From: Candidatus Zixiibacteriota bacterium | GTDB lineage: Bacteria > Zixibacteria > MSB-5A5 > GN15 > FEB-12 | Assembly: GCA_017999435.1 (NCBI GenBank) | Contig: JAGNLV010000002.1 | Span: 310,001-374,000, forward strand | Direction: 5' to 3' | DNA length: 64,000 nt | Shown: positions 1 through 64,000 of the stretch, piece after piece | Layout: every line of letters starts with the position of its first letter | Numbering within the stretch: the first letter of the stretch is position 1 | Position numbers and translations under genes: made by a program | Notes under the pieces: model-generated | What the model saw: only the letters and a program-made list of their open reading frames with translations | Database searches by the model: none | What the model was told of the DNA's origin: nothing

Positions 1-191
1 CCGAAGTGGCCCTTGATCCAGTCGGCCACGAACTGGTTCGGCACCGCCAGGTAGAACTGGCCGTCGCCGTTGATGCCGCCCCGCGTCGGCTTGAACCACG
101 TGTTAAAGGACTGTTCATTGACGCGCTGAGCGATATACCGCAGACAATCCTTCCACTGCGGTGAATTCGGAATGACTTGTGGCAGAGTCAA
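1..191 (-). CDS. dnaA: DnaA, replication initiator (5' part only)
   Basis: Only the first 63 or so codons are inside the window; the gene runs off the left edge. The minus-strand reading contains WKDCLRYIAQRVNEQSF followed by NTWFKPT, the typical domain I of DnaA, which binds helicase-loading partners and other DnaA molecules. I place the start at a TTG (189-191) because a GAGGGG Shine-Dalgarno lies about nine bases upstream and there is no in-frame ATG. The AAA+ and DNA-binding domains lie outside the window. The adjoining upstream region has DnaA boxes, the usual arrangement for dnaA next to its origin and for autoregulation. Confidence 0.9.
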   Translation of the reverse strand, partial: MTLPQVIPNSPQWKDCLRYIAQRVNEQSFNTWFKPTRGGINGDGQFYLAVPNQFVADWIKGHF

Positions 192-650
192 GACACTCGT
201 CCCCTCGTTTGTATGATGTATAGTTGTCCACAGAACACCCTGTTGTCGTTAGGTGGGATAGCGCTGGAAACTTAGCGATCGTGCATATCTATCCACAGAG
301 TTATTCACATGATGCGTTGTCGGGGGGGCTTGTAACGATCTATCAGAGAACAGCTTCCCTCACCCCCGGGAAAAACCGTCCACACACTGTCAACAATCGG
401 GTGTCTGCGTCTATTCATGAGCATTGATAGACTAGCTCCTGCGGCTCGTCAAGCCCGATGTGGATTAATTTCCGCGCTTCCGGAAGTAATTACATTAGTG
501 TCTCTTACCGCTCATGAAAAATCGGCCGCCCCGCGCCGCGCAACGGCCGAATGAGATTTTCTATAACCGGCCCCCGACAAACCGCACACTTCACATACGG
601 TTATCACGACAATTCCGTGGCACAGATCCGTCCCCGCCACGGCGCGCTCC
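192..650. other. Candidate oriC / dnaA regulatory region
   Basis: This gene-free stretch separates dnaA from lspA. DnaA-box matches (consensus TTATNCACA) are TTGTCCACA at 224-232, CTATCCACA at 289-297, a perfect TTATTCACA at 301-309, a weak CCGTCCACA at 376-384 and, on the minus strand, TAATCCACA at 459-467. The boxes fall within about 250 bases beside dnaA. This supports an origin or at least a DnaA-autoregulated promoter. From 480 to 650 I see nothing recognisable apart from the approach to the lspA stop codon. No strong AT-rich unwinding element is obvious, which keeps the origin call tentative. Confidence 0.6.
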
Positions 651-1190
651 TCAAGCCGATTCGCTGCCGCTTTCCGTCAGCCGGCGAGGATCGCGCGCCG
701 GTTGGTGGAGAAAGACACTTGCCAACAGGTACACGATGGAGACGCTGATCGCAGCATCGGCAATGTTGAATGTCCACCACCGCTCCAGCTCGTAGCCGGC
801 GAGGTGGATGTCGAAGAAATCGATATCGATGAAGTCGATGACCTGGCCGATGCGGATCCTGTCGATGATGTTGCCAAGCGCCCCGCCGGCGATAAACGCC
901 AGCGGATAGCACACCCGCGCGGCGCCGCGGTTGGCGAAGAGGTAGTACAGCACGATCCCAAGAATGATCAGCGAGGTGATGAGGTAGTAGCTGGAGGACG
1001 CCAGCCGCGTCCCCAGCGCCCCCCCTTCGTTGTACACGAGGGTGAACTGAACGAAACTGCCGAGCACGGCGACCGGCTCCCGCAGCGGCAGCGTCTGGAC
1101 CGCCCAGAATTTCGTCGCCTGATCGGCGGCCGCGACCAGGAGGATCACCAGGGCGGGGGCGGTCAGCCGGCGGCTACTTCCGGCGGCCAT
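651..1190 (-). CDS. lspA: Lipoprotein signal peptidase (signal peptidase II)
   Basis: Inner-membrane aspartyl protease that cleaves the signal peptide of prolipoproteins after lipidation. The 179-residue product has four membrane segments and the family motifs: VYNEGGALG in the first loop, AGGALGNIIDRI, then the two catalytic aspartates in QVIDFIDID and TFNIADAAI. Length is normal for LspA. I use the ATG at 1190; an in-frame TTG at 1214 is possible. The start overlaps the end of the upstream zinc-finger gene, so translation is probably coupled in an ileS-traR-lspA operon. Several lipoproteins in the window (4992, 11259) would be its substrates. Confidence 0.93.
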   Translation of the reverse strand: MAAGSSRRLTAPALVILLVAAADQATKFWAVQTLPLREPVAVLGSFVQFTLVYNEGGALGTRLASSSYYLITSLIILGIVLYYLFANRGAARVCYPLAFIAGGALGNIIDRIRIGQVIDFIDIDFFDIHLAGYELERWWTFNIADAAISVSIVYLLASVFLHQPARDPRRLTESGSESA

Positions 1191-1554
1191 GTTCCTCGGC
1201 TTCTTTGCAGGCAATGCAGAGACGGGCGTGGGGGACGGCCTCCAGGCGCGCCATCCCGATATCCTTCCCGCACTTGATGCACTTGCCGAAATCTTTGCTG
1301 TCCAGCCGCCGCAGCGCCTCGTCGAGATGGTAGAGGAAGCGCCCCGACTTCGACGCCTGCATGAACGCCATCTCGCGCTCCATGGCGTCGGTCGCCTGGT
1401 CCGCCATGTGGAACGAGTAGGAGGAAATGTCGCCGTCCGAATCCGTCATCGTCGTCGAGAAATTGCTCTCCAGCGTGTCCTTCATCTCCTCGACCAGCTT
1501 CTTCCGCTTCGCCAGCAGCAGCTTCCGCAGCTTCTCCTTCTCGGTTTTCTTCAT
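1174..1554 (-). CDS. TraR/DksA-family zinc-finger protein
   Basis: A 126-residue protein with a charged coiled-coil amino half (KKTEKEKLRKLLLAKRKKL onward) and a carboxy-terminal Cys4 zinc finger, CIKCGKDIG then CIACK. This is the DksA/TraR fold, which inserts into the RNA polymerase secondary channel; many short members have no tested function. The ATG at 1554 shares four bases (ATGA) with the ileS stop, which decides the start and shows translational coupling. A DksA-like gene between ileS and lspA is a common bacterial arrangement. I cannot tell whether the coiled-coil tip carries the aspartates needed for ppGpp-type regulation. Confidence 0.85.
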   Translation of the reverse strand: MKKTEKEKLRKLLLAKRKKLVEEMKDTLESNFSTTMTDSDGDISSYSFHMADQATDAMEREMAFMQASKSGRFLYHLDEALRRLDSKDFGKCIKCGKDIGMARLEAVPHARLCIACKEAEEHGRRK

Positions 1555-4500
1555 GCCGTCGTCCCGGTTTTCAGTTTCCGCACAGCGATCCGGCTCGGTT
1601 CGCCGTTGATGTTCCACTCGGTACCCTCCGCCGGGTGCCCGTCGACCGTGAACTCGAGTTCCTCGGCGAGCGTCTCGCGCCGGATGAACTCGCCGAACCG
1701 CCGGACCGCTTCCGCCAGGCGCGTCGTCGACGCCACCCGGACGGCGATCCGGTCGGTTACTTCAAACCCCGAGGACTTGCGCATGTTCTGGATCTTGTTG
1801 ACGAGTTCGCGCGCGAACCCCTCGGCGATCAGATCCTCCGTCAGCTCGGTGGCCAGCGCCACCGTCGTCCCCCCCTCGCTTTCGACCGCCCATCCGGCCT
1901 CCTCGCTCCGGATCACCTCGACCTCCTCCGCGCCCAGTTCGACCCGCCGCCCCTCGATCGCCAGCTCGATCCTGCCGGTCTCGGCCAGCCGCCGGACGTC
2001 AGCGGAGGCCAGCGCCGCGACCGCGGCCGCCGCCGCTTTCACCGCCGGGCCGAGCTTCGGACCGGCCGCCTTGAAATTCAGCTTGGCCGCGTACGAGACG
2101 AACCGGTCGATATTCTCCGCCGGCGTCACATCCTTGACATTGAGTTCGTCCCTCATGATCGGCGCATACTCGGCCACCCGTTCCCAGGGAATCTGGGGCG
2201 GCGCCTGGACCATCATGTGCGCCAGCGGTTGGCGCACTTTGAGATTCTTGCGCGCCCGCGCCGCCCGTCCGAGCGACACGATCCGCTCCACCAGCCCCAT
2301 CACGGCCTCGAGCTCGGCATCGACCGCCGCCGCGTCGGCCTTGGGAAACTCGGTCATGTGCACCGACAGCGGGATCCCGAATTTCTCCCGCTGGGGCCCC
2401 ATGAGCTCGGTCCAGATCAGCTCGGAGAGGAACGGGGCAACCGGCGCCGTCAGCCGGCACACCCCCTCGAGCACCCGGTAGAGGGTCAGGTAGGCGCGCA
2501 TTTTCGACGGCTCGTCCCCCTTCGCCCAGAACCGCCGCCGGTTGTTCCGCACGTACCAGTTGGAGAGCTCCTCGATCACGAAATTCTGGATCTTGCGCAC
2601 CGCCGGCGTGATGTCGTACCGATCGAAGCCGGCGGCCACCTCGCCCGCGAGACTGTGGTAGCGCGAGGTGATCCAGCGGTCGAACGGGGTCGGCTCCCCG
2701 GCCTTGTCCGCCAGAAAGGCCTCGACCGTCTGCCCGGCCGCGGCCGCCCGCGCCAGGACGTCGTCGATGTTGGCGTACAGGGCGAAGAACGAGTAGGTGT
2801 TGCGCAGGGTGTCGAAATACTTCCGAACCACCTCCTGCAGCGCCCCGAGGTCGAACTTGGTCGCCAGCCAGGGGTTGGAGGTCGACACCATGTACCAGCG
2901 CACCGGGTCGGCTCCGTACTCGGCCACCGTGACAAACGGATCGACCACGTTCCCCTTGTGCTTGGACATCTTCTTCCCGTCCTTGTCCAGCACCATCTCG
3001 AGCACGAGGACGTTTTTGAAGGCCGACTGGTCGAAGAGCATGGTCCCGATCGCCAAAAGCGAGTAGAACCACCCGCGCGTCTGGTCGACCGCCTCGGAGA
3101 TGAACTCCGCGGGAAACTTGATCGCGAACTCCTCCCGGTTCTCGAAGGGGTAGTGCCACTGGGCGTAGGGCATCGCCCCCGAGTCGAACCAGACGTCGAT
3201 CACCTCCGGCACCCGGGTCATGGTTTGGCCGCAGGCACACCGGAGCTTCACCTCGTCCATCATCGGCTTGTGCAGGTCGACCTCGGCCGGTACGTCGATC
3301 CCCTCCTGCCGGAGCTGGGCGATCGACCCGACCGCCGTGATACGCCCGCACTTCTCGTCGTCGCACACCCAGATCGGCAGCGGCGTCCCCCAGAAGCGCT
3401 CGCGCGAGAGCGCCCAGTCGACGTTGTTCTCCAGCCAGTTGAGCATCCGTCCGGTGCGGATTTCGTCCGGCTGCCAGTTGATCGCGTTGCTGTTGCGGAT
3501 CAACTGCTCCTTGAACTGCGTCGTCCGGATATACCACGACTGGCGCGCGATGTAGATCAGCGCGCTGTCGCACCGCCAACAGAAAGGGTAGTTGTGCTCG
3601 TACTGCTCTTTCTTATAGAGGGCCCCGGTTGCCTTGAGGTCGCGGATGATCTCGGGATCGGCGTCCTTGATGAACTTCCCGGCGTATTTCCCCGCCACCG
3701 CTTTGAATATCCCGTTGGGCTCGATCGCCTGGAACACGGGGAGGCCGTGCTGGAGGCCGACTTCGTAGTCGTCCTGCCCGAATCCCGGGGCGATGTGGAC
3801 GATCCCGGTGCCGTCCTCGAGCGTGACAAACCCGCCCGTGATCACGACAAAAGCCGTGTCCGCCTGGTCGGTATAGAAATCAAAGAGCGGCCGGTAGCGG
3901 CGTCCGAGGAATTCGCTCCCCCGCCATTTCTTGAGCGCCGGCTTGTCCTCCCCGAACACCCGCGGCACCAGGGCCTCGGCCAGCACCAGCTTCTCCCCCT
4001 CGTGCTCCACCAGCACATAGGTCGCCTCCGGGTGCAGGCAGAGCGCGGCGTTCGACGGCAGCGTCCAGGGGGTCGTCGTCCACACCAGGTACTTGAAATC
4101 CTCGTCGGCCGCCGGGACTTTGACATAAATCGAGGGATCCTTGACCAGTTGGTACCCCTGGGCCACCTCGTGCGAGGACAGCCCCGTCCCGCACCGGGGA
4201 CAGAACGGCACCGTCTTGTACCCCTTGTACAGCAGGTCGCGGTCGTAGAACGTCTTGAGGATCCACCAGACCGTCTCAATATACTCGTTGGTGAGCGTGA
4301 CATAGGCGTCGTCGAGATCGATCCAGTACCCGATCCGCCGTGTGATTTCGTTCCACTGGTCGAGAAAGGTGAACACCGACTCCCGGCATTTGGCGTTGAA
4401 ATTCCCGATGCCGTATTCGAGCACCTGGGATTTGGTCTCCAGCCGGAGCTGTTTTTCGACTTCGATTTCGACCGGGAGCCCGTGGGTGTCCCAGCCCGCC

Positions 4501-4748
4501 TTGCGGTCGACCCGGAACCCCTGCATGTGTTTGTAGCGGCAGACCAGGTCTTTGACGGTGCGGGCGATAACGTGGTGGATCCCCGGCCGTCCGTTGGCTG
4601 TCGGCGGCCCCTCGTAGAACACGAAGTGGGGCCGGTCGTGGTGGGCTTTCTGGGCCTTGTGGAAAACGTCGTTCTCGTCCCAGAAGCGGAGGATCTTCTC
4701 CTCGGCGGCCGGGATCGTGAAGTTATCTTTGAGACTGTCGAATTTCAT
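1551..4748 (-). CDS. ileS: Isoleucyl-tRNA synthetase
   Basis: Class I aminoacyl-tRNA synthetase charging tRNA-Ile in the cytoplasm. The 1065-residue product shows the HIGH-type signature in GPPTANGRPGIHH near residue 50, GWDTHGLPVE, the editing (CP1) domain and the KMSKS-type loop GKKMSKHKGNV near residue 600. Length and signature wording fit the eukaryote-like type 2 IleRS, not the about 940-residue type 1 enzyme that ends in a zinc-binding domain; no terminal Cys4 domain is seen. First gene of an ileS-traR-lspA operon behind its own promoter (4795-4823). Confidence 0.96.
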   Translation of the reverse strand: MKFDSLKDNFTIPAAEEKILRFWDENDVFHKAQKAHHDRPHFVFYEGPPTANGRPGIHHVIARTVKDLVCRYKHMQGFRVDRKAGWDTHGLPVEIEVEKQLRLETKSQVLEYGIGNFNAKCRESVFTFLDQWNEITRRIGYWIDLDDAYVTLTNEYIETVWWILKTFYDRDLLYKGYKTVPFCPRCGTGLSSHEVAQGYQLVKDPSIYVKVPAADEDFKYLVWTTTPWTLPSNAALCLHPEATYVLVEHEGEKLVLAEALVPRVFGEDKPALKKWRGSEFLGRRYRPLFDFYTDQADTAFVVITGGFVTLEDGTGIVHIAPGFGQDDYEVGLQHGLPVFQAIEPNGIFKAVAGKYAGKFIKDADPEIIRDLKATGALYKKEQYEHNYPFCWRCDSALIYIARQSWYIRTTQFKEQLIRNSNAINWQPDEIRTGRMLNWLENNVDWALSRERFWGTPLPIWVCDDEKCGRITAVGSIAQLRQEGIDVPAEVDLHKPMMDEVKLRCACGQTMTRVPEVIDVWFDSGAMPYAQWHYPFENREEFAIKFPAEFISEAVDQTRGWFYSLLAIGTMLFDQSAFKNVLVLEMVLDKDGKKMSKHKGNVVDPFVTVAEYGADPVRWYMVSTSNPWLATKFDLGALQEVVRKYFDTLRNTYSFFALYANIDDVLARAAAAGQTVEAFLADKAGEPTPFDRWITSRYHSLAGEVAAGFDRYDITPAVRKIQNFVIEELSNWYVRNNRRRFWAKGDEPSKMRAYLTLYRVLEGVCRLTAPVAPFLSELIWTELMGPQREKFGIPLSVHMTEFPKADAAAVDAELEAVMGLVERIVSLGRAARARKNLKVRQPLAHMMVQAPPQIPWERVAEYAPIMRDELNVKDVTPAENIDRFVSYAAKLNFKAAGPKLGPAVKAAAAAVAALASADVRRLAETGRIELAIEGRRVELGAEEVEVIRSEEAGWAVESEGGTTVALATELTEDLIAEGFARELVNKIQNMRKSSGFEVTDRIAVRVASTTRLAEAVRRFGEFIRRETLAEELEFTVDGHPAEGTEWNINGEPSRIAVRKLKTGTTA

Positions 4749-4794
4749 AATCAGTTACACACGCGCCGGCTAAGCGGTTTTCCGATAGCTTGAT

Positions 4795-4823
4795 AGTATA
4801 CGGAAAGCAGTCCCCTGCGGCAA
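4795..4823 (-). promoter_or_regulatory. Probable promoter of ileS operon
   Basis: Minus strand: TTGCCG (4818-4823), 17-base spacer, TATACT (4795-4800). The leader to the ileS ATG is about 40 bases and has no clear Shine-Dalgarno. Confidence 0.6.
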
Positions 4824-4991
4824 GCGCGTTTTTCGGCAACTCCGCGTTCCGGTCGAAAGTGCTTGCGCCGGCTCCTCCCGGGCCGTTGACTACATCCCGA
4901 AGGTGCTGGCCTCCGGGGGTGGCGTCGCTGCCGCCCCGGTTGGCCGGACTGCAGGGTTTCGAAATCCGAGCTTTTCCGCAAGGAGTCATGT

Positions 4992-6911
4992 ATGCGTACC
5001 ATCGCGTTTGTGGCCATCCTCCTGCTGCTTGTCGGCGGCTGCGGCGACGAAACGACTAATAACATCTACAACACCGACACTGCCGCCGGCGGAGTTTTCG
5101 GCCGCGTCTCCCCGCCGGAAGCCGGCGTCCTTGTCAGCGCCTGGCAATCCGAGCAAATCGCGTCGACGGCGACCGATGCCGAAGGTTACTTTACCCTTGA
5201 GAACCTGCCCCCGGGTTTGTACGAAGTCCGCTTTGCCGCCTCGGATGATCGGGAAAAGGTGCTGGGCGGAATCGCGATCGAAGGGGCCGGGTTCATCAAC
5301 CTCGGAAGCATCATTCTCGCCAGTTCGTGGCCGATCGTTTCGTTCTATCCCGCCGATGGCGACACGGTTGTCCCGGCGGCTACTTCTCTCGAGCTGAGAT
5401 CGGAAGTCGAACTTGACCTGTCCTCACTCGATGATGCCGTGGTCATCACGCCACCCGTCAGCGACTCGTGGTCGCGAGGCTATGACTATTCGGGCAGATC
5501 GTACATTTACGCTCTCGAGCCTACGTCCGGCCTGCTCCCGGACGAGAACTATCATGTACACATAACGGAGCAGTTGGCGCTGGCGGACGGCGGGCCGTGG
5601 GGTGATACGCTGAGTTTCTCCTTCCGCACCGCCCCGATGGCTCTCACCGAAATCAACTCCTCCTATGATCTCGCGGATCTCTCACCCGGTCACTCCGGAT
5701 GGCTCTGTGATCTTCGGTTCAACGCCTATGTAGATGAGTCCACTCTCCTGACCGCCGTAAGAATCGAACCCGATGTCCCCTTCACGGCCAGCCTCTCCCA
5801 GTCGAACCTCTACACGGTGCGCATCGAGGTCGAAGGCGACTTCGCGTGCGGCGCCGACTACTCGATCATTGTCGATACCGCACTCCATTGCCTTGCGGGT
5901 GCCGGACGTGCCACCCCGGACACCATCGGGTTCCATACGGAACCGCTTCGGGTAGTGTATAGGTCATACAACTACTCTCCCAATGCGCTCCCGCCCAGGC
6001 CGCAGACGCTGTTCGAGTTCGATTACAATTCCGACCTGGATCCTGAGACCGCCGAGGACGCCGTCTCCGTTGACCCTCCTCTGGAGCTTCAGGTGGAGGT
6101 AAGCTCCGATTACTACAGTGACACTAGGGAACTGCGGGTGAGCATACTCTCTCAACCGACGCCGGGCGAGACATATACCGTGACCATCGATTCTACCCTG
6201 GCATCTTCTCACGGCGGGACGACGGAAGCCGATGAAATGGTCGTTCTCAAGATCCAACCGCTGACTGTGACGCAAATTGCCGTCAGTAACGGATCGGGGT
6301 TTTACGAGACACAAACGACGCTCAGCCCGTTTGGAGCTTTCTACGCACGGATTCGGTTCAATGCCGAAGTGGACGAAAATGCCCTGAACGACGCCGTCAC
6401 GATAGATCCCCCCCTTCCCGGCTTCTGGTATTTCGCTGAAAGCTACTATGACGTCGGATATTATGACTTCTTCCCGACACAGCCGGTACAGCTCTTTCCG
6501 GAGCAATCCTTTACCATTACCATCGACGGGGATGCGCCGTTAATCGGCAGTGCCGCCTTGGGCGAGGACAAGGTGTTCGCGTTTGGTGTAGCTCCGGTAG
6601 CGGTAGCCGGCGTCTATCCTGCACCGGGAACGCGGACTTTCTACTGGTACGATGATCCGTATTTCCGGTTCAACGCGCCAATGGAGCGGACGAGTACGGA
6701 AAGCGCCATCCGCTTCACCACAATGACCGGGACCCCGGTCAACGGGGTGTTCCAGTGGTCGGATGGTGATAAGCGGGTGAGTTTCAATCCGACGGCAAGT
6801 CCCGTGGTGGGACAGGCCTACGTCTTCCATGTCGACACGAGCGCCGCCAGCGTCGCCGGGCCGCATCTGAAATACGCCGATTCCACATTCTTCACGGTGG
6901 GCGAGTACTAG
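4992..6911 (+). CDS. Lipoprotein with carboxypeptidase-regulatory-like and tandem Ig-like domains
   Basis: A 639-residue surface or periplasmic lipoprotein. The start (ATG 4992) has AAGGAG nine bases upstream. The signal peptide ends in a lipobox, LLLVGGC, with the lipidated Cys at residue 17. Residues about 32-92 look like a CarboxypepD_reg-type beta-sandwich (ATDAEGYFTLENLPPG). Then come about five tandem units of roughly 105 residues, each ending in a motif such as FSFRTAP, GFHTEP or FAFGVAP and containing paired INPPV-like strands, resembling SbsA/Big_5 Ig-like domains. No catalytic motif is visible. Likely an envelope or adhesive structural protein; it stands alone and is followed by a strong terminator. 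Confidence 0.75.
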   Translation: MRTIAFVAILLLLVGGCGDETTNNIYNTDTAAGGVFGRVSPPEAGVLVSAWQSEQIASTATDAEGYFTLENLPPGLYEVRFAASDDREKVLGGIAIEGAGFINLGSIILASSWPIVSFYPADGDTVVPAATSLELRSEVELDLSSLDDAVVITPPVSDSWSRGYDYSGRSYIYALEPTSGLLPDENYHVHITEQLALADGGPWGDTLSFSFRTAPMALTEINSSYDLADLSPGHSGWLCDLRFNAYVDESTLLTAVRIEPDVPFTASLSQSNLYTVRIEVEGDFACGADYSIIVDTALHCLAGAGRATPDTIGFHTEPLRVVYRSYNYSPNALPPRPQTLFEFDYNSDLDPETAEDAVSVDPPLELQVEVSSDYYSDTRELRVSILSQPTPGETYTVTIDSTLASSHGGTTEADEMVVLKIQPLTVTQIAVSNGSGFYETQTTLSPFGAFYARIRFNAEVDENALNDAVTIDPPLPGFWYFAESYYDVGYYDFFPTQPVQLFPEQSFTITIDGDAPLIGSAALGEDKVFAFGVAPVAVAGVYPAPGTRTFYWYDDPYFRFNAPMERTSTESAIRFTTMTGTPVNGVFQWSDGDKRVSFNPTASPVVGQAYVFHVDTSAASVAGPHLKYADSTFFTVGEY

Positions 6912-6960
6912 CCCGCAGCGAGGGAGTCCCTGGGGATCCCGACCCGGGCGGTAGCGAGAT

Positions 6961-6989
6961 GGCAAGAGCCTCCGGGCTCTTGCCTTCTC
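6961..6989 (+). terminator. Rho-independent-type terminator after the Ig-like lipoprotein
   Basis: Perfect 10-bp stem GGCAAGAGCC / GGCTCTTGCC with a TCCG loop, followed by TTCTC. Lies 50 bases after the stop at 6911. Confidence 0.7.
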
Positions 6990-7091
6990 ACTGGCGCTGC
7001 GCCGCATCCGGCATCCTCCGCGCGGGAGCAGCGTAGTAGCCCTCCCGCCCCGGGCCGTACTCCGCGCAACATCCCGACTTCGCCGTCGGCC

Positions 7092-7490
7092 TCACTTCGG
7101 CCAGCCGCCCGAGGACAGCCGGCTGTTGTACACCTCGTGCGTTATCGCTTCGATAGGCTCGATTTTGCCCTCCCGGTCGCGGCAAATGAGCCGGTATCGT
7201 CGTTGTATCGGTATCGAGATCACGTCGCGCTGGCCCATGGTGATCAACCGCTTGCCCTTCAAGTCCTCATACGGTTTTCCGCTTTTCAGGTCCTCTATTA
7301 CCCGCAGGACGTTCTCCGCGACACCTTTCGGCAGATGATCCAGCGGAATCGGGGAGGCGCGCAGCCGCGACTGCCAGTCGCCCTTGATTTGCGCGACTTT
7401 CTGTCGCTCGGCCTCGGCCGCCGCACAGCGATGGCAGTATTTTCCTTTACCGGCATGTCCGCAGGGGAAAGACTTTCGTTGTCCGGCCAT
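7092..7490 (-). CDS. Zinc-finger protein with ParE/RelE-like C-terminal region
   Basis: A 132-residue protein starting at the ATG at 7490 (MAGQRKSFPCGHAGKGKYC). The amino end has CGH then CHRC, a likely one-zinc knuckle. After a linker, the carboxy half (ISIPIQRRYRLICRDREG, then EAITHEVYNSRL) has the strand pattern of the RelE/ParE toxin fold, in which an arginine-rich strand pair precedes an HxxY end. No antitoxin-like gene flanks it. It could be a domesticated toxin fold used for RNA or protein binding. Function is unknown; the domain call is from sequence style only. It lies downstream of the RRM gene, but a terminator between them suggests separate control. Confidence 0.6.
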   Translation of the reverse strand: MAGQRKSFPCGHAGKGKYCHRCAAAEAERQKVAQIKGDWQSRLRASPIPLDHLPKGVAENVLRVIEDLKSGKPYEDLKGKRLITMGQRDVISIPIQRRYRLICRDREGKIEPIEAITHEVYNSRLSSGGWPK

Positions 7491-7545
7491 GGTCACCCTC
7501 CTCGCCCGCGGGGTTCTGAGGCTCCCCGTCGGCCCCAGTCTATGC

Positions 7546-7569
7546 AAAAAGGGACCGAATCTCGGCCCC
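7546..7569 (-). terminator. Terminator after the RRM gene
   Basis: On the minus strand: stem GGGGCCGA / TCGGTCCC (one G-U pair), short GAT-type loop, followed by TTTTT. Lies just after the RRM stop codon (7596). Confidence 0.7.
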
Positions 7570-7595
7570 TTCTTGCTTCGCATTGTCCGGTGGCT

Positions 7596-7955
7596 TTACC
7601 AACCGCCCCGATCGCCCCCCCGTCCGCCGCTCCGGCCTCCGCGTCCGCCGCCGTGGCCTCCGCGTCCGCCGCCGCCGAATCCGCCGCGTCCGCCGCCGCC
7701 GCCCCCGCGCTCTTCGCGCGGGCGCGCCTCGTTGACGCTGATCGCCCGGCCGTTCATCTCCTGTCCGTTCAGAGCGCTGATCGCCGCGATCGCCTCGCTC
7801 TTCGTGGGCATCTCCACAAAAGCGAATCCGCGGGACTGCCCGCTGTACTTGTCGCTAATGATGTTCACGGACGTGACCTCGCCATGGCTAGAGAAAGCCT
7901 GGCGCAACTGCTCCTCTGTCGTGTCGAACGACAGATTGCCGACGTAGATATTCAT
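7596..7955 (-). CDS. RRM-type RNA-binding protein with RGG/glycine-rich tail
   Basis: A 119-residue RNA-binding protein. Residues 1-80 form a single RRM with RNP2 (IYVGNL) and RNP1 (SRGFAFVEM) in the right order. Residues about 83-119 are a low-complexity tail of RGG and GGRGG repeats. The same domain order is found in cyanobacterial Rbp and other bacterial RRM proteins, which often respond to cold. The start is the ATG at 7955 ([10 protein letters not shown]) because it opens directly into the first RRM strand. A strong promoter at 8123-8151 leaves a leader of about 160 bases, the kind of long 5' UTR seen in cold-shock mRNAs. Confidence 0.9.
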
Positions 7956-8122
7956 TCCACTCTCCACTCGCGTTCGCCCCGATGGCGGCCGTTGCGGCCA
8001 TCACCGGAGAAAACACATTCAAGCGCACTATTGCGCATCGGTCCCGGGGTCGAGCTTTTTCGGAGATTCAACGGTATTGAGAACACTTCGAAAAGCGAAT
8101 ACGGCAACCGCTATTGTTAACT

Positions 8123-8151
8123 ACTATACGCTAGGATCGGCCGAAAGTCCA
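8123..8151 (-). promoter_or_regulatory. Promoter of the RRM gene with long 5' leader
   Basis: Minus strand: TGGACT (8146-8151), 17-base spacer, TATAGT (8123-8128). The predicted transcript starts near 8116 and runs about 160 bases before the ATG at 7955. The rest of the 7956-8374 gap shows no gene. Confidence 0.6.
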
Positions 8152-8374
8152 CCAAATTTAGCGGTCTCCTGTCCATTTTCGCCTCCCCGCCGCCGGTCCG
8201 CGCTTATTGTTTGTTTGCCAACGGGTTGTCGCACTGTCCGCATGGCTCGCCCCCCCGGGAATCCGCCCTGGGCGAAACCGCCGTGCGGGGAAAACCATTG
8301 ACACCGCCGCCCTCCGCATGCCATCTTGCCGCGCAGGCCACTACCCCAATGACTGCACTGTGAGGAGCCAGGTG

Positions 8375-9994
8375 ATGCAGAAATCCCCTGCGACCGCCGT
8401 GACCGATTCGCCCCCGCTGGCGCCCGCCGGCCCCGGCCGCGACCGGGCCTGGGTCCGTCTGCCGCTGGCCCTCCTCCTGGTCATCGCCGCTGTCCACCTT
8501 GCTCTCAATCTGGGCATTAACGACGGCCATCTGACGTACACGCTTGATGATGCGTACATCCACATGGCGCTCGCCGAGGGCATCGCCCACGGCCATTTCG
8601 GCATTAATCCCGGCGAAGTCTGCGCGCCGTCGTCGAGCATCCTCTGGCCCTTCCTGCTGGCCCCCTTCATGCTCCTTTCCTTCGGGGCCGTCGTCCCCTT
8701 CGTCGTCAATCTCGCGTGCGCCGCCGCCACCGTCCTGCTCATGGTCCGGACGATGGCGCATGGTTTCAGCGCCGCCGGTCTTGCGAACCCGGTCAAATAT
8801 GCCGCCTGGGTCGCCGCGGCGCTCGTTCCGGTGACCAACCTCATCGGCCTCATCTTCTCCGGCATGGAGCACTCCCTGCAGTTGCTGCTCGCCGCCGCGG
8901 TCGTGCATGGTCTGGTGTGCGCTCTGTCGTGTCAGCGCGTTCCCCGGTGGCTGCCGGCCGCCCTGATCGCCGCCCCGCTTGTCCGGTACGAAATGTTCGC
9001 GTTGACTCTGCCGGCCGCCGTGTGCCTCTACCTCAGCGGGCATCGCCGGGTGGCGCTCGTCTCCGCTTTGACCGCCCTCGGGCTGGCCGCCGGGTACTCC
9101 GGGTACCTGGCCGCCCTCGGGCTCGGGGCGCTGCCGACCTCGGTGGCGATGCGCTCCGACGTCGTTTGCTCCGGCTGGTCGATAGCCGCCATCACGGACC
9201 ATTTCCGCGGCAACCTGCTGAGTGGGGAGGGGACCCTCCTGGCTGTCGTCTTCATCCCCTTGGCCGCCGTCGCGCTGGACCGCTCCCGCCGCCGAGAACA
9301 CCGCCTGCTCGCCGCCGCCGGGGCCGCCGGCATTGTCTTGCACCTGTCGGTCGGACGGCTGGGGGGCTGGTTTCACGCCCGCTACGACATGTACATCCTG
9401 CTGAGTACGCTCCTACTGACCGTGTTCCTGGCCTCGGCTCCCCTGGGACGGTTCCTGCAGCGGGCCGGGGGGGTGCGAGCGGCGGTCCTCGCCGTCGCAG
9501 CCGTCGCCCTCGTCGCTTTTCCGCAACTTCACCGCCTCAGCGACCTGCAAATCGCCGCGAGCAACATTTACCAGCAGCAGTACCAGATGCACCGCTTCAT
9601 CACCGAATACTACCATGGCCCCGTGGCCGCCAACGATATCGGCTGGGTGGCTTTCCAGAATGACGAGACTGTGGTCGACCTGGTCGGCCTGGCGGACAGC
9701 CGCAACGTGGGGCGCCGGAAGGAGGCCTCCAGCGGTCAGTGGATGACCGAAGCGGCGGCTGCGGGAGGCGCCCGTCTGGCGATCATCTACGAATCCTGGT
9801 TCGCGCACATTCCGGATTCCTGGATTCCGGTGGCCGATCTCTTCCTCGGTCACCGCCGCACGAGCGCGGCCGACAGAAAAGTGACTTTCTATGCGCTCGA
9901 TCGCGCCGCCGCCGACTCCGCTCGCATCCTCCTGACCCGCTTCGCACCCACTCTTCCCAAAGGTGTCCGGCTCGACCTCCGCCCGTCGGAGTAG
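8375..9994 (+). CDS. Polytopic membrane protein, probable GT-C-type glycosyltransferase
   Basis: A 539-residue protein with about ten hydrophobic segments. The first large loop carries TLDDAYIHMALAEGIAHGH followed by NPGEVCAPSSSILWP. A DD-type acidic pair directly after the first membrane helix is the hallmark of GT-C lipid-linked sugar transferases (ArnT/PMT relatives). A hydrophilic carboxy-terminal domain follows from about residue 430. Start ATG 8375 has GAGGAG seven bases upstream. TTGACA at 8298-8303 with a weak -10 may be its promoter. The sugar donor and acceptor are unknown and no glycan cluster adjoins it. Confidence 0.65.
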   Translation: MQKSPATAVTDSPPLAPAGPGRDRAWVRLPLALLLVIAAVHLALNLGINDGHLTYTLDDAYIHMALAEGIAHGHFGINPGEVCAPSSSILWPFLLAPFMLLSFGAVVPFVVNLACAAATVLLMVRTMAHGFSAAGLANPVKYAAWVAAALVPVTNLIGLIFSGMEHSLQLLLAAAVVHGLVCALSCQRVPRWLPAALIAAPLVRYEMFALTLPAAVCLYLSGHRRVALVSALTALGLAAGYSGYLAALGLGALPTSVAMRSDVVCSGWSIAAITDHFRGNLLSGEGTLLAVVFIPLAAVALDRSRRREHRLLAAAGAAGIVLHLSVGRLGGWFHARYDMYILLSTLLLTVFLASAPLGRFLQRAGGVRAAVLAVAAVALVAFPQLHRLSDLQIAASNIYQQQYQMHRFITEYYHGPVAANDIGWVAFQNDETVVDLVGLADSRNVGRRKEASSGQWMTEAAAAGGARLAIIYESWFAHIPDSWIPVADLFLGHRRTSAADRKVTFYALDRAAADSARILLTRFAPTLPKGVRLDLRPSE

Positions 9995-10141
9995 CTCATC
10001 ACGACCGTGTCGGGGGCCGCCGGGGCCCCGACCGCCCGAACTTTTCGTCCCCCGGCGCTATTATATAGATTGTACAGGTCGCATCGTCGGCTCTCACCTC
10101 GGCTCTGTCGGTCCTGACCCCTGGTTCTCGTGGAGGGTTGT

Positions 10142-11107
10142 ATGATTGAATCCGAAGAACTGAAGGAGTCGGTGAAAACCCGGCTCGAGGAATCGGGAAT
10201 AATCGGAACTATGGCCGAGAGGATCTGCCACTCTCTCCTGAGCGAGAAGCCTCCGGGACTTTCTCCCGATGAGTACTTCCACCTCGTCTCGATCTCCCTG
10301 CTTGAGCTCCTGCGCGCCCGGCTGCTCGCCTCGTGCGAGCCGGATCGGCTGGTCGGTCCGCTCGACCGCGGCCAGCTCCTTGACTACGACCGCATTCTCC
10401 AGGGACTCCTGCTGACCCTCGAACGCGACCTTCTGCGCAGCCACCTCCACATGATCCGGGCGCTCGGCGGCGCCATCGCCGAGCGCGACACCGGCACCAA
10501 CGACCACAGCTACCGCGTCACCATCTTCGCCGTCCGGATCGCCGAGGCGATGGGTTTGCCCCGCCAGACGATCCGCTCCCTCATCAAGGGGGCTTTCCTT
10601 CACGACATCGGCAAGATCGGCATTCCCGACGCCGTCCTCATCAAGCCCGGCGAACTCACGCCCCCGGAACGCGAGATTATCAAGTCCCACGTGTCCCGGG
10701 GCGCCGGCATCATCGAAGTGGTCACCTGGCTTGCCGATGCGATTGACGTCATCCGCTACCACCACGAGCGTTGGGACGGCACCGGCTACCTGGCCGGGCT
10801 CTGCGGGGTCGAGATTCCCCTCACCGCCCGCATATTCGCCGTGGCCGACGTCTTCGATGCGCTCACGAGCCGAAGGCCCTACAAGCTGTCGTACAATTTC
10901 GATCAGGCCCGCGATATGGTCGTCGCCGGCGCCGGCAGCCAGTTCGACCCGGACGTCGTCCGCGTCTTCGCCGCCCGTGCCGAGGATCTCTACGCCGAGG
11001 GACACCGGGCGGCCACCCGGCGGCTCGAAGAGGTCATCCGCCGGTTCATCCGGGAGTATTTCGCCGTCGAATGGGACCGCGCGGTGCAGATGGAACCCAG
11101 CATGTGA
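10142..11107 (+). CDS. HD-GYP domain phosphodiesterase
   Basis: A 321-residue cytoplasmic protein. Residues about 1-110 are an alpha-helical region I do not recognise. Residues about 115-285 are an HD-GYP domain, with HSYRV, HDIGKIGIPD, IIKSHV, YHHERWDGTGY and ADVFDALTSRRPYK. These supply the metal ligands and the GYP-type loop (here GTGY), so the enzyme probably hydrolyses cyclic di-GMP or a related dinucleotide. Start ATG 10142 has GGAGG five bases upstream; an ATG at 10130 is less well placed. No GGDEF protein is visible in the window. Confidence 0.88.
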   Translation: MIESEELKESVKTRLEESGIIGTMAERICHSLLSEKPPGLSPDEYFHLVSISLLELLRARLLASCEPDRLVGPLDRGQLLDYDRILQGLLLTLERDLLRSHLHMIRALGGAIAERDTGTNDHSYRVTIFAVRIAEAMGLPRQTIRSLIKGAFLHDIGKIGIPDAVLIKPGELTPPEREIIKSHVSRGAGIIEVVTWLADAIDVIRYHHERWDGTGYLAGLCGVEIPLTARIFAVADVFDALTSRRPYKLSYNFDQARDMVVAGAGSQFDPDVVRVFAARAEDLYAEGHRAATRRLEEVIRRFIREYFAVEWDRAVQMEPSM

Positions 11108-11132
11108 TCGGCCGCCAACGACAAAATACCCC

Positions 11133-11160
11133 TTGACCCCCTTTCCGGACTCCGTAGATT
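11133..11160 (+). promoter_or_regulatory. Possible promoter upstream of the lipoprotein hydrolase
   Basis: TTGACC (11133-11138), 16-base spacer, TAGATT (11155-11160), in the gap between the HD-GYP gene and the hydrolase at 11259. Confidence 0.45.
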
Positions 11161-11258
11161 TCCGCGAACGCGGTCCGGCGGCCCGCCGTGATCGTGCGCC
11201 GCGCCGGCGGTGCGTCCGGCCGCCCGCGCCGCGCCGGCCACCGGAAGAGAGGAAACAT

Positions 11259-12167
11259 ATGCTGCATTCGATTTGGCCTCGCACCGGGGCTGCTGCAGTG
11301 CTGCTCGTGGTGCTCGCGTTCGCCTGCCGGGGCGGGGGAGAAGGGGGGCCGGCGGATGCCTCCGCCGCGCTCCGCGTCGATTCCGCCCTGTCCACCGACA
11401 GTGTCCCGATCTACTTCGAGGTCCACGGCAGCGGCGACACCGCGCTGGTCTTTGTCCATGGCTGGGGCATTGACGGCAGCTTCTGGGAGAAACAGATTCC
11501 GGCTTTCAGCGACTCCTACACGGTCGTCACCCTCGATCTGGCCGGCCACGGCCGTTCGGGGAAGAACCGGGCCGCGTGGACTCCGCATGCGTATGGCGCC
11601 GATGTCGTCGCGGTCCTTGACGCGGCCGGGATCGCGCACGCATTCCTGGTCGGCCACAGCATGGGCGGCGTCATCATCGCCGAGGCCGCCCGTCTTGCCC
11701 CGGACCGGGTCATCGCCCTGATCGGCGCCGACACCTACCAGGATTTTCGCGAACGCTGGACCCCGGACCAGGCCGAGCAGTTCCTCGCGCCGTTCCGCCG
11801 GAACTACGACTCCACCGTCGCCTGGTTCGCCAGCGTCATGCTGCCGGAGAATGTCGACACCGCCATTGCCTACCGCATCATCCGCTCTTTCCAGGCCGAT
11901 GATCCCGCGGTCGGCCTGGCCACTCTCGGGAACCTCCTGGTCTACGACGCCCTCCCGGTGCTGCGGGAAGCCGGCAAACCGATTCGCGCGGTCAGCAGCG
12001 ACTCGTACCCGACCAACCTCGCGGCCAACCGCGAAATCGAGCCGACTTTCGACGTCAGACTCATGAGCGGCGTCGGGCACTTCCTCTTCCTTGAGCGCCC
12101 CGAGGAATTCAATCGTCTCCTGGGCCAGACCCTGGCGGAGCTCCGCGCCGGCGGCGCCGCGCCGTAA
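11259..12167 (+). CDS. Alpha/beta-hydrolase lipoprotein
   Basis: A 302-residue hydrolase anchored in the envelope. The signal peptide ends in VLAFAC, a lipobox with Cys near residue 23. The hydrolase core has the oxyanion-hole region FVHGWGIDGSFW, the DLAGHGRSG strand-loop, the nucleophile elbow GHSMGG and the general-base His in SGVGHFLFLERPEEF; an acid residue lies between. Such proteins are esterases, lipases or haloperoxidase-like hydrolases; the substrate cannot be predicted. Start ATG 11259 follows AGAGGAAAC. The frame extends upstream to 10731 but that part overlaps the HD-GYP gene and is not coding. Confidence 0.85.
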   Translation: MLHSIWPRTGAAAVLLVVLAFACRGGGEGGPADASAALRVDSALSTDSVPIYFEVHGSGDTALVFVHGWGIDGSFWEKQIPAFSDSYTVVTLDLAGHGRSGKNRAAWTPHAYGADVVAVLDAAGIAHAFLVGHSMGGVIIAEAARLAPDRVIALIGADTYQDFRERWTPDQAEQFLAPFRRNYDSTVAWFASVMLPENVDTAIAYRIIRSFQADDPAVGLATLGNLLVYDALPVLREAGKPIRAVSSDSYPTNLAANREIEPTFDVRLMSGVGHFLFLERPEEFNRLLGQTLAELRAGGAAP

Positions 12168-12237
12168 GCCTGGTGCACAGCGATTTGCGGGGCGGGCGTC
12201 GAAAGCGTCCCCGCTCGGTCTGCTCTTGGGGAGAGGG

Positions 12238-13209
12238 CTATTCGTCGCGGAAGATTTTGACGACCGGATCGCGGCCCGGATACCGATACCCGCGGTACAT
12301 GCCGGGGCTGTTGAACGGCATGGCGATCGTCCCGGCCCGATCGACCGCGACCACCCCGCCCTGGCCTCCCAGCGCGGTGAGCTTTCCCGTCACCACCTCG
12401 TCGGCCGCCTCGGCCAGGCTGAGTCCCCGGTAAGCCATGAGGGCCGCGATGTCGTAGGCCGCGACCGCCCGCATGATGTATTCCCCCACGCCGGTTGCAC
12501 TCACGGCGCAGGTGGCGTTATCCGCCCAGATCCCCGCTCCGATAATGGGGCTGTCCCCGATCCGCCCGAACCGCTTGTTGGTCATCCCGCCGGTCGAGGT
12601 GGCCGCGGCGAGATTTCCGGCCCGGTCCAGCGCCACCGCCCCGACCGTCCCGGTTTTGTCCCGGTCGTCGGAATGATCGAGTCGCGTCTGGTCGCCCCCC
12701 TCCTGCCGCTCTTTCGCCAGCGCCTGCTGAAGTTGCTGCCAGCGCTGCTCGGTGTAGAAATACTCCGGTTCGACCAGTCGCACGCCGTGTTCCTGCGCGA
12801 ACTTTTCCGCCCCCTCGCCCGCGAGCAGCACGTGCGGCGAGTATTCGAGGATCGCCCGGGCGAGGTTGATGGGATTGCGGACCCGCCGGAGCATGGCCGC
12901 CGCCCCGACCGCCCGCCCCGCTCCGTCCATGATGCACGCGTCCTGCTCGTGGAACCCCTCGTGGGTGAACACCGCCCCCTTGCCCGCATTGAACAGGTGG
13001 GAGTCCTCCATCACATTGACCGCCGCCTGGACTGCATCGAGGGCCCGCCCGCCCCGGTCAAGCACCTGGTAGCCGGCCGCCAGCGACCGCCGCAACCCGT
13101 CGAGGTACTCCGCCTCCAGCGCGGGCGTCAGTTTCTCTTTCAGTATTGTCCCCGCCCCGCCGTGGATTGCGATTGCGAACGGGGGGTGGGCATTCATCGC
13201 CTGTGGCAT
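12238..13209 (-). CDS. iaaA: Isoaspartyl peptidase / plant-type L-asparaginase
   Basis: Ntn-hydrolase that self-cleaves into alpha and beta chains and removes isoaspartyl residues or hydrolyses asparagine. The 323-residue precursor shows the amino-terminal IAIHGGAGTI and the cleavage site GTVGAVALD, in which Thr becomes the beta-chain nucleophile. ATSTGGMTNKRFGRIGDSP and GAGIWADN follow, forming the substrate pocket. Length matches the family. Start ATG 13209 has a GAGAGAG run upstream; an ATG four codons later is an alternative. It is convergent with the hydrolase gene and unlinked to other peptidases. Confidence 0.92.
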   Translation of the reverse strand: MPQAMNAHPPFAIAIHGGAGTILKEKLTPALEAEYLDGLRRSLAAGYQVLDRGGRALDAVQAAVNVMEDSHLFNAGKGAVFTHEGFHEQDACIMDGAGRAVGAAAMLRRVRNPINLARAILEYSPHVLLAGEGAEKFAQEHGVRLVEPEYFYTEQRWQQLQQALAKERQEGGDQTRLDHSDDRDKTGTVGAVALDRAGNLAAATSTGGMTNKRFGRIGDSPIIGAGIWADNATCAVSATGVGEYIMRAVAAYDIAALMAYRGLSLAEAADEVVTGKLTALGGQGGVVAVDRAGTIAMPFNSPGMYRGYRYPGRDPVVKIFRDE

Positions 13210-13224
13210 GCGCGTCTCTCTCTT

Positions 13225-14001
13225 TTACTCCCCCGCCGGCGTTGCCCGCTTCTTTCCCAGATCCGCAAATATCCAGAACAGCATATAGCCGGCTGTCCCC
13301 ACGATCACCAGGCCGCTGATCGCCAGGAGGTCATCGAAAAACCAGTGGAACCCCGCTCCCGACAGCCCCACCGCGTGTGCCGCAACCGCGCTTCCGAGCA
13401 GCCAGTACACCGTCGTCTTGATCTTGGGCGCCGCCGAGGTGAACAGGAAGACCAGCCCGAGCGTGAAGTAAATCAGCGTCTGGCCGTTGATGTGCGTGTG
13501 CGCCAGCCCGGCATTGCGCCGCAGGTTGGGCTGCTCGAACTCATCGACATCGAAATCCTCCCGGTCCGGGTTGTAGTCATAGCCGGTACCCGGCCCCACC
13601 CCGTGTCTGGCGATCTCGGCCTCGATCGTCGAATCGACTTTCCCGAACCGCGCCGCGGCGGAAGCGCTGTCGGCGTGTACTTCCCGTCCCGCCAGATCGC
13701 TGTCCCAGATCGGCGCCAGCACCGCTTCGGAATCCACCGCCACCTCCTCGGCCTCTTCGGCGATCTCCTCCTGTTCGAGCCGCTCGTTCCGTGCCGAATC
13801 TTCCGTGGTGGGCGCCCCCTGCCCGGCCCGGTCGGCGTTCAGGTAGGCCGGCAGCCGGTCGGAGTGCACGATTCCCCGATCGACCGTGTAGATGAGCGCC
13901 ACCCACAAGAGCATGCAGACCGCCAGCCCGGCGAAGATGCCGACGAAGGTCTTTCCGTAGGGCGGCAGGTCGGATATCCGAATTTTCTCGATCACGGGCA
14001 T
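13225..14001 (-). CDS. Unknown membrane protein with histidine-rich helices
   Basis: A 258-residue protein not recognised. One membrane segment lies near residues 16-38. A long acidic periplasmic-type stretch (residues about 45-150, with EEIAEEAEEVAVDSE) follows, then about four membrane helices. These hold several histidines: LAHTHINGQT, AVAAHAVG and GAGFHWFFDD. The spacing of His in the helices recalls heme b-binding membrane proteins, but no family signature is certain. Start ATG 14001 is preferred to a TTG at 14013. It lies just upstream of the isoaspartyl peptidase gene (15-base gap), so the two are probably co-transcribed. Confidence 0.55.
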   Translation of the reverse strand: MPVIEKIRISDLPPYGKTFVGIFAGLAVCMLLWVALIYTVDRGIVHSDRLPAYLNADRAGQGAPTTEDSARNERLEQEEIAEEAEEVAVDSEAVLAPIWDSDLAGREVHADSASAAARFGKVDSTIEAEIARHGVGPGTGYDYNPDREDFDVDEFEQPNLRRNAGLAHTHINGQTLIYFTLGLVFLFTSAAPKIKTTVYWLLGSAVAAHAVGLSGAGFHWFFDDLLAISGLVIVGTAGYMLFWIFADLGKKRATPAGE

Positions 14002-14058
14002 ACGATGATACAATCGGTACAGGGATGCAAACCCTTTTCGGGAAGGGGAGAGGGCGGC

Positions 14059-14548
14059 CTAGCGCCGCACCTCGGGGCCAAAATTCTCGACTATCCGGAT
14101 GTCCGAGCGGGAGTGCATGACCGAGTAAACGACGGACTTCTCGCCTGGGAGGAGTTTGACGTTTGACGCCCCTTCAGGCAGTGTGCCGACCGTGTCGAGA
14201 CCGTCGCTGCCGACGCGAACCCGCCTGACCTCGTTGCTTGCGGACGCCCGACGGCCGGCCTTGAAACCCCCCGACCTCGTGGATGGTGACAATGTTCGGA
14301 TGACTGAGTCTCGCCACTGCCTGCGCCTCCCCCTGAGAGCGCTTTCTGCCCCCGGCATCCGCCGCCAAGTGAAGCGGGAGAAACTTCAGGGCCACCGCCC
14401 GTCCGGGCGTGGTGTCCTCCGCTTGGTGGACTTAACGCATCCCGCCCGCTCCCGAGAAGCCGGTCAAGCGGTAGCGCCCGACCATCAGATCAACCGTCAA
14501 CTGGATGTGGGTCTGCGTCCGGTCACGGCTGTCGTCACTCGTGGTCAT
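14059..14548 (-). pseudogene. Remnant of a Ser/Thr protein kinase with C-terminal beta-propeller
   Basis: Reading down the minus strand from the ATG at 14548, a kinase start is clear (VGRYRLTGFSGAGGM). It is stopped by an in-frame TAA, then resumes in the same frame as HQAEDTTPGRAVALKFLP and QAVARLSHPNIVTIHEVG, the kinase glycine loop, beta-3 lysine and alpha-C/beta-4 region. Near 14250-14290 the sense passes to a second frame that reads VRRVRVGSDGLDTVGTLPEG and SVVYSVMHSRSDIRIVENF, a TolB/PD40-type beta-propeller end. The catalytic loop (HRD) and DFG are gone. So the gene has a nonsense codon, a frameshift and a large internal deletion. Family identification is from motif recognition. Confidence 0.8.
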
Positions 14549-14661
14549 GCTTTCTCGCCGACAACAAGGTTACCTGCGCTGGACTCTGCGTAATCTGATG
14601 GCTTGAGTGTAGATGTTTGCGTGAGTTTGTCCAGAGGCGAAAACAAGTTCGCCGACCGGCC

Positions 14662-14696
14662 AAAAAAAAGACCCCGGCTGCCACACGCAGCCGGGG
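14662..14696 (-). terminator. Rho-independent terminator after moxR
   Basis: On the minus strand: 9-bp stem CCCCGGCTG / CAGCCGGGG with a 7-base loop, then TCTTTTTTTT. Lies 25 bases after the moxR stop. Confidence 0.9.
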
Positions 14697-14721
14697 CCCT
14701 CGCTTTCACCGCGACTCGTTG

Positions 14722-15726
<1,005 letters not shown>

Positions 15727-15884
15727 TCATCCTCCGGATCATCCAGGTAGCCGGTACGCCGCGCACCCGCGGGTCGGGTGCGGATCACCATATTTCTCTT
15801 ATAGTCCGTGCTTTTCTTTCGGTTTCGCTTGCGACCGAAACTCCGGCCGGCGACTCCGAACTATCACCAGGAGAAACATGAAAA

Positions 15885-15932
15885 GACCGGATAGCGCAAG
15901 GCTTTTTGTATCAGCCGCTAGCCTATCCGGTC
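15885..15932. repeat. 10-bp perfect inverted repeat in the moxR-bactofilin gap
   Basis: GACCGGATAG (15885-15894) and CTATCCGGTC (15923-15932) can pair around a 28-base loop that itself contains GGCT/AGCC. No T-run follows, so it is not an ordinary terminator. It sits about 70 bases from the first DnaA box of the cluster that follows. Confidence 0.55.
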
Positions 15933-15998
15933 GTAATCGGCCACTTGACGCAACAAGGTATAAGTCTTTTTCTTTCAGGACATTAAGAGGCAATACCG

Positions 15999-16098
15999 TT
16001 GTGGATAACGGGTGTCTTTCCCGGTGAATTTCTCGACACTATGTCCTTCGCCGACAAAAACTTGATCGTTTATCCACAAATTCGGGTATTTCTCCACA
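15999..16098. other. Second DnaA-box cluster
   Basis: In the 15727-16113 gene-free region, two perfect DnaA boxes occur in opposite orientation: TGTGGATAA at 16000-16008 and TTATCCACA at 16070-16078. A one-mismatch box TTCTCCACA follows at 16090-16098. The sequence between them is less GC-rich than its surroundings. Position beside the par operon makes this either an origin sub-region or a DnaA-regulated site. Nothing else gene-like is seen in the gap. Confidence 0.65.
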
Positions 16099-16113
16099 GC
16101 TGGCGGCGAATTG

Positions 16114-16521
16114 TTACTTCTTGACTTCCTTTTTGTCGCCGATCACGTTCGCGACCGTTTCCCGATTCTGCTCGGGGGGAAGGAACCCGAACTCTTTGCG
16201 CGAGGCGGTAGTCCCCTTCATGTTGCAGTTGCCGCAGAAGACGGCGCCCTGCTCGATGACGAGCGACTTGGTGCGCAGGTCTCCGTCCATTTCGCAGTTG
16301 GCCTGGAGTTCGATTTTTTCGGTTGCGTTGATGTTGCCGTGCATGTGGCCGGCGACGATCGCTTCCTTGGACTCGATTTCCGCCTCGACCAAGCCCGTAG
16401 TACCGACCGTTACACAGTCCGAGCAAATCACTTTGCCCTTCACCGTGCCGTCGACCCGGAGGGCGCCCTTGACATCCACCGTTCCGGTGATCACTGTGTC
16501 TTTGCCGATTAAGGTGTTCAT
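16114..16521 (-). CDS. Bactofilin (polymer-forming cytoskeletal protein)
   Basis: A 135-residue bactofilin. The core consists of repeated short beta-strand turns typical of the right-handed beta-helix: TVITGTVDVKGALRVDGTVKG, then VTVGTTGLVEAEIESKEAIV and KTKSLVIEQGAV-like turns. Bactofilins polymerise without nucleotide at the membrane and scaffold cell-wall enzymes or ParABS components. Start ATG 16521 (MNTLIGKDTV) follows GGAAGG; an in-frame ATG at 16557 overlaps the upstream peptidase gene. Last gene of the parA-parB-M23-bactofilin operon, a pairing with a LytM peptidase that supports a role in cell shape. Confidence 0.9.
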   Translation of the reverse strand: MNTLIGKDTVITGTVDVKGALRVDGTVKGKVICSDCVTVGTTGLVEAEIESKEAIVAGHMHGNINATEKIELQANCEMDGDLRTKSLVIEQGAVFCGNCNMKGTTASRKEFGFLPPEQNRETVANVIGDKKEVKK

Positions 16522-16534
16522 GAGTCCTTCCGCT

Positions 16535-17320
16535 TCACTGTCGTTTCTCTTGATCATAGGGATTTTCCAGAGGATTTATGGGTTCATCGTTTATACGGAC
16601 TTCATAATGCAAATGCGGGGCGGTCGAAATGCCCGTGTTCCCCGAGAGCCCGATCCGGCTCCCGGCCGGGACCTCCTCGCCGGCCCGCGCGAGAATCCTG
16701 TCCAGGTGGCCGTACACGCTCACCACCGTGTCGTTGTGGCGCAGCACGATCATGTTGCCGTACGTGGAATCGACATCGGCGAAAATCACCAGCCCGGCCG
16801 CCGTCGCCAGCACCGGCGTGCCGACCGGACAGGCAATGTCGACTCCCGAGTGGTAGCGGGCATCGTTCTTGACCTCGAAATTCTGCGTGATGAATCCGCG
16901 GATCGGCAGTCCGGCCGGCATCGTGAAATCGGTGGCGGGACGGTTGATGGCCGCCGCCGGCGCCTCATCGATCGCCGCAAACAGCTCCGAGTCGCTCGGA
17001 ATCTCCGGGAACTGGTAGTCGATCCCGGCCAGCGAGGTCAGCCGTGCGACCACCTGCCGCATCTCCGCGATGTTATCCTCGAGTATGCGCACCTTGTACT
17101 GGTATTTCAGCAGTTGTTCGTTTTCCTCTTTCAGTCTATCGGTCATGGTCGCCCGAACCATTATCTTCGAATAGGTGGCGAAGAAAATTATTATCGCCAG
17201 CAGCGCCATCGTGAGCGCCACCCCGCCCGCCTGCACCACCCAGGTGCGCACCCGGAACCCGCGCTGCGGCCGGTTTCCGTCGGGAACAAACAGCACCGTG
17301 ATATACCGCGACTGCGCCAT
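16535..17320 (-). CDS. M23-family (LytM) peptidoglycan peptidase
   Basis: A 261-residue membrane-anchored endopeptidase acting on peptidoglycan cross-links in the periplasm. One membrane helix near residues 30-50 is followed by a coiled coil (LKEENEQLLKYQYKVRILED) and the LytM domain. The zinc ligands are present: HSGVDIA (first His and Asp) and HLHYEV (last His), with VYGHLD between, so it should be active. ATG 17320 is used; a GTG at 17326 overlaps the parB stop as GTGA. Its place before bactofilin suggests that the filament positions it. Confidence 0.92.
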   Translation of the reverse strand: MAQSRYITVLFVPDGNRPQRGFRVRTWVVQAGGVALTMALLAIIIFFATYSKIMVRATMTDRLKEENEQLLKYQYKVRILEDNIAEMRQVVARLTSLAGIDYQFPEIPSDSELFAAIDEAPAAAINRPATDFTMPAGLPIRGFITQNFEVKNDARYHSGVDIACPVGTPVLATAAGLVIFADVDSTYGNMIVLRHNDTVVSVYGHLDRILARAGEEVPAGSRIGLSGNTGISTAPHLHYEVRINDEPINPLENPYDQEKRQ

Positions 17321-17322
17321 GA

Positions 17323-18174
17323 TCACGACAGTTTGGCGAGCAGTTCGAGAATCCGGGTGAGGTCGTCCACGCCGTAGTATTCGATCTCGATGCGGCCGCG
17401 CTTCGGGCCGTGGTGGATATGCACCGCGGTTCCCAGCGTCTGCTTAAGGAAAGTCTCGGCCTCGGCCATGGCCGGGGGCAGGCGCCGTCCGGCGGGGCGG
17501 CCTTTCGCCCGCGCGGGCCGGCGTGTTTCCTCCTCGACCGCCCGCACCGTGAGCGACTGCTCGGCGATCCGCTCGGCCATCTCGATCTGTCCCTGCTCGT
17601 CCTCAATCTGCAGGATCGCGCGCGCGTGTCCCTCGGTGATCCGCCCGGCGCGGATCATCTGCCGCACCGGTTCCGGCAGCGTGAGCAGCCGCAGCGCATT
17701 GGCCACCGCCGCCCGGCTCTTGCCGATCGCATCGGCCAGCGCCTGCTGCGTGTATCCTCCCCGCTCCATGAGCGTCCGGTAGGCCTCGGCCGCTTCCATC
17801 GGGTTGAGATCTTCGCGCTGGAGGTTTTCGGCGAGCGCGAGTTCGAGCATCCGCGCGTCGTCGCTCTCGTCGCGCACTATCACTGGGACCTGGCTCAGCC
17901 CGGCCAGGCGGGCCGCCCGGTAGCGGCGCTCGCCGGCGATTATCGTATAGGTCGACCCATCTTGCCGAACTACCAGCGGCTGCATCATCCCGTTGCGCTC
18001 GAGCGACTCGGCCAGCTCGAGCAGCCCCGCCTCGTCGAACTCCCGCCGAGGCTGGAGCGGGTTGGGCGCGATCAGGTCAACCGCCACCTGGCGCATCCGC
18101 CGCTCCCCGCCCGCCTCGCCGCTCTCGACCGGGATGAGCGCGTCGAGCCCCTTCCCCAACACAATCTTCTTCAC
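17323..18174 (-). CDS. parB: ParB, parS-binding chromosome partition protein
   Basis: A 283-residue CTP-dependent clamp that loads at parS and spreads. Seen: amino-terminal KKIVLGKGLDALIP (the ParA-stimulating segment), NPLQPRREFD, the CTPase/arginine patch GERRYRAARLAG, then ALAENLQREDLNPMEAAEAY and the helix-turn-helix TQQALADAIGKSRAAVANALR. The carboxy-terminal dimer domain follows residue 230. The start is a GTG at 18174 overlapping the parA stop as GTGA; upstream frame extension lies inside parA and is not coding. Two perfect parS sites lie 1.4 and 3.4 kb away. Confidence 0.96.
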   Translation of the reverse strand: MKKIVLGKGLDALIPVESGEAGGERRMRQVAVDLIAPNPLQPRREFDEAGLLELAESLERNGMMQPLVVRQDGSTYTIIAGERRYRAARLAGLSQVPVIVRDESDDARMLELALAENLQREDLNPMEAAEAYRTLMERGGYTQQALADAIGKSRAAVANALRLLTLPEPVRQMIRAGRITEGHARAILQIEDEQGQIEMAERIAEQSLTVRAVEEETRRPARAKGRPAGRRLPPAMAEAETFLKQTLGTAVHIHHGPKRGRIEIEYYGVDDLTRILELLAKLS

Positions 18175-18929
18175 CGTGCCAGTACCTCCCGGGTGAGCGC
18201 CATGTAGTTCTCGGCGCCCGTTGACAGGATGTCGTACAAAATGATCGGCTTGCCGAACGACGGCGCCTCTGACAGCCGCACGTTCCGCGTGATCACGGTA
18301 TCGTACACCTTTCCTCCGAAATGCTTCTTCACCTCGTCGAGCACCTGCCGCGACAGGTTGAGCCGCCCGTCGTACATCGTCATCAGCGCCCCCTCGATCT
18401 GCAGCGTCGGGTTCAGATGCTCCTGCACGAGGCGGATCGTGTTCATCAGCTGGCCGAGTCCCTCGAGGGCGTAGTACTCGCACTGGACGGGGATGATCAC
18501 GCTGTGCGCCGCCGTCAGCGCATTCACGGTGAGCAGCCCGAGCGACGGCGGGCAGTCGACGAGGATGTAGGCGTAATCATCGAGCACCGGGGCCAGCGCC
18601 GCGCGCAGGCGCGTCTCCCGCGACATCACCGACACCAGCTCGACCTCCGCCCCCACCAGGGCGATCGATGAAGGCGCCAGGTGGAGGTACGAGAGCTCCG
18701 TCTCCCGCAGCACCTCGCGCAGCGTCGCCGAGCCGAGCAGGACGTCGTAGATTGATGTCTCGATTGTTCGTTTGTCGAATCCGAACCCGCTGGTGGAGTT
18801 TGCCTGCGGGTCCATGTCGATCAGGCAGGTTTTCAATTCGGCCGCGGCCAGGCAGGAACTGAGATTCACCGCCGTGGTCGTTTTGCCCACGCCGCCCTTT
18901 TGATTCGCGATCGCGATAATTCTGGCCAA
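18171..18929 (-). CDS. parA: ParA/Soj chromosome-partition ATPase
   Basis: A 252-residue deviant Walker ATPase that binds DNA non-specifically and moves ParB-parS complexes. Motifs: ARIIAIANQKGGVGKTTTAV (deviant Walker A), LIDMDPQANST, ILVDCPPSLG (Walker B), IPVQCEYYALEG. I take the TTG at 18929 as start because AAGGA lies seven bases upstream and the protein then begins exactly as other Soj proteins; a GTG at 18956 is the alternative. A DnaA-box-like ATATCCACA at 18949-18957 lies directly upstream, a possible Soj/DnaA regulatory link. Confidence 0.95.
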   Translation of the reverse strand: MARIIAIANQKGGVGKTTTAVNLSSCLAAAELKTCLIDMDPQANSTSGFGFDKRTIETSIYDVLLGSATLREVLRETELSYLHLAPSSIALVGAEVELVSVMSRETRLRAALAPVLDDYAYILVDCPPSLGLLTVNALTAAHSVIIPVQCEYYALEGLGQLMNTIRLVQEHLNPTLQIEGALMTMYDGRLNLSRQVLDEVKKHFGGKVYDTVITRNVRLSEAPSFGKPIILYDILSTGAENYMALTREVLAR

Positions 18930-19016
18930 GCAACAATCCTTGTTGACGATATCCACACACTCGAAAACCGAATACTATGCGCAGAGACCCTCAGAATCAA
19001 CTAAAATGTGAAAGAG

Positions 19017-19667
19017 TCACTCAGGTTTTCTCGTAACTATCGTGGCCGTGTGGAAATCCCGCCCCCCGCCGGCGGTGAATCGCAGTTGTCTGGTCAGAAA
19101 TCTGGAGGAATCAGCCGAGATATCGGCCAGTGCATAGTAGACGAAATCTCCGCCCGGCGCCAACAGCGGAAGGATTCGCGCGGCCAGTCGGTCGGTGAGC
19201 CGCACCAACCGAAGCGTGATCAGATCGCATGATCCTTCCTTAAGGACGAGCGACTCGAACGATTCAGTGCAAATCTCCGCCCGAAGCTGCAGCTCCATCA
19301 GTATCCGGCGCAGCGCGGCGGCTTTCTTCCGTGTCCGTTCCACCAGGAGGGTGTCGCTGATCGTTGCGGTGAGCACAATGGGGATCGCCGGGAATCCTCC
19401 ACCGCTGCCGATGTCGAGATAACTCCTCGTCTGCGCTCGGTGGAGTTCGGTGATCGGGTAGATCGATTCCGCCGTGAGCCGCCGCAGTCCCTCGAACCGA
19501 TCGCGCCCCGACGGGGCGGTCGGGGGCAATGTTTCACGTGAAACAATGTTGACCCGGCTGTTCTCCCGCGCGAGGAGCTCGAAATACGGGGTGAGCCTGT
19601 TATTAGGATCCCGTTCGCGCAGAAACGCCGCCACGTCAAGCCTGATCCCCTCGCTTGTCCCGTTCAT
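19017..19667 (-). CDS. rsmG: 16S rRNA G527 N7-methyltransferase
   Basis: SAM-dependent methyltransferase (GidB) that modifies G527 of 16S rRNA. The 216-residue product has NRLTPYFELLARENSRVNIV, SYLDIGSGGGFPAIPI (SAM site) and ITLRLVRLTDRL. The parS palindrome at 19530-19545 lies inside the gene and encodes part of NIVSRET, the usual conserved segment. The start ATG at 19667 shares ATGA with the mnmG stop. Part of the standard origin-proximal mnmE-mnmG-rsmG-parA-parB order. Confidence 0.95.
   Translation of the reverse strand: MNGTSEGIRLDVAAFLRERDPNNRLTPYFELLARENSRVNIVSRETLPPTAPSGRDRFEGLRRLTAESIYPITELHRAQTRSYLDIGSGGGFPAIPIVLTATISDTLLVERTRKKAAALRRILMELQLRAEICTESFESLVLKEGSCDLITLRLVRLTDRLAARILPLLAPGGDFVYYALADISADSSRFLTRQLRFTAGGGRDFHTATIVTRKPE
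19530..19545. other. parS site 1 (inside rsmG)
   Basis: TGTTTCACGTGAAACA, an exact match to the 16-bp palindromic ParB-binding consensus, located in rsmG coding sequence. Confidence 0.96.
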
Positions 19668-21538
19668 GCCGACAGCGCCTTGTGCCTCTGAAGGTAGACC
19701 GAAAGCACCGCTACATCCCCCGGAGTGATCCCCTCGATCCGCCCCGCCTGGCCCAGCGAGGTCGGCCGAAACCGCGCCAGTTTCTCCCCAGCTTCCTTCT
19801 TAAGCCCGCTCACGCCCGCGAAATCGAAATCATCGGGAATTGTCTCCCGCTCCATGCGCCGGAATTTGTCGATTTCCCGTTGCTGCTTGTCCACGTACCC
19901 GCTGTAACGAACCACGATGGCTGCCCTCTCGAGCGCCTCCTGGTCATCCGGGAACCGGCCGGGGAACTTCCGCAGCCACGCCACCGCCTCATTAATAGAG
20001 AGCGTCGGCTGACGGAGGAGGTTGTCGAGGCTAATCGTCTCCACTCGCGTGAACCGGGCTCCTGCTTCACCGAGTTCATCCACCCGCACGCGGATCTTCG
20101 GGATCATCGCCACCACCGCATCGGTTCGGCGCTGCAGATCATCGAAACCGGCGAGTACCGTTTCCGGAATGAGACCGAACCGCCGGGCGTAGGACTGGAG
20201 CCGGTCGCGGGCGTTGTCTTCGCGGAGCGTGAGCCGGTACTCAGCCCGCGAGGTGAACATCCGGTAAGGCTCGGTAGTCGACCGCGTTGTCAGGTCGTCG
20301 ATCATCACCCCGATGTACGCCTCGGAGCGGTCAAGTACAAACGGCGCTTCCTGTTCGATCCGGAGAACGGCGTTGATGCCGGCCATAATCCCCTGTCCCG
20401 CAGCTTCTTCGTATCCCGATGTCCCGTTGATTTGTCCGGCGAGGAACAGCCCGTTGATCCGCCTGGTCTCCAGCGACGGCTTGATCTGGTGAGCCGGGCA
20501 GTAGTCATACTCGACCGCGTACCCCGGACGGGTCACCCGGACATTCTCAAGCCCGGCGACCGTCCGGATCGCCTTCACCTGCACCTCTTCGGGGAGCGCA
20601 GTGGAAAAGCCGTTCGGATATACTTCATTGGTCCCGTTCCCCTCCGGCTCGAGGAAAAGCTGATGGCGCTCCTTGTCGGCGAAGCGGAAGAATTTATCCT
20701 CAATCGACGGGCAGTAGCGCGGTCCGCGCGATTTGATCTGGCCGGAAAACATGGGAGACAGGTGGAAGTTTTCGCCGATTATTGCCTTAGTCGCCGAGGT
20801 CGTGTACGTCAGGTGGCAGCAAACCTGTTGGAACACCCGGCGAGGCGAGCGGGGGGAGAAAAACGGCACCGGCTCATCCCCCGGCTGAACCTGGCAGGCA
20901 CCCCAGTCGATAGTGTCGCCGTCGAGTCGGGGCGGTGTCCCGGTTTTCATCCTCCCGATCTCGAAACCGAGCGACCGGAATGACTCCGACAGCCGGTAGG
21001 CGGCCGGTTCACCGATTCGGCCGGAGGGAATCTGTTTCCGGCCGATGTGGATCAGGCCACCCAGGAAAGTCCCGGTGGCGATCACTGCGGCCCGGCATGA
21101 GATCTCGTCGCCTGATTCCAGGCGGATTCCGACTACGGTCTCGCGCTCGGTGAGAATTTCTCCGGCCAGACCCGGGATTACCGAGACTTTCGGGCAATTT
21201 CGCACCAGCTCGACGATGAATCGATTGTACCCGATTCTATCTGCCTGCGCGCGGGTCGACCAGACCGCCGGTCCCCGCGAGAGGTTGAGCCGGCGGAACT
21301 GGATTCCGGTGGCGTCAATCGCGATCCCCATAACGCCGCCGAGAGCATCGACCTCTTTCACGATGTGTGACTTGCCGATCCCACCGATCGCCGGGTTGCA
21401 GGACATCAGGGCCAGTCGGTGCGGGTCCATGGTCACGAAGGCCGCGCTCTTACCCATCCGGGCCGCAGCCAGAGCTGCTTCAACCCCGGCGTGCCCGCCT
21501 CCTACCACTACGATGTCGAAATCCCGGTTCACCATCAT
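19664..21538 (-). CDS. mnmG: tRNA uridine-34 modification enzyme, FAD-binding subunit
   Basis: With MnmE forms the complex that installs 5-carboxymethylaminomethyl (or taurine-type) groups on U34 of tRNA. The 624-residue protein begins NRDFDIVVVGGGHAGVEAAL (FAD dinucleotide fold), then has PAIGGIGKSHIVKEVDALGG, ATGTFLGGLIHIGRKQIP and TSGYEEAAGQGIMAGINAV, all family signatures. Length is standard. ATG 21538 or the adjacent ATG 21535 is the start. Ninety-four bases with a parS separate it from mnmE. Confidence 0.97.
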   Translation of the reverse strand: MMVNRDFDIVVVGGGHAGVEAALAAARMGKSAAFVTMDPHRLALMSCNPAIGGIGKSHIVKEVDALGGVMGIAIDATGIQFRRLNLSRGPAVWSTRAQADRIGYNRFIVELVRNCPKVSVIPGLAGEILTERETVVGIRLESGDEISCRAAVIATGTFLGGLIHIGRKQIPSGRIGEPAAYRLSESFRSLGFEIGRMKTGTPPRLDGDTIDWGACQVQPGDEPVPFFSPRSPRRVFQQVCCHLTYTTSATKAIIGENFHLSPMFSGQIKSRGPRYCPSIEDKFFRFADKERHQLFLEPEGNGTNEVYPNGFSTALPEEVQVKAIRTVAGLENVRVTRPGYAVEYDYCPAHQIKPSLETRRINGLFLAGQINGTSGYEEAAGQGIMAGINAVLRIEQEAPFVLDRSEAYIGVMIDDLTTRSTTEPYRMFTSRAEYRLTLREDNARDRLQSYARRFGLIPETVLAGFDDLQRRTDAVVAMIPKIRVRVDELGEAGARFTRVETISLDNLLRQPTLSINEAVAWLRKFPGRFPDDQEALERAAIVVRYSGYVDKQQREIDKFRRMERETIPDDFDFAGVSGLKKEAGEKLARFRPTSLGQAGRIEGITPGDVAVLSVYLQRHKALSA

Positions 21539-21612
21539 CTTGAGGGAACGCTCCGCTTAGGTCGGGCGGATCGCTTTTTTGTCCCGGTTTGCGCTTTGAT
21601 CAAATGTCGGGA

Positions 21613-21628
21613 TGTTTCACGTGAAACA
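21613..21628. other. parS site 2 (mnmE-mnmG gap)
   Basis: TGTTTCACGTGAAACA, exact parS consensus, in the short intergenic region between mnmG (start 21538) and mnmE (end 21632). Confidence 0.96.
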
Positions 21629-21631
21629 ACA

Positions 21632-22978
21632 CTACTTCCCAATGCAGAACTTCGAGAAAATCTGATCGAGAATATCCTCATTATAAATCCGCCCGGTGAT
21701 CTCTTCCAGCGCCCCCGCCGCCTGTCGCAAATCGAACGCGACCAGCTCCGGAGATTCTTTCAAGCTAATCTTTTCCGAGGCCGACCGCAAGGCCGTCTCA
21801 GCCGTTTCGAGCTTTTGCCGGTGTCGCGCCGAAGTCACGATCATCCCGGAGGTAAAATCGGGCATCCCCTCGTTGATGTGCGCCACCAGATGTCCAACCA
21901 AGTTGTCGATCCCTTCGCCGGTCTTGCACGACAGGTAGATCGTCTCGATCTCAGCCGGAGTTTCCGATATCGCCGGTGCGGCCCCGACCAGGTCAATCTT
22001 GTTGGCCCCGATCACCACGGGCAGCCCGCCGATGCTCGCGAGATCCTCCCCCAGTTGCTTTTGCCAGTCCTTGGCCGAGAGATCGACGAGCCAGACTACC
22101 AGGTCGGCCTCTTCCATAATCTTGCGTGCGGAAGTCTGTCCGGCCTGCTCCACCGCGCCGCCCCCTCTGCGAATACCGGCCGTGTCAACGAGATTCACGG
22201 CGTACCCGTGGAGGTCGATCCATTCGGAGAGATAGTCCCGCGTCGTTCCCGGCGTGGCAGCGACGATTGCGCGTTCCTGTCGAAGCAGCCGGTTAAAAAG
22301 CGATGATTTCCCGGCATTCGGCCGCCCCCCGATCGTTACCCGGTACCCCTCCCGAATAATCCGCCCGCCGCGATAAGTCGCCGCCAGCTGGAGGATCTTT
22401 CCCCGAACCTGATCGATGCTCTCCCGTTGCCCGGCGGCCATCGCCGGCTCGATCTCTTCTTCGGGGAAATCTATTGACGCTTCCACCTCGGCCATCACCG
22501 CGACAATCTCCTGCCGCATTTGCTCGAGCCGTTCGGTGTAGGCGCCCAGCAGGTGATTTCGGGCAGTCGCCAGCGACACCTCGGTATTGGCGGCGATCAC
22601 TTCCGCGACTGCTTCGGCCCGGGCGAGGTCGATCCGTCCGGAGAGGAAAGCCAAGCGGGTGAACTCTCCCGGCTCGGCGGCTCGGGCGCCCGCGGTCAGA
22701 AGCTCGTGCAGGATCTGCCGCACCACCAGGTGCCCGCCGTGGCAGAATATCTCGACCTGTTCAAGTCCCGTATATGATTGCCCCTCCGGCATATACACTG
22801 CGGTAACTTCATCGATTGAGGCCCCTTCACGGTCGGTGAAAAGGCCGTGCCGCAAGAGCCACGGCGAAGCCGGCGACTTCACCTGAGTCGGTCGGAAATG
22901 TCGGGACAAAATGGCCAGGCTGGCCGGCCCGGCCAGCCGCAAGGCTGCGATTCCCCCCTCTCCCGGCGGTGTGATCAC
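21632..22978 (-). CDS. mnmE: tRNA modification GTPase MnmE
   Basis: GTPase partner of MnmG. In the open frame the product is 448 residues from a GTG at 22978: ITPPGEGGIAALRLAG (formyl-THF domain), GGRPNAGKSSLFN (P-loop), TTRDYLSEWI, DTAGIRRG and GANKID, ending with the C-x-GK-type FCIGK. The frame is open a little farther upstream and encodes DTIAAV, the usual start of MnmE, but has no start codon before a TAA. An ATG at 23037, one base after the yidC stop, reads MGGAPKKK and would join this frame by a -1 shift in an A9 tract. The true start is therefore probably 23037. Confidence 0.93.
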   Translation of the reverse strand: MITPPGEGGIAALRLAGPASLAILSRHFRPTQVKSPASPWLLRHGLFTDREGASIDEVTAVYMPEGQSYTGLEQVEIFCHGGHLVVRQILHELLTAGARAAEPGEFTRLAFLSGRIDLARAEAVAEVIAANTEVSLATARNHLLGAYTERLEQMRQEIVAVMAEVEASIDFPEEEIEPAMAAGQRESIDQVRGKILQLAATYRGGRIIREGYRVTIGGRPNAGKSSLFNRLLRQERAIVAATPGTTRDYLSEWIDLHGYAVNLVDTAGIRRGGGAVEQAGQTSARKIMEEADLVVWLVDLSAKDWQKQLGEDLASIGGLPVVIGANKIDLVGAAPAISETPAEIETIYLSCKTGEGIDNLVGHLVAHINEGMPDFTSGMIVTSARHRQKLETAETALRSASEKISLKESPELVAFDLRQAAGALEEITGRIYNEDILDQIFSKFCIGK

Positions 22979-23037
22979 CGCCGCGATCGTGTCGATCCCG
23001 CTGTGATCAGGACTTTTTTTTTAGGTGCTCCGCCCAT
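22979..23037 (-). other. Out-of-frame mnmE amino terminus with A9 slippery tract
   Basis: Minus strand: ATG (23037-23035), GGC GGA GCA CCT, nine A residues (23022-23014), then GTC. Read without slipping, this frame stops at 22975. With one extra A, or a -1 slip, it reads MGGAPKKKSPDHSGIDTIAA and continues into mnmE. The ATG lies one base from the yidC TAA, a reinitiation context. Alternatives are a homopolymer sequencing or assembly error. Confidence 0.7.
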
Positions 23038-23038
23038 A

Positions 23039-24751
23039 TTACGCCGTCTTGATCTGCGGATTTTTCGCCCTGTTCCGCCGGAACACCAGCCAATCGACCA
23101 CCGCCAGCACGGAGAAAGCCGTCCAGTAGATGATCAGGCCCGAGGGCAGGCTGTACAGGAAAAAGCCCAGCATGATGGGGAATATGTAGGTGAGCATCTT
23201 CTGCTGCTGTCCGCCTCCCGACATGGTCAGCAGCGATGACAGCATTTGCGTGACGACCATGAGGACAACCAGGATGATATAGGGGTCGGTCAGCCCCGAG
23301 GCGCCTCGCGACAGATCGGTGACAAACCAGAACAGCGGTTCATGGCGGAGGAGGATTGTCGCCTGGAAGACCCGGAACATCGCAATCATGAGCGGCATCT
23401 GCGGCAGCATCACGAGGCACCCTGACATCGGGTTCACCCCGTGTTCCTTGTAGAGCTTCATCGTCTCCCGCTGGAGCCCCTGGTTGTCATCCTTGTACCG
23501 CTTCTTGAGATCCTCGAGTTTGGGGGCGAGATCCCGCATCGCCTGCATCGACTTGAACTGCTTGAGCGACAGCGGCAGCGTGATGATCTTCACCAGCACG
23601 GCGAAGAGGATGATCACGAGGCCGTAGTTGGGGACGATGTCGTGCAGCTTGGGCAAGAGCCACATCACGGCGATCGCGAACGGCTTGAGGATCGCGCCGA
23701 AAAAGGGCATCGTGCCGATGTCGAGCATGTCCTCCAGGTCGACGCCGTAGTCATCCATGCGCAGGTAATCCAACGGGCCGGCGTAGACGGTGAAGCTGTC
23801 GCTGATCGTCTCGACCCCCGCGAACGTCATCACCGCGCCGGCGGTGATCCGGCGCTGCTCAATCCGCCCCTCCGGCGTCGCCAGCATCTGCTTGGATCCC
23901 TCGGCGACGGCCGCCTGCGCCTCCCGGCTCCGGGGAATGAGGATCGCCGAAAAGAACTTGTTGCGCACTCCCACCCACTCGGTGTAACCGTCGAGACTCT
24001 GCGCGAGCTGGTTGTCGTGAAACTCATCGAGAGTCGCCCGCGATCCCCCCTGCATGGTCACGGCCTGCATCGCGCTGTAGTCCGCCCGGGCCTGACTCTC
24101 GGTGATCCCCAGCGGCGTGTTCCACCACAGCGTGTAGCTCCGCTCGAAACCGAGCGCCCGTGTGTCCTCCACCGTGAGCGTCAGGTCGTAGTGGTACTGG
24201 TCCGGATAGAAGAAATAGGTCTTCCGGATAATCCCGCCCCCGGGGTTCGTGTAAGTGAACGATATCGGCAGCGTCTCGCGCGCGACGCTGTACCGGCCCG
24301 GCGCGAGACTCGCCTGAAACGGAAGGGCCGCTGTCGAGAATGTCCCGCCGGCGAAAACCGCGTTCGGGGTGGCGGCTTCGCACTCCGGGAGCATTTCCAC
24401 ATTCGCGCCGCCGATGTACGTGTACTCCTTCAACTGAATCGACACCGGGCCACCCCCGCGCGTCGATAGAAGAATCCGGTAGAACTCCGTTTCTACCGCG
24501 ATCGTATCCGCCCCGACGGTGTCCGCCGGGATCTCCGCCACCGGCTGCGGTTTCACAGTAACTTCCTGCACCGCTTCCGGTTTTATCACGGGAACAGGGG
24601 CGGAAGAGTCAACCGCCGCGGTAGAATCCGGTGCTGTCCCGGGGGACGACGGTCGCGGCGGCTCGTACAACCCGAGAAACTGAAGAATCGGATAGTAGAA
24701 AATGATAATCGCGCCAAGAATGACGACGATGATGATGGTTTTTTTGTCCAC
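23039..24751 (-). CDS. yidC: Membrane protein insertase YidC
   Basis: Inserts and folds inner-membrane proteins, alone or with SecYEG. The 570-residue product has the Gram-negative layout: an amino-terminal membrane helix (TIIIVVILGAIIIFYYP), a large periplasmic beta-sandwich (residues about 60-340) and five carboxy-terminal helices with PNYGLVIILFAVLVKIITLP, a cytoplasmic hairpin (MRDLAPKLEDLKKRYKDD) and NPMSGCLVMLPQMPLMIAMF. The presence of the periplasmic domain implies a two-membrane envelope. It lies 41 bases after yidD in the rpmH operon. The usual jag/khpB gene between yidC and mnmE is missing. Confidence 0.97.
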   Translation of the reverse strand: MDKKTIIIVVILGAIIIFYYPILQFLGLYEPPRPSSPGTAPDSTAAVDSSAPVPVIKPEAVQEVTVKPQPVAEIPADTVGADTIAVETEFYRILLSTRGGGPVSIQLKEYTYIGGANVEMLPECEAATPNAVFAGGTFSTAALPFQASLAPGRYSVARETLPISFTYTNPGGGIIRKTYFFYPDQYHYDLTLTVEDTRALGFERSYTLWWNTPLGITESQARADYSAMQAVTMQGGSRATLDEFHDNQLAQSLDGYTEWVGVRNKFFSAILIPRSREAQAAVAEGSKQMLATPEGRIEQRRITAGAVMTFAGVETISDSFTVYAGPLDYLRMDDYGVDLEDMLDIGTMPFFGAILKPFAIAVMWLLPKLHDIVPNYGLVIILFAVLVKIITLPLSLKQFKSMQAMRDLAPKLEDLKKRYKDDNQGLQRETMKLYKEHGVNPMSGCLVMLPQMPLMIAMFRVFQATILLRHEPLFWFVTDLSRGASGLTDPYIILVVLMVVTQMLSSLLTMSGGGQQQKMLTYIFPIMLGFFLYSLPSGLIIYWTAFSVLAVVDWLVFRRNRAKNPQIKTA

Positions 24752-24792
24752 GGTGACCCTTGGTTTCAGTCTTTATCCCGGAGCCGGCCGGC

Positions 24793-25026
24793 TTATTCAC
24801 GGGTTTCTTTCGCCGACGGCACCGGATCGTAGCCTCCCGGGTGCCACGGATGACATCTAAGTAATCGCCTGACAGAGAGATACAATCCGCTGAGAGCTCC
24901 GTGTGAACGAAGCGCCTCGACTGAGTAGTGCGAGCAACTGGGATAGAAGCGGCAACTTCCGGCAAAAAGCCCGGAGAGCGTCGCCTGGTATATGCGAACG
25001 AGCAAAATCAGAAGACGGGCGGCCAC
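24793..25026 (-). CDS. yidD: Membrane protein insertion efficiency factor YidD
   Basis: Small (77-residue) amphipathic membrane-associated protein encoded between rnpA and yidC in most bacteria. Signature: LLVRIYQATLSGLFAGSCRF followed by YPSCSHYSVEALRSHG and RCHPWHPGGYDPVP, all strongly conserved. I use the GTG at 25026, 14 bases after the rnpA stop, which gives the family length; longer starts overlap rnpA. No clear Shine-Dalgarno, so it may rely on coupling to rnpA. Confidence 0.9.
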   Translation of the reverse strand: MAARLLILLVRIYQATLSGLFAGSCRFYPSCSHYSVEALRSHGALSGLYLSVRRLLRCHPWHPGGYDPVPSAKETRE

Positions 25027-25039
25027 AGATGGCCGGGGG

Positions 25040-25405
25040 TTAGTCGGCGTGGCGATTGATCGCCTCGAATATACGACCGAATTCCGCATGCAAAATGTCA
25101 AACCGCAGGGCGTCTCCATAAAGCCGGGGCAGCACCGCGATTCGGACCTCCCGAGTGAGACGGTGGCGATTCAGTCTGAGCGCCTCGCGCAGGAGGCGCT
25201 TGATCCGGTTACGCCGGGCGGCATGGCCGTGGCGGCGTCCGACGACGACGACATATCCGAAACGGTCGGCCGGCTGCCAGCGGAATGTCGCCGCCGCGCC
25301 GCGCAGCGTGCGCCCGCGCTGCACCACATCCTCGATCGCCCGGCGCTGCTTGAGACTCAGGCAGCGAGGCAGACAGCGGGACGACTGGTTACTTCTTGCG
25401 GGCAA
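25040..25405 (-). CDS. rnpA: Ribonuclease P protein component
   Basis: Protein subunit of RNase P, which trims tRNA 5' ends. The 121-residue basic product has the family core: [36 protein letters not shown] and the RNR motif [15 protein letters not shown]. The start at TTG 25405 overlaps the end of rpmH by 17 bases, as in several other lineages; a later start would remove no conserved residue, so the exact start is uncertain. The RNA subunit gene is not in the window. Confidence 0.92.
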
Positions 25406-25541
25406 CCTTGACAGTCAGACGCTTTCTTCCCTTGGCGCGACGGCGCGAGAGGACGAGGCGCCCTCCCTTGGAGGCCATGCGCTTGCGGAAGCCATGGTCG
25501 TTAAGTTTCTTCCGGTTCGACGGCTGGAATGTCCGTTTCAT
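25389..25541 (-). CDS. rpmH: Ribosomal protein L34
   Basis: Short 50-residue basic ribosomal protein. The minus-strand reading begins [18 protein letters not shown] and continues with [20 protein letters not shown], the near-invariant L34 sequence. Start ATG 25541 follows GGAAG. First gene of the rpmH-rnpA-yidD-yidC-mnmE operon; the promoter is at 25574-25601. Confidence 0.97.
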
Positions 25542-25573
25542 TTCTTCCTTACCTCAAGTCGGTTAAACTTTCG

Positions 25574-25601
25574 AATATAACCAATCCCCCCGACTCGTCA
25601 A
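25574..25601 (-). promoter_or_regulatory. Promoter of the rpmH operon
   Basis: Minus strand: TTGACG (25596-25601), 16-base spacer, TATATT (25574-25579), about 33 bases upstream of rpmH. Same -35/-10 wording as the cytochrome c promoter at 33307-33334. Confidence 0.75.
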
Positions 25602-25726
25602 GGGATTAATGTGCTCGCGGGGGCCCCGGCGGCCGCGGGCTGCGCCCCGGCGGGCACGTCGTATGGTCCGGCCGGCGGCGCGTCAGGTGCCTGTCCGCTT
25701 TTTAGTTGCGCCCCGGCACGGCGGTG

Positions 25727-25742
25727 GGTATCTCGTGAAACA
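25727..25742. other. Degenerate parS-like site
   Basis: A 16-base stretch that matches the parS palindrome at 13 of 16 positions; the right half (CGTGAAACA) is perfect and the left half is degraded. It lies 32 bases before the transporter gene and near rpmH. Binding is doubtful. Confidence 0.25.
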
Positions 25743-25774
25743 CAGGCCGTGCGGCGGTGTGAAAGGCTGAAGTA

Positions 25775-27436
25775 ATGGCGTCGATTCTGAACCTGCTTGC
25801 CCAGAACGACCTCCTCCTGCTCTTCGTGATTATCGGGCTGGGCTACCTGATCGGGAACATCCGCATCCTCGGTTTCAAACTGGGGGTGGCCGCCGTGCTG
25901 TTCGTTGGTATTGCCTTCTCCGCCCTCGACAAACGCCTCATCCTTCCCGAGCAGATTTACATCGTCGGGCTCGTTCTGTTCGTCTATGCGATCGGCCTGC
26001 AGGCCGGCCCGGGATTTTTCACCTCGTTCCACCGGAGGGGGCTGCGCATCAGCGCCATCGCCATCGTCATCCTGACGGCCGGCGCCGTGGTCGCCGGGGT
26101 GATCGGCCATTTTCTCAATCTCCCGGCCACAAGCATTGCCGGCCTCTACTGCGGGGCGCTCACCAACACCCCGGCTCTCGCCGCGGCCGTCGAAGCCACC
26201 GCCAACATGGCCAAAGCCCTTCCCCCGGACAAAGTCCAGTTCTACCTCAACAGCCCGGTCGTGACCTACGGTCTGGCCTACCCTATCGGCGTTGCCGGGA
26301 TGATTCTCTGGATGTTCGCGTTTGCGAAGATTTACCGCGTGGATTTCTCGCGCGAGACCGAGGAAGTCAAGCGCGAGGCGGATGCGGAAGCGATCGCGAG
26401 CCGGACGTTCCGGGTCACCAATCCCGCCGTCCAGGGACAGACCGTCGAGCAGTTCTTCGCCGCTTTCGAACAGCCGCAGTTTGTTTTCAGCCGCATCAAG
26501 AAGGGGGACCTGGTGCAAGTGGTGAGCCCGGAGACCGTGCTCGAGGCCAACGACCTCATCGTCGCCGTCGGCCCCTCGAAAGCCCTTCGCACTGCCCACC
26601 TCCTGCTCGGCAGCGAATCGAACGAGACGCTGGCGGAACGGCGGGATGAGACGGCGTACAAGTGGTTCTTCGTCTCGAATCCCTTGGCGGTGGGCCGGTC
26701 GATCAGCGAGCTCAGGCGCCAGCGCGCCTATGTCGGGACGGTCACGCGCCTGCGCCGGGGCGACGTCGAGTTTGTCCCGTCCCCGACCACAACGCTGGAG
26801 ATGGGCGACCGCGTGCTGGTCGTGTCGCCGCGCCTCGAGGTCGACCGCATCGCCGGCTATTTCGGCGATTCCGTCAAAGCGCTCTCCGAGACCGATTACC
26901 TGTCGCTCTCGGCGGGGATCGTCCTGGGGGTGTTTCTCGGCATGATTCCGATTCCGCTGCCCAATGGGACGGCGTTCAAGCTCGGCTTTGCGGGCGGGCC
27001 GCTGGTGGCCGGCCTGGTTCTCGGCCGCCTCGGCCGCACCGGACCGATCCACTGGAGCCTCCCGTTCAATGCCAACCTCGCGCTGCGGCAGATCGGGCTG
27101 GTCTTCTTCCTCGCCGCGATCGGCACCAAGGCCGGCGTGGGGCTGACCGCCACCGTGGAGACCGGGGCGCTGGGGATGATTGTCTCCGCCGCGCTCATCG
27201 TTTCGTTCGTCGCCGCCGCCACCATCATAGCCTTCTACCGCTACCTGAAGCTGCCCATGTCGGCGACCTTCGGACTGGTAGCGGGGATCCAGACCCAGCC
27301 GGCCGTGCTCGCCTATGCGAATCAGCAGGCCCAGAATGAGCTGGTCAACCTCTGGTACGCCACGGTGCAGCCCGCCTCGATGATCGCCAAGATCCTGCTG
27401 GCCCAGATCATCGTGACCACGCTGCTGTTCCGGTAG
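25775..27436 (+). CDS. AAE-family putative transporter with two RCK_C (TrkA-C) domains
   Basis: A 553-residue inner-membrane protein of the aspartate:alanine exchanger / YbjL-YidE group. Two hydrophobic halves (residues about 10-190 and 375-553, five or six helices each) flank two TrkA-C ligand-binding domains at about 205-285 and 290-370 (LVQVVSPETVLEANDLIVAV; VLVVSPRLEVDRIAGYFG). Repeated signatures are GLYCGALTNTPALAA in the first half and GLVAGIQTQPAVLAYAN in the second. Such carriers export or exchange amino acids or dicarboxylates; the substrate here is unknown. It is transcribed away from rpmH and stands alone. Confidence 0.85.
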   Translation: MASILNLLAQNDLLLLFVIIGLGYLIGNIRILGFKLGVAAVLFVGIAFSALDKRLILPEQIYIVGLVLFVYAIGLQAGPGFFTSFHRRGLRISAIAIVILTAGAVVAGVIGHFLNLPATSIAGLYCGALTNTPALAAAVEATANMAKALPPDKVQFYLNSPVVTYGLAYPIGVAGMILWMFAFAKIYRVDFSRETEEVKREADAEAIASRTFRVTNPAVQGQTVEQFFAAFEQPQFVFSRIKKGDLVQVVSPETVLEANDLIVAVGPSKALRTAHLLLGSESNETLAERRDETAYKWFFVSNPLAVGRSISELRRQRAYVGTVTRLRRGDVEFVPSPTTTLEMGDRVLVVSPRLEVDRIAGYFGDSVKALSETDYLSLSAGIVLGVFLGMIPIPLPNGTAFKLGFAGGPLVAGLVLGRLGRTGPIHWSLPFNANLALRQIGLVFFLAAIGTKAGVGLTATVETGALGMIVSAALIVSFVAAATIIAFYRYLKLPMSATFGLVAGIQTQPAVLAYANQQAQNELVNLWYATVQPASMIAKILLAQIIVTTLLFR

Positions 27437-27534
27437 GACCGCCGCACTCCATTTTTAACTTGCGCCGGTCCCGCACGTTCGGCCAACGTAGGGCGGTCCA
27501 TCGACCCTCACACTAGTTACAAGCGAGGTGCTGC

Positions 27535-27960
27535 GTGGAAGCGCAAGTTCTGGTCCCCCAGGCCCTGAACTACTGGGCCATCCTGGTCGCCGCGGCCGCC
27601 TATTTTGTCCTCGGCGCGCTCTGGTACGCTCCGCCCGTGTTCGGCAAGGTCTGGCGGACCGGCATCGGCAAGACCGACGAACAGGTGAAGGCGGATTTCT
27701 CCCCCTGGAACCTGGTCTGGACGTTCATCTTCTCGTTCGTCGCCGCCTACGGGGTTGCTAGACTCGTGCAGTGGAGCGGCGGGACGTCGGCGGGCGACGG
27801 TCTTCTGGTCGGGTTTTTGGCCGGGGTCTGTTTTGCGGCCGCGACGGTCGCCATGCACCACGTCATGGAGAAGCGCCCCTGTTCGCTGACTGTGGTGAAC
27901 GCTCTCTACTCGATCGTGGGTTTTCTCCTGATGGGGCTGATCGTCGGGGCGTGGCGCTGA
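27535..27960 (+). CDS. DUF1761 family membrane protein
   Basis: A 141-residue protein with four membrane segments. It begins at a GTG (27535) with GAGG upstream. The opening NYWAILVAAAAYFVLGALWY followed by PPVFGKVW is the recognisable DUF1761 start, and the LDGLLVGFLAGVCFAAAT-like helix continues the fold. Family function is unknown. No operon partner is evident: 98 bases separate it from the upstream transporter. Confidence 0.8.
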   Translation: MEAQVLVPQALNYWAILVAAAAYFVLGALWYAPPVFGKVWRTGIGKTDEQVKADFSPWNLVWTFIFSFVAAYGVARLVQWSGGTSAGDGLLVGFLAGVCFAAATVAMHHVMEKRPCSLTVVNALYSIVGFLLMGLIVGAWR

Positions 27961-28102
27961 GCCGCCCCGCTCGCCTGCGGGCGTAACCGGACCACGGCTC
28001 GGCCGCCGGGCCGCGCCTCGCCGCGCGCGGGGTGCGTCCCGGCGGATCCGGCGCCCGGCTCTCGTTTGGGCGGCTTTTCGCCGCCCCGCTTCCCCGAAAC
28101 CG

Positions 28103-28131
28103 TTGACACTTCGGTCCCCGTTCCGTATACT
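28103..28131 (+). promoter_or_regulatory. Promoter of the histidine kinase operon
   Basis: TTGACA (28103-28108), 17-base spacer, TATACT (28126-28131): an almost consensus sigma-70-type promoter, with a 100-base leader to the ATG at 28236. Confidence 0.75.
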
Positions 28132-28235
28132 GCGACCAGCCGCCGACTCCATGGGGTCGACCGCGCTTGGCAGGGCGCCCACGTGTTATGCCTCCGCCGG
28201 CGAGCGGGGGCCGCACCGCGCACGCAGGAGTTGTC

Positions 28236-29927
28236 ATGTTCGACGGCACTATCGACAAGACGCACGCCGACCTGTACAAGGTACTTTTCGATCTCCGCGG
28301 CACGCTACGCGATTACGGCGAGCCCCGCAAGATGCTCATCTACGGCATGCGCCGGGCGGTGGAGTTTCTCGCGGCCGACGCCGGGGCGGTGGCGACGTTG
28401 AGCGCGTCCGCCCACACGGCCGACCTGCTCTTCACCACGCGCACCTCGACCGAATGGAACGTCGGCCTGCTCAACGATTTCATCAAGCGGCGGGAGCCGC
28501 GCATTCCGGACGACGTGGTGCTGGCCCGGGTCGAGCGGCGGGCGGCGACCTGGGGCGCTATCGCCGTGCGCCTGCCCCATCCCAAGGAGGCCTTCCACCT
28601 CCGCGCGCTCGGTCTCATCGCCGAGGCGGTCCGGGAAGGGATCGCGCAGTATGACGACCGGCAGATCCGCCGCCTGCGCCATCGCCTCGAACAGAAAGTC
28701 GTCAACCGCCGGGAACCCAAAGACATCATCTACCTCATCCTCCACGGCATCCGCTCGCTGACCCGCTACGACCACTCGGCCACGTTCCTGGCCACCAACG
28801 GTCCCGACGGTCCGCTCCAGATCATCGCCGAACAGATTGCCTGGACGAAAGCAAAGAGCCGCCGCATCGGGCTGACGGTACCGCTGGCGGCAGAGCTCCG
28901 CGACGAGCTAAGCCGCGGCGGCATCCACCTCCACCGCCAGGGGGGCCACGGCTGGCAGCCGGTGTTCGGCGCCGTCCGGACGCCGGGGCTGATCCCCGCG
29001 CTCTGCTGCACCTGTCCGCGGGGCGCGAGCGCGCCCGAAGAGAACGCGGTGCTCTGCGCCGTGATCCCGGCTCCCGACGGTTCGCTGGGGATTCTCAAGA
29101 TTGCTTTTCAGCGGGCCGATATTCCCGGCGCGTATGAGATCGAGCTGGTGGAGAACTTCACGCCGCTGCTGTCGCTCGCCCTTCAGTTCCACCACCGCAC
29201 CGAGGTACTCACCGAGCAGGTGGTACAGGCGGAGCGCAAGAGCGCGCTGGCGGACCTGTCGAGGGGGATCGCGCACGACGTCAACAATGCCATCGGCTCG
29301 GTGCTGCCGCTGGCCCAGCAGATCCGCGCCGACATCGCCCGCGGCGAACTCGATCAGCGCGAGCTGCTCGCCGATCTCGATGTGATCGAATCGGGCATGC
29401 TCGCCTGCCGGCGCATTTTCGCGGGGCTGCTCTCGGTGGCCCGCTCCGGCGACCGCACGATCGGGGAGGCGAATCTCCGCCGCGCGGTCGACGGCGCCCT
29501 CAACGTCGTGCGCAGCCGCCTCGATCGCCACAGCATCGCCGTCGAACTGAACATCCCCCCGGAGCTCTCGGCCATCGGCGCCAACCAGGGGCACATCACC
29601 CAGGTGTTCCTCAACTTGTTCGCCAACAGCATTGAGGCCATGCCGCACGGGGGGCGGCTCGCCGTCAGCGCTGTCGAAAAGGGTCCCGAGATCGAGGCGC
29701 GCGTGGAGGATAGCGGCGGCGGCATCCCGCCCGACCTCCTCGACCGGGTCGCGGACGCCTTCATCACGACCAAGGAGTCCGGGCACGGCCTCGGCCTGGC
29801 GGTCTGCAGGGGGATTCTGTGGAACATCGGGGGCGAACTCCGCATCGACAGCACCGTCGGTCAGGGGACCTGTGTAACCCTGCGGCTCCCCACCCAGTCG
29901 TCCCGCCGCCAGGAGCGCCTCCCATGA
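28236..29927 (+). CDS. Soluble sensor histidine kinase with GAF-like domains
   Basis: A 563-residue cytoplasmic histidine kinase with no membrane helix. Residues about 5-130 and 150-310 look like two GAF-type sensor regions. The dimerisation helix has LADLSRGIAHDVNNAIGS with the phospho-acceptor His near residue 347 (NtrB-like H-box). The ATPase domain has FLNLFANSIEAM (N box), VEDSGGGIPP (G1) and GHGLGLAV (G2). Start ATG 28236 has AGGAG seven bases upstream. Its stop overlaps the next gene as ATGA, so the receiver-phosphatase at 29924 is its probable partner. Confidence 0.9.
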   Translation: MFDGTIDKTHADLYKVLFDLRGTLRDYGEPRKMLIYGMRRAVEFLAADAGAVATLSASAHTADLLFTTRTSTEWNVGLLNDFIKRREPRIPDDVVLARVERRAATWGAIAVRLPHPKEAFHLRALGLIAEAVREGIAQYDDRQIRRLRHRLEQKVVNRREPKDIIYLILHGIRSLTRYDHSATFLATNGPDGPLQIIAEQIAWTKAKSRRIGLTVPLAAELRDELSRGGIHLHRQGGHGWQPVFGAVRTPGLIPALCCTCPRGASAPEENAVLCAVIPAPDGSLGILKIAFQRADIPGAYEIELVENFTPLLSLALQFHHRTEVLTEQVVQAERKSALADLSRGIAHDVNNAIGSVLPLAQQIRADIARGELDQRELLADLDVIESGMLACRRIFAGLLSVARSGDRTIGEANLRRAVDGALNVVRSRLDRHSIAVELNIPPELSAIGANQGHITQVFLNLFANSIEAMPHGGRLAVSAVEKGPEIEARVEDSGGGIPPDLLDRVADAFITTKESGHGLGLAVCRGILWNIGGELRIDSTVGQGTCVTLRLPTQSSRRQERLP

Positions 29928-31054
29928 AACGCTGGCGGATCCTGGTGGTCGATGACGAGCCGGGGGTGCTGCGGGCGGTGCAGCGGGTTCTCGGGAGCGC
30001 CCACGACCTGACTCTGTGCGATTCCTCGCCGGCCGCCCGGGATCTCGCCCGCCGCAGCCGTCCGCACCTGGCCCTGATCGACATTCGCATGCCCCACCTC
30101 GACGGTTTCGACCTGATGACTCAGCTCAAGGAGGACGACCCCGATCTCGAGGTCATCCTGATGACCGGCAGCATGGACGACACGGACGAGAAGCTCGTTC
30201 GGGCGGTGCGCAACCGGGCCTTCTACTACATCACCAAGCCGTTCGATCGGGATGCGCTCCTGGCGCTGGTGGACCGTTGCCTTGAACTCAAGCGGCTCGA
30301 ACTGAGCAACCGGGCGTATGCCGATCACCTGCGGCGGCAGTTGCTCGCGGCCGGCGCCTTCCAGAGGACCATGCTCCCGCCCGCTTCGGCCCACCTCAAC
30401 GGCGTTGAGCTGCGCGCCGGCTACTACCCCTGCGACCAGGTCGCCGGCGACTACTATGACTACGCCGTCACCGGGGGGGATCTTGTCACTCTCCTGGTGG
30501 CCGATGTGGTCGGGCACGGCGCGTCGGCGGCCATGTTCACGGCGCTGGTGAAATCCGCTTTCCACCGCGCCGCGGACCGCGGCTATGCGCCTCTGCGGGT
30601 GGCGCGGATCCTCCTGGACGACCTCTCCGCGTTCGAATCGGATCAATACGTGACCCTGCTGTGCGCCCGGCTCTCCCGGTCCGGACGGACGATCGAGTAT
30701 GTCAACGCCGGTCATTCCGGCGGCCTCATCGTCGGCGGCGACGAGACCCTACTCCCGCTCGAGGTGACGTCTCCGCTGATTTCACCGGTGGTACCCCCGT
30801 CGGCTCTGCGGACGGCGACGATCCCGTTGCCCGCCGATTCGCTGCTGCTGTTGTTCACCGATGGTGCCGCGGAGGCCTGGAGCGACGATGAGATGTTCGG
30901 CCTGGAGCGGCTGTACGCGCTCGCCCGAACGGGGTGGGCGTGTCGCGACGCGCTGCCGCAGCACCTTCAGGACGGTGTCCGCCGGTTCCTCGGGGACCGG
31001 AGCCAGACGGACGACATCACTTTTCTTGCGGCTTGGCCGGCGTCGGCCCGCTGA
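29924..31054 (+). CDS. Response regulator with PP2C (SpoIIE/RsbU) phosphatase output
   Basis: A 376-residue protein. Residues 1-125 are a receiver domain: ILVVDDEPG (acidic pocket), phospho-acceptor Asp53 in LIDIRMPHLDG, and Lys in YYITKPFD. Residues about 150-376 are a SpoIIE-type PP2C phosphatase: GYYPCDQVAGDYYDY, VADVVGHGASAAMFTALVK, YVNAGHSGG, LLFTDGAAEAW, and RSQTDDITFLAAW, with the metal-binding aspartates intact. Such proteins dephosphorylate anti-sigma-factor antagonists. The kinase-phosphatase pair probably feeds a partner-switching circuit whose other members are not nearby. Confidence 0.92.
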   Translation: MKRWRILVVDDEPGVLRAVQRVLGSAHDLTLCDSSPAARDLARRSRPHLALIDIRMPHLDGFDLMTQLKEDDPDLEVILMTGSMDDTDEKLVRAVRNRAFYYITKPFDRDALLALVDRCLELKRLELSNRAYADHLRRQLLAAGAFQRTMLPPASAHLNGVELRAGYYPCDQVAGDYYDYAVTGGDLVTLLVADVVGHGASAAMFTALVKSAFHRAADRGYAPLRVARILLDDLSAFESDQYVTLLCARLSRSGRTIEYVNAGHSGGLIVGGDETLLPLEVTSPLISPVVPPSALRTATIPLPADSLLLLFTDGAAEAWSDDEMFGLERLYALARTGWACRDALPQHLQDGVRRFLGDRSQTDDITFLAAWPASAR

Positions 31055-31140
31055 CTTTCGCCGCTTGAGTCGAATTTCGGTCTCGGCCGGATGGCTTCCC
31101 CGCGGGGAGCGGCCGCGCCACCCGGCCGAACCGTGTCGCC

Positions 31141-31977
31141 TCAGTGCGCCGCCCGGGCGTACGCCGCCGGGATGTGTACGAGGTGGCACTTCTGGCAGCT
31201 TTCCTGCCCGATTCCCTGCAGCAGCGCGCCCAGGTTCTCAGGTTTGCCGTTCTCGAGGGCCGCGGGGAGGTCCGCAATCATCTGCATCACCTTCTCGTCG
31301 ACGTAGTACTTCCGATCGGTGTCGTGGCACACGCCGCACACTTCTTCGAGCGTGGCATACCGGGCGGCCAGTCCCTCGGCATGCCGACGGGCGTTCTCCG
31401 GCTGCCCCTGCTTCAGATCATTGCCGATCCCCGCGAGATCCCCGTCGAGCATATGCATGAACTGGGCGAACGGCATATCCTGACCGATCACCGGATCGGT
31501 GACCGAGATCGCGCCGAAGTCTCCCCAGTGGAAGCGGTGCTGGGCGGGCACCATAGTCTGGAGGTGGCAGCCGTGGCAGGCGCGGCCGACCGCGTCACCG
31601 GCCCGCATCACCGCTCCCTGGTCGCCGCTGCGGAGCGCTGTCGCCAGCGTCTCCACCGGCCCCGTCGGGAACTCGTGCCGCCACTCCGGGACGAGCTCGG
31701 CCACCTTTGCATACTGGGCGCGGAAGGCCTCGAAATTGGCCATCGCGTTCGCGTGATCCCCTTCCATCAGGTCGGACATCATCCCCGACAGCGGCGCCGC
31801 CAGCGCGTGCATCTCGATCAGGTACACCGGCGCGGGGGCCTCCGGGGGATAGAGCTTGTTCAGCGACGGCGGCAGAAGCGCGGCCCCCGGCGGCGCCGCC
31901 TCGGTCCCGGCAATGGCGGCCATTCCCGCCACCGCCAGCGCCACCGCTGAAAGTCCCGTCATAACCAACCTCCTCAT
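31141..31977 (-). CDS. Secreted tri-heme c-type cytochrome
   Basis: A 278-residue exported protein with signal peptide (MRRLVMTGLSAVALAVAG). Three CXXCH heme c attachment motifs occur: CHGCH near residue 134, CGVCH near 214, CQKCH near 261. Helical stretches between the motifs recall cytochrome c-prime-like helical bundles, but no named family is certain. Likely a periplasmic electron carrier. An FNR-type palindrome (32151-32164) lies 174 bases upstream of its start, so expression may respond to oxygen or nitrogen oxides. Confidence 0.85.
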   Translation of the reverse strand: MRRLVMTGLSAVALAVAGMAAIAGTEAAPPGAALLPPSLNKLYPPEAPAPVYLIEMHALAAPLSGMMSDLMEGDHANAMANFEAFRAQYAKVAELVPEWRHEFPTGPVETLATALRSGDQGAVMRAGDAVGRACHGCHLQTMVPAQHRFHWGDFGAISVTDPVIGQDMPFAQFMHMLDGDLAGIGNDLKQGQPENARRHAEGLAARYATLEEVCGVCHDTDRKYYVDEKVMQMIADLPAALENGKPENLGALLQGIGQESCQKCHLVHIPAAYARAAH

Positions 31978-32150
31978 ACGTTACTCCTCTCACATCACGT
32001 TTGCGGCGGCCGCCCCATTGCGGCCGACCGCGAGTTGGTCTGGTAGAAAATGAGTTATTCCCGCTGCAAACGTCGGCACGGCGGTTCCCGCCGCCGCTCC
32101 GGGCGCGGAGAACCGCCCCGGACAGTACGCAGGACAGGGTTCGGCGGAAA

Positions 32151-32164
32151 TTGACTTTCGTCAA
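32151..32164. promoter_or_regulatory. FNR/DNR-type palindrome between cytochrome and nitroreductase remnant
   Basis: TTGACTTTCGTCAA: half-sites TTGAC and GTCAA with a 4-base spacer, the CRP/FNR-family layout TTGAY-N4-RTCAA. It sits between divergent genes at 31977 (minus) and 32267 (plus). Confidence 0.6.
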
Positions 32165-32266
32165 GAGCCGCAAAAAAACCGGTTGGTCCGACCGGGCGGC
32201 GGGCGGGCGGCCTTCCCGCGCCTTTGCCGGCCCGGTCCCGCACATCCCCACACGGAGGAAGGACGC

Positions 32267-32585
32267 ATGACGCACGGTTCCCGCAACTTGTTGAGTTCTC
32301 TGGGCCGGCGGCGGCTCCTCGGCCTGTTGCTGGTGGCCGGCGGCGCGGTGCTCTCCGGCTGCGGCCTGAGATCGGCGGGGGAAAAAGCGCGCGCCCGGGG
32401 ACGAATCCTGGCGCGCGGGGGCGGCGCCTCCATCCCGGCGGGCCTCGAGGTCACTCTCCAGTTCCCCCTTCTCGAGGCGATCTACGGGCGGCGGTCCCGG
32501 CGCTTTTTCCGGGGGGCGTAGATCCCCGACGGCGTGCTGGCCTGCAAGTCGGAGCACCCGCCGTTGTCGCTTGAGGAGCTCGAGC
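32267..32585 (+). pseudogene. Truncated nitroreductase-like gene with export signal
   Basis: ATG 32267 follows a GGAGGA Shine-Dalgarno. The product has a twin-arginine/lipoprotein-like signal (GRRRLLGLLLVAGGAV then SGCG) and then LLEAIYGRRSRRFFRGA, where an in-frame TAG (32519-32521) stops it at 84 residues. The same frame continues past the TAG as IPDGVLACKSEHPPLSLEEL. The wording RRSRRF-x-G-x-IPDG and PLSLEEL matches the start of a nitroreductase-family group (FMN-binding). The rest of the flavin domain is absent, so this is a nonsense-plus-deletion remnant. Family recognition is by motif memory. Confidence 0.65.
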
Positions 32586-32592
32586 AAAGGAA

Positions 32593-32618
32593 ACGGCGGG
32601 AGCATCGGCTCCCGCCGT
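32593..32618. terminator. Hairpin between convergent genes
   Basis: Perfect 11-bp stem ACGGCGGGAGC / GCTCCCGCCGT with an ATCG loop, between the nitroreductase remnant and the cytochrome c gene. No good T-run on either side, so termination strength is uncertain. Confidence 0.55.
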
Positions 32619-32659
32619 CGATTTGGGCTTTCCGGCGCGGTGGTCCGCTCCGGGATATC

Positions 32660-33250
32660 TCAATGCACGGCCGGCGGAATCGGATCGGGGACCCGGTTCT
32701 CGATCACCGGGAGCGATTTCAGGTAGGCGAAGATCGCCCGCAGGTCCTCGGTGGTGGCGTGGGAGAGGTTCTGCCAGGGCATGGGCGGGAGAATCGGCCG
32801 GCCCATGCCCAGGTGCTTGCCGGTCCGCAGCGCCTGGATGAACATCTCCTCGGTCCACCCGCCGATCCCCGTCTTCACGTCGGGCGTGAGGTTGAGGGCG
32901 AAACTGACCCCCCACGGCCCCGCCCAGGCGGTGAGGTTCCCGTTCGTCAGCGCCATCCAGCCGGTCGGCGTGATCGCGCCCGCCGGCACCGCCGGCAGTT
33001 TCTCCTGGGCCGGGTGGCCGCTCAGCGACCGGGCGAAATCGGGCTCGGGACCGCGCTCCGTCATCTTCTTCGGCGTGTGGCAGTCATGACACCCGCCGAT
33101 CACCACGAGATACTCCCCCCGCTTGACCTGCTCGGCCGTGTAGGTCGGCGCGCCCTGGGCCCACAGCCAGGCGAGGGGCATCGCCAGCACCATGACCACG
33201 CCCGCGGCCACCAACCGGCCGCGGCCCACGAGAATTGCTCGCTGATTCAA
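32660..33250 (-). CDS. Mono-heme cytochrome c
   Basis: A 196-residue exported cytochrome with one membrane-type signal segment (residues 10-32) and a single heme motif, GGCHDCHTPKKM, near residue 54. The distal end has PPMPWQNLSHATTEDLRAIF, with Met as likely axial ligand, as in cytochrome c families linked to alcohol or diheme dehydrogenases. The start is a TTG at 33250 because GAGGAG lies six bases upstream. The start of the longer frame (33430) precedes the promoter at 33307-33334 and is not used. Confidence 0.87.
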   Translation of the reverse strand: MNQRAILVGRGRLVAAGVVMVLAMPLAWLWAQGAPTYTAEQVKRGEYLVVIGGCHDCHTPKKMTERGPEPDFARSLSGHPAQEKLPAVPAGAITPTGWMALTNGNLTAWAGPWGVSFALNLTPDVKTGIGGWTEEMFIQALRTGKHLGMGRPILPPMPWQNLSHATTEDLRAIFAYLKSLPVIENRVPDPIPPAVH

Positions 33251-33306
33251 GGTTGCTCCTCTGTTAGCAGTGTTTCCGGTAAGTCCGCAGTGGTGGAACG
33301 GGCGGA

Positions 33307-33334
33307 AATATAACACGCCGGGCGCCGCCGTCAA
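33307..33334 (-). promoter_or_regulatory. Promoter of the mono-heme cytochrome c gene
   Basis: Minus strand: TTGACG (33329-33334), 16-base spacer, TATATT (33307-33312). Gives a leader of about 50 bases to the TTG start at 33250. Confidence 0.7.
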
Positions 33335-33470
33335 GCGAAATAATAGACTAAATCGGTCCGTCAAGTCGATTGGGGATCTCCCCTCCGCCGGCCCGGGGAA
33401 CCCATCCCCGACCCCCCTCCCCACCATCATCTCCCCGCCGGCCGCGGTCCCGACGGGCGTCGCCTCCCCC

Positions 33471-34463
33471 CTACTCCTTTACCACCGTCACATCCCCGGC
33501 CGTGACCACGTGGCGCTTTCCCCCCCGCTCGATCACCAGCCCCCCGCCCGGCTCGATGTCCACAGCCACTCCTTCGAGTATCTGGAGTCCCGACGCCAAC
33601 CGCACTTTTTCGCCCAGGAGGGTCGAATACCGGCGCAAGCGCGGCAGCGATGGCGCGAGGAATTCCCGACAGTAGAGTTGGTATTCCCGCTCAAATTCGC
33701 GGAAGAAGTTCTGCACCAGCCGGACGCGGGAGATTTCGTGTCCGACCGCCATCCGGATCGAGGTTGCGGATTGTCTCAGCTCTTCGGGGAAATCCTGCTC
33801 GTCTTGATTGGCGTTAATGCCCACGCCGATAACAACATAATTAATTCTGCGACGTTCTGCCGCGAGTTCTGTGAGGATTCCCGCAACCTTTCGGTCGTTC
33901 AATATTAAGTCGTTGGGCCATTTTATCTTGATTCGTATCTTTTCTGTCGCTTCGATCGTCTTCGCGAGCGCCAGCGCCGTCATAAGCGAAAGCCCCGGAG
34001 CGTGCTCAGGCAGAAATTCTGGCCGCAACAAGATTGAGAGGTAGATGCCTTTGCGTTTGGGTGAGTGCCATCCCCGCCCCAGACGCCCCCGCCCCCCGGT
34101 CTGTTGCTCGGCCACCGCGACGGTCCCTTCGACCCCCCCCGCGGCCCCTTCTCGCGATACTATGTCATTAGTGGACTTGACCTTGTTGTACGCCAACAAC
34201 CGTTGTCCGATGAACCCGGTGTTCAACCCCCACTTTAGTTCGGTGGCGGTGAGGCTGTCCGGCGTTGCGGTCAGGTGCAGACGATTCCTGGCGGTCTTGA
34301 AGGTGTAGCCCCAGGTTTCGAGTTGGGCGATGGCCGCCTCCAGTTCGGTCCGGGGCGCTCCTAACTCCTCGGTTAGCTGCGCCATCCCGACTGTCCCCCC
34401 CGGCCGCCTGCGGATGAGCAGAAGCAGCCGGTCGGCCAGCCGCTCCACCTCACGCCGGTTCAT
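33471..34463 (-). CDS. birA: Biotin-protein ligase / biotin operon repressor BirA
   Basis: Attaches biotin to carboxyl carrier protein via biotinyl-AMP and can act as a repressor. The 330-residue product has an amino-terminal winged helix (residues 1-60), then the ligase core: AYNKVKSTNDIVSREG, QQTGGRGRLGRGWHSPK (adenylate loop), GIYLSILLRP and IKWPNDLIL, with a carboxy SH3-like domain. The ATG at 34463 lies within the last codons of nadC (14-base overlap), so the two are coupled. The presence of the DNA-binding domain marks the bifunctional form. Confidence 0.95.
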   Translation of the reverse strand: MNRREVERLADRLLLLIRRRPGGTVGMAQLTEELGAPRTELEAAIAQLETWGYTFKTARNRLHLTATPDSLTATELKWGLNTGFIGQRLLAYNKVKSTNDIVSREGAAGGVEGTVAVAEQQTGGRGRLGRGWHSPKRKGIYLSILLRPEFLPEHAPGLSLMTALALAKTIEATEKIRIKIKWPNDLILNDRKVAGILTELAAERRRINYVVIGVGINANQDEQDFPEELRQSATSIRMAVGHEISRVRLVQNFFREFEREYQLYCREFLAPSLPRLRRYSTLLGEKVRLASGLQILEGVAVDIEPGGGLVIERGGKRHVVTAGDVTVVKE

Positions 34464-35352
34464 CGAGAGGCTGCTCGACAATTTGCATGCTCAGGTCGGC
34501 GACCGGGGCCGAGTGGGTGAGCTGGCCGATGGAGATGTAATCCACGCCGGTTTCGGCGATGGCCCGCACGGTGTCGAGCGCGACGTTGCCCGAGGCTTCC
34601 AGTTTGACCTCGGGGTCCATCGCCCGGGCTTTCGCCACCAGCGCTCTCAGCGAGTCGACCGACTGGTTATCCAACAGGAGGCGTTTGACCCCCAGCCCGA
34701 TCGCTTCGGCCACCTGTCTCTCGTTGACGACTTCGACCTCGAGCTCGATTTCGCGGGCCGGGCGTCGGAACTGGGCCCGGAAGTCGGGGCTGAGGAGGAA
34801 GTCGCGCATGCGGTTGACCGCCGCCGTGATCGAGCCGGCCGAGGCGATGTGGTTGTCCTTGATGAGGACCATGTCATGGAGGCCCATGCGGTGGTTGCAG
34901 CCGCCGCCGTGCGCCACCGCCTGCTTTTCCAGGACCCGCATCCCCGGCGTGGTCTTGCGCGTGTCCAGAATACGGGCGCCCGTACCCGCGACGGCGGCGA
35001 CGAATTTGGCGGTCAGGGTCGCGATCCCGCTCAGGTGCGACAGAAAGTTGAGGGCCACCCGTTCGCCGGCGAGCATGGATTGGTTGAAGCCCTCGATTTC
35101 GACCAGCGTCTCCCCCTTGGCAAACCGGTCGCCGTCGTTTTTGAACACGCGGACCGTGTTGGCGGAGTCGACGATGCCGAAGACCAGGAGCATGGGGCGG
35201 AGCCCCGACAGGACGCCGTCCTGCTTGGCGACGATCCTGGCCTTGGCAGGATTGGGCTCGAGGCACCCCATGGAGGTGAGGTCCCCCGGCCCGACATCCT
35301 CGCCCAGGGCCGCTTTCACCAGTTCGACGAGCCAGAGCGATTGATCGCGCAT
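34450..35352 (-). CDS. nadC: Nicotinate-nucleotide pyrophosphorylase (quinolinate PRTase)
   Basis: Converts quinolinate and PRPP to nicotinate mononucleotide in de novo NAD synthesis. The 300-residue protein has ALGEDVGPGDLTS, LNFLSHLSGIAT, ARILDTRKTTPGMRVLEKQA, GGGCNHRMGLHDMVLIKDNH and the GVDYISIGQLTHS phosphate site. Start ATG 35352. It precedes birA, a frequent pairing; nadA and nadB are not in the window. A TTGACA-type -35 lies in the intergenic region shared with the divergent KARI-like gene. Confidence 0.96.
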   Translation of the reverse strand: MRDQSLWLVELVKAALGEDVGPGDLTSMGCLEPNPAKARIVAKQDGVLSGLRPMLLVFGIVDSANTVRVFKNDGDRFAKGETLVEIEGFNQSMLAGERVALNFLSHLSGIATLTAKFVAAVAGTGARILDTRKTTPGMRVLEKQAVAHGGGCNHRMGLHDMVLIKDNHIASAGSITAAVNRMRDFLLSPDFRAQFRRPAREIELEVEVVNERQVAEAIGLGVKRLLLDNQSVDSLRALVAKARAMDPEVKLEASGNVALDTVRAIAETGVDYISIGQLTHSAPVADLSMQIVEQPLDEPA

Positions 35353-35380
35353 ACTGGGAAAACAATATGGCGGCGGGCAA

Positions 35381-35409
35381 TTGTCAACGATCAAACGGCG
35401 GGCTATATT
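35381..35409 (+). promoter_or_regulatory. Leaderless-type promoter of the KARI-like gene
   Basis: TTGTCA (35381-35386), 17-base spacer, TATATT (35404-35409); only six bases separate the -10 from the ATG at 35416, so the transcript should begin at or next to the start codon. Confidence 0.7.
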
Positions 35410-35415
35410 GGCGCC

Positions 35416-36363
35416 ATGAAGGATCTTTCGACCGGCGGCCCGGTGGCCGTCATCGGCTATGGATCTCAGGGTCACGCGGTGGCCCAGAACCTTCGCGACT
35501 CCGGCTTTGACGTCATTGTGGGTCTCCGCCCCGACTCCCCCCGGCGCGCGGATGCACGCCGCGACGGGATGCCCCGGATCGACGGGATCGGGGCGGCGGT
35601 CGGGCAAGCGGGGGGCGTGGTTTTCGCCTTTCCCGACCACCGCCACGGCGTCGTGTATCGCCGCGAGATCCGCGACCGCCTGCGCCCCGGCGCGGCCCTG
35701 GTCTTTCTCCACGGCCTCTCGGTGCATTTCGGTCTGGTGGAACCGCCGGAGGACGCCGACGTGATCCTGATCGCCCCGCACGGGCCGGGAGTGGCGGTGC
35801 GGGCGAACTACCTCGCCGGCGACCGCAGCATGTCGGCTTTCGTCTCGGTCCACCGGGACAGTTCCGGCCAGGCCGGCCCCACTATGTTCGGGTTGGCGGC
35901 GGGGATGGGGTTTGACCTGACCCGCCTGGTACCGACGACGTTCGAGGCCGAGGCGGTCGGCGACATGTTCGGCGAGCAGGCGGTCCTGTGCGGGGGGCTG
36001 GCCGCGCTGATCACCGGCGGATTCGAGGTGCTGGTGAAAAACGGCATTCCGCCCGACGCCGCCTACCTCGAAGTGGCCTACCAGCTCGATCTGATTGTCG
36101 CGCTCATCAAGAAGCACGGGATCAGGGGGATGTTCGAGCGCATCTCGCTGACCGCCCGCTACGGCTCGCTCGAGACCGGTCCGTTTCTGATCGACGAGGT
36201 GGTGAAGGCCCGCATGCAGCAGGTGTACGACCGTATTGCCTCCGGCGAATTCGTCTCGCGGCTCACCCGGCTCAGCGAGGCGCAGATCGACGAGCTCGGC
36301 GCCGACCTGGCCCGGCTCACGGATGAGAAGCTGGAGCAGGCGGCGCGGAAGTTCAAGGGGTAG
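35416..36363 (+). CDS. Ketol-acid reductoisomerase-like protein with altered active site
   Basis: A 315-residue protein with both KARI domains: NADPH-binding fold (AVIGYGSQGHAVAQNLRDSG) and the knotted carboxy domain (GDMFGEQAVLCGGLAALI). Compared with class I IlvC, the catalytic Lys of APKGPG is His122 (APHGPG) and the HE pair of YFECLHELK is YQ (Gln223). Metal ligands Asp183 and Glu187, and Glu219, remain. Normal acetohydroxyacid isomeroreduction is therefore doubtful. No other ilv gene is nearby; neighbours are nadC-birA and iscU. A paralogue with a changed reaction, or a regulatory or binding role, is more likely. Confidence 0.8.
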   Translation: MKDLSTGGPVAVIGYGSQGHAVAQNLRDSGFDVIVGLRPDSPRRADARRDGMPRIDGIGAAVGQAGGVVFAFPDHRHGVVYRREIRDRLRPGAALVFLHGLSVHFGLVEPPEDADVILIAPHGPGVAVRANYLAGDRSMSAFVSVHRDSSGQAGPTMFGLAAGMGFDLTRLVPTTFEAEAVGDMFGEQAVLCGGLAALITGGFEVLVKNGIPPDAAYLEVAYQLDLIVALIKKHGIRGMFERISLTARYGSLETGPFLIDEVVKARMQQVYDRIASGEFVSRLTRLSEAQIDELGADLARLTDEKLEQAARKFKG

Positions 36364-36383
36364 CCGGGGGCGGGGCGGCGCGC

Positions 36384-36749
36384 TCACCGCCGCGCGCGGT
36401 AGTCCTCAATGGCCGCCCGGATCGCATCGGGGGCGAGGTTGCTGCACGCCATTTTCTTTTCCGGCAGCCCGCCGAGCGCCTGGGCGACGTCGTCGCGCGT
36501 CAGCGCGAAGGCCTCGTCGAGCGTTTTCCCAAGCACCATCTCGGACGCCATCGAGCTGCAGGCGATCGCCGCGGCGCAGCCGAACGTCTGGGAGCGGATG
36601 TCGGCGATGCGGCCGGCCTCGACTCTGATGAAGATGCGCATGACGTCGCCGCACGCCGGGTTGCCGACCTGCCCGATGCCGTCGGGGCGGTCGAGGTCGC
36701 CGGTGTTGCGGGGATTCTGGAAGTGGTCCATGACCGTCGGGTTGTACAT
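36384..36749 (-). CDS. IscU/NifU-type iron-sulfur cluster scaffold
   Basis: A 121-residue scaffold on which [2Fe-2S] clusters are built. It starts MYNPTVMDHFQNPRNTGDL and has the three cluster-ligand cysteines in NPACGD, TFGCAAAIA and KKMACSN. Length matches stand-alone IscU. No iscS, hesB or ferredoxin gene adjoins it, so the partner desulfurase must be elsewhere. The ATG at 36749 is used because it begins the conserved domain; no strong Shine-Dalgarno is seen. Convergent with the KARI-like gene. Confidence 0.92.
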   Translation of the reverse strand: MYNPTVMDHFQNPRNTGDLDRPDGIGQVGNPACGDVMRIFIRVEAGRIADIRSQTFGCAAAIACSSMASEMVLGKTLDEAFALTRDDVAQALGGLPEKKMACSNLAPDAIRAAIEDYRARR

Positions 36750-36863
36750 GCTGCATAATACGGCCGGGGGGCGCTGCGGGCAAGGGGACAAGCGCGGGAG
36801 GGCGGAACGCCGGCGAACCGCGGCCGCGCTGCCGGGCGGCACACGTGGCTGGTGTCTAAACGA

Positions 36864-36892
36864 TTGACGGGGGGGAAGCCCGGCCGTACCTT
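36864..36892 (+). promoter_or_regulatory. Leaderless-type promoter of the HEAT-cyclophilin operon
   Basis: TTGACG (36864-36869), 17-base spacer, TACCTT (36887-36892), then eight bases to the ATG at 36901. No Shine-Dalgarno can fit. Confidence 0.65.
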
Positions 36893-36900
36893 CTCCCTCT

Positions 36901-38895
36901 ATGAACGACAATGTGAAGAGGCTCCGGCTGGGGGCGATCGCCGTGCTGCTGGCGGTGGCCGGGTACTACGCCTACGACCGGCTCACCCCGCCCACCCGCA
37001 TCGACAAATTGGCGCAGATCATCCACCTGGAAGACCGCCGCGAGCTGTCGGGGCGGCTGAAGAGCTACTTGGGCGACAGCGACCCGGCGGTGCGCGCGCG
37101 GGCGGCCCTGGCGGTCGGCCGCATCGGCGGGCCGGGATCGGCGGAGCCGCTCCTGGACCTGCTGGCCGACAGCAGTTGGGAGGTGGCGGGGGCGGCGGCC
37201 ACCGCGATCGGATTCTGCGGACAGCCGGAGTTCGCTCTTCGCCTGTTGGAAACGGCCGACAACTTGCCCCCGCGGATCACAGCCCGGGCGGTCGAGTCGG
37301 CCGGGCGGCTGGCCGACACCGGCAAGGCGGAGGTGATCGATGCGCTGCTGGCCTACCTGTCGCATCCCGCGCCCGAGGTCCGGGAGCGGGCCGTGCGGGG
37401 GCTCTTTCGGGCGGGGGCCCGGTCGGCTGCGGCCGAGGTGATCGGCCTGTATGGGGAAGATTTCGACGAGCCGGTGCGGCAAGCCTGCCTGTACTTCCTG
37501 GCCCGCTTCGACATTGCCGCCGGCAAGGAGATCTTCGCGTCCTACCTCGCCGACCCCGACCCGAACCTGCGGGGGCTGGCGGTGCGCGGGATGGGCGCGG
37601 TCGCCGGCGAAGAGGCCGAGCGCTACGTGAGCATCGCCCTGAACGACAATACGGACCGGGTGGTGGCGCAGGCGATCGCCGAACTGGCCGGGCGCGACCC
37701 CGACCGGGTCAGTCGCCTGCTCCAGAAGAAGCTCGCGGTGGAGGAGGATCCCAAGCTCATCGTCGAACTCATCGAGGCTCTCCGCCGGCTGGGCAGCAGC
37801 GAGGGAATCGCGACGGCGGAGGAGGCGCTGGCGGCCTACGCGACGCCGTCGATCGCGGCCGCGACGGTGAAGTACGCCGCCGCCGCGCGCGGGGGGCGGG
37901 CGATGGACCTGATCGATTCGCTGCTGCGCGGCGACAGTCCGTTCGAGCGGGCCGCGGCGGCCGAAGCGCTGGGGCTGATCCGCGAGCGGACAGTGCTGCC
38001 GCGCCTGACCACGCTGCTGGCGGATCGGTCGCCGCAGGTCCGGGCGGCCGCGTTCGGAATGCTCATGGAGACCGACAGCGCCAACGGCGATTTCTATATC
38101 GACCAGGCGCTCCACGACAGCGATTTCGTCCTGCAGGCGCTCGGCGTCGAGGCCGCGGGGAAGCGGGGAGATCCGCAGTACCTGCCTCTGTTCCGCACGC
38201 TGATGGAGCCGGCGGCGGGGACCGCGGCGGACGTGCGGCGGTCGGTGGTCGGCGCGCTCCCGCCGTTTTTGTCCTCCCGGGCGGATTCGGCGGCCCGGGA
38301 ACTCCTGCGGCTCGCCCTTCGCGATGCGGAGGCGGCTGTCCGGCGGGATGCTTCGCAGGTGTGGGACTCGCTCGTGACGGCGCCGAAGCCGGCGGTGTCG
38401 CTGCTGGCCGACACAAGGCTGAGCGAACGGGCGATCGCGCGGGCGCTCGCCGGATACGCGGCCAATCCGCGGGCCCTGATCAGCACCAGCCGGGGGAACC
38501 TGGCGATCGAGCTGCGCTTTGACGTCGCGCCGTTGACGGTGATGAATTTCATTGAACTGGCGGAGGCGGGGTTTTACGACGGCCTGATCTTCCACCGCGT
38601 GGTGCCGAATTTCGTCGTCCAGGGCGGCGACCCGCGGGGTGACGGCTGGGGCGGTCCCGGGTACTATATCCGGGACGAGTACTCCGCGGAAACCTTTGAG
38701 CGCGGGGCGGTCGGCATCGCGACCTCGGGCAAGGACACCGGGGGCTCGCAGTTTTTCATCACGCTCTCGCCGCAGCCGCACCTCGAGGGGCGCTACACGC
38801 TCTTCGGCCGGGTGCGGGAGGGGATGGAGACGGCCGATCGGATAACGATCGGCGATACGCTCAGGACTGTACGAATCGTAAAGGACGCACCATGA
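36901..38895 (+). CDS. HEAT-repeat protein fused to cyclophilin-type peptidyl-prolyl isomerase
   Basis: A 664-residue exported or membrane-anchored protein. Residues about 10-27 form an amino-terminal helix (GAIAVLLAVAGYYAY). Residues about 40-510 are HEAT-like repeats (DPAVRARAALAVGRIG; SPQVRAAAFGMLM). Residues about 525-664 are a cyclophilin domain with FHRVVPNFVVQGGD, TGGSQFFITLSPQPHLEGRY and TLFGRV, giving the catalytic Arg and the Gln/Phe pocket. The fold-helper is thus tethered to a scaffold, probably for envelope proteins. First of five tightly linked genes to 41260. Confidence 0.88.
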   Translation: MNDNVKRLRLGAIAVLLAVAGYYAYDRLTPPTRIDKLAQIIHLEDRRELSGRLKSYLGDSDPAVRARAALAVGRIGGPGSAEPLLDLLADSSWEVAGAAATAIGFCGQPEFALRLLETADNLPPRITARAVESAGRLADTGKAEVIDALLAYLSHPAPEVRERAVRGLFRAGARSAAAEVIGLYGEDFDEPVRQACLYFLARFDIAAGKEIFASYLADPDPNLRGLAVRGMGAVAGEEAERYVSIALNDNTDRVVAQAIAELAGRDPDRVSRLLQKKLAVEEDPKLIVELIEALRRLGSSEGIATAEEALAAYATPSIAAATVKYAAAARGGRAMDLIDSLLRGDSPFERAAAAEALGLIRERTVLPRLTTLLADRSPQVRAAAFGMLMETDSANGDFYIDQALHDSDFVLQALGVEAAGKRGDPQYLPLFRTLMEPAAGTAADVRRSVVGALPPFLSSRADSAARELLRLALRDAEAAVRRDASQVWDSLVTAPKPAVSLLADTRLSERAIARALAGYAANPRALISTSRGNLAIELRFDVAPLTVMNFIELAEAGFYDGLIFHRVVPNFVVQGGDPRGDGWGGPGYYIRDEYSAETFERGAVGIATSGKDTGGSQFFITLSPQPHLEGRYTLFGRVREGMETADRITIGDTLRTVRIVKDAP

Positions 38896-39704
38896 ACGCC
38901 ACGCGTGGCGCGCTGCTCGCACTGTTGGTGACCGCGGCCGGCCTCTCGGCGGCTCCGCCGGAATCGCCGCTGATCGATAAGGAGGCTCTGATTGAGCAGT
39001 TCCTGGCGGTCGACGGCCGCCAGCGGGCCCAGCTTCACGATCTCGTGCTGGATGCGGAGTACTACGAGGGCCGGATCAGCGAGGGGGAGTTCCAGGCGGA
39101 GGCCCGTTTCCTCAAGCGAGTCTTCATCAAGTTCGCGAAGGACACCGCCCTGTACCGCGAGGAGTACCGCGAGTACTACCGGGACGGGGTGCAGCAGTCG
39201 CCGGAGGAGACCGCCAAGCAGGCGCGCGACCGGTTGGAGAAGAACCGCAAGCGCAACGCCCGCAACATCGCCTATCCGATGCTCCGCCCGTTCCGGCCCG
39301 AGAACCGGAAGGATTACGAGATCGCTTATGTCGGCCTCGACGAAGTCGAGGACACGACCTGCTACCATTTTCGGGTGACGCCGAAGGTCAAGACGGACGA
39401 GCACATCGCCGGGGACTACTATTTCGAGACCGACGGGTTTCACCTGGTGCGGGTGGATTTCTCCCCGGCCCGGCTGGTGAAGAAAGCGATGTTCAAGCTG
39501 GATCGTCTGGACATGTCGATCGTCTATGGTCCGGCGCCGGAGGGATTCTGGCTGCCGAAGCAGTTCGACGTGGCGGGGCGGGGCAAAGCGGCCCTGTTTT
39601 TCGGAGTCAATTTCGCCGGCACTGAATACTACCGGAATCCCCAGATCAACGTCGGCCAGTCCGACACGCTGTTCAAATCGGAGGACGCGGACAATGGCGA
39701 GTGA
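38892..39704 (+). CDS. LolA-like exported protein (outer-membrane lipoprotein-sorting fold)
   Basis: A 270-residue protein with a signal peptide ([15 protein letters not shown]). The carboxy half alternates short beta-strands of the LolA/LolB half-barrel kind ([36 protein letters not shown]), preceded by a charged helical region. I cannot assign a precise family; an outer-membrane lipoprotein-sorting or DUF4412-like role is a guess. ATG 38892 overlaps the preceding stop as ATGA and its own end overlaps the next gene by 11 bases, so the operon is tight. Confidence 0.6.
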
Positions 39705-40191
39705 GAAGTTCAAGACCCACGTGGTGAAGGTCGAGATCCCGGAGGGACTCAACGTGATTTTCGGGATGGCGCACTTCATCAAGACAGCCGAGGATCTCTA
39801 CGAAGCGCTGATCGAGGCCTCGCCCACGATCAAATTCGGGGTGGCCTTCTGCGAGGCGTCCCAGAAGCGGGCGATCCGGACCGAGGGGAACGCGGGGGAC
39901 CTGATCGAGCGGGCGGCGAAGGCGGCGTTCGACGTCGGCTGCGGCCACACCTTTTTCATTTACCTCAAGGACGGTTTCCCGGTCAACGTGCTCAACCGGG
40001 TGAAGAGCACCAGCGAAGTGTGCCGGGTCTTCTGTGCGACCGCCAACCCGCTCGAAGTGCTGGTGGCCGAGACCGATCTCGGGCGCGGCGTGCTCGGGGT
40101 GATCGACGGGCAGCCCCCGCTGGGGATCGAAACGGAAGCAGACAGGGCTGAGCGGCGGGAGTTTCTCCGCCGGATCGGCTACAAACGGTAA
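39694..40191 (+). CDS. Adenosine-specific kinase family protein (DUF355)
   Basis: A 165-residue cytoplasmic protein of the small family named from an archaeal structure with adenosine bound. Seen: [39 protein letters not shown] and [18 protein letters not shown] followed by [11 protein letters not shown], all conserved. Kinase activity in this family is weakly established. GGAGG lies nine bases upstream of ATG 39694, inside the previous gene. Confidence 0.85.
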
Positions 40192-40240
40192 CGGCGGCCC
40201 CGTTCCGGGCCACGGCGGGCGGGCGGACAGGACGACAAAC

Positions 40241-40444
40241 ATGCGATTCGAGCTCGATAAGAATGCGACCGAACGGGTGGTGATCGAAGACAGCGAGTAC
40301 AAGGGACACCACCTGGTGCAGCTCCGTATTTACTTCCTGGCCGACGACAGCCAGTGGCTGCCGACCAAGAAGGGAGTTTCTTTCCGCCGCGATCAACTCG
40401 ACGAGGTGATCGACGCGCTGCAGAAGATCAAAGCCGGGGGCTGA
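40241..40444 (+). CDS. PC4/YdbC-like single-stranded nucleic-acid-binding protein
   Basis: A 67-residue protein that resembles the PC4 (p15, Sub1) single-strand-binding fold: a curved beta-sheet followed by a helix. KGHHLVQLRIYFLADDSQW then PTKKGVSFRRDQLDEVIDAL matches the family, in which aromatic and basic residues hold melted DNA. Bacterial members are thought to bind ssDNA or RNA. Start ATG 40241 has AGGA upstream. Fourth in the operon. Confidence 0.85.
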   Translation: MRFELDKNATERVVIEDSEYKGHHLVQLRIYFLADDSQWLPTKKGVSFRRDQLDEVIDALQKIKAGG

Positions 40445-40471
40445 TGCGGCGCCGCCCGTCGCCGTCCGCCG

Positions 40472-41260
40472 ATGCTGCTGTTCACGCACGACAAGCTGCG
40501 CCTCGCGGAGCACTTCCGCCGCGACCCGGTGCGTTTTGCCTACCACCTGGGCGATCTGGACGACGCGCTGTTTTCGCGCTGCCAGTGGGCGGTGAGCCAC
40601 CACAAGAGCACGCGCATCGACGAGTGCATCCTGATCTACCGCGCCCCGTCCGGCCCGACCGTGCTGGCGTTCGGACTGAGCGAGCGGCTGGAGCAGCTCC
40701 TGGCGGAAGCGCTCGACCTGCTGCCGCCGCGTTTCACCGCGCACTTCGCGTCCTCCTGCCGGCCGGTGTTCGCCCGCCGGTACGACGAGGAGCCGGTGGG
40801 GAGGGGAATCCGGATGCGTCTGACGGCGCTGCGGAGCGGGCCGTCGGGGGACGAGCACTCGATCCGTCGGCTGGGCGCCGCCGATGCAGCCGATCTGCAA
40901 CGGTTCTACCGCGAGGCGTATCCCGATTGCCGGTTCGACGAGACGATGGTCGCGACGGGCAAGTATTTCGGGTGGAGCGTCGACGGTCGGCTGGTGGGCG
41001 CGGCCGGCGTGCACGTCTATTGTCCCGACCACGGGGTCGCGGTGATCGGCAACGTCGCCACCGACCCCAGTGAGCGCAACCAGGGCATTGCCTCCCGCCT
41101 CACAGCCAGACTGGCACAGGAACTGGCAGACGAGCAGCTTCTGGTGTGCCTGAACGTGATGGTCGACAACCTGCCGGCGCGCCGATGTTATGAGAAGCTC
41201 GGTTTCGAGACCGCTTTCGAGTATGAAGAAGCGCGCTTTACATTCGCCCGCACTGCGTGA
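40472..41260 (+). CDS. GNAT-family acetyltransferase
   Basis: A 262-residue protein. The carboxy half is a GNAT domain with VIGNVATDPSERNQGIASRL (acetyl-CoA site, with the basic-x-x-G-x-A segment), CLNVMVDNLPARRCYEKLGF and FEYEEARF. The amino half (residues 1-120) is a second, divergent GNAT-like or unknown domain. The acceptor is unknown. It follows the PC4-like gene by 27 bases without a clear Shine-Dalgarno. Last gene of the operon. Confidence 0.82.
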   Translation: MLLFTHDKLRLAEHFRRDPVRFAYHLGDLDDALFSRCQWAVSHHKSTRIDECILIYRAPSGPTVLAFGLSERLEQLLAEALDLLPPRFTAHFASSCRPVFARRYDEEPVGRGIRMRLTALRSGPSGDEHSIRRLGAADAADLQRFYREAYPDCRFDETMVATGKYFGWSVDGRLVGAAGVHVYCPDHGVAVIGNVATDPSERNQGIASRLTARLAQELADEQLLVCLNVMVDNLPARRCYEKLGFETAFEYEEARFTFARTA

Positions 41261-41862
41261 TACGGCGTAAATGGGGGAGATCGATTGGGGACTCGGGTCG
41301 CAAAAGGGAGACGGGCGCCGGTTATTCTGGCGACCTCTACCTGCAACACATTGCATACACAATTGGCGGAAAGTGCAGCGGACTTGCGGAGCTTCGGACT
41401 CCGATTCGGGCGGGCCGGGGGATTGCTCACGGCGGCGGGCGCAGCTGCCATCGGCAGTGGAGCGACGGGGAGGTTTATCGGTAAGCGGGTCTACGTATCT
41501 CTGACCGGGAGTGAATGGGAAGTTTGCGGGAAAAAAGTCTTGACTTAGCGGGGATCAGGGGCTAATTTGTTAACAGCAACCACGATACATTCCGCCGACC
41601 GGTGAGAGCGGCCCACTATCTTCTCAGGGTTACTCGCCCATATGGCAAGCGGGGTATATATAGTACTTGTCCGGTGTTATGTTCGCACGAGAAGAACATA
41701 GCTGTCTGTCTGGGATAAAAGAGACGATTCAGTCCGCAACCGTCAACCCCTATTCAGGAGGTGGTGTCTATCAGTAACACTTTCCGGCCTCTGGAACCGT
41801 TGTGGTGCTCGTGCTAGCCGAGGCATCACACATTAACCGTCCAGCAATCAAGAGGTATAGCT
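41261..41862 (+). promoter_or_regulatory. Promoter and long leader of the dockerin protein
   Basis: A 602-base gap. TTGACT (41540-41545), 17-base spacer, TAATTT (41563-41568) make a promoter about 300 bases before the dockerin gene; a TATATATAG stretch near 41655 may be a second -10. A strong AGGAGG (41756-41761) is followed by GTG TCT ATC ..., a 17-codon open frame that I do not trust. From 41261 to 41530 nothing convincing is seen. Confidence 0.5.
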
Positions 41863-44800
41863 ATGATCAAATGGGGAAAGTATAGCCCTGTTTTCGTCGC
41901 CCTCGTCGCCGTTCTCGTCCTTGGGGCGGTGGCCCTCTCCGGGATTGGTAATCCACGTGATCTCGACAAAGAGCGGCGGGCGGCGGATCCGGTCAATCTG
42001 AAAGCGGCAATCAACGCGGCCCGGCCGGCGGCGCTCGATCCGTTTGAGGTCGAGAAGGCCCAGATGGAAGCCGACCTGACGGCTCGGGAAGCGGCTGAGA
42101 GCGCGGCGATGGACCAGGCGAAGGGCGAAGAGCCGGTCCGTCCGACGAGACCGTCGCGCGAGTCCGATCGTAACCGGATGGCGGGCCCGAACACGATCCT
42201 GCGGCCCGCGGTCAATTACGAGCCGCGCACCATCTTCCTGCAGGAAGACTTTGAAACCGAGATCTTCCCGCCGACCGGCTGGGATTCCATCAACACGGAT
42301 CCCGGATACGGCTGGTTTCTCGGGACGTACTCAGGCGGAGGTACGCAGTGCGCGCTGGTGACCTGGCATGCCGCCGGCTACCAGCAGGACGAGTGGTTGA
42401 TCACGCCGATGATGGACGTGTCGGGCGCCGGCAGCCTGCTGCGGCTGGAATTCGACATGTTGAAGGGGTATGACTACCCGCACGACTTCAAGGTCTACGT
42501 GTCGTTCGACGGCACGGCGTTCACCGAAATCTGGGATTCCTACGACGTTGCGTACCCGACCTTCACGTGGTACGGCGTGACGGTGGATCTGTCGGCTTAC
42601 GCCGGCGGCGCCCCGATTTGGCTGGGATTCCAGTATTACGGGATGGATGCGGACCTGTTCGGTCTGGACAATGTGGTCGTGACGGACGATGCTCCGCCGG
42701 CCGGTCGGTGCTGCTACGGGGAGCCGACAGCTCCGAACTGCCAGGATGTCACCGAAGTCGAGTGCACGGCGTTAGGCGGCAACTGGAGCGCCGGTTTGAA
42801 CTGCACGGACAATCCGTGCCCGGTGGCCGGCCCGAACGACAACTGCGCGGAAGTCACGCCGATGACGCTGCCGTATACGTTCATGGGCAACAACGAGGCG
42901 GCGACGTTCGACGACTACTGCCAGTATTTCGGCGACTACCCGAACGTCTGGATCGCGTTCACGATCACGGAATGCTCGGATATCACGATCAGCTACTGCA
43001 ACACGGCCTCGGGTTGGCTCAACGGCTGGCTGAACCTGGTCACCGACTGTGCCTGTCCGGAGGGCTCGCTGATCAGCGGCGCGACCTATGACTTCGGCTG
43101 CCCTAACGGCAATGCCAACATCTACTTCAGTCACCTGGCGGCCGGCACCTATTACTACCCGATCATGCTTGATCCGACGAACGGCGCGATCGGCGACTAC
43201 GTCGTCGACGTGACGGCCGAAGCCTGTCCGCCGGTCACCCCCGGCGACAACTGCGAAGACCCGTTCGTGGTCGCGCTGAGTTCGGCGGACCTGCCGTACA
43301 CCGTCGCAGGCCAGTACACGTGCGGCCGCATCAATGATTACGATGCGACCGTGTGCATGGGCTACTACGACGGCGGCGAAGACCTGATCGTTCGGGTCGA
43401 CGTGGCCGACGCCATGTTCGTGAACATCACGCTGGATCCGAAGGGGACGACGTGGTCGGGCATGGGCATTTCGCAGGATTGCACCTTTGCGACCTGCCTG
43501 GGGTTTGTGGGCACGGGCGGCGGAACGGCGAAGACGATCTACAACGTCCAGCTGGATCCGGGCAGCTACTACATCATGGTCGACACCTGGCCGACCCCCG
43601 ACTGTATCCCCGAACTCGACATCATCTTCGAGGAAGCGCCGCCGCCCAATCCGGGCGACAACTGCGCAAACCCGGTGAAGGTTGATATCCCGGTTCTGCC
43701 GTTTGTGGACACCAACACCACCTGCGGCCGCATCAACGACTACGCCAACACCTGCCTCGGGTCGTATGACGGCGGTGAGGACATCATCTATGAGATCACC
43801 GCGCTGGCTGATGTCACGGTGAACATCGCGATGGATCCGCAGGGCACGACCTACACCGGTTTCGCCCTGGCGGGCGACTGCGCGTTCACGACCTGCATCG
43901 GGTTCGTCACCGGTTCGGCCACGACGGTCAAGCGCCTGACCTGCGTCAATCTGACGGCGGGTTCGACGTACTACCTGATCGTCGACACCTGGCCGTCGCC
44001 CAACTGTATCCCGTCGTTCATTCTGACAATCACCGACACGACGTGCGCGGCGATCGAGAATGACCTGTGCGAGGATGCCACCGAGGTGGGCGAGGTGACC
44101 GACCTGCCGTTCTCGACCGTGGGGACATCGCACGATGGTCCGACGGGCTGTATGACGTCGCCGAACATCTGGTTCGCCTACAAGCCGTCGGCGGCCGGTC
44201 TTGCCACGATCAGCCTCTGCGGGTCGGAATACGACACGAGGCTGGGGGTCTACACCGGCACGTGCGGTGCGCTGACACAGATCGGATGCGACGACGATGC
44301 TTGCGATCCGGGTCTGCAGTCGGTCCTCTACGACATACCGGTGGATCCGGCCATGACCTACTACGTCGAGGTCGGCGGTTATTCGACGAATGTCGGCAAC
44401 GGCATTCTGAACATCACGCTGGCTCCGCCCTGCGAATTCACCTGCACGGGCGGCACGCCGGAAGGTGAGGACTGCATTGAGGACTACGCCGACGATGTAA
44501 CCAACGGCGGGTGCAATATGGATGTGCCGGTGTTCGGATCGATCGGTCCGAACGAGAAGATCTGCGGCACGTTCAGCACGTACACGCCCGACGGGTCGGC
44601 GCAGTACCGCGACACCGACTGGTACATCCTGTCGCTGGATGACTGGTACAGCGTGACGCTGAGCATCGAGACGAACTTCGATGCGGTGTTCGGCTGGATC
44701 GAGCAGATCACGCCGGGCATTGCCTCGTGCGACAACATCACCGGGTACATTGCGCCGTACCTCGCGGTGGGCGATTGCGAGCCGAGCGCTCTTGAGCCGC

Positions 44801-45912
44801 TCACGCTCGCCCCCGGCGATTACCTCATCTTCGTCTCCGGCCAGACGTACACCGGCTTCCCGTGCTCGATGGGTCCGTGGGAGTACGCGCTGACGGCGAC
44901 CTCCGTGCCGGCCGAGCCGACTCCGTGCGCGGCCAGCGGCGGATGCGATGAGTACATCTCGCAGGTGCAGATCGGGACGATCGACAATTCGTCCGATTGC
45001 ACCGAGTACGGCGACTACACCGCCATCTCGACCGACGTCGAAGTGGGCGGCAGCTACGCGATCACCGTCACCAACGGCAGCGGGTACTCGTCCGACCAGT
45101 GCGGCGTCTGGATCGACTGGAACGACGACGTGGTCTTTGACGCCTCCGAGATGGTCACTCTGGATGTTTCCACCGGCGTCGGTCCGTACACCGGCACGGT
45201 GGTGGTTCCGGAAGGGGCCGTTGAGGGCGGTGTGACGATGCGTGTCCGCATCATGTACACCGGGACGCTCGCGCCGTGTGGGACGACGAGCTATGGCGAG
45301 GTCGAGGACTACACGCTGAACGTCGGCGGCGCTGCGCCGACATTCATGGTGGCGCCAGACCCGATTCTCGTGCTCGAGAAATTCGCGTTGAACCCGACCT
45401 GGGGCGACGTGTACATCGGCGACGGTGCGCTTCCGGACGGCGCCGCGGCCGCCATGGAGAACATCACCGTGGCGCTCGGCGGCTGCCCGGTCACGGTTGG
45501 CGTGACGCAGGTTATTCCGGGCGGTGTCGGCGAAATCCCGGGCGACGTCATGGACGTGAAGTTCTCGCTGAAGGAGTATGTCCTCTGCGAGGAGGCGCGC
45601 CAGGGCGGCCTGATCTGGGACGACATCGACTCGTTCTTTGACGTGTTCTACGAGATCGACGGGGTGCCGGGAACGTTGAACCTGCAGGTTGTTGTGCGGG
45701 GACACCGGTCGGGCGACCTGAATCTCGACGGCAACGTCAATGTGACTGACCTGACGATGTTCGTTTCGTACCTGTTCCGCGGCGGCGACGCTCCGCTGGA
45801 GCCGGCCGTGGCGAACGTCGATGCTTCACCGAATCAGACCCCGAACGTGGCTGATCTGACCTACATGATCGGCTACATGTTCCGCGGCGGTCCGATGTTG
45901 AAGCACCAGTAA
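41863..45912 (+). CDS. Large secreted multidomain protein with C-terminal type I dockerin
   Basis: A 1349-residue exported protein with an amino-terminal signal segment (residues 5-27). Residues about 125-277 resemble a choice-of-anchor J/MAM-like domain (EDFETEIFPPTGW to FGLDNVVV). Residues about 325-1018 are five Cys-rich pre-peptidase-like units; units 2 and 3 are close repeats (TCGRINDY, YDGGED, DTWP). Residues about 1022-1155 are a GEVED domain (WIDWNDDVVFD; YGEVEDYTL). Residues 1284-1349 are a dockerin with DLNLDGNVNVTDL and NVADLTYMIGYMFRGG. It is probably on or shed from the cell surface; no cohesin is in the window. Confidence 0.88.
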   Translation: MIKWGKYSPVFVALVAVLVLGAVALSGIGNPRDLDKERRAADPVNLKAAINAARPAALDPFEVEKAQMEADLTAREAAESAAMDQAKGEEPVRPTRPSRESDRNRMAGPNTILRPAVNYEPRTIFLQEDFETEIFPPTGWDSINTDPGYGWFLGTYSGGGTQCALVTWHAAGYQQDEWLITPMMDVSGAGSLLRLEFDMLKGYDYPHDFKVYVSFDGTAFTEIWDSYDVAYPTFTWYGVTVDLSAYAGGAPIWLGFQYYGMDADLFGLDNVVVTDDAPPAGRCCYGEPTAPNCQDVTEVECTALGGNWSAGLNCTDNPCPVAGPNDNCAEVTPMTLPYTFMGNNEAATFDDYCQYFGDYPNVWIAFTITECSDITISYCNTASGWLNGWLNLVTDCACPEGSLISGATYDFGCPNGNANIYFSHLAAGTYYYPIMLDPTNGAIGDYVVDVTAEACPPVTPGDNCEDPFVVALSSADLPYTVAGQYTCGRINDYDATVCMGYYDGGEDLIVRVDVADAMFVNITLDPKGTTWSGMGISQDCTFATCLGFVGTGGGTAKTIYNVQLDPGSYYIMVDTWPTPDCIPELDIIFEEAPPPNPGDNCANPVKVDIPVLPFVDTNTTCGRINDYANTCLGSYDGGEDIIYEITALADVTVNIAMDPQGTTYTGFALAGDCAFTTCIGFVTGSATTVKRLTCVNLTAGSTYYLIVDTWPSPNCIPSFILTITDTTCAAIENDLCEDATEVGEVTDLPFSTVGTSHDGPTGCMTSPNIWFAYKPSAAGLATISLCGSEYDTRLGVYTGTCGALTQIGCDDDACDPGLQSVLYDIPVDPAMTYYVEVGGYSTNVGNGILNITLAPPCEFTCTGGTPEGEDCIEDYADDVTNGGCNMDVPVFGSIGPNEKICGTFSTYTPDGSAQYRDTDWYILSLDDWYSVTLSIETNFDAVFGWIEQITPGIASCDNITGYIAPYLAVGDCEPSALEPLTLAPGDYLIFVSGQTYTGFPCSMGPWEYALTATSVPAEPTPCAASGGCDEYISQVQIGTIDNSSDCTEYGDYTAISTDVEVGGSYAITVTNGSGYSSDQCGVWIDWNDDVVFDASEMVTLDVSTGVGPYTGTVVVPEGAVEGGVTMRVRIMYTGTLAPCGTTSYGEVEDYTLNVGGAAPTFMVAPDPILVLEKFALNPTWGDVYIGDGALPDGAAAAMENITVALGGCPVTVGVTQVIPGGVGEIPGDVMDVKFSLKEYVLCEEARQGGLIWDDIDSFFDVFYEIDGVPGTLNLQVVVRGHRSGDLNLDGNVNVTDLTMFVSYLFRGGDAPLEPAVANVDASPNQTPNVADLTYMIGYMFRGGPMLKHQ

Positions 45913-45940
45913 GACTTGTCGCGTAAAGCGCGAGTCACAA

Positions 45941-45969
45941 CCCGCCGGCGTCAGGCCGGCGGGTTTTTT
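45941..45969 (+). terminator. Terminator of the dockerin gene
   Basis: 9-bp stem CCCGCCGGC / GCCGGCGGG, GTCAG loop, then TTTTTT. The hairpin reaches into the last codons of the convergent mutM gene (stop at 45951). Confidence 0.9.
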
Positions 45970-46844
45970 CTTGGCAGCCCCGGGGCGGCCTCACCCGCCC
46001 GCTGGCACCGCGGGCAGAAGTGGGCCGACCGGGCGCCGATCTTCCGCCGCACAATCGCCGCCCCGCACCGCCCGCACGGTTTCCCCTCGCGCCCGTAGAC
46101 CTGGAGGCGGCTCTGGAAGCGGCCGGGCCGGCCGTTCACCCCGGAGTAGCTGTCCACCGAGGTACCCATGAGGTGGATGGCGCGGCGCAGGAGCCGCACG
46201 ATGTGGGTGTGAAGCTCGCGCAGTTTGCGCCGCGACACGGCGGTGGTCAGGCGGAGCGGGTGGAGGCGGGCGGCGTAGAGCGCCTCGTCGGCGTAGATGT
46301 TGCCGATCCCGGCGAGGAACGACTGGTCGAGGAGGGCGGCTTTGATCCGGCGGGGGCGGCGGCGGCAGAGGGCGGCGAAGTCGTCCGCCGACAGCGCCGA
46401 CGGCTCGGGGCCGAGCGCGCGCAGTCCCTCCTGGAGGTCGAGCTCGTCGTCGGGGTACAGCCGCCACCGGCCGAACCGGCGGTAGTCGTTGAAGCGCAGG
46501 TGGTGTCCGTCGTCGGCGCCGGCTTCGGGGAGGAAGTCGACGATAACGAGGTCGTGCGCGGCGATCGGTTCGGTCCGGGGCAGCCAGAGGAAGCGGCCGG
46601 TCATTTTCAGGTGGACCCAGAGGGTGCGGCGGCCGGCGAGGCGGATGAGGATGTTCTTGCCGCGCCGGTCGACGGACTCGATCCGCCGGCCTCTCAGGGC
46701 CTCGTCCAGAAACCGCGCGCCGAGCGAGGGGCTGACGGTGACGGAGGATTTAGGCGCGCGGACGGTCACCCGGCCGATGGTGCGGCCGACCACGACGCGG
46801 CGCAGGCCGCGGCAGACGACTTCAACCTCGGGGAGTTCGGGCAT
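45951..46844 (-). CDS. mutM: Formamidopyrimidine-DNA glycosylase (Fpg/MutM)
   Basis: Base-excision repair glycosylase/AP lyase removing 8-oxoguanine and formamidopyrimidines. The 297-residue product begins PELPEVEVVCRGL (Pro1 nucleophile, Glu2), has HLKMTGRF, the LAGIGNIYADEALYAARLHP helix-two-turn-helix region, and the zinc finger CGRCGAAIVRRKIGARS followed by HFCPRC. All catalytic and DNA-intercalating regions are present. It follows uvrA on the same strand with a 35-base gap, a repair operon. Confidence 0.95.
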   Translation of the reverse strand: MPELPEVEVVCRGLRRVVVGRTIGRVTVRAPKSSVTVSPSLGARFLDEALRGRRIESVDRRGKNILIRLAGRRTLWVHLKMTGRFLWLPRTEPIAAHDLVIVDFLPEAGADDGHHLRFNDYRRFGRWRLYPDDELDLQEGLRALGPEPSALSADDFAALCRRRPRRIKAALLDQSFLAGIGNIYADEALYAARLHPLRLTTAVSRRKLRELHTHIVRLLRRAIHLMGTSVDSYSGVNGRPGRFQSRLQVYGREGKPCGRCGAAIVRRKIGARSAHFCPRCQRAGEAAPGLPRKNPPA

Positions 46845-46879
46845 GGTTCACCTCGGGGCGGCGCCGGAGGCCGTCCGAC

Positions 46880-49780
<2,901 letters not shown>

Positions 49781-49808
49781 CGGCATCTCCGATTTTGTGT
49801 CAACCCGT

Positions 49809-49837
49809 AATATACTACACCGGTTCCCCGCCGCCAA
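49809..49837 (-). promoter_or_regulatory. Promoter of uvrA-mutM
   Basis: Minus strand: TTGGCG (49832-49837), 17-base spacer, TATATT (49809-49814), about 28 bases upstream of the chosen uvrA start. Confidence 0.6.
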
Positions 49838-49939
49838 CGGCGACTTCGATTTCGCCATCACATTATGCGGGCCGCCGCTACCAGAGCCCGCCTGGCCCGG
49901 CCAAGCGCAAGGACGCCGGAGCGAGGGGAGGAAAGCTCC

Positions 49940-49968
49940 TTGACCGGGCGCGGGCGGTGTGCTAAATT
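49940..49968 (+). promoter_or_regulatory. Leaderless-type promoter of the methyltransferase
   Basis: TTGACC (49940-49945), 17-base spacer, TAAATT (49963-49968), then six bases to the ATG at 49975. Confidence 0.7.
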
Positions 49969-49974
49969 CGGGTC

Positions 49975-50580
49975 ATGTCGCACGATAAGCATCAGGAATT
50001 CTTCGACCGGCTGGCGGCGGAATGGGACCTCATGTTCACCGCGGTGGATCTTGAGTTCCTCCAGCATATTGTTGACCAGCTTGATATTAGGCAGGGCTGG
50101 GACATCCTGGATCTCGGTTGCGGCACCGGAGTATTGTTCGACATGCTGCGGCGTCGGGTGGGCGAGACCGGATCTGTCACAGGGGTGGATTTTTCGTTTC
50201 AGATGGCTCAGCGGGCGAACCTTAATTTCCCCTTTCCCAATGTCGCGGTGGTTGATGCCGACGCGCAGATGCTGCCGTTTCGGGACAGTGCCTTCGACAT
50301 GGCCGTCGCGTTTTCGGCCTTTCCGCATTTCTCCGACCAGCAGAAAGCGCTCCTGGAGACCCATCGGGTGCTCAAGCCGAGAGCCCGTTTCTACATTATT
50401 CACCTGGAGTCCTCCCGGGATTTGAACCAGCTCCACCAGCGGATCGGCGGGGCGGTGGCGTCCGACCTGATTCCGCCGGGGGAGCGGTTGCGGGAGATGT
50501 TCAGCACGAGCAAGTTTGTCGAGGTGACCATCGAGGACCATCCGGGCCTGTACCTCGCGACGGCGATGAATCTGAAGTAG
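49975..50580 (+). CDS. Class I SAM-dependent methyltransferase
   Basis: A 201-residue methyltransferase. Motif I is ILDLGCGTGVLFDML (SAM site), followed by VTGVDFSFQMAQRA and the VVDADAQMLPFRDSAFD motif (UbiE/Methyltransf_11 style). The carboxy end has ESSRDLNQLHQRIGG. Substrate unknown. It overlaps functionally with the next gene only by position (seven-base gap), a small-molecule transporter S component, so a corrinoid, quinone or cofactor methylation is possible. Confidence 0.88.
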   Translation: MSHDKHQEFFDRLAAEWDLMFTAVDLEFLQHIVDQLDIRQGWDILDLGCGTGVLFDMLRRRVGETGSVTGVDFSFQMAQRANLNFPFPNVAVVDADAQMLPFRDSAFDMAVAFSAFPHFSDQQKALLETHRVLKPRARFYIIHLESSRDLNQLHQRIGGAVASDLIPPGERLREMFSTSKFVEVTIEDHPGLYLATAMNLK

Positions 50581-50587
50581 TCTATCG

Positions 50588-51151
50588 GTGTCACCAACTA
50601 CCGCCAGGACCCGATTCGTGGCGCACTCGGCGCTCTACCTTGCGCTGGCGGTGCTTTTGCCGATCGGGTTCCACGCGCTGGGGGTGGCCGGGCGGATTTT
50701 CCTGCCGATGCACTTTCCCATTCTGCTGGCCGGGTTTCTGGCCGGGCCGGCGGCCGGCGTGGTGGTGGGGCTGCTGGCGCCGGGGTTGTCGCACCTGCTC
50801 ACCGGCATGCCGCCGACCTACGCGGTGCCGCTCATGTCGCTGGAACTGCCCATGTACGGTCTGGCGGCGGGGATTGCCTACCGCCGGCTTCACCTGAATA
50901 TCTACATCGCGCTCGTTGCGGCGATGATCGTGGGGCGGCTGATGTTCGGGCTGGGGTTGCTCGTGCTCGGTCTGTTCATGAATCTCCCCTACAACGCGGC
51001 CCAGTTCTTCTCCGCCGGCGGGGCGATCGTCACGGGTCTGCCGGGGATGGCCGTCCAGATACTGCTGATTCCGCTGATCGTGGCCGCGGTGCGGCGGGAG
51101 CGCACCCGCCCGGCGCCCGGAGAAGCCGCGGCCGCGCCGGACAAGCCGTAG
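50588..51151 (+). CDS. Membrane protein resembling an ECF transporter S component
   Basis: A 187-residue protein with five or six membrane helices. It begins at a GTG (50588) seven bases after the methyltransferase. HFPILLAGFLAGPAAGVVVGL with LLTGMPPTYAVPLMSLELP followed by YGLAAGIAYRR resembles BioY/ThiT-like ECF S components that bind vitamins or cofactors. The tail is Ala/Pro rich. A shared T-A module is not present in the window, as in group II ECF systems. Substrate unknown. Confidence 0.7.
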   Translation: MSPTTARTRFVAHSALYLALAVLLPIGFHALGVAGRIFLPMHFPILLAGFLAGPAAGVVVGLLAPGLSHLLTGMPPTYAVPLMSLELPMYGLAAGIAYRRLHLNIYIALVAAMIVGRLMFGLGLLVLGLFMNLPYNAAQFFSAGGAIVTGLPGMAVQILLIPLIVAAVRRERTRPAPGEAAAAPDKP

Positions 51152-51163
51152 GGCCGCGCACTT

Positions 51164-51721
51164 TCAGAGAATGAGCAGCGGGGCGACCGCCTCGTGCAGG
51201 GCCGCCCGGTAGTGCAGGCCACCGACCTCCAGCGAGCGCATGATGCGGCCGAAGGTTTCAAATTCCGCCGGTTGCGCCAGGCGGACCTCCCGAATTTCGC
51301 GGGTGTCGGTGAACCGGAAATCGCCGCTTTCGAAGCGGGCCTGGAACACGTACGACCGCCAGGGAATGTCGCCATCGGTGTGGGTGAAGGTGACGCGCGA
51401 TATGAGGAGGAAGCGTTCCAGCGCGAGAGCCGCGCCGGTCTCCTCCATCGCCTCGCGGGCGATCCCCTCTTCGAACGACTCGCCGGGGTGCAGGCCGCCG
51501 GAGGGGGCGCGGTACAAACCGGGCGGGTAGTGGTGTTTGGCGATCACCACGATCCGCCCGTCTTTGACGATGTACATCGTCGCATCGTGCTCGCGCTGGA
51601 ACCGCTGGGAGGAGCGGATGAAGGCGTGCTCGCGGGCGGACACGGGAAAGGTGAACGCGGTTTCGCCGGGCCGCCCGTAGCGGGCGGCCATGGCCTCGAC
51701 CATCGCGGGGGTGACGTACAT
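51164..51721 (-). CDS. Nudix hydrolase
   Basis: A 185-residue Nudix enzyme hydrolysing nucleoside-diphosphate derivatives. The Nudix box reads GLHPGESFEEGIAREAMEET (GX5EX7REUXEEXGU) with GA following, so metal ligands are present. Flanking strands (MYIVKDGRIVVIAKHHYPPGLY; FLLISRVTFTHTDGD) give a normal fold. Substrate unknown. It follows the M24 peptidase by 38 bases on the minus strand. Confidence 0.9.
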   Translation of the reverse strand: MYVTPAMVEAMAARYGRPGETAFTFPVSAREHAFIRSSQRFQREHDATMYIVKDGRIVVIAKHHYPPGLYRAPSGGLHPGESFEEGIAREAMEETGAALALERFLLISRVTFTHTDGDIPWRSYVFQARFESGDFRFTDTREIREVRLAQPAEFETFGRIMRSLEVGGLHYRAALHEAVAPLLIL

Positions 51722-51759
51722 GCGGTTGTCCGGTCGGCGAGTTCCTTGCGGCTCGCCGG

Positions 51760-52935
51760 CTACGAAAACAGAGGGATAATCTCCTTCTGCAGCGGCAGCG
51801 TCGTGACCTCGGCTCCCTCATGGCCGATGAGTACATCGATTTCGGTGCGCAGGCCGCAGGCGTCGGTGTAGATTCCCGGCTCGATCGAGAAGAGGTGTCC
51901 CTTGCGGAGCTTGCGGCTGTCCTCGGTTTCGAGATTGTCGATATTCGGTCCCGGGCCGTGCTCGGACGAGGTGATCGAGTGGCCGGTGCGGTGGGTGAAA
52001 TACTGGCCGTAGCCGGCCTTGTCGATGACCCCCCGGCAGACATCGTCGACATCCGCGCCGCGGACCGGCTTGGTTTCGATGTTGCGCCGAACGTAGTCGA
52101 CGGCGGCGTCCCGGGCCTCCGCCAGCACCGCGAACATGTCGCGGTAGGTCTGCGGAATCTCGGCGGCCGTTCCCGCAAAGGCCATCCAGGTGATGTCGCC
52201 GTACACGCCATCCTCCCGGTTCAACTTCGCCCAGAGATCAAGGAGGATCAGCTGTCCTTTCCGGACGGGGGCGCAGTGCTCCGGGGTCGGCTCGTAGTGG
52301 GGGTTGCCCGCGTTGGCGTGGACGGCGCAAATCGGGGAGCTGTCGGTGGTCATATCATAGGCGCGGAACTGCCGGAGCATGAACTGGACGACGTCGTATT
52401 CGGTCAGGGGCGTTCCCTCGGCCAGGCTCGCGCGGATGTGAGCGAGCGTCTTTTCCTTGATCTCCAGCAGGTTGCGGGCGGCCATGCGGTGGGTGGCGAT
52501 CTGCTCGACGCCGAGGGCGGCCTGGAAATGGGCCACCAGGTTGGCCGACGAGAGCACCTCGATCCCCAGGTCGCGCACCAATTCGACGGTACCGGCGTCG
52601 ACCAGGCCGATATACGGCAGCCGCCCTTTGGGAGCATACTCCATGGCGACCCGGGAGACGCTGGAGAGCACGCGGGCGAGTTCTTTCTCCAGCGCCTTGT
52701 AGCCGGAGAAGACGATCTTGCGGCCGGGGAGGGCGGCGAAGCGATCCTGTTCGATGGCGTGGACGAGCGCCGTCGGTTCTCCGATGGCGGGGATGAAGTA
52801 GAAGGAGCGGCGCGTAATCATCCCCTTCAGGCCGAGCATCTCAATCGCGATGGTGTTGCGGCCGTGGAAGTCGGCCAGGAGCCATCCATCGAGTTCGTGG
52901 TTGCCGAGGTAGGTTTGAATAGCCTCGATGTCCAT
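51760..52935 (-). CDS. M24-family metallopeptidase (Xaa-Pro aminopeptidase-like)
   Basis: A 391-residue protein. The carboxy half is a pita-bread domain with all five metal ligands: Asp in LILLDLWAKL, Asp in YGDITW, His in HRTGHSI, Glu in FSIEPGIY and Glu in RTEIDVL. The amino half is the creatinase-type accessory domain. Likely a cytoplasmic aminopeptidase P or prolidase. Start ATG 52935. It is divergent from the 53080 gene. Confidence 0.9.
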   Translation of the reverse strand: MDIEAIQTYLGNHELDGWLLADFHGRNTIAIEMLGLKGMITRRSFYFIPAIGEPTALVHAIEQDRFAALPGRKIVFSGYKALEKELARVLSSVSRVAMEYAPKGRLPYIGLVDAGTVELVRDLGIEVLSSANLVAHFQAALGVEQIATHRMAARNLLEIKEKTLAHIRASLAEGTPLTEYDVVQFMLRQFRAYDMTTDSSPICAVHANAGNPHYEPTPEHCAPVRKGQLILLDLWAKLNREDGVYGDITWMAFAGTAAEIPQTYRDMFAVLAEARDAAVDYVRRNIETKPVRGADVDDVCRGVIDKAGYGQYFTHRTGHSITSSEHGPGPNIDNLETEDSRKLRKGHLFSIEPGIYTDACGLRTEIDVLIGHEGAEVTTLPLQKEIIPLFS

Positions 52936-53024
52936 GGGTCAGACCTTTCGCAGCGTGAGCGGTTGTTGGGTGCCAGTATAATGCATGGGGGGTGGGGTTG
53001 TCGACCGTTATTTGGCCGCCGCTC

Positions 53025-53077
53025 TTGACGCGTCGGGCCGAGCGATCTACCTTGCCGGTGACAGCGGGGGCTGTCAC
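53025..53077 (+). promoter_or_regulatory. Promoter and start-proximal hairpin of the P-loop ATPase gene
   Basis: TTGACG (53025-53030), 17-base spacer, TACCTT (53048-53053). A perfect 8-bp hairpin follows, GTGACAGC / GCTGTCAC (53058-53077) with a GGGG loop, ending two bases before the ATG at 53080. No Shine-Dalgarno outside the stem. Confidence 0.55.
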
Positions 53078-53079
53078 GT

Positions 53080-53634
53080 ATGTCCGAACCAGTGCGGATC
53101 GTCATCACCGGGGCGCCGGCCTCCGGCAAGACCAAGTTTTTCGAGCGGCTGCGCGGGCACCCCTCGCTGAGCGATTTCCTCTTTTTCGAGGAGCTCGCCC
53201 GGCGACTGCTGGTCGAGGATGCCGGCTACCGCGAACGCCCGGCCGATTTCCACCGCGAGATCTATCGCCGCCAGCGGGCCCGCGAGGACGCCGCGCCGAG
53301 ACGGTCGTTCATCACCGACCGCGGCACGGCCGACGCCTTCGCCTTCCACCCGGAGACGGCTGCGGAGGTCGGCACGACGCCGGCCGCCGAGTACCGGCGG
53401 TACACCGGGGTCATCCAGCTCGGCACGGCCGCCGCGCTGGGGCCGGAGTACTACCAGGCGGACGAAGTCCGCATCGAGCCGATCGCGGCGGTGCTGGCTC
53501 TCGAGCGGCAGATCCGGTCGGTCTGGGAGCGGCACCCGGGTTACCAATTTGTCCCGGCGCGGGAATCGGTGGACGAAAAATACGCGGTTTTCGTGGAGAT
53601 CGTGTGCCGGCTGGCCGGAAAAACACCGGTTTAA
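53080..53634 (+). CDS. P-loop ATPase (AAA_28 / nucleoside-kinase-like)
   Basis: A 184-residue protein beginning RIVITGAPASGKTKFFERL (Walker A), then FFEELARRLL, SFITDRGTADAFAF and an acidic ending. The wording resembles AAA_28 proteins, small kinase-like NTPases of unknown substrate. Position between an M24 peptidase (divergent) and an M1-like gene gives no clue to its role. Confidence 0.8.
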   Translation: MSEPVRIVITGAPASGKTKFFERLRGHPSLSDFLFFEELARRLLVEDAGYRERPADFHREIYRRQRAREDAAPRRSFITDRGTADAFAFHPETAAEVGTTPAAEYRRYTGVIQLGTAAALGPEYYQADEVRIEPIAAVLALERQIRSVWERHPGYQFVPARESVDEKYAVFVEIVCRLAGKTPV

Positions 53635-53635
53635 T

Positions 53636-53665
53636 TTGACAGCGGGGGGGATCCTGGCGTTTATA
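53636..53665 (+). promoter_or_regulatory. Promoter of the M1-like gene
   Basis: TTGACA (53636-53641), 18-base spacer, TTTATA (53660-53665); GAGGGAG lies just upstream of the ATG at 53704. Confidence 0.6.
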
Positions 53666-53703
53666 AGATACTGAAAGACAGGGACTAAAATGTCGAGGGA
53701 GCT

Positions 53704-55947
53704 ATGAGATTACCGCTCGTGATGGCCGCTCTGCTGCTGTGGTCCGGCGCGCCCGCCGCCGACCGGGAGTTCTTCAAGGAGTTCGAATCCACCTACGACC
53801 TCCTCCACGTGGAGCTGCTCAATAACGCCGGCGAGAAGGCCGAGGTCAGCAATTTCGTCTATCAGAAAGACGTCGCCACGTTCACATTCGAGAAAGGGAC
53901 GGTGTATCTCCAGCGGTATGTGAAAGACCGCCCGACCACGGCCGTGTTTGTGGGCCAGGGACGCGTCACGATCGACGTTCCGGTGCATTCGGAACGACAG
54001 GGGCTGTGGGCCGTGACCAAGGACAGCACGGTGGACCAGCCGGTCGAGGTGGTGGCGATCCGGATGGCGGATGATCTCGATCTGCGGCTGCGGGAGAGAT
54101 TCCAGTTTGAGCCGGCGGTCATTGATTTCCGCGTCGTGAACAAGCTTGGCCAGGGCGAGTTCTTCTTCAAACCGGTGATCATGCACACCTACGACAATTA
54201 TTTCCGCCTCGCCGCATCGATCTATGAACGGGGCCCCGACGGGTTCTTCTATGCCGATTTCAACCGCTACACGTTCACCTTTGACCCCAACTGGCCGGAG
54301 CAGGTGCAGATCGGGTACGAGGTGGAGGGGGGCGACCAGGTGTCGACCGTGGGGGCGAGCTTCCAGCGCCGGGAGGCGGGCCGGTACGACGACTCGCTGC
54401 TGTCGCAGATCGCGTACCAGACGACGGCGCTCCGCCGCACGGCCGAGGTGCGGCTGTCGGGGACCGACGGCCGCCGCATCGAGCAGGCGAAAGCGACGCT
54501 CGACCTGGCGGTCAACGCCGACAGCCTCCGCTTCACCTGGTTGTTCCTCAAATACTCACTCGACGTGGATTCCGTGCTGGTCGGGGACGAGCGCATCGAC
54601 TATGTGCGGCGGAAGACGTTCGACTACACGGGCATTATCCTCCCCCGCTACTACCACCAGGGGGATACGCTCAGCCTGACGGTGTGGTACCGCGGCACGA
54701 ACTTCGACCACTTCCTGCCCTACCTGAGCAATCCCGTTCCGAGCCCGACAGAGGTGACGTTCAACGTCCCCAAGGGCTACAACTACTACACGGCGGGGAT
54801 GAGCGAGCCGGTGGACGTCGGGGGCGGGCGGCAGGAGTTCACCTCGGCTCTTCCGGCGCCGCTGGGCGAGCTGTACTTCCACTGTTTCCCGACCGGCGTG
54901 GAAGACACGGTGCAGGTGATATCGGACGTGGGGGTCGCGCTCAATTTCGTCATCGCCGACCGGGATCTCCGGCGGGATCCCTGCTACATCCCGCGCGATC
55001 AGTATCAGGAGGCGGTGACGGCGGCGTTCAACTACCTGTCGAAGAATTTTGGTCCGCCGCCGCAGACGTTTGCGGAGTATGTGATATCGACCGGTTTCCA
55101 GAGCGCGCCGGGGATGATCAAGGTGCCGCAGGTGGCCTGCGTGACGAGCGATCCCTGGCAGGTGGTGGGGGGGTTCGACGGTCCGGTCGGGAACAGCGTC
55201 GCCCACCAGTGGTTCGGGCCGCTCATGCGTCCGCAGTCCGGGCGCGAGGATTGGCTCTCCTGGGCGCTCCCGGCCTACCAGGGGCTGCGCTTCATCGAAT
55301 CCCACCGCTCCTCCGCGCCGTATTTCTCCAATCTGCTGACCCGCCGCGACTCCCTCTACACCCAGATCCAGATGGGCCACGAGATCCCGCTGTCGGCCGG
55401 CTACCGGGTCAATGATTACTGGGACGCCAACGGGAAGTTCGACTTCTACCGGACGATCCTGAACAACAAAGGGGTCTGGCTGCTCCACATGCTGCGGTTC
55501 CTGATGTATGACTACGAGGCCGGGTCGGACGCCAAGTTCGCCGGTTTCTCGCGCGAGCTGTTCCTGCAGATCACCAACCGCACGTTCAGCAACGCCGATT
55601 TCGTCCGCCTCGCGGAGAAACACTACGGCGCGCCGCTCGACTGGTTTTTCCGGCAGTGGCTCTACGGGGCGTACCTGCCGGAGTACAACGCGACCTGGAC
55701 AAAAGTGCAGCGCGACGGGTCGTGGTACGTCGCGGTGACAGTGCAGACCGGGAAGGTTCCTCCGTCATTCCAAATGCCGGTGATCGTACGGGTGGTGGAA
55801 GGGGACGGCCGGGACGCGTTCTCGCGGCCGGTGATCACCGCCCCGTCGGCGGAGTTCGAACTCGGGCCGTTCAGCCAGGAACCGAGGGATTTCGTGTTCA
55901 ACGAGTTTCTCTCCACGCTCGGGTGGGAGACGGTGTCCCGGAAGTAA
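53704..55947 (+). CDS. M1-peptidase-like exported protein lacking the zinc site
   Basis: A 747-residue exported protein with signal peptide (LVMAALLLWSGAPAAD). Residues about 30-430 are beta-rich; residues about 430-680 have the M1 (gluzincin) catalytic-domain fold, recognised from AHQWFGPLM near residue 500 and the following ALPAYQGLRFIE. The expected HExxH reads NSVAH (residues 497-501), losing the first His and the catalytic Glu, and the third ligand Glu of WLNEG is Trp520. The GAMEN-type substrate loop is absent. It should not bind zinc as an aminopeptidase; a binding or scaffold role is likely. Confidence 0.8.
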   Translation: MRLPLVMAALLLWSGAPAADREFFKEFESTYDLLHVELLNNAGEKAEVSNFVYQKDVATFTFEKGTVYLQRYVKDRPTTAVFVGQGRVTIDVPVHSERQGLWAVTKDSTVDQPVEVVAIRMADDLDLRLRERFQFEPAVIDFRVVNKLGQGEFFFKPVIMHTYDNYFRLAASIYERGPDGFFYADFNRYTFTFDPNWPEQVQIGYEVEGGDQVSTVGASFQRREAGRYDDSLLSQIAYQTTALRRTAEVRLSGTDGRRIEQAKATLDLAVNADSLRFTWLFLKYSLDVDSVLVGDERIDYVRRKTFDYTGIILPRYYHQGDTLSLTVWYRGTNFDHFLPYLSNPVPSPTEVTFNVPKGYNYYTAGMSEPVDVGGGRQEFTSALPAPLGELYFHCFPTGVEDTVQVISDVGVALNFVIADRDLRRDPCYIPRDQYQEAVTAAFNYLSKNFGPPPQTFAEYVISTGFQSAPGMIKVPQVACVTSDPWQVVGGFDGPVGNSVAHQWFGPLMRPQSGREDWLSWALPAYQGLRFIESHRSSAPYFSNLLTRRDSLYTQIQMGHEIPLSAGYRVNDYWDANGKFDFYRTILNNKGVWLLHMLRFLMYDYEAGSDAKFAGFSRELFLQITNRTFSNADFVRLAEKHYGAPLDWFFRQWLYGAYLPEYNATWTKVQRDGSWYVAVTVQTGKVPPSFQMPVIVRVVEGDGRDAFSRPVITAPSAEFELGPFSQEPRDFVFNEFLSTLGWETVSRK

Positions 55948-55995
55948 GGCGGGCCCGGCTCCGGCCGGGGCGGGTAAGATTGGGCGCAAAAGAAA

Positions 55996-56028
55996 AGCGC
56001 CGGGTCATGCGGCCCGGCGCTCTTTCTT
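55996..56028. terminator. Bidirectional terminator after the M1-like gene
   Basis: 9-bp stem AGCGCCGGG / CCCGGCGCT, 8-base loop, T-rich on the plus side (CTTTCTT) and A-rich before it. Serves the plus gene ending 55947 and possibly the minus gene ending 56179. Confidence 0.75.
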
Positions 56029-56178
56029 GCACGAACGCAAAGGGAGGAAAGTATAGCTTTCAGGTCATTCTGTCTTCCGTTGTCTTAGACACTCCACGCC
56101 GCCGAAAGTTCCGGCAACGGCGCGATCGTGGATCGAAGATCCTGACCGGGCGGGGCGGCCGCCCCGCTGTCGCGGCGG

Positions 56179-56694
56179 CTAGCGGCCGGCGATCTCCTCG
56201 GTGCCCAGTTGTTCGCCGCGAATGCCGATTGTCGTGACCCGGATCGGGGTCCGCACGCCGGCCTGGTCGCGGGCGGCCAGCGCAATCTGCACCAGGCCGC
56301 TGCAACACGGCACTTCCATCACGATGACTTCCATTGACTTGAGATTATGCAGGGCGAAAATCTCGGCGAGCTTGTCGATGTAAACATGGGCGTTGTCGAG
56401 CTTCGGGCAGCCCACCGCCAGCGGCCGGCCTTTGAGGAAACGCTCGTGGAAGTCGGCGAAGGCAAAGGGGACGCAGTCGGCGGTGAGCGCCAGGTCGGCC
56501 CCGGTGAAATAGCCGGCGTGGGTGGGCACGAGCATGAGCTGCACCGGCCACTGGCCGAGGTGCGATTGCGGTTCGGGGCGGGCGCCGAGCGTGGTGTTGT
56601 TGTCAACTTTCGGCAGGACCGCCTGCGGCCGGTCCGCGGCCGGGGTGAACCGCTGCGGGGCGCTGCCCGGGCAAGTGGGCGAGGGTTGTGACAT
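56179..56694 (-). CDS. Probable iron-sulfur protein (4Fe-4S ferredoxin-associated C-terminal domain)
   Basis: A 171-residue protein without a signal peptide. Cysteines occur in ADCVPFAF, GCPKLDN and EVPCCSGL, the pattern of a domain that usually follows a two-cluster ferredoxin (PVQLMLVPTHAGYFTGADL before ADCVPFAF). The usual ferredoxin half is missing here. It may bind or deliver a cluster. Start ATG 56694 follows GGAG; an ATG at 56730 is not favoured. The FNR-type palindrome (56765-56778) lies upstream, and the divergent gene encodes a Bfd-like protein. Confidence 0.65.
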   Translation of the reverse strand: MSQPSPTCPGSAPQRFTPAADRPQAVLPKVDNNTTLGARPEPQSHLGQWPVQLMLVPTHAGYFTGADLALTADCVPFAFADFHERFLKGRPLAVGCPKLDNAHVYIDKLAEIFALHNLKSMEVIVMEVPCCSGLVQIALAARDQAGVRTPIRVTTIGIRGEQLGTEEIAGR

Positions 56695-56764
56695 GGTCAG
56701 GTCTCCATCCGGTGTTGTGGGATCATTCATAAGATAAAGAAAGGGGGCAGCGGCGGAGGGCGAT

Positions 56765-56778
56765 ATGACTTAAGTCAA
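56765..56778. promoter_or_regulatory. FNR/DNR-type palindrome between two iron-sulfur genes
   Basis: Minus strand TTGACTTAAGTCAT: TTGAC and GTCAT half-sites around TTAA; the central 12 bases are a perfect palindrome. One mismatch to TTGAC-N4-GTCAA. Located between 56694 (minus) and 56863 (plus). Confidence 0.6.
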
Positions 56779-56862
56779 TCGCGGTCCCCGGGCGGCGGGG
56801 GCGTGATCGGCGTCTCCGGTTTCCGCGGAACCCGCGCGCGGCGTTGCTGTTACAGCGACACC

Positions 56863-57060
56863 ATGGTTACCCGCTGCGCCTGCTTCAATCAGCCCTTTAC
56901 CCGCCTCAAGCGGATTGCGCGCCGCCGCCGCGCGCGAACGATCGAGGAGCTCCAGCAACACGTTCGGTTCGGGCTGAACTGCCGGCGGTGCCATCCGTAT
57001 GTGAAGCTGATGTTGGCGACGGGTCGCACGGCGTTTGAGGTGATCGCCGGGGAGGACTGA
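56863..57060 (+). CDS. Bfd-like [2Fe-2S]-binding small protein
   Basis: A 65-residue protein with four cysteines in the Bfd arrangement: CAC (residues 5-7) and CRRC (residues 40-43), with TRLKRIARRRRARTIEELQQ helix between. Bfd proteins carry a [2Fe-2S] cluster and pass electrons. Start ATG 56863; the frame extends upstream to 56803 but those residues have no family match. Very basic for a Bfd. Divergent from another iron-sulfur gene and behind an FNR-type site. Confidence 0.8.
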   Translation: MVTRCACFNQPFTRLKRIARRRRARTIEELQQHVRFGLNCRRCHPYVKLMLATGRTAFEVIAGED

Positions 57061-57142
57061 CGCGGCGCGCGGTCTGCCCGCAGACGTTTTCCTGTTGCAC
57101 GATCCGGCGGGGGGTGCGTTATTGCGGCCGAGGAGATGCTTC

Positions 57143-59815
57143 GTGACGGATGGACACCGCTTGCTTTGCCGGCGGGCCCTGGCGGCCCTCGGCATCGTTT
57201 TGACGATCGCAACAGCGCACGGGCAGAGCGACACGACCCGGCAGGTTCGACCGCGGGGGCCAAGACAGACCGCCGCTGTCAACCGGATCTACCTGACCGC
57301 CGTCCACCGCGACAACAACCTGGCCCTGGCGGTCACCAACCGGGGGTTTATCGGGGCGGTCGAATACAACAACGAACCTCCCCGGGACGCATTCACCGGT
57401 TGGGATATCCGCACAAGTTGTGAGTTCCCCGCCCAATCGTGGCGCATTTACCTCGAGGGCCTGGAGTTGTGGATCGGGGGGCGGACGCGTTACGGGTTGC
57501 GGCTGTCGGGGGGATCGCAGGCCGGCGTTTTCCTTCCCTCCAACCCCCCGGGGGAGATTATCGCCCGCTCGACCACTGACCGGCACGGAGGCCCGCATCC
57601 GGACGCAGTCTCGGAGGAGGATTTCATCTGCGAGTACACCGACACGCTGATGTACCGGGAGGGGGCCGGCGGGGACGAGGATATCGTGCGCAACCCCGAG
57701 CCGCTGAATGTCAAGGTGACGCAGGAGTCGTACGCCTGGACCTACGAATCGGTGCGGGACGTGGTCTTTTTCAACCTGCGGGTCGAGAATATCGGCCGCG
57801 ACGGGCTTCGGGAGGTATACATCGGTCTGCACGTGATCCCGACCGCGCGCTACAACAACACGCGGCCGTGCAATGACTCGGGCGAGGTGGTGGGGTTTTT
57901 TGAGACGTACGAGGCGCCGATCGGCTGCGGTTTCCGGGACACGCTCAACCTAGCCTGGCACGCCGACCGCGACGGCAACGCCTACGGGGGGGTGTTCTAT
58001 GACAGGCCGGTGGGAACACAGGTGGATATCGCCGACACCATGTGCATGCTGGCCTCGGTGCGCAGCGGTCTGGGGATAGTCCCCCTCCGCGGGCCGGTGG
58101 ACCGCGGGGGCGTCTACTACAACTGGTGGACGAGCCGGTGGGCGCCCAGTCTCGGGCCGATCTTCATGGAGCCCTCCGCCGATCCGTCGGTGAGGTCATT
58201 CGGCCGGGGAAGCTGGTGGTACAATCAGGACTGGTTCTATTCGCTCGAGTCGGAGTACCGGCGGCTCTCCACGCACGAACAGGACCACCCGAACTACTGG
58301 ACGGGGGAGATTGCGCGCGCCCTGACGCCCCCCTGGAATCCGGTGCCGCTGACCGAGGCGAATGCGATCGCCTCGAACACGACGCCCGACTACCTGGTCT
58401 CGTGGGGACCGCTGACGCTGGCGGCCGGGCACAAGGTGACGCTCTCGTTTGCCGTGGTCGGCGGAGAACTGATCCACAAGGATCCGTGGATCCTCGCCTA
58501 CATCCCGCGGCGGCCGGCCGAGTACGAACAACGGCTGGATTTCTCGGACCTGATCGCGAACGCCCGCTGGGCCCAGCGCGTGTTCGACAACCCCGGTTTC
58601 GACACGGATGGCGACGGGTATGCCGGCGAATTCCGCGTCTGTGTCCAGGATTCCGCCCTGGTGGGCGGCCAGTGGGTCGCCCAGAAAGCCGACACCCAGT
58701 GGTATAAGGGGGACGGCATCCCGGATTTCCGGGTCGCCTACCCGCCTCCGCCCCCCCCGTTCTGGCTCACCCCCGTCCCGGGCGGCGTCCATGTCCGGTT
58801 CAACGGCCAGGTGTCCGAGACCCAGGTCGATCCGCTCCTGCAGGCGCCGGATTTCGAGGGCTATCGCATCTACCTCGGCCGCGACGAGCGAGCGGAAGCG
58901 CTCACCGTGGTCGGCTCGTTCGACCGGCGCAACTACGACAAGTGGGTGAAGAAGCCTGATGGCTGGGGGGGACACATCTGGGACCTCGAGGGGATGCCGT
59001 ACTCGCAGGAGGAACTCCGCTGCCTCTACGCCTTCGGCCCCGACCCCTGTCACGACACGAGTTTCCACCCCGAGGACTACACAATCCTGTCGAATTACCG
59101 CCACCCGCTCTTCCCCAACGATTCCATTTTCCGGTTTGAGCCCCACGGCTACAACGCCTCGGAGTTCGACACTACCTGCGGGAGCGACACGCTCTGCACT
59201 GCCGTGCGGAAAGTGTATCCGGAGATGCCCGATCCGCGGACGTTGCCGGTGGATTCGATCACTCCGGAGATGTTCACGGCCGAGGGGTATTTCAAGTTTT
59301 ACGAGTACGAGTTCACGATCGAACACTTGCTGCCGACCGTGGCGTACTGGGTGAATGTGACGGCGTACGATGTCGGGAGTCCCGGCGCGGGGGTCTACCC
59401 GCTGGAGTCCGACAAGACGGCGGGGCTGAAGATCGTCTACCCGACCACTGTCTGGGATAGCCCGCTCGGGCAGAACGGCAAAGTGTATGTGTACCCGAAT
59501 CCGTACCGGACCGATGCGGGCTATCGGGAGCAGGGACTGGAGGGGCGGAACCAGAACGACCGGTGGGATGAGCGGGTGCGGGCGGTGTGGTTTGCGAACC
59601 TGCCGCCGGTCTGCGTGATCAAAGTGTTTACGCTCGATGGCGACCTGGTGCGCGAGCTGAGGCATGAATACGCGGGGGACGATCCGGAGGGGAAACGGGC
59701 CAAGTGGGGGCTGATCAACAAGAACCAGCAGTTGGTGGAGACCGGGTTGTATTACTGGACGGTGGAGACGCCGGACGGCAAGGTGCAGATGGGGAAGCTC
59801 GCCGTCCTCCGGTAA
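57143..59815 (+). CDS. Large secreted protein with FlgD/T9SS-like C-terminal domain
   Basis: An 890-residue exported protein. GTG 57143 is chosen because GAGGAG lies eight bases upstream; the signal segment is RRALAALGIVLTIATAHG. The middle is beta-rich with no recognised enzyme motif; tryptophan-rich loops and a calcium-like DTDGDGYAGEF stretch (near residue 485) stand out. The last 100 residues (VYPNPYR, then CVIKVFTLDGDLVREL and WGLINKNQQLVETGLYYWTV) have the FlgD Ig-like / type IX-like sorting fold. Function unknown; probably surface or outer-membrane associated. Confidence 0.7.
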   Translation: MTDGHRLLCRRALAALGIVLTIATAHGQSDTTRQVRPRGPRQTAAVNRIYLTAVHRDNNLALAVTNRGFIGAVEYNNEPPRDAFTGWDIRTSCEFPAQSWRIYLEGLELWIGGRTRYGLRLSGGSQAGVFLPSNPPGEIIARSTTDRHGGPHPDAVSEEDFICEYTDTLMYREGAGGDEDIVRNPEPLNVKVTQESYAWTYESVRDVVFFNLRVENIGRDGLREVYIGLHVIPTARYNNTRPCNDSGEVVGFFETYEAPIGCGFRDTLNLAWHADRDGNAYGGVFYDRPVGTQVDIADTMCMLASVRSGLGIVPLRGPVDRGGVYYNWWTSRWAPSLGPIFMEPSADPSVRSFGRGSWWYNQDWFYSLESEYRRLSTHEQDHPNYWTGEIARALTPPWNPVPLTEANAIASNTTPDYLVSWGPLTLAAGHKVTLSFAVVGGELIHKDPWILAYIPRRPAEYEQRLDFSDLIANARWAQRVFDNPGFDTDGDGYAGEFRVCVQDSALVGGQWVAQKADTQWYKGDGIPDFRVAYPPPPPPFWLTPVPGGVHVRFNGQVSETQVDPLLQAPDFEGYRIYLGRDERAEALTVVGSFDRRNYDKWVKKPDGWGGHIWDLEGMPYSQEELRCLYAFGPDPCHDTSFHPEDYTILSNYRHPLFPNDSIFRFEPHGYNASEFDTTCGSDTLCTAVRKVYPEMPDPRTLPVDSITPEMFTAEGYFKFYEYEFTIEHLLPTVAYWVNVTAYDVGSPGAGVYPLESDKTAGLKIVYPTTVWDSPLGQNGKVYVYPNPYRTDAGYREQGLEGRNQNDRWDERVRAVWFANLPPVCVIKVFTLDGDLVRELRHEYAGDDPEGKRAKWGLINKNQQLVETGLYYWTVETPDGKVQMGKLAVLR

Positions 59816-59861
59816 CCGCGTCCGCGGGGACCAACCATCGGACAGGCCGGCTTGTATAAGC

Positions 59862-59890
59862 GGCGGGACCCGGCTATCTTGAACGGGCCA
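59862..59890 (+). promoter_or_regulatory. Probable promoter of the DUF58 gene
   Basis: TTGTAT (59862-59867), 17-base spacer, TATCTT (59885-59890), 41 bases before the GTG at 59932. Confidence 0.55.
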
Positions 59891-59931
59891 GCGAGCCGGG
59901 TCGTGACGCCGGGCCGAGCGAGGAGAATCAC

Positions 59932-60831
59932 GTGACGACGGACTATCGAAAGTACCTTGACCCCGAGACGGTCTCCAAACTGAAGGGGATGGAGATGCGG
60001 GCCCGGATGGTGGTGGAGGGGTTTATCGCGGGGCTGCACAAGTCCCCCTACCACGGGTTCTCGGTGGAATTCGCCGAGCACCGGCAGTACATGCCGGGGG
60101 ACAACATTCGGGCTATCGACTGGAAGGTGTACGCCAAGAGCGACCGGTTCTATATCAAGCAGTACGAGGAGGAGACCAACCTCAAGGCGTACCTGCTGCT
60201 GGACTGCTCGGCCTCGATGGCCTACCATTCGGGGGAGCGGATCCGCAAGCTCGACTACGCGGGGTTGCTGTGCGGGGCGCTGTCGTACCTGATGCTGCGC
60301 CAGCGGGACGCGGTCGGGCTGGTGACGTACGACCGGAAAATCCGGCGGTACATTCCGCCGCGGTCGCGGTCGGGCCATCTGCACGTGCTCCTGAACGAAA
60401 TCGCCGCGCAGGCGCCCTCGGATACCACCGATATCAGTTCGACGCTGCACGAGATGGCGGATCGGATCAAGCGGCGCGGGCTGGTGATCATTCTGTCCGA
60501 CCTGATCGACGAGGCGGACAAGCTCATCTCGGGACTCAAGCATTTTCGCTACAACAACCACGAGGTGATCGTCTTCCACATTCTCGATCCCCGCGAGCGG
60601 GATTTTGCGTTCCCGCGCGAGGCGGTGTTCAAGGATATGGAGACGGGCGAGGAACTGACGACGCTGCCCTACCAGATCAAGAAGGATTATGCGAAGGCGG
60701 TGGCGGCGTTTTCGTCCGAAATCGCCTCCGCCTGCCGCCAGGCCGCGATCGACTATCACCCGATCGACACGGCGATGCCGTTCGACAAGGCGCTCTATGC
60801 GTTCTTGAGCAAGCGGGAACGGCTGTACTGA
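59932..60831 (+). CDS. DUF58 family protein
   Basis: A 299-residue protein of the DUF58 family, partners of MoxR ATPases. The family core is seen: GFSVEFAEHRQYMPGDNIR followed by DWKVYAKSDRFYIKQYEEET, and LLLDCSASM, a MIDAS-like VWA start. GTG 59932 has GAGGAG upstream. The moxR gene that should drive it is 45 kb away at 14722, with a VWA/DUF4159 set absent. It is not in an obvious operon. Confidence 0.9.
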   Translation: MTTDYRKYLDPETVSKLKGMEMRARMVVEGFIAGLHKSPYHGFSVEFAEHRQYMPGDNIRAIDWKVYAKSDRFYIKQYEEETNLKAYLLLDCSASMAYHSGERIRKLDYAGLLCGALSYLMLRQRDAVGLVTYDRKIRRYIPPRSRSGHLHVLLNEIAAQAPSDTTDISSTLHEMADRIKRRGLVIILSDLIDEADKLISGLKHFRYNNHEVIVFHILDPRERDFAFPREAVFKDMETGEELTTLPYQIKKDYAKAVAAFSSEIASACRQAAIDYHPIDTAMPFDKALYAFLSKRERLY

Positions 60832-60965
60832 GCGCACGGCGAGGGGAGCGGGTGGGGAACCAGGATCGGGCGCAAGGAGACCGTGATCAGGGTTGCTGAA
60901 AATGCGCGGGGAAGATAGGAGCTTGATCATCCTTTCAACGGCGGGGACGAAAAAGTGACGGCTGT

Positions 60966-61322
60966 ATGAGTACGGCGGCCTGGTCGGTGCTCATTCTGGC
61001 GGCGGTGCTTATCGGGCACCTGGTGGAGGAAGCGGCAACGGGATTCCGCCGGAAATTTCCGCTTGGTGAGATGCCGATGTGGGTCTTTGTAATGGGCAAT
61101 GTCGCCGTGTACGGGTTTTGCGCCGCGACCTTTACCCTCGTGCTGCTTGCACGTCCGGCGGGAACGCTTATGGCATGGGTTCTGGCGGTTGCGATGGCAC
61201 TCAACGGCATCGTGCATATCGGCGTGATGATTTACCGGAAGGAGTATTTTCCCGGCGGGATTACGGCGGGCTTGGTGCTGGCGGCGGCGGCGGGATTGAT
61301 GGCGGCGCTGGCGCGGGGGTAG
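60966..61322 (+). CDS. HXXEE-domain membrane protein
   Basis: A 118-residue protein with about four hydrophobic segments. The name motif is HLVEE (residues 18-22), and NGIVHIGVMIYRKEYFPGG near residue 80-100 is the second conserved part. The family has no known function. Isolated gene, 134 bases after DUF58. Short and of low complexity, so the call depends on the two motifs. Confidence 0.7.
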   Translation: MSTAAWSVLILAAVLIGHLVEEAATGFRRKFPLGEMPMWVFVMGNVAVYGFCAATFTLVLLARPAGTLMAWVLAVAMALNGIVHIGVMIYRKEYFPGGITAGLVLAAAAGLMAALARG

Positions 61323-61460
61323 GAGGCAGGGGGGATCGGCGACGCAGACAGACCCCGCCGCTGCGGATGAGCACTCCGGACACCACAGACCTGGCTGAGC
61401 GCACGGCGTTCTGGGCGATCGGGGCAGGGCGCAGCAGGCCAATTCGGGCGCGCAAGCGCT

Positions 61461-62501
61461 TCAGGCGTCCCGTGCGGAGGCGCCGGGGGACGGCCGGGCG
61501 AAGAAGAGGCGCAGCATATACCACACCAAGCCCAGCGCCAGCACGAAACAGACCAGGAAAACGAGGAATACATCCCACTGCGGCCGGATGGGCCAGGCCG
61601 CGGGGTCGAAATGCCCCTCAAGCTGGAGGAGGCGGACATTGTGGCGGACCACGACCATCCCGAGCAGCGACACAAACAGCATCGCCCCGGCGCCGAAGAA
61701 TTTCCTCGTGAAGAAGAAATGGAGCGACCCGAGCGAGAGAATGATCGATGCGGAGAGCCACCAGATCGCCGGCGTGTGCATGAAAGGCTTGAGGATGTCC
61801 GCGAGCGACAACAGGTAGACGAGCCCGACCGCCATCGCCCCCACCATGCCCCAGAGGAAGAAGTTTCGGCCGAGCGCGAAAGCATCCTCGTGCCGCCGCC
61901 CGAGGAGACCGATGAAGAATCCGCCGATGGTGACGGCGCCGAGGAGCATGTGGAGCCAGCGCCAGAGCCACTGGCCGAGGTGCGGGTTGACCCGGAGACC
62001 GGAAGGGTCGCCGGCGTAAAGGACGGCGGCGAGGCCGGGACGCTCGGCGATCGAGAAGAGGTTGCTGTAGGCAAACGCCACATACGCGAGCAAGAGGAGC
62101 GCGGCGGTCAGAAAGGCGGGACGCCGGGGGGAGCCGGGCGCCCCGAAGGCCGCCGCGTAGAGGAGATAGTAGGCAACCATGACGGCGCCGACGATGCCGA
62201 GGAAGAACCAGGCGGTCACGATCGCGGCGCTGTACACGGGCACGGGGTACACCAACTGCACGAACAGCAGGGGAGCGACGCCGAGGGTGACGGTGGCGGC
62301 CATGGCGGTGGGAAACAGTTTGACGAACTGCGCGACGACGGGGTGGCGCCACTTGTCGGCGAGGCGGCCGAAAACGACGATGAGGAGACCGCCGACCAGG
62401 AAGTTCATGGCGGCGAAGTGGAGGGTGAGGGTGAGGAGGTGCAGGACAGTGACCAGCCACAGCGGGGCCGGGAGAAAATTGGGATCGGGCAGCGGGTTCA
62501 T
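61461..62501 (-). CDS. Multispan membrane partner of a bd-like cytochrome
   Basis: A 346-residue protein with about nine membrane helices. The opening VLHLLTLTLHFAAMNFLVGG with paired His recalls the heme-binding first helix of CydA-like quinol oxidoreductases, and HLGQWLWRWLHMLLGAVTIGG has a further His pair. No CydB-like feature is certain. Its ATG (62501) overlaps the stop of the upstream gene by four bases (ATGA), so it belongs to the same complex as the heme-c-fused bd-like subunit. Function inferred from context. Confidence 0.65.
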   Translation of the reverse strand: MNPLPDPNFLPAPLWLVTVLHLLTLTLHFAAMNFLVGGLLIVVFGRLADKWRHPVVAQFVKLFPTAMAATVTLGVAPLLFVQLVYPVPVYSAAIVTAWFFLGIVGAVMVAYYLLYAAAFGAPGSPRRPAFLTAALLLLAYVAFAYSNLFSIAERPGLAAVLYAGDPSGLRVNPHLGQWLWRWLHMLLGAVTIGGFFIGLLGRRHEDAFALGRNFFLWGMVGAMAVGLVYLLSLADILKPFMHTPAIWWLSASIILSLGSLHFFFTRKFFGAGAMLFVSLLGMVVVRHNVRLLQLEGHFDPAAWPIRPQWDVFLVFLVCFVLALGLVWYMLRLFFARPSPGASARDA

Positions 62502-64000
62502 CGGGCGCCTCCTCGCGTTGCGGCCGCCGGCGTGCCGGCGGGCGCGCTCAGTGTCTGCAGAAACTGAATGAGCGCGACGCGCTCGGGTTCGCCGCCGGTG
62601 AAGGGGGGCATTTCCTCGCCGAGATCATCGGACATGTCCAGGAGTGTCCGATACTCCTCTTCGCTCAGACCGGCCAGCGACTGAGTCTTGTCGTTGAAGC
62701 CGCCGAGGACGTGACAGGAACCGCAGCGGACCTCGTAGACGCGGCGGCCGAGGTCGACGCCGGAGAGCCCGCAGACCTCGGCGAAGGGCCGGCGGTCGGT
62801 GCGGGCGGCGAGGTGGGCGGCCAGCAGCCGGGCCTCCTCGGGCGTGCCCGTCCAGGGTGGCATGTTGCCGCGCATGGCGCCGATCCCCTGCACCATGGCG
62901 GTGATGAACTCCTCATCGGCGCCGTCGAAAAACGGCTTCAGCGCGTTGTAGTTCTCCAGCGAGTGGCAGCTCCGGCAGGCGCGGCGGAAAAGATCGGCGC
63001 CTTCGTCGCCGGTGCGATAAGCCATGTGCGCGAGCATGCCGTCGGCGCGATAGTCGGCCGCCCGGGCGACCTCTACCCCGCTCGCGTACATGTAGCCGGT
63101 GATCACGTAGGGCTTGCGGAGGGCTTCGCGGAACCATTCGTACGAGCCGAACCAGACCAACCCGAGGGCCAGAGCAACCGCCGCGACTTCTGTGCGCCAG
63201 GCCCGGGGAGCGAGGAGTCCGAGGATGGCCAGCAGGGCCGCGATCGCGGCGGTCAGAAGATAGAGGAGATCGAGGGCGGCAAACGGGATGTTCATCGTCT
63301 GGCGGGCGGCCGCCATGAGATCGGCGGGGATGTCGCCGACATACCAGAAGAGGGAGGGGATGACGACCGCGAGCCCGACGAGGCCCCAGACCGCATTGTA
63401 GCGCACCAGGCGCACTCGCGCGCCGGGCGCGGGAAGGCGGGCGGCCACCGCGAGGGCGCAGAGGCCGGCGAGCATGATGCAGATCCCCGTGCGCAGCACG
63501 AGCGAGGACCAGTAGGTCGGGTTGAAGAAACCGTCCCAGAATCGGCCGGTGGCCAGCCAGTCGCCCGGGGTGAGCATGAAGGTCACGATGCCGTTGATGA
63601 TGACCAGGGAGAGCCAGGCGGCGCCGAAATAGATCCACCCAATGATCAGGTGGCGGCGCGGGGTGAGGCAGTCCCAGCCGTAGTAGTAGAGCAGGGCGGC
63701 GAGGATCTCGATGATGAAGAAGCACCACTCGGCGGCCCAGCCCCAGACGAAATTGCGGATGAGGACCGCGGTGGCGGCCGGGTTGAGCAGACCGATGATG
63801 AACCAGATGCCGACCCCGGTGAGGGCGCCGAAGACCACCGTGGTGAGGACGAAGAACCGGCTCAGCCGCCGCAGGAATCCGAGGTGGTCATCGTCGCCGC
63901 GGCGGCGGGCCGCACGCTCGGCCACGACCAGGTACAAGCCGCCGCCGATGGCGAAGTGAGAGACGAAGACGTGGACGACCGCGATCACGGCCATGAGCAC
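62498..64000 (-). CDS. Cytochrome bd-like subunit I with two C-terminal heme c domains (partial)
   Basis: The gene runs off the right edge; 500 residues are visible. Residues 1-290 have eight helices like CydA: HVFVSHFAIGGGLYL, GALTGVGIWFIIG, EWCFFIIEILAALLYYYGWD, ends with a helix at 272-290. Residues 320-490 carry two heme c motifs, CRSCH (342-346) and CGSCH (426-430), with Met-containing loops (MPPWTG; MPPFTG). A quinol-reactive membrane half would thus pass electrons to attached c hemes. It pairs with the membrane protein at 61461. Confidence 0.8.
   Translation of the reverse strand: MLMAVIAVVHVFVSHFAIGGGLYLVVAERAARRRGDDDHLGFLRRLSRFFVLTTVVFGALTGVGIWFIIGLLNPAATAVLIRNFVWGWAAEWCFFIIEILAALLYYYGWDCLTPRRHLIIGWIYFGAAWLSLVIINGIVTFMLTPGDWLATGRFWDGFFNPTYWSSLVLRTGICIMLAGLCALAVAARLPAPGARVRLVRYNAVWGLVGLAVVIPSLFWYVGDIPADLMAAARQTMNIPFAALDLLYLLTAAIAALLAILGLLAPRAWRTEVAAVALALGLVWFGSYEWFREALRKPYVITGYMYASGVEVARAADYRADGMLAHMAYRTGDEGADLFRRACRSCHSLENYNALKPFFDGADEEFITAMVQGIGAMRGNMPPWTGTPEEARLLAAHLAARTDRRPFAEVCGLSGVDLGRRVYEVRCGSCHVLGGFNDKTQSLAGLSEEEYRTLLDMSDDLGEEMPPFTGGEPERVALIQFLQTLSAPAGTPAAATRGGAR

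Follow-up and report, generated by a model that had tools for sequence, protein, structure and literature searches.

The question raised by this locus is what a membrane protein resembling the CydA subunit of cytochrome bd does once two heme c domains have been attached to it and, in particular, in which direction electrons pass between these c hemes and the membrane core. To our knowledge, the characterized cytochrome bd enzymes are quinol oxidases. An earlier note on the window (the whole stretch of 64,000 nucleotides analysed here, G000:C2:310001-374000) had proposed a complex whose electrons exit through the c hemes and not through a d heme.

The gene pair and its surroundings

The genes concerned all lie on the same strand:

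62498..64000 in the window (full gene from the ATG at 64039 to the stop at 62498), minus strand: subunit I, 513 aa, a CydA-type eight-helix membrane core followed by two cytochrome c domains
61461..62501, minus strand: subunit II, 346 aa, nine helices, most likely a diverged CydA-like paralogue
L003:6148-6582, minus strand: GNAT acetyltransferase gene, upstream of subunit I
L003:6667-7344, minus strand: DUF116 gene, upstream of subunit I, beyond the GNAT gene

The initiation codon of subunit I (G000:C2:374039, window 64039) is preceded by GGAGG and is located 39 bp past the window end. Subunit II starts within an ATGA overlap with subunit I, with GAGGAGG ahead of it. The open reading frames on the minus strand, the AlphaFold2 models and the Pfam matches bear out what had been read from the letters, namely eight CydA-style helices followed by CRSCH and CGSCH, and an ATGA-coupled partner of nine helices (62501-61461). 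The earlier note also placed part of the system outside the window and looked for the rest of the operon to the right. The first half of this stands, the missing part being the first 13 codons of subunit I only (64001-64039). The second does not: the next gene upstream, after a gap of 108 bp, is the GNAT gene, which is not an electron-transfer gene, and no further electron-transfer operon follows to the right. A GNAT gene is found upstream of the pair in at least 7 relatives, and in several Zixibacteria loci. The pair forms a two-gene unit, to which the GNAT gene may also belong.

On the other side, a convergent gene just downstream of subunit II (window:60966-61322, plus strand) codes for a small HXXEE-domain membrane protein (PF13787, E=2.9e-6). 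Further away, a plus-strand frame of 906 aa (window:57095-59815) without a Pfam match resembles a large secreted protein with a sorting-like C-terminal end.

Fold and conserved residues of the two subunits

The profile comparison with CydA called for by the earlier note gave a match above the cut-off: the first half of subunit I is recognized by Pfam Cyt_bd_oxida_I (PF01654, E=1.4e-13, profile positions 5-240 of 418). The protein also matches Cytochrome_CBB3 (E=3.5e-14). Because of these E-values, and because the ordered pair recurs across related loci, the likeness cannot be put down to chance. The nearest solved protein by sequence is subunit I of the Geobacillus bd oxidase (5doq, E=3e-5). 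The AlphaFold2 model (mean pLDDT 93.2) has eight long helices ahead of the two c domains, and its core (residues 1-310) superimposes on ten solved CydA chains with Z of 29-32 and rmsd of 2.6-3.8 over 302-311 residues (VIA-align). The next structural matches, the membrane subunits of Alternative Complex III (ACIII) and PsrC, reach Z of 14-18. As far as the model and the sequence go, subunit I has the CydA fold and is a member of the cytochrome bd superfamily. A link to the Geobacter Cbc complexes, which had also been considered, finds no support in any profile result, since neither subunit matches the NrfD or cytochrome-b-type Pfam families. The Cbc complexes and ACIII likewise combine membrane subunits with c hemes; the window pair, however, has no NrfD or iron-sulfur partner alongside, and its match to CydA is far stronger.

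For the residue comparison, the window protein and its relatives (50 sequences in all) were aligned with 5 proteins of a second type and with 14 canonical CydA proteins, among them that of E. coli; equivalences were derived from HMM alignments (TM1-TM6, and the C-terminal segment separately) and from structural range offsets. The segments of subunit I that matter are the following:

63956..63973, minus strand: H23 to H28 in TM1; H23 corresponds to E. coli H19
63707..63730, minus strand: E104 to E111 in TM3, corresponding to E. coli E99 and E107
63110..63139, minus strand: EWFREALRKP, residues 301-310; E305 corresponds to E. coli E445 and R308 to R448
62963..62977, minus strand: CRSCH (residues 355-359), the first heme c motif; M393 of subunit I is its candidate distal ligand (69/69 relatives)
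62711..62725, minus strand: CGSCH (residues 439-443), the second heme c motif; M477 of subunit I is its candidate distal ligand (68/69 relatives)

The equivalents of H19, E99, E107, E445 and R448 of E. coli CydA, which form the heme d/b595 pocket, occur in 50/50 relatives, in 5/5 proteins of the second type and in every canonical CydA. Judged from the alignment, subunit I carries the active-site residues of the cytochrome bd superfamily (H19, E99, E107 and E445). The reverse holds for H186 and M393, the ligands of heme b558 in E. coli CydA: their equivalents are absent from 50/50 relatives, the two columns being mostly L/F/I and V/P/A. The Q-loop of the quinol site, with its K252 and E257, falls in gap columns in 55/55 sequences (the 50 relatives and the 5 of the second type). 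The canonical quinol-site residues, whose absence the earlier note had said would count against it, are thus missing from subunit I. By these features the pair would not qualify as a canonical quinol-oxidising bd enzyme (qOR), lacking the b558 ligands, the Q-loop and a CydB partner recognizable by sequence. In a FastTree phylogeny, a long branch splits canonical CydA from two OR-like types, and the rooting does not bear on the monophyly of the window type.

Both c domains combine CxxCH with a conserved methionine and hence offer candidate His/Met ligands; structurally they align with c551 and c6 at Z of 7-8. Hits that reached other c-type cytochromes through the c domains only were left out. 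Since eight helices precede the c domains, these should share the side of the membrane with the N-terminus, in CydA the periplasmic side.

Neither Pfam nor NCBIfam recognizes subunit II, and PHROGs yields no more than weak hits. Its AlphaFold2 model (pLDDT 95.2) consists of nine helices in a fold like those of both CydA (Z 25-27) and CydB (Z 25.5-27), while hhalign gave no significant match to either by sequence. Shallow profiles revealed no relation between the two subunits, but deeper alignments did: the core of subunit I and subunit II are then paired with a probability of 86-92% and E of 5e-6 to 6.5e-8, H23 of the one facing H28 of the other. Because of its fold and this relation to subunit I, subunit II is most likely a diverged CydA-like paralogue with a predicted cytochrome bd fold. 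H28, R181, R286 and R290 are invariant, and H184 and M282 are found in 68/69 relatives. The conserved histidines point to the binding of at least one b heme. There is no glutamate among its conserved positions, those of TM3 included, so it should not provide an additional O2 site of a known type.

Relatives and place in the bd superfamily

A match to subunit I was found in 34 of 61 genomes (the window genome and relatives of the same family and order), and about two dozen of these genomes show the same two-gene arrangement in the loci taken from them. Across GTDB genomes, relatives are encoded at 562 places or more; the best 80 of these belong to Zixibacteria, Acidobacteriota (Holophagaceae), Geobacter, Desulfuromonadaceae, Krumholzibacteria, Planctomycetes, Verrucomicrobia, Calditrichota and others. 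In every related locus with enough downstream DNA, subunit I is followed by a relative of subunit II, and the 4-base overlap is shared by 53 of the 68 pairs analysed. The Pfam matches, the fold and this recurring pair support the description of the locus as coding for a membrane protein related to CydA, with two heme c domains attached to it, and for an obligate second membrane subunit. Two loci (L030 and L031, from G046 and G049) contain shorter relatives of subunit I, of 358-365 aa, with a CydA-like core and no CxxCH.

The bd superfamily has been split into qOR, OR-C and OR-N, the quinol site being found in qOR (PMC13189123); for OR-N, cytochrome c is the presumed electron donor (PMC10839748). 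The window pair can be likened, by description, to the OR-N CydAA' of Nitrospira and Nitrospinota, also paired CydA-like paralogues thought to be fed by cytochrome c, from which it differs in having two c domains fused to subunit I. With the canonical CydAB of E. coli and Geobacillus it shares both subunit folds and the five pocket residues of subunit I; it differs from them in the loss of H186, M393 and the Q-loop, in its two c hemes and in a partner without detectable sequence relation to CydB.

OR-C members carry a C-terminal heme c. Murali, Gennis and Hemp are said to have defined this family of the superfamily in the ISME J in 2021. By its features, subunit I fits OR-C, if this family is understood as the same CydA active-site core without the quinol site and with a C-terminal heme c; no subfamily is named for it here. 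The pair is widespread and most likely belongs to a branch already classified. The literature searched contained no experimental or biochemical study of any heme-c-fused bd enzyme.

Direction of electron flow

Since the O2 pocket is intact, the quinol site lost and the c domains periplasmic, we consider it probable, with some reservation, that the pair is an OR-C-like member of the bd superfamily, a two-subunit cytochrome c:O2 reductase taking its electrons from a periplasmic cytochrome c and not from quinol. Cytochrome c, once reduced by a bc-type complex, would dock where subunit I ends, at its two periplasmic His/Met c domains. Its electrons would then pass to two high-spin hemes held by H23, E104/E111 and E305 (of the d/b595 type, or all b), where O2 would be reduced to water. 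Subunit II would occupy the position of CydB. Heme occupancy, the direction of the electrons, O2 as the substrate and the role of subunit II are all parts that we infer. The proposal that electrons leave by the c hemes is then probably backwards, the d/b595 pocket being present in 50/50 relatives and the b558 and Q-loop residues in 0/50. On the oxidase reading, the locus predicts a bd-type enzyme acting as a copper-free cytochrome c oxidase, and it offers an expressible target for probing O2 reduction, and the donor behind it, in the OR-type branches.

The neighbours of the pair in other lineages have to be weighed against this. In 9 of the 19 Geobacter-order genomes with a full-length subunit I, a gene for an octaheme cytochrome of the tetrathionate reductase family (TIGR04315) lies directly downstream on the same strand; in the Geobacter-type loci L100, L109, L110, L112 and L115 it lies about 100-150 bp past the pair. 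Nine Geobacter-type loci have a third CxxCH in subunit I. At L117, a gene for an octaheme protein like HAO or hydrazine dehydrogenase (HDH) lies upstream. Finally, a CydA-c relative (L036:1-3247, G006:C233) continues at its C-terminus into an additional multiheme domain, with 4 CxxCH in the sequenced part; its contig breaks off within this fusion gene, and a partner gene of 348 aa lies next to it. The octaheme link was rejected as a general feature, since it occurs in 9/19 genomes of a single order and no such neighbour was seen at most other loci.

These multiheme neighbours could take quinol-derived electrons through the c hemes, or could themselves deliver electrons to O2. The former would suit a modified version of the earlier idea, in which the pair is a quinol:cytochrome c oxidoreductase, or works in reverse: electrons from a new quinol site in subunit II would travel over b hemes, reach the c domains and end up in multiheme reductases of the periplasm. 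The retention of H28, H184, M282, R286 and R290 in subunit II is in keeping with such a site. We nevertheless hold this rather unlikely: subunit I is without the canonical quinol site and Q-loop, a bc-type cytochrome b is already present in 17 of the 18 carriers tested, and at the window locus there is no octaheme gene, nor is there any TIGR04315 member over the cut-off in the window genome. Moreover, the equivalents of E99, E107 and E445 are invariant in the octaheme-linked relatives too, which is why the cytochrome c:O2 reductase is kept first. What can be said against it is that the pocket ligands, identified by alignment, could hold electron-transfer hemes, that the invariant His and Arg positions of subunit II fall outside its account, and that the octaheme neighbours could be acceptors of quinol electrons. 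A related scheme, which we think unlikely, would have the bd-type module carry electrons in either direction between the quinone pool and the c-type cytochromes of the periplasm, with octaheme enzymes of N or S metabolism attached in some lineages and quinone reacting through the CydA-like subunit II in place of a Q-loop.

The gene content of the carriers bears on a third reading, namely that a cytochrome c-fed pocket of the bd type serves mainly against NO or peroxide, or detoxifies O2 in anaerobes, and does not conserve energy. Anaerobes such as Geobacter are indeed among the carrier groups, and the window genome already has heme-copper and canonical bd oxidase genes. This reading nonetheless seems to us quite improbable, as no detoxification gene was seen recurring beside the pair (among neighbours whose names are only partly annotated), and as the pair is the sole oxidase candidate found in three near-complete genomes (G008, G036 and G037, 96-100% complete). 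These three contain the complex and a bc-type cytochrome b; heme-copper oxidases (over the Pfam cut-off), CydB and the NosZ propeller were looked for in them without success. Their gene content agrees, indirectly, with a cytochrome c:O2 reductase, although they may be anaerobes using other c-linked acceptors. That the pair can be the sole oxidase candidate affects how aerobic capacity is read from genomes.

Two further loci of the window genome may be mentioned. One carries a second CydA-like pair (L034:4852-7791; G000:C4, 517852-520791) with one CxxCH in each subunit, the first of which has the same pocket residues and, across 419 aligned columns, shares 33% identity with subunit I. In the other (L035, G000:C3:219001-229000), some 3.3 kb separate a canonical cydAB from a NorB/heme-copper-like gene (PF00115, in a frame of 827 aa).
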